Positions 1-25,054 of a DNA stretch of 25,054 bases are shown in pieces. Under the pieces are notes generated by a model that saw only the letters and a program-made list of their open reading frames with translations, searched no databases and had not been told where the DNA came from. The stretch comes from a virus. The position numbers were made by a program, and so were the translations under genes. How positions within the stretch are numbered: the stretch's first letter is position 1; the number at the start of each line of letters is the position of its first letter. The DNA is taken from positions 1-25,054 of IMG/VR virus record IMGVR_UViG_3300005613_000391; one strand, 5' to 3'.

Positions 1-3000
1 TATATGCTTGGTTGAAGTAATTTTTGTTTTTATTTCAGTGGGTTCAAACTTTACCTTCTTGAGTTTGGCACCACTCCCCCTACCTGTCATTTTTACCTTA
101 ACTTCACCATCTTTTTTGCCATATTCAAACTTTTTTAATACTTTTCCTTCTTCTTTTGTTATGTATCCTTCATCAACAAGATCATCTATAACACCACTTG
201 TGAGTACCATCTTGTCTCCAAGTTTCCTCCTAAGACTTGCAAGATACTGATACATTTCGTCTCTACTCTTAAAGTTTGAGGAATCTAGTTGCTCCCTTAC
301 ATATATAGACTTAATGTAGTTTTGTTCCTTTGCGGTTTGATAATACATTGCATCCTGCTCATTTATACCAAGTGTCTGTAGTGCCTCATTCTTTTCTTCT
401 TGAGATAAATCAGACTCTAAGATGTCATCTGCACTATTAAGCGCTTTTCTTTGCCACTTGGCATATTCAACTCCACTCGTCTTTGTGGGAGGCTCTTCTA
501 TGTCTATCGACTTTACGTTTCCTTCCTTGTCCATATACATGAATGTTTTTCCAACAACACTCATGCCTGACTCGGCTTTTTTTAACTTTTCCTTCTCTTC
601 ACGTACGGCCTTTTCTTTCTCTCGCTTATCTATAATTGCCCTGTATGCACCAATCTTATCTTCTGCTTGCGAGACAAACTCAGATTGCTCTTCTCCCAAC
701 ACACTCCTTTTCTCATCAAAGTATTCTCTAGCTTCTGGTCCGGACCATTGACCAAACAAAACATTACGTACCATGCTAGAGGGATTTTGTTCTACAGCGA
801 ACCTGACACGACCAGACTTGCTCCTGGATACACCTTCTTGGGCTGTTTTAAAACCTTCTATAGACTTTTTGATCTGCACTCCAGCTGGTATAAAAGCAGG
901 AATTACTTTCCGTATGTCATTGCTTCCATATAGCCTCTGTAAAACATTCCCTTCTGGCACATTCCCATATTGGTCTGGAGCTTTTACGACAGCTTTTGTT
1001 ATTCCTCTTGCAAGTTGTATTGGCGGTGTTTCTCCAAACTTTGAACCCTCACCTGTTACCTCTCCATAAAACGGTATTACATCTTTAAAATCAAAACCTA
1101 TTAAGTTCTTAAGACCTGCAACCAAAAGAAGGTTGGCTCCAATCCACCTGAACATTCCTGCAAACTCCTTGTTGGCCACCATTTCCTGTAGAAATTCCGC
1201 TTGCTTGACGTTAAATGACTGGAACTGTGTGAACACCTTCACTGTATCACTTTGCAAAGCTACTGGAGTATCAACACTTCCGAAGGTAAATTGAGTGTTT
1301 CGTGCCATTTCTATTCCTTCTTCAATAGCTTGTGACATAGTCTTTCCTTTATCTAAAGCTTTTTGCTTCGCTCCAAAGTATGCAGCTCCCCTATTAATCT
1401 TCTCAGCCAAATCAAAAAATACCCATAATCCTTTGTCAACCTTCTGCAATCCATTCTTCACTGCGCTTATTTTTCTGTCTTGTATGAATGTATCTCTTAA
1501 TATGCCTGTTTCAACAAGCTCATCTCCCTTCCCCACAATCTCTCTAACCGCTTTCACATACCCAACACCTGTGTATTTCTCACCCAGTTTCGCATAAGTG
1601 TTTACACCCTGTGTAAGATTCCTTACAGCACTACCAACATTCAAGCCCAGTGTGCCACGATACACCGCCTGTCTAACCTTTCTTGTTATATTAGCCGTTG
1701 GTCTTGCCCCCATTTTATATCCAACACCTGGTATGGATTTCACTAGGTTGTCCAGATAATTATCTATCTGCGTGGGACGAAGATTGATTCTGTCACCCAA
1801 CGACTTAACGTAGTTAAAAGAATCTATGTCCAAATCTTTTCCAGCATCTTTTAATTGTTTTAACGCAGGATCCATGTTTACCTTCCTTGTGGCTCTTTTG
1901 ACATAAGCATCGAGTGCCCTAAACACATCCTCCACGTATCCTTTCTGTCCCAACCTGCTTTGTAGGAATGGGTTGTATACAGAACCAGGTATTTTGTCCG
2001 ATATTATCTTTGCCAAGTCTTCATCAAACTCTTTTTGGATGAAGTCTTTTTCAAAAATGTGCGTAATATACTCAGCTATCCTTTTGTCTTCAGGAAGCCC
2101 CATCTTGTCCGCCCATCCTTTCAAATACTGTTTGATTTCTTTTGCTACAACCTGTTCTGTTTTGTTTAGTTCAACTCCCTCTTGTCCGTCTAACCACTTA
2201 AATATCTTTTTGGAGGACTCTTTGCTTCCTCCTACCTTTTCATACCATGAAGTAACCTTATCTATCTCTTCTGGAAGTTGGTCCAAATAGTTGTTATAAG
2301 ACTTTTTAAGTGCTGTTGCCTCTTTTTTAAGACCAATTTTGTTAAGCACCCTGTCTGGAGTTCTTATCCAGTCCAACAAATTAACCTTTTCATTAACTGA
2401 CCTTGCCGTTCGTCTCGACTCATTTGCCACCTTGGGTGATATAATATCTATAGATGAAACTGTCTTGGGAGCTTTTAGAGAATCTGTGGTATTTTGTAGA
2501 ATCTGTTTTGACTGTGCTGGTCCTTCTGGCATTTTTCCTATCAGTTGTCGTGATTGCTCGATATTGTCTAAAGAAACTTCTGGGAATGAAGGTTTAACTT
2601 TATTTGCGTCTTTTAATGGCTGTTGTTTTGCGACCTTACTAGCTTGGGTGGACAATGGCTGTTGTGCGACGTTCTTTGCTTTATACCAAATAGCCTCAAA
2701 ATAATTTCTAGCTTCTTTAGCACTCCTGAACTTATCTAAAATTGGCTCTTTAGTTATTGGGTTTTCTACAAAGTTGGAAGTTCCAGTATATTTTAACTGA
2801 TATTCCCCTCCTGGTATCTTTTCAGCCTTTATATATCCCATTAGTGGTTTTGCGGGAATCTGCGGTTTTTCTTGAGCTTTGTTCCATATGTCTGTTAGTT
2901 GGGATTTGGTTTTGATTTCTAAAGCTGATTTAGCTTCGTTCAAAGTTTTAAATTCTCCAAGTTGTATTTGCTCTTTTTGACTGTGTCCTAAAAATGAATA

Positions 3001-4173
3001 GTATTTATTAGTATTAGAGTCTCTGCTTATAAATCCTGCGTCTGTTGTGTATCTTGCCCCGTATCTATTGGGAGATTTAAAAGTTGGCATTGGTGTTTTT
3101 TCCACATCATAAACAGGAGTCCCTTGTGCCTTCACAAACTCATCTGCACTCTTATACTTCTTGGCTTCTGCCAATAGTTTTTCGTCGTACAATCCAGCTT
3201 TTGTGACCTTTGGTTGGGTGGGTTTGCCTGTTATATTCATAGCCAAGTCTTTGTATACATATTCCTGATTTTTGGTGAGATTTTCATTTAGCTTAAAAAT
3301 AATGTCCTGTTGTGTCATTTTAGAGAACTTACTAGGGCTTACCTTTAAATCATTTATAAGCACCTTTCTCGCCTCATCCCACCAATCCATACTTAAATTT
3401 TCTTTTGTCATCTTAGCCTCTTTGAGTAATCTACCTATTTTTTTTGCAACAACATTTTCAACTGTGGCAAACTTGTCTATCCCCTTGACACTTGTTTTAC
3501 CCGTAAATGGTTTTCCTGCAACACCCATACCAAAGGACAACACATCTTCCGCAAGTCCTGTTGGTCTACCTGTCGCAAAGTCTTGAACTCTGTTTTCTGC
3601 AACATTCAAAGCACCTTGCCCCAATCTTCCTGCCAATACTGGTGGAGCAAATCTGCTAATAAGAGGTGAGGTGAGTTTAGTAAGACCTCCATACTGTTGT
3701 CCCATTTCAATTCCCTCATATGCTCCTTGTAAGGGGTTCTTTCTGTTCATAACAGCTCCCAAACCAGCACTTATCCCGTATCCTGCAGGGCCGAGAGTCA
3801 TGGCCCCAACACCCTTTGCTACATTTGCAACATCTTTTAGTGCTTCCTTTGGCTTAACAGGGTTACCGGTTACCGCTCTATATGCTTGGTATGGAGGGGC
3901 GAACTTTAATGCGGACTTGCCAGCATTCACCAAGGGTTGCGTGATAAATCTTTTTGTCGCATATCTTCCCTCTCTTGAAGTAGGTAAAAAATACTCACTC
4001 AATGGCTTATTCATTACCCTTTCCATTCCTTGCCTTGAAGTTTGAGCAACCTTTCTACCAAATTCTAAAACTCTATCATCGAGCTTTGTGGGTGATTTGC
4101 TTACAAGATTGCTTACTTTGCTGGAAAGTTTACCTAGCACGTTCTGGCGCATCTTCTCTAATAGGTCGTCCAT
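1..4173 (-). CDS. Very large virion/ejection-type protein, partial (3' end beyond window)
   Basis: One uninterrupted reading frame of exactly 1391 codons runs from the ATG at 4173 to the window edge with no stop. Residues about 119-141 are small and hydrophobic (GVGAMTLGPAGYGISAGLGA), and a second hydrophobic stretch (ANLLLVAGLKNLIGF) lies near residues 1010-1025. Residues about 840-990 contain SAVRNLTQG, INRGAAYFGAKQKAL and ARNTQFTFGS. From memory, these resemble large polyvalent-protein-associated domains of podophage internal virion proteins, but no profile was run. The C-terminal part is rich in charged coiled-coil. The gene is last after the tail genes, where T7-like phages keep ejection proteins. 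No lysozyme or transglycosylase motif was recognised in the visible part. There is no Shine-Dalgarno site; a promoter-like module ends 6 nt before the ATG. Phage virion role is likely, precise role inferred. Confidence 0.75.
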   Translation of the reverse strand, partial: MDDLLEKMRQNVLGKLSSKVSNLVSKSPTKLDDRVLEFGRKVAQTSRQGMERVMNKPLSEYFLPTSREGRYATKRFITQPLVNAGKSALKFAPPYQAYRAVTGNPVKPKEALKDVANVAKGVGAMTLGPAGYGISAGLGAVMNRKNPLQGAYEGIEMGQQYGGLTKLTSPLISRFAPPVLAGRLGQGALNVAENRVQDFATGRPTGLAEDVLSFGMGVAGKPFTGKTSVKGIDKFATVENVVAKKIGRLLKEAKMTKENLSMDWWDEARKVLINDLKVSPSKFSKMTQQDIIFKLNENLTKNQEYVYKDLAMNITGKPTQPKVTKAGLYDEKLLAEAKKYKSADEFVKAQGTPVYDVEKTPMPTFKSPNRYGARYTTDAGFISRDSNTNKYYSFLGHSQKEQIQLGEFKTLNEAKSALEIKTKSQLTDIWNKAQEKPQIPAKPLMGYIKAEKIPGGEYQLKYTGTSNFVENPITKEPILDKFRSAKEARNYFEAIWYKAKNVAQQPLSTQASKVAKQQPLKDANKVKPSFPEVSLDNIEQSRQLIGKMPEGPAQSKQILQNTTDSLKAPKTVSSIDIISPKVANESRRTARSVNEKVNLLDWIRTPDRVLNKIGLKKEATALKKSYNNYLDQLPEEIDKVTSWYEKVGGSKESSKKIFKWLDGQEGVELNKTEQVVAKEIKQYLKGWADKMGLPEDKRIAEYITHIFEKDFIQKEFDEDLAKIISDKIPGSVYNPFLQSRLGQKGYVEDVFRALDAYVKRATRKVNMDPALKQLKDAGKDLDIDSFNYVKSLGDRINLRPTQIDNYLDNLVKSIPGVGYKMGARPTANITRKVRQAVYRGTLGLNVGSAVRNLTQGVNTYAKLGEKYTGVGYVKAVREIVGKGDELVETGILRDTFIQDRKISAVKNGLQKVDKGLWVFFDLAEKINRGAAYFGAKQKALDKGKTMSQAIEEGIEMARNTQFTFGSVDTPVALQSDTVKVFTQFQSFNVKQAEFLQEMVANKEFAGMFRWIGANLLLVAGLKNLIGFDFKDVIPFYGEVTGEGSKFGETPPIQLARGITKAVVKAPDQYGNVPEGNVLQRLYGSNDIRKVIPAFIPAGVQIKKSIEGFKTAQEGVSRSKSGRVRFAVEQNPSSMVRNVLFGQWSGPEAREYFDEKRSVLGEEQSEFVSQAEDKIGAYRAIIDKREKEKAVREEKEKLKKAESGMSVVGKTFMYMDKEGNVKSIDIEEPPTKTSGVEYAKWQRKALNSADDILESDLSQEEKNEALQTLGINEQDAMYYQTAKEQNYIKSIYVREQLDSSNFKSRDEMYQYLASLRRKLGDKMVLTSGVIDDLVDEGYITKEEGKVLKKFEYGKKDGEVKVKMTGRGSGAKLKKVKFEPTEIKTKITSTKHI

Positions 4174-4209
4174 ACTTAAATACTATTGAAGTGGGGTGAA
4201 GGTTTGCAA
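4174..4209 (-). promoter_or_regulatory. Candidate promoter, TTGCAA-18-TAGTAT-6-ATG
   Basis: On the minus strand TTGCAA (4204-4209) is followed by 18 nt, then TAGTAT (4180-4185), then 6 nt and the ATG of the large virion gene. The -35-like part continues as TTGCAAACC, shared with four other gene boundaries in the window. The spacing predicts a transcript starting at the A of the ATG. No Shine-Dalgarno sequence is present. Confidence 0.45.
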
Positions 4210-4211
4210 AA

Positions 4212-5396
4212 TTAAGCGTACAAATATTCCTCTTCGTCTTTATTAATTCTACCTGTTGGAGCCATCGTCTGGTTTCCATAAGACTGTGTTCCTGGTGTAA
4301 GTGAAGAAGAATAAGCCAGAGGTGTTGTCTGATTGAAATTAGATAGAGCTGATTGACCACCCTGGATAGCAGATGAAGCACTGCTGGCCACTGACTGTAA
4401 TTGCTGTTGAAGTTGACTTGCTTGTTGGTCTAGTTGTGTCTGTGATGTGGCTGTAGCTAGATTTATTTCATATATCTGGTTTCTAAGTGCTTGTAATGCC
4501 TCTAGTTTCATCCCAGCCTTTTCACTTTCAGCCACCGCTCTTTGTCTGTCTATTTCACTCAACGCATCTTGGAAAGATGTTCTTGCCTGTTGCATAAACT
4601 TATCCTTCTGCAAGTTTATCTGAGCTACTGCATTTTGATATGACTCGTTAAGGTTAGCCATTTGGTTGTTAACCTGCTGTATTGTGTTTTCATAGTTTTG
4701 GGCGATATCTCCTCTATTCCCTGCAAATTCTCTGCTAAGTAGAGCCTGGAAGCCTTCACCAATCGGACTTGCTCCTCCAAACCTCTGTCTTCCACCCATC
4801 ATCATTTCATTAAAAAGTCTTCTAGCTGAATTCATTGCGTCTTCTTTTCTTTGTCCTGCTTGTTCTTCTTGTGACTCAAGCTCCCTTTCTCCTCTAGCCT
4901 TTTCTGCTTCAGTGCTTTGAAGAGTAGCCTCACTTTCTTTGGTTATTTGACTCTCAATTCCTGGTTGTGCCTCTCTAAGTCTTGATTCTTGACCTCCGAG
5001 ATAATCCATAATTGGACTATATATGCTTTCTATTTGCTGTCTGAACAATTCCTCAGGGGAAGGTCCTGTGTTTACAGGGGTTCCTCCGCCTCCACCTCCA
5101 CCCCCACCGCCTCCTCCCCCACTCGGTTGTGGTTGAGGTTGTGAACTACTTTGTCCACTTGCGAAGTTTTGTGGGTTAAACAAAGGATTACTTGTGTCGG
5201 GGGTGGAATAATCTGTGTCTGAGTTACTTACTTGATAACCTGATTCTGGTCCGATAGATGGTCTTGGTGCGGCTAATGCCTCTGAAACACCAAATTCGGG
5301 AAGATTAAAAGTTCTTCCAATGCTTTCAAATGCTTGAGACCACGCGTCTCTCTCTCTATTGAAAGGGTCTGTTACTAATGTCTGAAATAGTCCCAT
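4212..5396 (-). CDS. Coiled-coil virion protein with poly-glycine tract
   Basis: This 394-residue protein has a low-complexity N-terminal third rich in Ser, Pro and Gln (QSSSQPQPQPS). It is followed by 13 consecutive glycines (residues 93-105) and then a long helical region rich in Glu, Gln, Ala and Arg (about 110-345) that looks coiled-coil. There are no catalytic motifs or clear membrane segments. It lies between the tail nozzle-like gene and the very large virion gene, where podophages encode internal or ejection proteins; that role is inferred from position and helical composition only. The start is the first ATG after a 41-nt gap. It has no Shine-Dalgarno site, but a promoter-like module precedes it. 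Confidence 0.75.
   Translation of the reverse strand: MGLFQTLVTDPFNRERDAWSQAFESIGRTFNLPEFGVSEALAAPRPSIGPESGYQVSNSDTDYSTPDTSNPLFNPQNFASGQSSSQPQPQPSGGGGGGGGGGGGGTPVNTGPSPEELFRQQIESIYSPIMDYLGGQESRLREAQPGIESQITKESEATLQSTEAEKARGERELESQEEQAGQRKEDAMNSARRLFNEMMMGGRQRFGGASPIGEGFQALLSREFAGNRGDIAQNYENTIQQVNNQMANLNESYQNAVAQINLQKDKFMQQARTSFQDALSEIDRQRAVAESEKAGMKLEALQALRNQIYEINLATATSQTQLDQQASQLQQQLQSVASSASSAIQGGQSALSNFNQTTPLAYSSSLTPGTQSYGNQTMAPTGRINKDEEEYLYA
5082..5120 (-). repeat. Poly-glycine codon tract (13 GGN codons)
   Basis: Thirteen GGN codons in a row encode Gly93-Gly105 of the coiled-coil virion protein. The coding strand is purine-rich with several runs of G. The codons vary in third position, so this is a flexible linker rather than a simple mononucleotide repeat. 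Confidence 0.85.
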
Positions 5397-5435
5397 CTTA
5401 GATAAATGTTAATAAAGCATGCTTAAGGTTTGCAA
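5397..5435 (-). promoter_or_regulatory. Candidate promoter module with dyad
   Basis: TTGCAA (5430-5435, continuing as TTGCAAACC) is followed by 18 nt and TAACAT (5406-5411), then 9 nt to the ATG at 5396. The -35-like part also lies in a 6-bp inverted repeat, GGTTTG and CAAACC at 5427-5432 and 5439-5444. The -10-like hexamer is weak and the distance to the ATG is longer than in sister modules. Confidence 0.3.
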
Positions 5436-5437
5436 AT

Positions 5438-7381
5438 TCAAACCCTCTGACTTGCGCTTAGTACACCACTTGCTTGTTCTGTTGTCTTTACCTTAATTTG
5501 CAATAGTTCAAAGTTAGAATTCTCATCTGTCGAGGTTATCTCCACTTGCATTAGCCTTGCTTGCTTGAAAAGAGGTCCCCATCTGGTTATTTCCTCTGAC
5601 GAACTTGTTGCAGTTGTAGAGTCAGACTCACCCCAAGCGCTCTCACCCCATTGGGACATACCCCAGCCTGTGTTGCCTCCAGTTTCTGCACCAGATATTG
5701 TAAATGACTTAACAGTTGATGTGCTTCCGTCTTTATCTTCAACAATGATGTTTACTGTGGTTGTCCCGATTATATTCCTGAAAAGAATGTAGAAAAACTT
5801 AATAATGTTTAGCTTAGTAAAGTCGTTAAAGTATGTCTTTTTTGTCCTAAGTGTCTTTACAATAGCAGTACCATCATCGGTGTTTATACCTGCATCAAAT
5901 TCATATACCTGGTTGTTGGCATAACTTCCAATGACCCACTTCTCAGTTCCCGTACTATCAACATATTTAGTCATGTGAGAAATACCCCAGGGCATTTTCC
6001 AAGGTCCAAGAAAGCTCCCCCTTTCTCTGTCATACACTATCATCTCTTTTCGTTGTGGAAATGAAAGTATATATTTGTTGTTTACATAGAAAGCATTTGC
6101 CGTGTCATAGTCTGTATTGTTAAGTAAATCAAGATATGGTCTTATTCGGGCTGATACCTCGTTTGTTCTAATAATGTTTAAGAAGTTTGGCTCATAACCT
6201 GTTACATACAAACCATCTCGACCAAAGTAAAACGTGTCATTTTCCACAGTCGCAATAGTTCCCTGATTGGCACAACCGACTGACGTGGAAATAGCTTGAT
6301 ATTGCGGATCTAGTAGATAAAAGTTGCCAACCTGTATCTGGCTTAGTTCTACAAGATATGAAGATCTTTCCTTGTATACAACAATTCTGTCAGATATAGG
6401 CTGAACCGTAATCCCCGTTATATTATCTCCAGATCCAGGGTCAATAAACACACCTCCACCACCATCAAGAAGGTTAAACTTGGTGTGATCCGGATACTTG
6501 CCCGAGATTAGTAGTTTGTTAGGTTCGTCTGAAGGTACAACAAGAAGCCTGTCTTTATATTTTGCAATGAATTTGGACTTTACTCCAGCTGTGGTGTTTG
6601 TAAGTGGTGGCTCTTCTGTTTCACTTGTTTCTGTTCCTCTATCAACATATTTTGTTGTGGTGGGTTCTACTGAAGCCAAAAATGTTTCGTGCCCCTCTCT
6701 ACCTCGATACACCTCGTAACCACTAAGGGTTGCAGCAGACGGACCTGTCCAAAAGATGTGAACCTCTGTGTCTGATAGATCATTGGGTAAATCTTCTAAA
6801 ACATAATTGGTTGAGGCTGTGGTTTGACCTCCGTTTGGACCAACAGCAACAACTGACCAGGAATATCTCTCTGGTCCACTTGCTCCAGAGAAGTTTGATG
6901 CACCAACACCAGTGGGGGCTGATATTGTTGAATACACAGAAAGGTCGGTTCCATCGTATTCTGTAAATGTTACATCCTCAGAAACAATGTAAGTACTACC
7001 CCCCAACTGCTCTGATCTAATAATACTTCCCGATGGCCAGCTTTGTCCCGTTACTGTTGTAGAACCCGTTTCATCCTTTTTGGCTAAGTATCCCTGGTCT
7101 GATAGCGCCATAATTTCGTTTGTTGTGCCATCATCAGACTTATAAGTAGCAAATCCTCTAATTGAGCCTGTTGCATTAGCGGTGAAGTATTTTAAAGTAC
7201 CCCACCTTCCTGTAGGAACGCCCTTACCTGTAAGCATGATGTTATCGGCTTGGTCTAGCTCTTCATTGCTTAACTCTGTGGCTCTAAGAAGCATGTTGAG
7301 CCCTTTTCGAAAGGACTTCCATTCCTCATCTACTGATTTTCCTTGTTTATATTTTGGTGCACGTAAGTCAAATTTTGCCAT
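5438..7381 (-). CDS. Tail nozzle / tubular protein B-like protein
   Basis: A 647-residue beta-rich protein with repeated short motifs (YEVYRGREG, DRLLVVPSDEPNKLLISG, DRIVVYKERSSYLVE, DTFYFGRDGLYV). These look like blades of a beta-propeller, as in T7 gp12-like nozzle proteins. Residues about 155-265 read like a fibronectin-type III insertion (SAPTGVGASNFSG to the TSETEEPPLTN region). It follows the tail adaptor-like gene by only 6 nt, matching the adaptor-nozzle gene order of podophages. The start is the ATG at 7381 just after the previous stop; no Shine-Dalgarno site is seen, so translation may depend on coupling. The family assignment rests on sequence look and gene order, not a search. Confidence 0.75.
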   Translation of the reverse strand: MAKFDLRAPKYKQGKSVDEEWKSFRKGLNMLLRATELSNEELDQADNIMLTGKGVPTGRWGTLKYFTANATGSIRGFATYKSDDGTTNEIMALSDQGYLAKKDETGSTTVTGQSWPSGSIIRSEQLGGSTYIVSEDVTFTEYDGTDLSVYSTISAPTGVGASNFSGASGPERYSWSVVAVGPNGGQTTASTNYVLEDLPNDLSDTEVHIFWTGPSAATLSGYEVYRGREGHETFLASVEPTTTKYVDRGTETSETEEPPLTNTTAGVKSKFIAKYKDRLLVVPSDEPNKLLISGKYPDHTKFNLLDGGGGVFIDPGSGDNITGITVQPISDRIVVYKERSSYLVELSQIQVGNFYLLDPQYQAISTSVGCANQGTIATVENDTFYFGRDGLYVTGYEPNFLNIIRTNEVSARIRPYLDLLNNTDYDTANAFYVNNKYILSFPQRKEMIVYDRERGSFLGPWKMPWGISHMTKYVDSTGTEKWVIGSYANNQVYEFDAGINTDDGTAIVKTLRTKKTYFNDFTKLNIIKFFYILFRNIIGTTTVNIIVEDKDGSTSTVKSFTISGAETGGNTGWGMSQWGESAWGESDSTTATSSSEEITRWGPLFKQARLMQVEITSTDENSNFELLQIKVKTTEQASGVLSASQRV

Positions 7382-7387
7382 TTCATT

Positions 7388-8032
7388 CTAGCTTAAATCT
7401 TTCAAAGGATGCCTAAACTTCATCTTTGTGTCTCGTGATTGCCCCGTTGAAGACTTCATTTCCCTTCCCATCATGTTCGCTAATTGTTTTTCTGATCTCT
7501 GTTCCGCTATTGGGAATCTATCATCACCTCTTGAGTAAAGCACATATGACTCCACCTTCCTCGTTACCACCTGGGGGTCAGAAAGTTCGCATGTGTCAGT
7601 AAGCGTTGCAAGACCTGACGGATACCTTTGATAGACCACAGAAAGCGTGGACATCGAAAATAGTGCATTAAACACTAAACTATATCCTTCATTTGGATTA
7701 CCTAGTTGATAGCAATATCTATCTGTCGAAGCATAATCATATTTTGCCTCCGCCTCAATCACGTCCCACTCATTCCATTCTCCTGTGGAATCCAACACTT
7801 GCGGATTAACCATTAACTCCCTGTAGTTGCTAGGCATTGCTATTGTTGCCAAAGTTGAAGTATTCACCAAGTATTCAGCCTTAAACTCTGAAAGCTGTCC
7901 TGTTGCTGCAGCATCCCATACCGCCTGGTTTGCGTAATTGGTTCTTGTTGATAATTCATCACCTGTAGGAGCAGATGCTTCCAAATCCATTACCGAATTC
8001 ACATCGGTTAAAATGTCAGACAATGTTCTCAT
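7388..8032 (-). CDS. Tail adaptor / tubular protein A-like protein
   Basis: A 214-residue protein beginning MRTLSDILTDVN and containing NYANQAVWDAA, MPSNYRELM and VVYQRYPSGLATLTD. Predicted helices at the N-terminus and a beta-rich middle fit head-to-tail adaptor proteins (T7 gp11 or gp6-like). It directly precedes the nozzle-like gene. In the virion such proteins bind under the portal and carry the nozzle. There is no Shine-Dalgarno site. The ATG lies 6 nt downstream of a -10-like hexamer belonging to a recurrent promoter module, suggesting a leaderless transcript that restarts transcription after the sugar-modification cassette. Confidence 0.65.
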   Translation of the reverse strand: MRTLSDILTDVNSVMDLEASAPTGDELSTRTNYANQAVWDAAATGQLSEFKAEYLVNTSTLATIAMPSNYRELMVNPQVLDSTGEWNEWDVIEAEAKYDYASTDRYCYQLGNPNEGYSLVFNALFSMSTLSVVYQRYPSGLATLTDTCELSDPQVVTRKVESYVLYSRGDDRFPIAEQRSEKQLANMMGREMKSSTGQSRDTKMKFRHPLKDLS

Positions 8033-8068
8033 GTTCTTAGTTTGTTATATATTAAGGAGGGTTTTCAA
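8033..8068 (-). promoter_or_regulatory. Candidate promoter, TTGAAA-18-CAAACT-6-ATG
   Basis: TTGAAA (8063-8068, continuing TTGAAAACC) overlaps the end of the preceding glycosyltransferase gene. It is followed by 18 nt, CAAACT (8039-8044) and 6 nt to the ATG at 8032. The -10 match is poor, but the module shares its extended -35 sequence and exact geometry with those at 4174 and 18333, and shares AAACT with the latter. Confidence 0.4.
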
Positions 8069-8710
8069 ACTTATCCCTGGGGAAAGAAAAGGTGTCTCCA
8101 TATGAGTTGCCAGTGTAGGCATTGGTGACCACAAATTATATCTTTGCGTTATATCAAGCCACATTGGATGATCCGCCCAGCCGTACTTTTTAATTGTTTC
8201 TACTTCTTTTTTGAGAGCGTCATGTCTTCCTGCGAAAGTTAGGGTTGTTGACTTAACTGTTTGCCAATGTTGTCCGTCTATTTGTCTTGTAAGTTTGCCT
8301 GTTGCATGCACTTTGTCCTTGTAGTAATCAGGGTGATCGTATGGAGTCAAGAAATCAAACCACTCCAAGGCTTCCACTATTCTTTTGCCAGCATGAGGAA
8401 GAAAGTAATAATCATCCTCAACAAACATAAAATTGACCTTCTTTTCTAAGGCTATTTCCAGTTGTCTATGAAACGACTTCGTATTCCCTTCATTAAAATC
8501 AGGGTAAAATGAGGTTTCTGTCTTTTCTCCCTTAAAAATGTTTCTAAGGTCTTGATTGGGTTTGTCCATGAGAACAACAAGTTCATAATCAACATCCTTA
8601 AAAGCCTTCTTAAAAGACCTAAAGCAAAACTTAACCAATTCAATCTTATCCTTTATTGGTCTTTCCTTAAGGGCACTACCATAAGCACATGCTCTGTAAA
8701 TTATTATCAT
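8045..8710 (-). CDS. Putative glycosyltransferase (GT-A-like)
   Basis: A 221-residue protein counted from the ATG at 8710, which overlaps the previous stop as ATGA; the frame extends nine codons further upstream but the coupled start is more likely. Motifs: FRSFKKAF, then VDYELVVLMD (Rossmann-like strand) and FVEDDYYF, where E98-D99-D100 resembles the metal-binding DxD-type site of GT-A enzymes. Residues TPYDHPDYY and TLTFAGRHDAL follow. It would transfer a sugar from a nucleotide donor, acceptor unknown. It is the last gene of the modification cassette, directly before the tail genes. The family could not be named more closely. Confidence 0.65.
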   Translation of the reverse strand: MIIIYRACAYGSALKERPIKDKIELVKFCFRSFKKAFKDVDYELVVLMDKPNQDLRNIFKGEKTETSFYPDFNEGNTKSFHRQLEIALEKKVNFMFVEDDYYFLPHAGKRIVEALEWFDFLTPYDHPDYYKDKVHATGKLTRQIDGQHWQTVKSTTLTFAGRHDALKKEVETIKKYGWADHPMWLDITQRYNLWSPMPTLATHMETPFLSPGISLKTLLNI

Positions 8711-9270
8711 AATATTTCTCTGATTGGGTCTGTCCAAAGAGTTCCATGTTTCTTGTAAAAAGTTTCTTTGTCTTCTTGTTCCATCTTTTTGGGCATAGCA
8801 TTAAGAGTCCTTGCCGCTTCAGGATGTGTAACATCAACTCCATATTCTATTTCGACAGGTATTCCAGCCTTCTTTAATCTAACTGCGTAATCTGTATCAG
8901 CCCAGTATATCTGGAAACTCTCGTCAAACTTGCCAACCTCTTCGTACACCTCTTTGGGGATACAGAAGATATGAGCATGAAACACCTTAAACACACCCCT
9001 ATTAACAGTTGGGGAAACAACCTTTCCGGGTACACACAATTTCTCCAAATCGCCACGACTTAAAATAACATCATCATTTGAGAGTATGACGTAATCATAT
9101 CCCATACCAAATCCCAAATCTAAACACATGTTCCAAGCTGTAGAAAGAGTCTTTTGTTTGCCAGCCAAGACAATAGTGTTATACCCCCGAAAGGAATGTA
9201 AGCATTTTTTTAATACATCCCTTTTGCCAGGATCAACTTCATAATACGGAATTGCAACTATACTATTCAT
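8707..9270 (-). CDS. GT2-family glycosyltransferase
   Basis: A 187-residue protein. YDYVILSNDDVIL (N65-D66-D67) fits the DxD-type metal and nucleotide-sugar site of GT2 (GT-A fold) enzymes, and FQIYWADTDYAVRLKKAG fits the downstream acceptor-side region of rhamnosyltransferase-like GT2 proteins. The protein is short for the family, with an abbreviated N-terminal part (IVAIPYYEVDPGKRDVLKKCL). It overlaps the cytidylyltransferase gene by 8 nt and the next glycosyltransferase gene by 4 nt, so it is translated as part of one coupled operon. Donor and acceptor are unknown. Confidence 0.8.
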   Translation of the reverse strand: MNSIVAIPYYEVDPGKRDVLKKCLHSFRGYNTIVLAGKQKTLSTAWNMCLDLGFGMGYDYVILSNDDVILSRGDLEKLCVPGKVVSPTVNRGVFKVFHAHIFCIPKEVYEEVGKFDESFQIYWADTDYAVRLKKAGIPVEIEYGVDVTHPEAARTLNAMPKKMEQEDKETFYKKHGTLWTDPIREIL

Positions 9271-9712
9271 TTTTTACTACCTCCTTGATATTTGTTGTTG
9301 AGATGTTTCTGTGTCGTGGAATATAACACAGAGCTATATTTTGTTCCTCTAACCATTCGGGAGTAAAATCCATTTGTTTCATGTAATCTTTAAATAGCCA
9401 GTCACTTCCAACAACAATAATATCTGGAGCAACATTCATTATTGTCTGCTTACTATCTTCTCCTCCAACATTTTCTACAACTCTATCCACCAAAGACGTA
9501 AACTCCTCCAAAATAGCCTTTCTATCCCCATACTTAATAACAGGTCTCTTGCCTTTGTAGCGTTCAACGAATTCATCTGTGTTAAGCGACACGACAACCT
9601 CCCCGTCCTCACCCGCTATTTCCCTACACCAACCAAGTAAATCAATGTGTCCTCTGTGAGGTAAATCAAATGTACCACCTGTATATACTCTAAGGTCTCT
9701 TCTTTCCTTCAT
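9263..9712 (-). CDS. Cytidylyltransferase-like nucleotidyltransferase
   Basis: A 149-residue protein with the family signature GGTFDLPHRGH (residues 12-22), the RYKGKRPVIKYGDR segment and the C-terminal ISTTNIK (137-143). These match the TagD / glycerol-3-phosphate cytidylyltransferase-like branch of the CTP_transf_like superfamily. The length is close to that of TagD-type enzymes. It should activate a phosphorylated small molecule as a CDP (or other NDP) derivative; the substrate (glycerol-P, sugar-P or similar) cannot be read from the sequence. It lies between sulfotransferase-like and glycosyltransferase genes, overlapping both, which suggests it feeds an activated building block into the same modification pathway. 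Confidence 0.85.
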   Translation of the reverse strand: MKERRDLRVYTGGTFDLPHRGHIDLLGWCREIAGEDGEVVVSLNTDEFVERYKGKRPVIKYGDRKAILEEFTSLVDRVVENVGGEDSKQTIMNVAPDIIVVGSDWLFKDYMKQMDFTPEWLEEQNIALCYIPRHRNISTTNIKEVVKNE

Positions 9713-10223
9713 AGTATTTATCTACTACATACTTTTCGGCACTCAATATCTTTTCTTCTTGTTCTTTGGTCATGAGGTTGCCATTGGAAATCGATCTGTT
9801 TACATGTTCTGCTAAAAACTTATCTTCATCATATTCCTCCCCTGCCTCATCCAATGCTTCACATAAATCAAAGTATAGGTTCTCAGTTCTTCCCACAAAG
9901 TCCACTTTTTCAAACTCTTTGACAATCCGTGTGTATTTACCTAATGTTTTTTTCACAAAACTGTCCCAATCCTTTTTAACAAGAAAGTCATAGAAGCTCT
10001 TGTACCAAGCTAGCGGGTGTCTCACAAAAGTGAAGCTAAACTTATTTACTTTTGCCAACTTACGAGGTGATATATGTATTCCGTTTTCTTCCAAGTCCCA
10101 TCCTGCATCAACACACACCTTGTCATACCGACCTCCAAAGGCTCTTTTTAAACTAGCTTCAACCCAAGTTCCACCAGTTCTTGGTAAATGAAAGAAAATT
10201 GTTTTAGGTGTTGTTGCTCCCAT
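9690..10223 (-). CDS. PAPS-dependent sulfotransferase-like protein
   Basis: A 177-residue protein. FFHLPRTGGTW (PRTGGTW at 14-20) matches the 5'-phosphosulfate-binding loop of sulfotransferases, and FTFVRHPLAWYKSFYDF (RHP 68-70, S76) matches the 3'-phosphate-binding segment of the Sulfotransfer_2-type family. The expected reaction is transfer of sulfate from PAPS to a hydroxyl, here presumably on a glycan. The ATG at 10223 after GGAAAG is preferred; an in-frame TTG lies six codons upstream. It overlaps the upstream gene by 20 nt and the downstream gene by 23 nt. It is short compared with typical 200-300-residue enzymes, but both PAPS-contact motifs are present. Confidence 0.8.
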   Translation of the reverse strand: MGATTPKTIFFHLPRTGGTWVEASLKRAFGGRYDKVCVDAGWDLEENGIHISPRKLAKVNKFSFTFVRHPLAWYKSFYDFLVKKDWDSFVKKTLGKYTRIVKEFEKVDFVGRTENLYFDLCEALDEAGEEYDEDKFLAEHVNRSISNGNLMTKEQEEKILSAEKYVVDKYYEGKKRP

Positions 10224-11718
10224 CTTTCCACTTCTTTGCAATACTAAATCCGTTTTTCATTATCCACTGTGAAGCCTCTTTGTTTGATACCTCTTTGGGA
10301 ACGTCAAAGGGTAAACTAATCTTTGCGTCTATTTTCTCATCTCTTACAGGGTCAAACTTCTGTCTTTTAAACCATATCCATCTCGGCACGTTAAGAAGTC
10401 TCTCCCTATTGGTTATATTCTGTTTGGTTCCTCCAATCTGAGGCCACAAGTCAATACACTTGGCTATATTCCTGTCGTCAATTACAATGTCGTATCCCAT
10501 CTCCAATGCCCTGTCTGCAATTTCTGTGTTATCAAAACCCAATCCGTCATCAAAGAACTCCCACCAACCGTTAAGCTTATCTATTATGTGTTTGGGTGTA
10601 GCACTATAGTTCATCTCAAAGTCCAGAGGATTGTCCGTCTTCCTTAGTCCCACATGCTTTAGCCTTATATTCCTCCAGCTTTCTTTCTCTAATATCCCAA
10701 GGTCTCCATTCCACCAGTCTTCCTTGTTTTTCTTGTTTGTCTCTTTAGCATAATAATATATATCTACTGGAGCTATCAAAGCATTGGGGTTGTGTCTGTA
10801 TACATCCACGAGCATCTCTATTCCCCTGTCAGGCATGTAAATAAAGTCTTGAAGCCAAACAACAAGCTCTCCCTCCACGTTTTTCCAGGCTTTGTTGTTA
10901 GCCCTCACCAAACCACACCTTCTTTTGTACTTACCCAGCACCTTATCTCCTCTTATGTACTTGATATTTATTCCGTACTTGTCTGCATATTTTTTAGCTA
11001 TCTCACTCCTATCCTCCTCGTGATCGTCAAGAATAATCCACTCATGCACCTTGTATGTCTGATTGGCAATGTTTTCAGCCATTGTGTTCCACCAACCCTC
11101 ACGAATTGTAATCGTTACAACACTAACCTTTGGTTGCCCTAGTTTTTCTTTGAAGTATGTGTCCCACGTGTTGGCAATATTATTCCAGTAATACTTCTGT
11201 GCATGCTTGTTCCCCTTCTTTTGCTCTTCCTTCCACCTTTTTTCGTCTCCCATCAAATCTATAAGCTCTTTTTGAAACTTTTCTTGTACTTTTATGTCTC
11301 TTATGTTCCCCTCAATCTTGATACCACTTTGTACAGTCTCATCTAGGGCCGCTAGAGTCATTGTAACAGGAACACACCCATCCCTTTGACACTCTAGTCC
11401 TGTTATACAATTTATCTCCGTAAAATATGTTGGATAAGCCCAAATACCACATTGTTTTCTTAACTTTTTAAGCTCATCTTGTCCGATTCTCCCATGATGA
11501 ACAATGCCATCCTGTTCCATCATCCTCTGGACATTCTCTTTCCACTTCATTCTCTCCGGATTGTTGTGGTTGGCAACGTCAAACAGGTTCCACCCATAAC
11601 AAACATGCAACTCAGCGTCAGGATATTTCTTTTTTATATCAGGCCACATATAGAGAAGAAGGTCTAGCCCCCTATCGTAGGAACTTGCCCAATATAACTT
11701 ATGTTGTTTAGATGCCAT
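10204..11718 (-). CDS. GT4 C-terminal half fused to GT2 glycosyltransferase
   Basis: A 504-residue protein. Residues 1-190 look like only the C-terminal, donor-binding half of a GT-B (GT4) enzyme: KLYWASSYDRGLDLLL, PDAELHVCYGW, and the E-x7-E-like region YPTYFTEINCITGLEC. Residues about 197-420 are a GT2 domain: VSVVTITIREGWWNTM, WIILDDHEED, LVVWLQDFIYMP and FFDDGLGFDNTEIADRALEMGYD. The missing N-terminal half of the GT-B domain is at the end of the upstream gene, which overlaps by 11 nt in another frame. The two products may assemble into one GT-B enzyme, be joined by frameshifting, or reflect a frame-breaking mutation. The ATG lies inside the last codons of the upstream gene. Confidence 0.85.
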   Translation of the reverse strand: MASKQHKLYWASSYDRGLDLLLYMWPDIKKKYPDAELHVCYGWNLFDVANHNNPERMKWKENVQRMMEQDGIVHHGRIGQDELKKLRKQCGIWAYPTYFTEINCITGLECQRDGCVPVTMTLAALDETVQSGIKIEGNIRDIKVQEKFQKELIDLMGDEKRWKEEQKKGNKHAQKYYWNNIANTWDTYFKEKLGQPKVSVVTITIREGWWNTMAENIANQTYKVHEWIILDDHEEDRSEIAKKYADKYGINIKYIRGDKVLGKYKRRCGLVRANNKAWKNVEGELVVWLQDFIYMPDRGIEMLVDVYRHNPNALIAPVDIYYYAKETNKKNKEDWWNGDLGILEKESWRNIRLKHVGLRKTDNPLDFEMNYSATPKHIIDKLNGWWEFFDDGLGFDNTEIADRALEMGYDIVIDDRNIAKCIDLWPQIGGTKQNITNRERLLNVPRWIWFKRQKFDPVRDEKIDAKISLPFDVPKEVSNKEASQWIMKNGFSIAKKWKDGSNNT

Positions 11719-13486
11719 TTGAAATTATTAAAAACTTATCATCAGGAATATCACTCAATAGATTTCTATGATACTGGGACTTCACCATAATCTTATCAAC
11801 ATTGTCTAATTTGTTTATATATGTCGCAGAATGTGTAACATCGTGCAGGTCTATAACATATTTTTTAGCACTAACTCTTCCCGCCAAACTATCATGTCTC
11901 CATTGAATAAGGATATTGAAGTTGTCCATCTGGCTAAACATATAATAAGGAAGGTAAGTTACCCCATTAACCATCTTGGGCTTTTCAGGATCACCGAATA
12001 CAGTAACTTTATAACCCATCTTAGTCCACTCTTCAGAAAGTCTAATGACTGCTGTCTCACTTCCACCAATTCCACCCTTTCTAATACTCTCACCATCCCA
12101 CTTCTCGAAATGTTGTCTACCAAAGTTAGCAAAGTAGCAAATCTCATCCTCTTTCCATGTTCTTGGCTTTTTGTACCTGTTGTAGTACCTGTACGCAAAG
12201 GGCAACCTCTTAATCTCATCTGGTAAGGTCAAGACAAATCCAGCAATCCGATCTTCCTGTCCCGTATCAACCAAGTAATTCATTAGTTTATGTGTGTGTT
12301 CGCTTGCAATGTCCAAGTCTTTTTGTCTTTCAAGAAACTCCTCATTCTCCTGGTGTTGTGGTTGAGGGTTAATCTTGTTTAGAAGTCTAGCCGCTTCCCA
12401 TGCCTTTCTTATATTCTTCTCAGCTTTAAAATGATACTTAAGAAGTAGCTGTGCAGACAGTTCCTTTAACTCCAAAATATTGTTCATTGAGGTGTTGGAG
12501 TCATCTGTGTCTAGGTTCATTCCTATATCCATCCAATGCTTCATGGCACTATAATTGTCGAGATTATAGTAAACCTCAGCCAACCTTAAGTATAAGATTA
12601 CACTCTTCGGGTATTCTTTGAGGGCATTGTGGAGAAAATCTCTTGCTCTTCTGTGCCTTCCCAGCTTTCCCATACATTTCGCCATAAGGTTGTAGCAAAC
12701 AGCCCTTTCCTGGTCCCAACCACTCTTCTGTATATACTCCTCACCCATGCTCACACACTCAAGAAGTGTGTCTTCATCTTCATTTTCAGAATATATCTTC
12801 ATCAGGTAAAGAAGGGTCCTTGGGTCGACATCGTTTTTCTCCCTTTCATCCTTTAATTCAGCCTCCAAAAGTCTTCTATTCCTATCCATTCTCCCCCTTA
12901 AGCTTTCGGCGTCAAGATCTCTGTCAGCTCCCAAGTGAAGCCATGTTATTGGATACTTGTCAGAATACTTAACTTGAGTGTATTTAAAATTCTCGCCATC
13001 TAGTGGTACTGGAGTTTCGTGTATCCTCTTCTTCCACACAATAGAGCCAGGTCTAATAAGCCTCTCCCTCATGTGTACTATCTCAGCTTCTACAAAGGTT
13101 TCCACCGAAGGCTTCCCATCAAACTTTGAACCATAGTAATAACTGAAAAACACAGTGTCATATTCCTTCTGCTTTGATATCTTTGCGACATCTCGTATAA
13201 GGTGGGCGTTTACTATCACGTCATCAGTGTCAGCCCACAATATCCAGTCTGTTTTTGAGTCTACTCTTGAAAAGTTGTAGTTCCTTTGTTCGCTAAAGTC
13301 ATCGTTCCATTTGAGGTAAGAGAAGTCATATCCGTTCTTTTCGCACCACTTCTTGGTCTTAGTGTAGGGCTTGTGGTTGACTGTTATATAAACATCATCC
13401 ACCGCAGGTTTGGCAGACTCGACAAGCTTTTTCAAGCCGTCTAGTTTCCCATCGTCTTTACTTATAATACATAAAGCTATCTTCAT
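11708..13486 (-). CDS. GT2 - TPR - GT4 N-terminal half glycosyltransferase
   Basis: A 592-residue multidomain protein. Residues 1-200 are GT2-like (MKIALCIISKDD, FSEQRNYNFS, WILWADTDDVI with D86-T-D-D89). Residues about 215-400 are helical TPR-like repeats (LLYLMKIYSENED, CYNLMAKCMGKLGRHRRA, LYLRLAEVYYNLDNY). Residues about 445-592 form the N-terminal Rossmann half of a GT-B domain (GGIGGSE at 471-477, YKVTVFGDPE, KIMVKSQYHRNLL, KFLIISNGI). It stops immediately after ISNGI, exactly where GT4 enzymes enter the interdomain linker. The remaining half begins the next gene. The start overlaps the previous stop as ATGA. Likely role: glycan building on virion or host surface, acceptor unknown. Confidence 0.85.
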   Translation of the reverse strand: MKIALCIISKDDGKLDGLKKLVESAKPAVDDVYITVNHKPYTKTKKWCEKNGYDFSYLKWNDDFSEQRNYNFSRVDSKTDWILWADTDDVIVNAHLIRDVAKISKQKEYDTVFFSYYYGSKFDGKPSVETFVEAEIVHMRERLIRPGSIVWKKRIHETPVPLDGENFKYTQVKYSDKYPITWLHLGADRDLDAESLRGRMDRNRRLLEAELKDEREKNDVDPRTLLYLMKIYSENEDEDTLLECVSMGEEYIQKSGWDQERAVCYNLMAKCMGKLGRHRRARDFLHNALKEYPKSVILYLRLAEVYYNLDNYSAMKHWMDIGMNLDTDDSNTSMNNILELKELSAQLLLKYHFKAEKNIRKAWEAARLLNKINPQPQHQENEEFLERQKDLDIASEHTHKLMNYLVDTGQEDRIAGFVLTLPDEIKRLPFAYRYYNRYKKPRTWKEDEICYFANFGRQHFEKWDGESIRKGGIGGSETAVIRLSEEWTKMGYKVTVFGDPEKPKMVNGVTYLPYYMFSQMDNFNILIQWRHDSLAGRVSAKKYVIDLHDVTHSATYINKLDNVDKIMVKSQYHRNLLSDIPDDKFLIISNGI

Positions 13487-13932
13487 ATCTTTTTAGCCAT
13501 CTGAAATATCGGCCAATGTTTAACAAACTTAATTGCATTGTCTCTCTTTACTGGATCAAACTTGGGAAATACTTTTTTCATCATCATATATAAAGGGTAA
13601 GGATAACTTGCAAGGCTTCTACCTGTCCCCTTTCTTACTTGGTCTTTTATAGACATCTCATTGTCCTTGTAATCCTTTCTTAAACTCAACCATTCCTCCG
13701 ATTCTCTGGGCCATGTATCCCTCCACACAGATATCATTATCTCCATAAGCTTACTTCCAGCCTTAGAAAAGGGGTTTTCCGGTTTACCCAATGTCTCCCA
13801 CATCTTAACAATTACTTCCGTTGCGGCCGTTGCTTGGGGTGGAACTACTTCATATTCTTCATCGTCAATCTTAATTACTTTGGGGTCTTTTTCTCCTTCT
13901 TTCTTACCCTTCACGGTGACATTTTCACTCAT
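13483..13932 (-). CDS. Hypothetical protein downstream of capsid gene
   Basis: A 149-residue protein with a charged N-terminus (KKEGEKDPKVIKIDDEEYEVVPP) followed by a helical, Trp- and Pro-rich part (VWRDTWPRESEEWLSL, LASYPYPLYMMMKKVFPKFDP). No family was recognised and there are no signal peptide, membrane segment or catalytic motifs. It opens the operon after the capsid terminator and its stop overlaps the first glycosyltransferase start, so it is co-expressed with the sugar cassette. The ATG at 13932 lies 7 nt after an extended -10 sequence and has no Shine-Dalgarno site. Confidence 0.7.
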   Translation of the reverse strand: MSENVTVKGKKEGEKDPKVIKIDDEEYEVVPPQATAATEVIVKMWETLGKPENPFSKAGSKLMEIMISVWRDTWPRESEEWLSLRKDYKDNEMSIKDQVRKGTGRSLASYPYPLYMMMKKVFPKFDPVKRDNAIKFVKHWPIFQMAKKI

Positions 13933-13939
13933 CTTTTAT

Positions 13940-13948
13940 AGTATATCA
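13940..13948 (-). promoter_or_regulatory. Extended -10 promoter element for the cassette operon
   Basis: TGATATACT (TG-N-TATACT) lies 7 nt before the ATG of the first gene after the capsid terminator. The nearest -35 candidate, TTCACC, is weak and lies in the terminator stem, which extended -10 promoters can tolerate. Transcription would begin at or one base before the start codon. Confidence 0.45.
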
Positions 13949-13951
13949 CAT

Positions 13952-13981
13952 AAGAAAAGAGGGTGAATTGCTTCACCCTCT
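13952..13981 (-). terminator. Rho-independent terminator after capsid gene
   Basis: On the minus strand a perfect 10-bp stem (arms 13972-13981 and 13958-13967) with a GCAA tetraloop is followed by TTTTCTT. It lies about 20 nt after the capsid stop codon, separating capsid expression from the cassette operon. Confidence 0.9.
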
Positions 13982-14001
13982 AATCTTTGAAAGGGGTTAT
14001 A

Positions 14002-14949
14002 TTATAAACCAGTATTATAACCAGTTCTCTTTACGTGTGCGTGTTCGTTGTATGAAACGACCGTAAATTCTGTAATATAAACTCCATTCTCTCTGTCACC
14101 GTCTACAGCCCTCTCTTCCCAGTGAGGTTCACCAGAATTGATGAGGAATGAGTGCTCAAAGAGTTCTTCTCTAATACCAAGTATTGTGAGAGAACCTGCA
14201 AGTTTCCTTACGTCCTTGTGAGCAATGATTTTGACAGTCTGACCAACTTCAGCGTCATAAACTCGAACTTCCTGTGTTAGCTTTTTATCAAAAGCTTCAA
14301 CATTTCTAGTCAAGTTTGTACCGAAGCTAGCAATTCTTCTCTTGATAACAACAGGCGCTACCAATGTATCCATTACGTAGCTTGCTCCTACTGTATCCCA
14401 GGAGTCTTGAACAATGTCGTTCAATTCTGTTTCTGTGAAAGAAGCTCCAGTGGTTCTAGCTGTTACGTTAGTAGAAATACACTGGTCGATTCCTGCAACT
14501 CCTCGTGCCGTGTCAGTTTGCCCAGCTTCAACTTCTCCGTTGACTGTAGCATATTCCATTTTGGACTTAAGTCGCCTTAATGCCCTTTCCTTTTCAACAC
14601 CCATTGCGTCTTCGCCAGTTACGTTAGCGATAGAAGCTCGAGTCCTGGAAAGTCTGACTGGAGAGTCAAGAATTATCGTTCTGTTGTTTGAGCGTTCCTC
14701 AACGTCTAGGTCGGTGTAAGTTGTTGATGCACCTTCCTTGTTTCCGCTTGCTGATGTTGCCCTGTCTTCATGGAACAAGTTCCATTCATGAAGGGTATTC
14801 ATTGCGGAAGGAGCCACTCCAAGATTAGAAGTAAAGTAGTTGTCCTCGTTAGGCGAGATATCTTTAAGAATGTCTAAAAGAGATTCTCTAAGCTCTCCAC
14901 CTGGGGTTGTACCTCCTTGCGATTGATATGTGTCTTTTCCAAATGCCAT
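14002..14949 (-). CDS. Major capsid protein (DUF5309 / SU10-like)
   Basis: A 315-residue protein. The N-terminus AFGKDTYQSQ, then GELRESLLDILKDISPNEDNYFTSNLG and LHEWNLFHEDRATS, is characteristic of the DUF5309 major head proteins typified by Escherichia phage SU10. The C-terminal part (VGQTVKIIAHKDVRKLAG, HWEERAVDGDRENGVYITEFTVVSYN) also fits this HK97-fold family. It follows the scaffold-like gene. The ATG at 14949 is chosen over an in-frame GTG three codons earlier because a full AGGAGGTGAT lies 4 nt upstream. It has its own candidate promoter, a structured leader and a terminator directly after the gene, consistent with high expression. Confidence 0.9.
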   Translation of the reverse strand: MAFGKDTYQSQGGTTPGGELRESLLDILKDISPNEDNYFTSNLGVAPSAMNTLHEWNLFHEDRATSASGNKEGASTTYTDLDVEERSNNRTIILDSPVRLSRTRASIANVTGEDAMGVEKERALRRLKSKMEYATVNGEVEAGQTDTARGVAGIDQCISTNVTARTTGASFTETELNDIVQDSWDTVGASYVMDTLVAPVVIKRRIASFGTNLTRNVEAFDKKLTQEVRVYDAEVGQTVKIIAHKDVRKLAGSLTILGIREELFEHSFLINSGEPHWEERAVDGDRENGVYITEFTVVSYNEHAHVKRTGYNTGL

Positions 14950-14953
14950 AGTT

Positions 14954-14963
14954 ATCACCTCCT
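14954..14963 (-). promoter_or_regulatory. Full-length Shine-Dalgarno site of capsid gene
   Basis: AGGAGGTGAT is fully complementary to the conserved 3' end of bacterial 16S rRNA and sits 4 nt before the ATG at 14949. It overlaps the alternative in-frame GTG, so it decides the start. Confidence 0.9.
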
Positions 14964-14965
14964 CT

Positions 14966-15001
14966 CTATTCGTATCCCATATGTGCGGGTTACACGAATA
15001 G
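14966..15001 (-). promoter_or_regulatory. Leader hairpin just upstream of capsid ribosome-binding site
   Basis: Arms CTATTCGT (minus strand 15001-14994) and ACGAATAG (14973-14966) form a perfect 8-bp stem. It can extend through a small bulge with a CCC/GGG pairing, leaving a loop of about 8 nt. It ends 2 nt before the Shine-Dalgarno site and has no U-tract, so it is an mRNA-stability, processing or translation element rather than a terminator. Confidence 0.6.
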
Positions 15002-15055
15002 ATTGATGTTTTGTGCTCGGTTTATGGTCGGAGCATCAGACCACTATCTAACTTA

Positions 15056-15085
15056 CTTATATATGAAGTATTTGAAGGTTTTCAA
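15056..15085 (-). promoter_or_regulatory. Candidate capsid promoter, TTGAAA-18-TATAAG
   Basis: TTGAAA (15080-15085) overlaps the scaffold stop codon and continues as TTGAAAACC. It is followed by 18 nt and TATAAG (15056-15061); an alternative TATATA gives 16 nt. Unlike the sister modules it is followed by a leader of about 100 nt before the capsid ATG. Confidence 0.45.
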
Positions 15086-15960
15086 TATCCGCTTCTTCTA
15101 AGTCTTTCAGCGAGTGCACCTTTTTTGCCTTTCATGACATCCTCCTTGAGGGATTTTAACTCTGTTGATTCATAATACCCCTTCATTGCCGAAGAACGTA
15201 CATTTGTTGCGTTTATTTGTTTTTTGGCGTCTTCTTTGCTTTCAGCCTCTTCCTTTTGTTTCTTTGTTGCCATTTCTTCCTCCTCTCTAGGTTTATAATG
15301 TTTCTCGAACACTTTGTCTGCAGCAGCTTCAAAATCAAGTTTTCCGTTAATCATTTGGGAAATGGTCTCATTTCTCACATCATCAAAAAAATCACCATTA
15401 AATTCTTCATTTTGTGGGTCTAACTGTGGGTATTTGTTGTGAACCTTCTTAACAGCCTGTGTTTCTTCAAAATCTCTTTGACTCTTAACCATTTGTTGTG
15501 CAGCCATTTCAGCCCTTTGTGCTCTTACCTCAGCTTCTGAAGCTCTTCTGTCCATGTCTCGAAGCTTACTCATTAACTTATTCCCGTCCAAGTATCCCTC
15601 TTTGTCCATCATTCCAGCAAAAACATCATCGATCTGTTCTTGTTGTAGATTTTGAAAACGGCTCGCGTCTGGAACTTGGCTTGTACCTCGTGCTGGTGGT
15701 TGTTGAGGTTGCTGTTGGGGTTGTTGTTGTGGTCTTAAACTATCAAGAACACTCTCATATTCTGTCGTCTTCTTCTTTAATTCCTTATTACTCTTGGTTA
15801 ATTTCTCGAATTCTTTCTTGGTTCTATCCTTACCCTTGTCTTCTTTTTCACTAACCTCTTCTTGTTTATCTTCCTTGGGTTCTTCCTCTCTTGTATCTGA
15901 AGTGTGAGTAGACTTTCCTTTCATCTCCTCCTGTTTTTCGTTCCTTTTTTCGTCGGGCAT
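15082..15960 (-). CDS. Scaffold-like head assembly protein
   Basis: A 292-residue, very hydrophilic protein. A Glu/Lys-rich N-terminus (about 1-75) is followed by a Gln/Pro linker (QQQPQQQPQQPP), a helical middle (AEVRAQRAEMAAQQMVK) and a Lys/Arg-rich C-terminus ending LAERLRRSGY. This composition, and its place immediately before the capsid gene, is typical of phage scaffolding proteins, which guide procapsid assembly and bind capsid subunits through a basic C-terminal tail. No protease motif is visible. The ATG at 15960 has no Shine-Dalgarno site; TATAAT lies 5 nt upstream, overlapping the end of the previous gene. Confidence 0.8.
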   Translation of the reverse strand: MPDEKRNEKQEEMKGKSTHTSDTREEEPKEDKQEEVSEKEDKGKDRTKKEFEKLTKSNKELKKKTTEYESVLDSLRPQQQPQQQPQQPPARGTSQVPDASRFQNLQQEQIDDVFAGMMDKEGYLDGNKLMSKLRDMDRRASEAEVRAQRAEMAAQQMVKSQRDFEETQAVKKVHNKYPQLDPQNEEFNGDFFDDVRNETISQMINGKLDFEAAADKVFEKHYKPREEEEMATKKQKEEAESKEDAKKQINATNVRSSAMKGYYESTELKSLKEDVMKGKKGALAERLRRSGY

Positions 15961-15966
15961 ATTTTA

Positions 15967-16179
15967 TTATAACATCTTTAGCAACTTTTCAACTTCTCCG
16001 ATTCTTGGTCCCGTCCAACAAGCACCACACTTACACCTAAGAACTCCGTCTATCACTATTGCGGACTTATGTTTACACTTACTCATCTCAATCTTCTTCC
16101 CCTTACCTGGAGGATTACCCTCTTTATCTTTAAAATGTTCAAAATAGTATCTTTGTTTTCCTCTAAGTTTTGAGTCCAT
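15967..16179 (-). CDS. Small zinc-ribbon protein
   Basis: A 70-residue basic protein. C35 with H37, then C49, C51 and C54 (SKCKHKSAI ... LRCKCGACW) look like a compact zinc-binding ribbon. It lies between the portal-overlapping gene and the scaffold-like gene, overlapping the former by 17 nt. Its function is unknown; small metal-binding proteins of this type are common in phage genomes. The ATG at 16179 has no clear Shine-Dalgarno site. Confidence 0.65.
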   Translation of the reverse strand: MDSKLRGKQRYYFEHFKDKEGNPPGKGKKIEMSKCKHKSAIVIDGVLRCKCGACWTGPRIGEVEKLLKML

Positions 16180-16474
16180 AGTCTTTGTCGGGATTACTTA
16201 TTTGTTTTGCCAAGTTCTCAGTCATTGATTCTGATGTTTCCAACATGTTGTATATTTCCTTGTAAGCCATTGCTCTACCATACTGCTCTGTATAGGCTTT
16301 GTGGAATTCTTCGCAACTATTGTGCTTTGTTGGGTCCGGCCATTTGTTGTGGAACGCCGCCTTGAGGATTGGCTTGAGGTATTCCTGGTAATCCTTGTTC
16401 TTGGATAGGCGGTTGAGCGCCTCCCATTGCTTGAGGGTTTCCTGCAATTTGCGCTTGTTGGACTGCTTGCTCAT
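16163..16474 (-). CDS. Hypothetical protein overlapping the portal gene
   Basis: A 103-residue basic, mostly helical protein (KLQETLKQWEALNRLSKNKDYQEYL, then FHKAYTEQYGRAMAYKEIYNMLE). About 52 of its codons overlap the 3' end of the portal gene in a different frame, roughly 158 nt. The non-overlapping half (from about HNSCEEFHKAY) continues as ordinary coding sequence to the stop, which supports it as a real gene. The start ATG at 16474 has no Shine-Dalgarno site; a start further inside the frame cannot be excluded, but no later ATG occurs before the region after the portal stop. A head or packaging role is inferred from position only. Confidence 0.65.
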   Translation of the reverse strand: MSKQSNKRKLQETLKQWEALNRLSKNKDYQEYLKPILKAAFHNKWPDPTKHNSCEEFHKAYTEQYGRAMAYKEIYNMLETSESMTENLAKQISNPDKDYGLKT

Positions 16475-18332
16475 TTATTTGTTCAAAAAACCTTTCTGCG
16501 TCATTTAGACCCATCTCTTCGAGGTTTGCTCTTAGCAATTCCTTTATCTTTGGTCTATAACCTTCTTGTTGCATCAATTGTAACACATTAGGGTTATTGG
16601 TGAAAAGTTCCAAAGCTCTCATTCTCGCATCAGCCAGCTCTTGGTCTGCACCTGACGACATGGACTTTATGTCTGGTACATAGTCGTATGTTCCCTCCAA
16701 ATCTTCTGGGACAATAGAGAGTTCTGCCGTGTCTTCCATATCATCCAGCCTCATCTTTGGTTTTATGTCGAGTTTGCTCGGATCTTTCTCTTGTGGATTG
16801 GTAACAACTGGATGAATTGGTGTTTTAGCTGTTTCCCACAGTTCCTCAACATCAGCATCAGACAATTCTGGAGCTGACGCTACTATGTCGCCAACCATTC
16901 TTGCGTTTTCTGCCGTCACTTCCATCTCATCCAAACCTGCTCTCTTGAAGTAAGAGAACTTATCACTACCGACAATCTTTAGTATTAACTCTTTTTTGGA
17001 TGGGTCTGTGAACAAAAATTGCTTGTTGTTGCTAAGCCACATCATCATTACATCCTTAATAAACTCAGCCAGGTCGTTCTGGTTCTTTTGGTCTCTAGTG
17101 TTTTGTTGCTTAAGTGTTGCTTTCACCTCAGTTGCCGTCTTCTCGGTTTCAAATGGGTCTATGGCACTTGTTCCCTGACTCATATCCCCCATTGCAACAT
17201 TGAAGGCACTAACAAGAGCTGAATAAGTTGTCTGGAAGTATCGAAGTGAATCGCCCCTGGACTCCATTTCTGTTATTGCATCGGGGCTGTCCACCAACCA
17301 CTGTGCTTCTGGTCCATATTCAATGGTTTCTATTCTTGCAGCGTTTTCCATAATCTTAAGAGGTGGTCTCATTTTAAGTATGACCTCATCCATGTAAGAA
17401 CAAAGTGTTGCTTGAATCGCCTTCCATAGAGGGATAACTGGTTCAACTTCACTTTCTCCAAGGGCATCATCTTGGAGGTGGTAATATCTAAGTTGTGCTA
17501 TTGGCAACTTGCCATGGTCATAGGGGTTTTTTATCTCTCTTAAAATAAGTTTGTGCTCTGGAGAAAAGGTTATCCACCTGTTTTCTCTGTATTCTGTGAC
17601 AATCTGCACTACAGGAAAGGCAATGTCCTCTCCCACCCTATCTTCTAATCCTCGAAGCTCCTTAACTCTTCTTGTGTATTCTTTATCGCGCTTTTGTGAG
17701 GTATTGGGTAACTTCTCTTCGATTCTTCTCCTTATTTCCTTCAGGTTTTTAAATGAAGGTCGACCTTTAGTGTCTGTCTGTGTCTCCAAGTCTTCCAAGA
17801 ACTCCCAGCTTCTGTACTGGAACCACTTTGCGTCTTTGACATGAGTTGCAGCAGGATCCATTCCACAATCTCTAATATCAAGAAGTTTCATCTCATTACC
17901 ATCAAACTTAACTTTCCCATCTTCGTCTACTTCATATTTCCAGTAAACAAGAGCAAACTTAGACTGGTAAAGCCTTGTATCCATGTCTGCAATGCTCATC
18001 TTCACAAGCATCGAACCTCCATCGTTTGCTGTATCCCACTGGTAATCGAGAATTGCGTTGTTAAACTCAGCCTTGAGCACATCAGATCCTTCTCTTGGAA
18101 CCAATCTACCTCGCAACTTATTGTTTAAAAGCCGTCCATTCTTTTCTATTAAAGAAGTTCTTATTCTTGGATCAACAATCTTTGTAATATATGGCCAGTC
18201 ATCTGGAAGCTTTCCGTAATATGAGTCTGTTACATCATTCCACCCATTTTTCCGAGACATTCTCTTCTCATTATCCTTGTCCCACATCTCGTAATGTTGA
18301 GTTAACTCCAGTAAAAGGTCCTTTTTTGCCAT
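16317..18332 (-). CDS. Portal protein
   Basis: A 671-residue protein. The N-terminal region (HYEMWDKDNEKRMSRKNGWNDV, DPRIRTSLIEKNGRLLNNKL) and central segments (LPIAQLRYYHLQDDALGESE, PLWKAIQATLCSYMDEV) are those of podophage portal proteins. The length, place after the terminase and C-terminal Gln/Pro/Gly-rich tail also fit. The portal forms the dodecameric vertex through which DNA is packaged and ejected. The Q/P/G-rich last 52 residues are encoded in sequence shared with the overlapping downstream gene. No Shine-Dalgarno site is visible; the ATG lies 6 nt after a -10-like hexamer of a promoter module. Confidence 0.85.
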   Translation of the reverse strand: MAKKDLLLELTQHYEMWDKDNEKRMSRKNGWNDVTDSYYGKLPDDWPYITKIVDPRIRTSLIEKNGRLLNNKLRGRLVPREGSDVLKAEFNNAILDYQWDTANDGGSMLVKMSIADMDTRLYQSKFALVYWKYEVDEDGKVKFDGNEMKLLDIRDCGMDPAATHVKDAKWFQYRSWEFLEDLETQTDTKGRPSFKNLKEIRRRIEEKLPNTSQKRDKEYTRRVKELRGLEDRVGEDIAFPVVQIVTEYRENRWITFSPEHKLILREIKNPYDHGKLPIAQLRYYHLQDDALGESEVEPVIPLWKAIQATLCSYMDEVILKMRPPLKIMENAARIETIEYGPEAQWLVDSPDAITEMESRGDSLRYFQTTYSALVSAFNVAMGDMSQGTSAIDPFETEKTATEVKATLKQQNTRDQKNQNDLAEFIKDVMMMWLSNNKQFLFTDPSKKELILKIVGSDKFSYFKRAGLDEMEVTAENARMVGDIVASAPELSDADVEELWETAKTPIHPVVTNPQEKDPSKLDIKPKMRLDDMEDTAELSIVPEDLEGTYDYVPDIKSMSSGADQELADARMRALELFTNNPNVLQLMQQEGYRPKIKELLRANLEEMGLNDAERFFEQINEQAVQQAQIAGNPQAMGGAQPPIQEQGLPGIPQANPQGGVPQQMAGPNKAQ

Positions 18333-18368
18333 ATTTCTAGTTTATTTCGTGTGCTTAAGGGTTTTCAA
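18333..18368 (-). promoter_or_regulatory. Candidate promoter, TTGAAA-18-TAAACT-6-ATG
   Basis: TTGAAA (18363-18368, continuing TTGAAAACCCTTAAGC) is followed by 18 nt, TAAACT (18339-18344) and 6 nt to the portal ATG. It lies in the short gap after the zinc-ribbon gene. It is the best match among the structural-gene modules and predicts a leaderless portal transcript. Confidence 0.5.
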
Positions 18369-18372
18369 ACTG

Positions 18373-18660
18373 TCAACCCCAGCTATCCTCTATTCTTTTC
18401 TTTCTTAGTTTTGCAAACAAATCATCCACTCTCTTAAGTTTGAGTTTCATGGCCTCATATTTACACTTGGAACATATCCGAATATAGTCCCTCATGTCCC
18501 CATCATAATCAAACATATAGTTTGGTAATTGGTTGGTTTGCTTTTCTCCACAAGACTGACAGTACCACTCTTCCAAGTCTTCTTTTACAAGTCCATGGCG
18601 TGCACCACCATACTTACTCCAACCATACATCTTTTTGGTAATGGATATTTTTTTTGCCAC
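18373..18660 (-). CDS. Zinc-ribbon protein between terminase and portal
   Basis: A 95-residue basic protein with two CxxC pairs (C34-QS-C37 and C63-SK-C66) forming a likely zinc ribbon around a PNYMFDYDGDMRDY insert. A Lys/Arg-rich helix (MKLKLKRVDDLFAKLRKKR) follows. The start is a GTG at 18660, one base after the large terminase stop; an ATG 10 codons later is the alternative. Position and charge suggest nucleic-acid binding, possibly linked to packaging, but this is inference. Confidence 0.65.
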   Translation of the reverse strand: MAKKISITKKMYGWSKYGGARHGLVKEDLEEWYCQSCGEKQTNQLPNYMFDYDGDMRDYIRICSKCKYEAMKLKLKRVDDLFAKLRKKRIEDSWG

Positions 18661-18661
18661 T

Positions 18662-19960
18662 TTACAACATGCTCCATCTTTCCGTATCCAGCTTCTTTCT
18701 CGGCAGTTCTTTTCCCTGACCTTTGTAATTTACGAAGTAATACTCCAAAGCTCTCATTGCGTGACTCCACTCATCGTGAACAGGTATCTCGTTGCTTTGG
18801 TTTCGCACATCCTCGCTTATTTCCGGATAATGATAATTAAGAATACAATCCCTAAACCTTTTTAGATGTAGTGATTTTGTCATATCTCCCTCCCCCGTGT
18901 TTACAAAAAGAGACTTCATGTGCTTATGTGTTTGTCTTATCTGATCTGGTATCTTAAGACCCTTTGTCGTACTCACGTAAATACCATGCTTGGACAATTC
19001 CTCTATGGGTGACGTACCAGTTACAACGGTTCTCGCTCTGCCTGCATCATCACCTGTTACAAAATCTGGTTCTTTGTAGGGCTTACTCTTAACAACCTGC
19101 ACAAAGTGGGCTATGTTTGCGTTGTTTGCCTCGTAATAATCAATAACTCTAAACTCACCACCCAAGGGTTGAATCCATATAATTGCTGTTGGGTCATTAA
19201 CTCCAAAGTCCCAAGACAAATGCAAGGGAGCTAGTTCGTCATATGTAACCTTCTTGTAATTCTCCAATGGCCATTCTTTGTAAACAACACCTTTTGGTCT
19301 TGTAAAGTCCGCCAAATATTCTTGAGAAAATTCTTCTTTTGTCAGCTGTTCATAGGCGCTCTGTATTTCCCCCTGGTTTGCATACTTACTCAAAAGATTA
19401 ACCACATATTCACCTTGTATCTCACAAGAAGGCATTTTAAATCTTTTTGTTAGCTTGTCCTTTCCGAAGTATTTATCATAGAAGTCGTTACCCATACCTT
19501 TTGGAGTACCGATAAACCATACATCACCTGCTGTAGTCGCAAGCATCGGTCGAAGCACTTCCGGCCACACATGTCTTTTAAAGTCTGCGTACTCGTCTAG
19601 TATCATAAAGTCCACAGTAGCACCTCGAAGAGTTTCTGCGTTTTGTACTCCAATAAGTTCTATCCTGCTTCCATTGAGAAGTTCCACCTTAAGCTCTGTT
19701 GAATTAATACTCTTTCTTATTTCTTTCGGAACATAAGACAGAAGCATATTCCACACATTTCTTTTGGCTTGTGCATATTCAACTGTTACATACCAATTAC
19801 GAGTACCAGGATTTTTTATAGCTCTTTTGATAAGTTCATTAACAGCGGCTGTAGTTTTGCCTATCTGTCGTCCACAAACTGCGACAAGAAAACGCGTAGC
19901 GTTGTTGTGCCATTCTAATTGGTGTTTTTGTGGTTCATAATCAATTTTTACTGTTGGCAT
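18662..19960 (-). CDS. terL: Terminase large subunit
   Basis: The motor of DNA packaging. Counting from an upstream in-frame ATG at 19990, the Walker A is GRQIGKT (40-46) and the Walker B is FMILDEY (128-134) with catalytic Glu. The coupling motif is in FIGTPKG (159-165). The RNase H-like nuclease domain shows LSWDFGVNDPTAIIW (D261) and VTGDDAGRAR (D314/D315). Residues at the C-terminus (HDEWSHAMRALEYYF) contain the third acidic/His region. The ATG at 19960 (MPTVKIDYEP, after GGAAAG) is preferred because it limits overlap with the small subunit gene to 20 nt; the 19990 start (after GGAG) adds ten residues. The length of about 430-440 residues is normal for the family. Confidence 0.92.
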   Translation of the reverse strand: MPTVKIDYEPQKHQLEWHNNATRFLVAVCGRQIGKTTAAVNELIKRAIKNPGTRNWYVTVEYAQAKRNVWNMLLSYVPKEIRKSINSTELKVELLNGSRIELIGVQNAETLRGATVDFMILDEYADFKRHVWPEVLRPMLATTAGDVWFIGTPKGMGNDFYDKYFGKDKLTKRFKMPSCEIQGEYVVNLLSKYANQGEIQSAYEQLTKEEFSQEYLADFTRPKGVVYKEWPLENYKKVTYDELAPLHLSWDFGVNDPTAIIWIQPLGGEFRVIDYYEANNANIAHFVQVVKSKPYKEPDFVTGDDAGRARTVVTGTSPIEELSKHGIYVSTTKGLKIPDQIRQTHKHMKSLFVNTGEGDMTKSLHLKRFRDCILNYHYPEISEDVRNQSNEIPVHDEWSHAMRALEYYFVNYKGQGKELPRKKLDTERWSML

Positions 19961-20324
19961 CTTTCCATTCAAACTTAAGCGGTTCACCATCCGCTCCAGT
20001 ATGTTCCGTCCTCGTAGTTTCTACCATTCCATGATTAACCTTCAAGAGCAACTGAACAATGGTCGCGTTTATTTCTTTTCCCCCAAAGATGCCTATTTCT
20101 TGAAGAATTTCCTTTTGTCTCGTCAAAACTTCATCTAAAGTGTGTCGAAATTCTGGATACTTTTCTTTCCAATCATACACTCTTCTTCTTGATACACCCA
20201 ACTCTAATGCCACGCCTTCAATCGTGGGTATCTTCATGTTTTCTGGAATTGCTTTTTCGAGATACTTGTGTATCTGAACAATCATCTCAGGTCTATATTT
20301 TGTAGGTCGACCTACTTTTGCCAT
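19941..20324 (-). CDS. terS: Terminase small subunit
   Basis: A 127-residue protein. It begins with the GRPTKYRPEM sequence common in phage small terminases, followed by a helix-turn-helix-like segment (PTIEGVALELGVSRRRVYDWKEKYPEF) that recognises DNA. The helical oligomerisation region is LDEVLTRQKEILQEIG. It recognises the packaging site and loads the large subunit, whose gene overlaps its 3' end. The ATG at 20324 has no Shine-Dalgarno site; an extended -10 sequence (TGATACAAT) ends 5 nt upstream. Confidence 0.88.
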   Translation of the reverse strand: MAKVGRPTKYRPEMIVQIHKYLEKAIPENMKIPTIEGVALELGVSRRRVYDWKEKYPEFRHTLDEVLTRQKEILQEIGIFGGKEINATIVQLLLKVNHGMVETTRTEHTGADGEPLKFEWKDANSKN

Positions 20325-20329
20325 GACTT

Positions 20330-20338
20330 ATTGTATCA
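20330..20338 (-). promoter_or_regulatory. Extended -10 element before small terminase
   Basis: TGATACAAT (TG-N-TACAAT) lies 5 nt before the ATG of the small terminase gene. No good -35 hexamer is at 16-18 nt. It resembles the element at 13940-13948 in sequence and distance to the ATG. Confidence 0.35.
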
Positions 20339-20340
20339 TG

Positions 20341-20499
20341 TCATTTCTTGTTCTTAATATCATCAAAACACAAACCGATAATTGTCAAAGAATAAATAAG
20401 TCCAAACATAAGTTCTACCAAATCCACAGCACCGGTAACAACATATGGTAACATCAATACTGTCCAAACCAATATAATCCATTTAATTGTAATTTTCAT
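20341..20499 (-). CDS. Small two-segment membrane protein
   Basis: A 52-residue protein. Two hydrophobic segments, about residues 6-23 (KWIILVWTVLMLPYVV) and 30-45 (LMFGLIYSLTIIGLC), flank a short loop (TGAVDLVE), and the tail is charged (FDDIKNKK). The ATG at 20499 follows GAGGTGA and overlaps the stop of the upstream gene as ATGA. Size and topology are compatible with a holin-type or other small phage membrane protein, but nothing specific identifies a lysis role. Confidence 0.7.
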   Translation of the reverse strand: MKITIKWIILVWTVLMLPYVVTGAVDLVELMFGLIYSLTIIGLCFDDIKNKK

Positions 20500-20627
20500 A
20501 AACTACTCACCTCTTTTCTTTTCCCACACCTATCATAGTACCACTTATCCCAATCCCATCGTCTATATACACCACCGCACTCACACAAGTTAAAAAGCCA
20601 CTTATATATCTTTTTTATTAACTTCAT
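20496..20627 (-). CDS. Tiny cysteine-containing protein
   Basis: A 43-residue basic protein rich in Trp, Tyr and Lys. It has three cysteines in CECGG and DRCGKRK, possibly an incomplete zinc site. It is preceded by AGGAAAAG and linked by an ATGA overlap to the membrane-protein gene. The WDWDKWYYDRCGKR stretch has the look of small phage zinc-binding proteins. Function unknown. Confidence 0.55.
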   Translation of the reverse strand: MKLIKKIYKWLFNLCECGGVYRRWDWDKWYYDRCGKRKEVSSL

Positions 20628-20781
20628 GTCTTTTCCTGTAACACTCATCCGAACAATAATTCCTATGGTTTCCTCTTATAGGTATTGGCTTTCCACATCT
20701 TCTACAAACTTTGTTAATCATCTTTTTTACGTCCTTGTTTATTTGCTTTCCCGTCCCTGGTTTAAAGCTCCAGTAGTTCAT
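20602..20781 (-). CDS. Small zinc-finger protein
   Basis: A 59-residue basic protein with C26-RR-C29-GKPIPIRG and NYC43-SDE-C47-YRKR, a CxxC...CxxxC zinc finger of the kind seen in many short phage and bacterial proteins. Its ATG overlaps the stop of the hexapeptide-repeat gene as ATGA, and its end overlaps the next gene by 26 nt. A nucleic-acid or regulatory role is possible but not shown. Confidence 0.65.
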   Translation of the reverse strand: MNYWSFKPGTGKQINKDVKKMINKVCRRCGKPIPIRGNHRNYCSDECYRKRHEVNKKDI

Positions 20782-21428
20782 TTTTTAACTATTTTGTAAC
20801 CTTTTTCTTTTAATAACTCCATTGCTTCTTGTGTCTTGTCGTCTTCTATTCCCTTTTCTTTTAATATTCCGTATTCGATATTTCCCTTAACAAGTTTGCC
20901 ACAAGTAATAGTTTTTTCTTCTTCAGTTGCTTCTGCCCAAGTCTTTATTCCCGCATAAGCATTTAATCCAAATGAAAGCTCACCCTCACAAGTTATGTAA
21001 AGTCCTGCTGATATACCATCACCAGCTTTGATATACTCACCAGCTTCGATAGACCAACCAGCTTCGATAGACTCACCAGCTTCGATAGACCCACCAGCTT
21101 CGATAGACCAACCAGCTTTGATATACCTACCAGCTTCGATATACCTACCAGCTTCGATAGACCAACCAGCTTTGATAGACTCACTAGCTTTGATATACCT
21201 ACCAGCTTCGATATACCTACCAGCTTCGATATACCCACCAGCTTCGATATACCTACCAGCTTCGATATACTCACCAGCTTTGATAGGCCCACCAGCTTCG
21301 ATATACCCCGTTACATACAATCCCTTATTCAAATCTATGACAATATCCTCATCGCTTACCAAATCTCCTTCATGTTTATACCTCCAACCTTCGTCTATTA
21401 TTCCTTTTGTATCTTTTGTTATCTTCAT
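20778..21428 (-). CDS. Hexapeptide-repeat protein (xYIEAG repeats)
   Basis: A 216-residue protein. Residues about 41-136 consist of in-register hexapeptides of the form [Y/S]-I-[E/K]-A-G-x. They are followed by GDGISAGLYITCEGELSFGLNAYAG, which from memory also ends similar repeat proteins in other phages. Such regular short repeats usually fold as a beta-solenoid; the function of this group is not known to me. The C-terminal 60 residues are charged and non-repetitive. A strong GAGGTGAT site precedes the ATG at 21428. The DNA repeat underneath could vary in copy number. Confidence 0.8.
   Translation of the reverse strand: MKITKDTKGIIDEGWRYKHEGDLVSDEDIVIDLNKGLYVTGYIEAGGPIKAGEYIEAGRYIEAGGYIEAGRYIEAGRYIKASESIKAGWSIEAGRYIEAGRYIKAGWSIEAGGSIEAGESIEAGWSIEAGEYIKAGDGISAGLYITCEGELSFGLNAYAGIKTWAEATEEEKTITCGKLVKGNIEYGILKEKGIEDDKTQEAMELLKEKGYKIVKK
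21021..21308. repeat. Tandem array of sixteen 18-nt units
   Basis: Units begin at 21021 and every 18 nt to 21291 without a register break; plus-strand consensus is ACCAGCTTYGATAKACYN. Variation is concentrated at fixed positions (C/T in the sixth codon region, T/G in ATATAC versus ATAGAC, and the last two bases). It is wholly inside the hexapeptide-repeat gene. Confidence 0.9.
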
Positions 21429-21437
21429 ATAATCACC

Positions 21438-21743
21438 TCATTTCTCTACCAACCTTAAAAATGTTTCTAAATCCAAACAAACAAGCGTTTTTCTTTTACC
21501 TTTCCACCTTGCAACACCAACCGGTATTAAGTTCTTTCCGTTTTCTTTTGCTTGTTCCCATGCACCAACAAGGTTAGGGCGTTGTCCCGCTTTTAACTGT
21601 AAGGCATAAGGAGGAGCCATCACATCAACAGTATCCGTTTCTTCAAATTGGTTGCTCCAGTTGCGTTTACTATCGTAACCCACTTCTCTCATTTTTTTAG
21701 TAATTTCCCTTTCAAATGCTTTCCAATGTGCGTATTTACTCAT
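21438..21743 (-). CDS. Putative PD-(D/E)XK-type nuclease (small)
   Basis: A 101-residue protein. FEREITKKMREVGYDSKRNW, then TDTVDVMAPPYALQLKAGQRPN and VGVARWKGKRKTLVCLDLETFLRLV, follow the pattern of small resolvase- or VRR-like nucleases: E11, D40 and Q49-x-K51 would be the catalytic set. The QxK in place of ExK is seen in some branches of the superfamily. It sits in the early block with another nuclease gene and overlaps the zinc-ribbon gene upstream by 4 nt. The assignment is a motif judgement only. Confidence 0.6.
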   Translation of the reverse strand: MSKYAHWKAFEREITKKMREVGYDSKRNWSNQFEETDTVDVMAPPYALQLKAGQRPNLVGAWEQAKENGKNLIPVGVARWKGKRKTLVCLDLETFLRLVEK

Positions 21744-21922
21744 TTCTTTAAATCTTCTTCTGTAGGCATTAGCTCTTGTGGCAAAGCCAACAATCCATAG
21801 TTAGGGCAATCTGGACGATGACAAATACTAACCACGCTGTCTCCCAAATCTACCTTGTATACTAACCTCCTATGGCATTGTACACAATGTAAGTTTGATG
21901 TGTTATAAGTTTGTTTTTTCAT
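21740..21922 (-). CDS. Small zinc-ribbon protein
   Basis: A 60-residue protein from the ATG at 21922. C13-VQ-C16 and C34-HRPD-C39-PNYG form a probable zinc ribbon; the C-terminus is acidic (MPTEEDLKK). Earlier in-frame starts would extend it into the upstream gene and are less likely. It overlaps genes on both sides (20 nt upstream, 4 nt downstream). Function unknown. Confidence 0.6.
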   Translation of the reverse strand: MKKQTYNTSNLHCVQCHRRLVYKVDLGDSVVSICHRPDCPNYGLLALPQELMPTEEDLKK

Positions 21923-22226
21923 TTTTATCATGCTCTGCCAACATCTTGTAAGTCTTTCCATATTTTTTGATACTATATTCAACTGCGTCTTCTATAAGTT
22001 TTGTTAAATCTTCGCTTGATATTTTAATTGTGTGTTTATTTTTCTCCTCCCCCAAATATTTCTTTTCAATCTCTCTTGCCTGTTCCATTGTTAGTATTCC
22101 CATATCTATATCTTCAGCTAATTGTATGCGGATACTTTTAATGTTTGGTTCTTTAAAAGCGGGCATATCAAAATTTATTTGATATTCAAGTTCGTCTAAA
22201 TCTGTCCACAATTCTTTTTCTTTCAT
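21903..22226 (-). CDS. Hypothetical helical protein
   Basis: A 107-residue acidic, helical protein (LWTDLDELEYQINFDMPAF, MGILTMEQAREIEKKYLGEE, SEDLTKLIEDAVEYSIKKYG). No motif was recognised. Its ATG overlaps the lysozyme-like gene end by 4 nt, and its end overlaps the zinc-ribbon gene. The DMGILTMEQAREIEKKY segment resembles short helical repeats in other phage hypothetical proteins but identifies no function. Confidence 0.65.
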   Translation of the reverse strand: MKEKELWTDLDELEYQINFDMPAFKEPNIKSIRIQLAEDIDMGILTMEQAREIEKKYLGEEKNKHTIKISSEDLTKLIEDAVEYSIKKYGKTYKMLAEHDKNEKTNL

Positions 22227-22717
22227 ATTTGTTTATGACAAGCAAAACTTGCCCTCCAGCCACCTGATGTTGACCACATTCCATTATAATAATCATTTAT
22301 TTTTTTTGCACATTTTGTATTGTCTAGCGGATCCATTGGGCTACCTGCACATTTAAATTGTTTCCATGTCCCGTCAATAATATGAAAGCAACCTTTAGCA
22401 GATGACTTGTTGCTTGTCGGATACTTACCTAATGTACTTTCACAAAATGAAACTTTTAAGGCGGGTTTTGGATCTTCAAAAACACTTTTGATCGCTTCTT
22501 CACAAGTAACAGGTCTTGGTGTTGGTTTTACTATCTTGATACTTTTAACTATAATCTGGGCTTCCTCGGTTGCTTCTACGGGGCTTTCCATAGTTTCGCC
22601 CATATCTTCTACCTCTTTTGCCTCAACATTCATATTTTTACCTCTTTGAATATCAAAACCAACAAAGGCCACAAAAGCTAAAAAGCTAAAAATAAATATA
22701 AGTTCTTGTTTGTTCAT
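22223..22717 (-). CDS. Membrane-anchored lysozyme/transglycosylase-like protein
   Basis: A 164-residue protein. Residues 6-21 are a hydrophobic N-terminal segment (LIFIFSFLAFVAFVGF) acting as signal or anchor. Residues 27-70 are a charged, Pro-containing linker. Residues 71-164 form a small cysteine-rich domain with VSFCESTLGKYP (candidate catalytic E93), KGCFHIIDGTWKQF and KKINDYYNGMW. This pattern resembles lysozyme-like, Rpf or transglycosylase domains that cleave peptidoglycan. Six cysteines (72, 92, 110, 123, 136, 160) suggest disulfides outside the membrane. GAGAGG precedes the ATG at 22717. A lysis (endolysin) role is likely but inferred. Confidence 0.7.
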   Translation of the reverse strand: MNKQELIFIFSFLAFVAFVGFDIQRGKNMNVEAKEVEDMGETMESPVEATEEAQIIVKSIKIVKPTPRPVTCEEAIKSVFEDPKPALKVSFCESTLGKYPTSNKSSAKGCFHIIDGTWKQFKCAGSPMDPLDNTKCAKKINDYYNGMWSTSGGWRASFACHKQI

Positions 22718-22733
22718 ATAACCCTCTCAAAGT

Positions 22734-22774
22734 CTAGCTCCGTCTTATCCCGCCTAGAAAGTCAACCGAGCTAG
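22734..22774. promoter_or_regulatory. Dyad in the leader of the lysozyme-like gene
   Basis: CTAGCTC (22734-22740) and GAGCTAG (22768-22774) form a 7-bp inverted repeat with a 27-nt spacer in the 69-nt gap between the ribbon-helix-helix-like gene and the lysozyme-like gene. There is no U-tract. It could be an operator or an mRNA structure. Confidence 0.3.
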
Positions 22775-22786
22775 GTTTTAAAAGGA

Positions 22787-22948
22787 CTATTGTTCCCTTT
22801 TCTCTAAAAATTTTAAATAAGCTATCCATGAGAGCATTGTAAACTTGCTTCTACTCATATAGTTTTCTTTTGCAACCTTATCAACCTTTTTTAAAAGTTC
22901 TTCGTTCTCAACATACAAGTTAATTACTTTGTATTTATTCTTCGTCAT
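22787..22948 (-). CDS. Ribbon-helix-helix-like small protein
   Basis: A 53-residue protein. KYKVINLYVENEELLKKVDKVAKENYMSRSKFTMLSWIAYLKFLEK has the beta-strand, helix, turn (MSRSKF), helix pattern of Arc/MetJ-type ribbon-helix-helix DNA-binding proteins, which act as dimeric repressors. The ATG at 22948 overlaps the end of the zinc-ribbon gene by 14 nt. A dyad lies just downstream before the lysozyme-like gene and could be its target, but this is speculation. Confidence 0.6.
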   Translation of the reverse strand: MTKNKYKVINLYVENEELLKKVDKVAKENYMSRSKFTMLSWIAYLKFLEKREQ

Positions 22949-23270
22949 ATAAGTCTATTGGAGGCTCTTCCTCTCTCACCTCTTTTTTAACTTCCGGCTT
23001 TGGCTGATAAACTTCAAAATCGTGCCAGAAAAAGCCAGTTGTTTTATACTGTCCCAACTTACTTCTCGCACCACAAGATGGACATTTAAAATTGATATAA
23101 ATATTCCCTTCCTTGTCTTTGTTTGTAGCAAAATAAAAACCTTTAGTATTACCACAAACGCATTTTCTTCTAGGGTTAGACAAAACTATTGCTTTATGTA
23201 GGGTATTTAATTCTTCCCTCTCGTCTATTTCCAATCTTATATTCTCCGACATTTTAACTATTGCCTTCAT
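22935..23270 (-). CDS. Zinc-ribbon protein, possible DNA-binding
   Basis: A 111-residue protein. C37-V-C39-GNTKGFYFATNKDKEG and C63-PS-C66-GARSKLGQY form a zinc ribbon, followed by FFWHDFEVY and an acidic tail (EEEPPIDLYDEE). The acidic C-terminus recalls single-stranded-DNA-binding proteins, but no OB-fold is evident. GGAGGT precedes the ATG at 23270. It is directly downstream of, and overlaps by 4 nt, the RecB-like nuclease gene, suggesting a DNA metabolism role. Confidence 0.65.
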   Translation of the reverse strand: MKAIVKMSENIRLEIDEREELNTLHKAIVLSNPRRKCVCGNTKGFYFATNKDKEGNIYINFKCPSCGARSKLGQYKTTGFFWHDFEVYQPKPEVKKEVREEEPPIDLYDEE

Positions 23271-23980
23271 ATTTTTACCTCCAACGGATAATCCTTTTGC
23301 TTTGGTTGTACGTTTTTATTCTCATTCTCCCAAATTGCTTTAGCGTGTAAAAACAATTCAAAGTGGTCTTCAATCTCGTTAAACTTCCAACCCCTCTTGT
23401 TCATTTTATACCCAACCTGCAAGATACCCATTTTTGCCTTTTCATTACCTGCATGCTTATAAGAAGAAATCTGCAACTTGTATTCAGGCCAGATATAAGC
23501 ACTTGTTTTAAAATCAACTATCCATTTTTCACCGTCTATTTCCATAAGTAGGTCTAGTGTTCCGGCATAACCAACCTTCTCATTTATAACCGTATGCTCG
23601 GTTTCAATTATCTTCGGATTTTTAAGTGTTTTGTACCAATCGGCAAAACTAATAATTGCATCATATTCCTCAACTGTCAGTTCTTCCGGTTCACCGTCGT
23701 TATTGGAAAACTTATCATCCATCCTTACAGTTTCACCTTTGCAAAGTTGCTCAATCGCATTGTGTACTTTTGATCCTTTGTTTCCGGCGGATTGTTTTAT
23801 GCTTTCGGCTTCATCCCAACCCTTGCTTGCAAGCCACTTATAAAAAGCAATTCCCTTTGGGTAATGTCCGGCTATCCAAGTTGATGATGGATAAAATACT
23901 CCGGCTTTCTCATACCACCTTTCGTCTAGTGTTGTAATTTGTACAATATCACCTTTTAGTTTTCTCTTTTCAATTTTCAT
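23267..23980 (-). CDS. RecB/Cas4-like PD-(D/E)XK exonuclease
   Basis: A 237-residue protein from the ATG at 23980, preceded by GGAGG; an in-frame start nine codons earlier lies within the upstream gene. Motifs in order are GSKVHNAIE (H73), E128 in IETEHTV, GTLDLL (D143), IVDFKTS (D156, K158) and LQISSYKHA (Q170, Y174). These are the H / GxxD / DxK / QxxxY residues of RecB-family nucleases, including phage recombination exonucleases and Cas4. No cysteine cluster for an iron-sulfur site is visible, so a phage exonuclease is favoured over Cas4. It probably acts in phage DNA recombination or end processing. Confidence 0.85.
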   Translation of the reverse strand: MKIEKRKLKGDIVQITTLDERWYEKAGVFYPSSTWIAGHYPKGIAFYKWLASKGWDEAESIKQSAGNKGSKVHNAIEQLCKGETVRMDDKFSNNDGEPEELTVEEYDAIISFADWYKTLKNPKIIETEHTVINEKVGYAGTLDLLMEIDGEKWIVDFKTSAYIWPEYKLQISSYKHAGNEKAKMGILQVGYKMNKRGWKFNEIEDHFELFLHAKAIWENENKNVQPKQKDYPLEVKI

Positions 23981-24242
23981 ATTCCTCCATTTCTTTTGCG
24001 TCTGCAATTTGTTGTTCTAATACTTCACCTTCAACATGATCTATTGCCATTTCTATCGTAGTAGGTCTTGTGTCTTTGTTTAATTGTTCCAGCCTTTCGT
24101 CAAGAATTGCAATGTGAATACTCTTTTCAACATATGATTCAAGTTCGTTGTAATCAAAATCCTTTAATGCTTGAAGTAACTTTACAAAGGCAACAATTTT
24201 TTTCGCTTGTCGCTTTCCGGAAGTTGTTATGCTTTTGTTCAT
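23970..24242 (-). CDS. Hypothetical early protein, first gene of the early operon
   Basis: A 90-residue protein from the ATG at 24242; the frame extends upstream through promoter sequence, so the longer version is unlikely. It has a basic N-terminus (KSITTSGKRQAKKIVAFVKLL) and an acidic helical C-terminal part (EMAIDHVEGEVLEQQIADAKEMEEYEN). No family was recognised. A consensus promoter ends 6 nt before its ATG, so its mRNA is predicted to be leaderless. It overlaps the nuclease gene by 11 nt. Confidence 0.7.
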   Translation of the reverse strand: MNKSITTSGKRQAKKIVAFVKLLQALKDFDYNELESYVEKSIHIAILDERLEQLNKDTRPTTIEMAIDHVEGEVLEQQIADAKEMEEYEN

Positions 24243-24278
24243 AGTTATATTATAAACATATACTATTTTGTTTGTCAA
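24243..24278 (-). promoter_or_regulatory. Consensus sigma-70-type promoter, TTGACA-18-TATAAT-6-ATG
   Basis: TTGACA (24273-24278) and TATAAT (24249-24254) match both consensus hexamers exactly with an 18-nt spacer. Six bases (ATAACT) separate the -10 from the ATG at 24242, placing the predicted +1 at the A of the ATG. It drives the block running towards the terminase genes. Confidence 0.85.
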
Positions 24279-24321
24279 GTACTTTCTTAATTTTCCTTTT
24301 ATTTACAAATGTCTAGAAACG

Positions 24322-24375
24322 TGCCTAAAAAAGGCAATTTGACCAAAAATTTCAGTTGTACGATTTTTTCGTACA
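24322..24375. promoter_or_regulatory. Two small dyads upstream of the early promoter
   Basis: TGCCT-A5-AGGCA (24322-24336) and TGTACGA-T5-TCGTACA (24357-24375) are perfect inverted repeats with 5-nt spacers, 44 and 79 nt upstream of the -35 hexamer. The second has 7-bp arms. They are candidate operators, or hairpins in a read-through transcript. No other feature was seen between 24279 and 24381. Confidence 0.4.
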
Positions 24376-24376
24376 C

Positions 24377-24419
24377 CTAAAAAGCGGTGAAGGAAAGCAT
24401 AACCAAACCCCCACCGCTT
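24377..24419 (-). terminator. Possible terminator of the upstream small operon
   Basis: On the minus strand AAGCGGTG (24419-24412) pairs with CACCGCTT (24389-24382), a perfect 8-bp stem with a 22-nt G-rich loop, followed directly by TTTTTA. The long loop makes it weaker than the capsid terminator, but it sits between two transcription units. Confidence 0.5.
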
Positions 24420-24476
24420 ACGAATATTTTAGCAAACTGCCCCGTATCTTGCTATATATGTGTATAATATAGTTGC

Positions 24477-24531
24477 AGACTAGCTTTTCGGAACTTGTAA
24501 CTACGACAGGTTTAATTCGGAAGGCTAGTCT
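24477..24531. other. Nested inverted repeat with an arm on a stop codon
   Basis: AGACTAGC (24477-24484) and GCTAGTCT (24524-24531) form an 8-bp outer stem. Inside is a 5-bp stem with one G-U pair (CTTGT / ACAGG) closed by a 7-nt loop, and TTCGGAA occurs on both flanks. The stop codon of the small gene lies in one arm. TATAAT occurs on the plus strand at 24463-24468, but no good -35 accompanies it. Confidence 0.5.
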
Positions 24532-24719
24532 ATTTCGAAAACTTTTTTCGCCGTTTCTATTTGTGTTTCCATTTGTTTATTCATTTTAGCACGTTCTTCT
24601 TCCTTCACATACTCCATGTAACGGTTCATAACTCTTTTAATCTTATCTCTGTCTCCTAACCTGATAATACTCTTAACATAAGTAACTATTTCTTTTCTAT
24701 CGGTTAGTTTCTTGTTCAT
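24525..24719 (-). CDS. Hypothetical small helical protein
   Basis: A 64-residue, highly charged, helical protein (LTDRKEIVTYVKSIIRLGDRDKIKRVMNRYMEYVKEEERAKM). No motif was recognised. The ATG at 24719 has no close Shine-Dalgarno site; AAGGGAA lies too far upstream. It stands alone between the structured noncoding patch and the dyad-rich region. Composition looks genuinely coding, but the gene is short and unsupported by overlaps. Confidence 0.5.
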   Translation of the reverse strand: MNKKLTDRKEIVTYVKSIIRLGDRDKIKRVMNRYMEYVKEEERAKMNKQMETQIETAKKVFEID

Positions 24720-24782
24720 GTTAGTAAATATTAAATTCCCTTGATAGTTTAGTCCACACGTTCCCCTTCTTATAAGGTATGT

Positions 24783-24992
24783 ATTGTTTGTATATTCGGC
24801 TGTCTGTCCGACAAACTCAAACTTACGGGCTAGTAAGTAGTAGAGGGAGGGCGTCCGTGCTATCTTACTAGGTTTTTATATTCCGCTCCGTCAGTTTCTA
24901 GCGGATTTTGCGTCAATTCCCTTGCCGATGTTGCACTAGTACGGCTCTAGGTTGTTGCCACTTAACGGTATTATTTAAAGCCTCAACCGTTA
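24783..24992 (-). ncRNA. Candidate structured RNA (noncoding, stem-loop rich)
   Basis: The interval 24720-24989 has no convincing ORF but holds four independent inverted repeats: TAACGGT/ACCGTTA (24963-24969, 24986-24992), TCCGCT/AGCGGA (24882-24887, 24900-24905), CTAGTAAG/CTTACTAG (24830-24837, 24864-24871), and GTTTG-TCGG/CCGA-CAAAC with a 5-nt bulge (24786-24799, 24808-24816). Part of it appears less AT-rich than its surroundings. I could not match it to tRNA, tmRNA or group I intron core sequences. The strand is assumed from neighbouring genes. Confidence 0.35.
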
Positions 24993-25052
24993 TCTAAGTT
25001 CCCCTTGGCTAAATTTTTCAAACTTTTCGTCATCTTGATCTGTCCATGTTAA
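24990..25052 (-). CDS. 3' end of a truncated gene
   Basis: An open frame enters from the right window edge and gives 20 residues (LTWTDQDDEKFEKFSQGELR) before a TAA at 24990-24992. The acidic, helical composition is plausible for a protein C-terminus, but the fragment is too short to identify. An ATG in another frame (25046) stops after a few codons. Confidence 0.35.
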   Translation of the reverse strand, partial: LTWTDQDDEKFEKFSQGELR

Positions 25053-25054
25053 TT

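Follow-up and report, generated by a model that had tools for sequence, protein, structure and literature searches.

What does a virus build with a block of glycan-modifying genes lodged among the genes of its particle, and onto what would the product be placed? The question is raised by the stretch of viral DNA analysed here (25,054 nucleotides, hereafter the window). In this 25-kb virus record, the late genes are all encoded on the minus strand, as is a six-gene cassette (8045-13486) located between a capsid side and a tail side.

Organization of the locus

The cassette and its flanks are given below in the order of reading, from the capsid side to the tail side.

SU10-type major capsid protein: 14002..14958, minus strand; PF17236, 3.4e-41; upstream flank
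p149: 13483..13932, minus strand; 149 aa, conserved, separates the capsid gene from the cassette, 4-base overlap with GTa; no function assigned
GTa: 11708..13486, minus strand; 592 aa, GT2 (GmaR-like), TPR repeats and N-terminal half of a GT4; C-terminal end ...SNGI
GTb: 10204..11718, minus strand; 504 aa, C-terminal half of the same GT4 and a second GT2; 11-base overlap with GTa
ST: 9690..10223, minus strand; 177 aa, Sulfotransfer_2-like with both PAPS motifs; start ATG 10223
CYT: 9263..9712, minus strand; 149 aa, cytidylyltransferase-like nucleotidyltransferase with HxGH and ISTT motifs
GTd: 8707..9270, minus strand; 187 aa, GT2-like glycosyltransferase (by profile)
GTe: 8045..8710, minus strand; 221 aa, predicted GT-A-fold glycosyltransferase, no Pfam family; start ATG 8710
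Putative tail adaptor/tube gene: 7388..8032, minus strand; downstream flank, conserved in relatives; no family match
Head-closure Hc3-like/tail protein: 5438..7381, minus strand; phrog_578, 8.9e-6; downstream flank

The six genes had been described as tightly coupled, and each of them indeed overlapped the previous one. With two starts corrected from alignments (ATG 10223 instead of TTG 10241 for ST and, from an alignment of relatives, ATG 8710 instead of TTG 8737 for GTe), the overlaps along the series p149, GTa, GTb, ST, CYT, GTd and GTe amounted to 4, 11, 20, 23, 8 and 4 bases. The tail gene began 12 bases past GTe, and all genes from p149 through the tail gene overlapped or nearly touched. 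The original prediction placed the cassette between the capsid gene and a tail adaptor gene. Its location was correct, but p149 intervenes on the capsid side and the adaptor gene displayed no family match in profile searches, its label being due to its position and to its head-closure-like neighbour. Recurrence of the same cassette in dozens of other contigs indicated that the arrangement is not a matter of chance. Likewise, the genes did not turn out to be a host segment: they are viral and occupied the same place in every readable relative.

Two further proteins of the window deserve mention. One (4212-5396, 394 aa) displays a Ser/Pro/Gly-rich stretch and a long glycine run and is a candidate glycan acceptor; the other (20778-21428) contains tandem hexapeptide-like repeats (IEAGxY/IKAGxS) and displayed no Pfam match.

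A GT4 divided between GTa and GTb

Profile comparison confirmed the domains predicted for the first two genes, i.e. GT2, TPR and the N-terminal half of a GT4 in GTa, and the C-terminal half of a GT4 followed by a GT2 in GTb. The latter GT2 passed its Pfam cut-off (PF00535, 41.6 bits for a cut-off of 23.3). The GT4 scores of the window were just below the cut-off for PF00534 (25.3 versus 26.4 bits) and below it for PF13439 (22.5 versus 28.5), while relatives were above both. The GT2 domain of GTa by itself was below the Pfam cut-off. Among solved GT2 enzymes its family profile matched GmaR (1.1e-12) and no other at 1e-3, a match that may lean to protein acceptors since few enzymes of that GT2 subfamily have been solved. 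The TPR repeats follow the GT2 as they do in GmaR, and the architecture is thus of the GmaR type. As this subfamily probably also includes enzymes acting on lipid-linked sugars or LPS, we infer a protein acceptor for GTa at the level of the family. GmaR itself glycosylates flagellin (O-GlcNAc), and its TPR part was proposed to hold the protein (PMC9638930).

In the window and in nearly all relatives, the N-terminal half of the GT4 runs in GTa up to the interdomain linker (SNGI in the window) and the second Rossmann half opens GTb. Phage ctKR88 displayed the same domains as a single GT2-TPR-GT4 protein of 761 aa, its second GT2 being separate. Judging from this comparison, the GT4 of one protein in ctKR88 is divided between GTa and GTb, and its two halves are predicted to reassemble. 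A contig binned as Micrarchaeota carried GTb itself in two genes. In phage ctf1B273, the two GT4 halves are separated by a GroEL-like chaperonin gene (L061 5640-7208).

The distance between GTa and GTb varied among relatives, with overlaps of 4, 11, 14 and 20 bases and gaps of 2, 18 and 75-793 bases. A programmed frameshift joining the two genes was rejected because of this variation. An intron was also rejected, as no Rfam match was recorded at the junction (window and six relatives) and the two genes overlap by 11 bases in the window. Some relatives have an HNH gene at the junction: that of L039 was identified by Pfam, those of L049 and L053 by their clustering with it. Contigs L047 and L053, 99.7% identical, differed at this very place. 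Split genes accompanied by endonucleases, the products of which reassemble, were described in T4-like phages (PMC2988022), and an endonuclease may have caused the split observed here. Several gaps between GTa and GTb (L035 11779-11920, L048 11773-11849 and L056 5821-5960) contained CxxC zinc-finger-like fragments, perhaps HNH remnants.

A fixed core and an exchanged payload

The gene set was searched for in other viral genomes. GTa and GTb were recovered in 34 viral contigs by a GTa profile search, with a varying payload and with ST in none of them. GTa was conserved at 43-59%. GTb followed it in 33 of the 34 contigs, the remaining one ending first, and both genes were located behind the capsid region as far as the contigs extend. 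Upstream of GTa, p149 was recognised in most relatives; downstream of the cassette, the tail gene was present in all 26 contigs that were long enough. Conversely, GTa was present in every contig that has the related capsid gene and extends far enough downstream of it. GTa and GTb are thus core genes of this lineage.

The interval between GTb and the tail gene varied in content. A nucleotidyltransferase occurred in nine contigs and a DegT aminotransferase in 14, of which 13 also had an epimerase; nucleotidyltransferase and aminotransferase were never found together. RGP-like proteins, methyltransferases and others formed the remaining payloads. On the GTa tree, the payload class changed at least nine times; classes were more clustered than with shuffled labels (mean 16.7) and far from a single origin each. 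Replacement was directly evidenced by contigs L056 and L059, genomes about 89% identical that differ mainly between GTb and the tail gene. Their flanks align on both sides of this interval at 87-91% identity, but 1.85 kb in the former (methyltransferase, GTd and GTe) and 1.06 kb in the latter (nucleotidyltransferase and GTd) could not be aligned. Two points are the most notable of the study, namely that the core is conserved while its payload is exchanged, and that the split of the GT4 is itself conserved; neither is visible from a single window.

Short Lys/Arg-rich reading frames were recorded after GTb, near the point of payload exchange, in L033, L037, L056 and L059. Between the cassette and the tail gene of L042, a pair of proteins with concanavalin-like lectin domains is encoded (18059-19512). 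Three contigs of the lineage (L063, L064 and L065) were placed in metagenome-assembled genomes named 'bacterium nzgw467', Micrarchaeota and Diapherotrites. We did not accept these names as host assignments, the contigs being probably mis-binned viral ones; the Micrarchaeota bin, with 2.0 Mb, is large for that group.

Nucleotidyltransferase and additional glycosyltransferases

CYT had been predicted as a TagD-like cytidylyltransferase. Its superfamily was clearly recognised (PF01467, 1e-18; 68.3 bits for a cut-off of 21), and its HxGH and ISTT motifs are present and conserved. The resemblance to TagD did not extend to the curated level: CYT scored 71.2 bits against the glycerol-3-phosphate cytidylyltransferase model TIGR01518 (cut-off 165.4) and 67 bits against the heptose-1-phosphate enzyme (cut-off 181), and these scores therefore establish neither its substrate nor the use of CTP, nor the glycerol- or sugar-phosphate component that the original prediction suggested for the glycan.

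The two following genes agreed with the original prediction of a GT2 and of a further GT-A-like protein. The family profile of GTd matched a solved GT2 at 6.8e-9. GTe displayed no Pfam match, and its structure was modelled from an alignment of 23 relatives (pLDDT 94). The fold of the model is GT-A, close to GlcNAc-transferase I (Z 16.4, rmsd 3.1 over 187 residues) and also to POMGNT1 and SpsA. This confident model points to GTe as a GT-A-fold glycosyltransferase, the sugar not being given by the fold alone. A domain similar to GTe is also part of a viral protein annotated as cytidyltransferase-like, and this links GTe to the neighbouring CYT.

The sulfotransferase-like gene

ST displayed no meaningful match to Pfam and the PF03567 model gave nothing at E<=10, which is why we call it sulfotransferase-like rather than a member of PF03567. 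It carries a 5'-phosphosulfate motif (HLPRTGGT, with Arg where Lys is usual) and a 3'-phosphate motif (FVRHPLAWYKSFY), in that order, and both align with those of PF03567 members. A permissive tblastn search of ST against plasmids yielded eight records, six of them on sulfotransferase-annotated genes. Four of these plasmid sulfotransferases, all PF03567 members, formed a first test profile, against which ST scored 68.7 (E 3.3e-10); none of 100 shuffles exceeded 22.8, and no other protein tested from the window exceeded 19.5 (the 1391-aa protein left out). Since this first set had been picked by similarity to ST, a second profile was built from proteins retrieved by PF03567 alone, independently of ST, and still gave a score of 41.4 (E 1.7e-5). 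One PF03567 member alone, which shares the PRTGGT motif, scored 40.2 against ST, with 100 shuffles reaching at most 20.7. The alignable part comprises only the first ~85 residues, including both PAPS motifs; the C-terminal part aligns with nothing. A PAPS-type sulfotransferase-like protein of predicted activity is clearly supported by the two separately chosen profiles, as originally proposed; profile searches thus upheld the assignment of this gene as well as that of CYT to its superfamily. A single-sequence AlphaFold model of ST (pLDDT 39) was not usable.

ST was seen in this window only. Cluster, motif and PF03567 searches of the relatives recorded no counterpart, nor did a pattern scan of viral and genome contigs or a search of annotated phages at E<=0.01, and the gaps between GTb and CYT in relatives contained no relic of it. 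Two matches (E 0.006-0.01) in the phylum of the Micrarchaeota-named genome, of which 301 genomes were covered, were dismissed, as they lay largely outside the motif region. Sulfotransferases do occur in other phages. In the huge uncultured phage LR756508 (L062 5249-5980), a weak Sulfotransfer_3-like gene adjoins a complete GT4 gene.

Independently of the question of the target, ST might be a decayed or repurposed relative instead of an active PAPS sulfotransferase. Its shortness (177 aa), its escape from Pfam, the Arg residue mentioned above and its single occurrence would agree with decay. Yet, the reading frame is open and overlaps the genes on either side, neither PAPS motif is damaged, and PRTGGT is also found in a PF03567 member, so that we consider this unlikely. 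A sulfated glycan, as the original prediction proposed, appears plausible.

Proposed function and possible targets

On balance, we lean towards a protein-glycosylation system that the virus encodes, that acts in the cytoplasm and is produced along with the head and tail proteins, and that places a variable glycan, here probably sulfated, on proteins of the virion. This reading is favoured because of the likeness of GTa to GmaR, the lack of membrane segments in the six cassette proteins, the rarity of integrases, the location between head and tail genes, and the absence of a flippase and of DNA-hypermodification enzymes among 14 records. Guided by its TPR repeats, the GmaR-like GT2 of GTa would place the first sugar on a virion protein, at Ser or Thr. 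The chain would be extended by the GT4 assembled from the GTa and GTb halves, together with the GT2 of GTb. GTd and GTe would add further units, one of them perhaps activated by the CYT nucleotidyltransferase, and ST would add a terminal sulfate, taken from host PAPS. A payload swap between GTb and the tail gene would then change the glycan, GTa and GTb being retained.

The main rival is a remodelling of the host envelope, in which LPS, capsule or another surface glycan would be altered, blocking superinfection or changing adhesion. NDP-sugar epimerase and aminotransferase genes are present in many relatives, and bacterial relatives of ST lie near polysaccharide genes. Likewise, O-antigen nucleotide-sugar genes of groundwater Patescibacteriota phages were read in that way (PMC12911398). 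However, the cassette of the window encodes no membrane protein and a Polysacc_synt flippase was found in 0 of the 14 records, so that a soluble acceptor fits. An integrase occurred in only one of the 14, which makes lasting lysogenic conversion unlikely for most of these viruses, and in every relative the cassette holds a constant place, flanked by head and tail genes, instead of belonging to an accessory region. Since some records are fragments, no absence among the 14 is absolute. We regard envelope remodelling as possible, if rather doubtful. Decoration of the virion or, late, of the host envelope had both been proposed, and this choice is now narrowed to the virion as the more likely target, which is not proven. 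Points against it are the epimerase and aminotransferase of relatives, also typical of O-antigen pathways, the single and short ST, and the GT2 subfamily of GmaR, which is probably not limited to protein acceptors.

Two other targets were considered. Glycosylation of DNA by phage enzymes is known (as cited in PMC12619734), and the glycosyltransferases of the cassette might act on modified bases in the genome of the virus. TET/JBP (PF12851), C5-methylase (PF00145) and thymidylate synthase/hydroxymethylase (PF00303) were each found in 0 of the 14 records, some of them fragments, and the GT2-TPR protein resembles a protein glycosyltransferase; this seems very improbable. The enzymes might also act on different soluble targets (host proteins or small molecules, for instance) without any virion or envelope role, which would suit six proteins devoid of membrane segments. 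This is improbable as well, as strict linkage to virion genes and payload exchange are more easily explained by selection on an exposed structure.

Returning to virion glycosylation, a broader proposal can be put forward, tentatively: a core O-glycosylation machine common to the lineage, with a split GT-B and an exchangeable payload, by which related viruses might bear different glycans, sulfated in the present case. Phage surfaces are usually regarded as bare protein and, to our knowledge, this would be the first sulfated phage particle. If true, particles would vary their coat much as capsules vary among bacteria, a matter of relevance to adsorption, stability and recognition. L056 and L059, near-identical genomes with different payloads, constitute a natural experiment. 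As for the split GT4, its fused counterpart in a relative makes enzyme reassembly directly testable.

Comparison with known systems

The original prediction knew of no described phage system of this composition. In the open-licence literature, no paper describing the combination was found, nor any on sulfated phage particles. The parts are known, i.e. nucleotidyltransferase-glycosyltransferase neighbours (as in a Streptomyces phage), phage sulfotransferases and virion glycosylation.

Glycans occur on the capsid and tail tube of mycobacteriophages (Freeman 2023, as cited in PMC12619734; also PMC12691614). As far as these sources describe that system, it shares with the cassette phage-encoded glycosyltransferases and virion proteins as acceptors, the latter only proposed here; the cassette differs by its multi-enzyme, exchangeable composition, its nucleotide-sugar and sulfate enzymes, its split GT4 and an inferred target. 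Listeria GmaR, the best solved relative, has a GT2 followed by TPR repeats as in GTa; yet GTa runs on into a GT4 half, and the antirepressor part of GmaR was not seen in it. In Streptomyces phage Elmer, a CYT homologue (49% identical) adjoins a group of three genes for glycosyltransferases, but without an annotated sulfotransferase and, in the stretch read, not between capsid and tail genes. Split nrdA of Aeromonas phage Aeh1 (mobE; PMC2988022) is likewise a gene in two, and HNH genes occur at the junction in some cassette relatives; contrary to Aeh1, the window has no endonuclease between GTa and GTb, and reassembly of its GT4 is a prediction. Finally, the uncultured Manatee Spring phages ctKR88 (MW202524) and ctf1B273 (MW202497) encode GT2-TPR-GT4 proteins 24-25% identical to GTa. 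The locus of ctf1B273 differs by its interposed GroEL-like gene and lies between terminase and portal, whereas ctKR88 has its GT2-TPR-GT4 gene just behind the capsid gene, like the cassette, with the whole GT4 in one protein.
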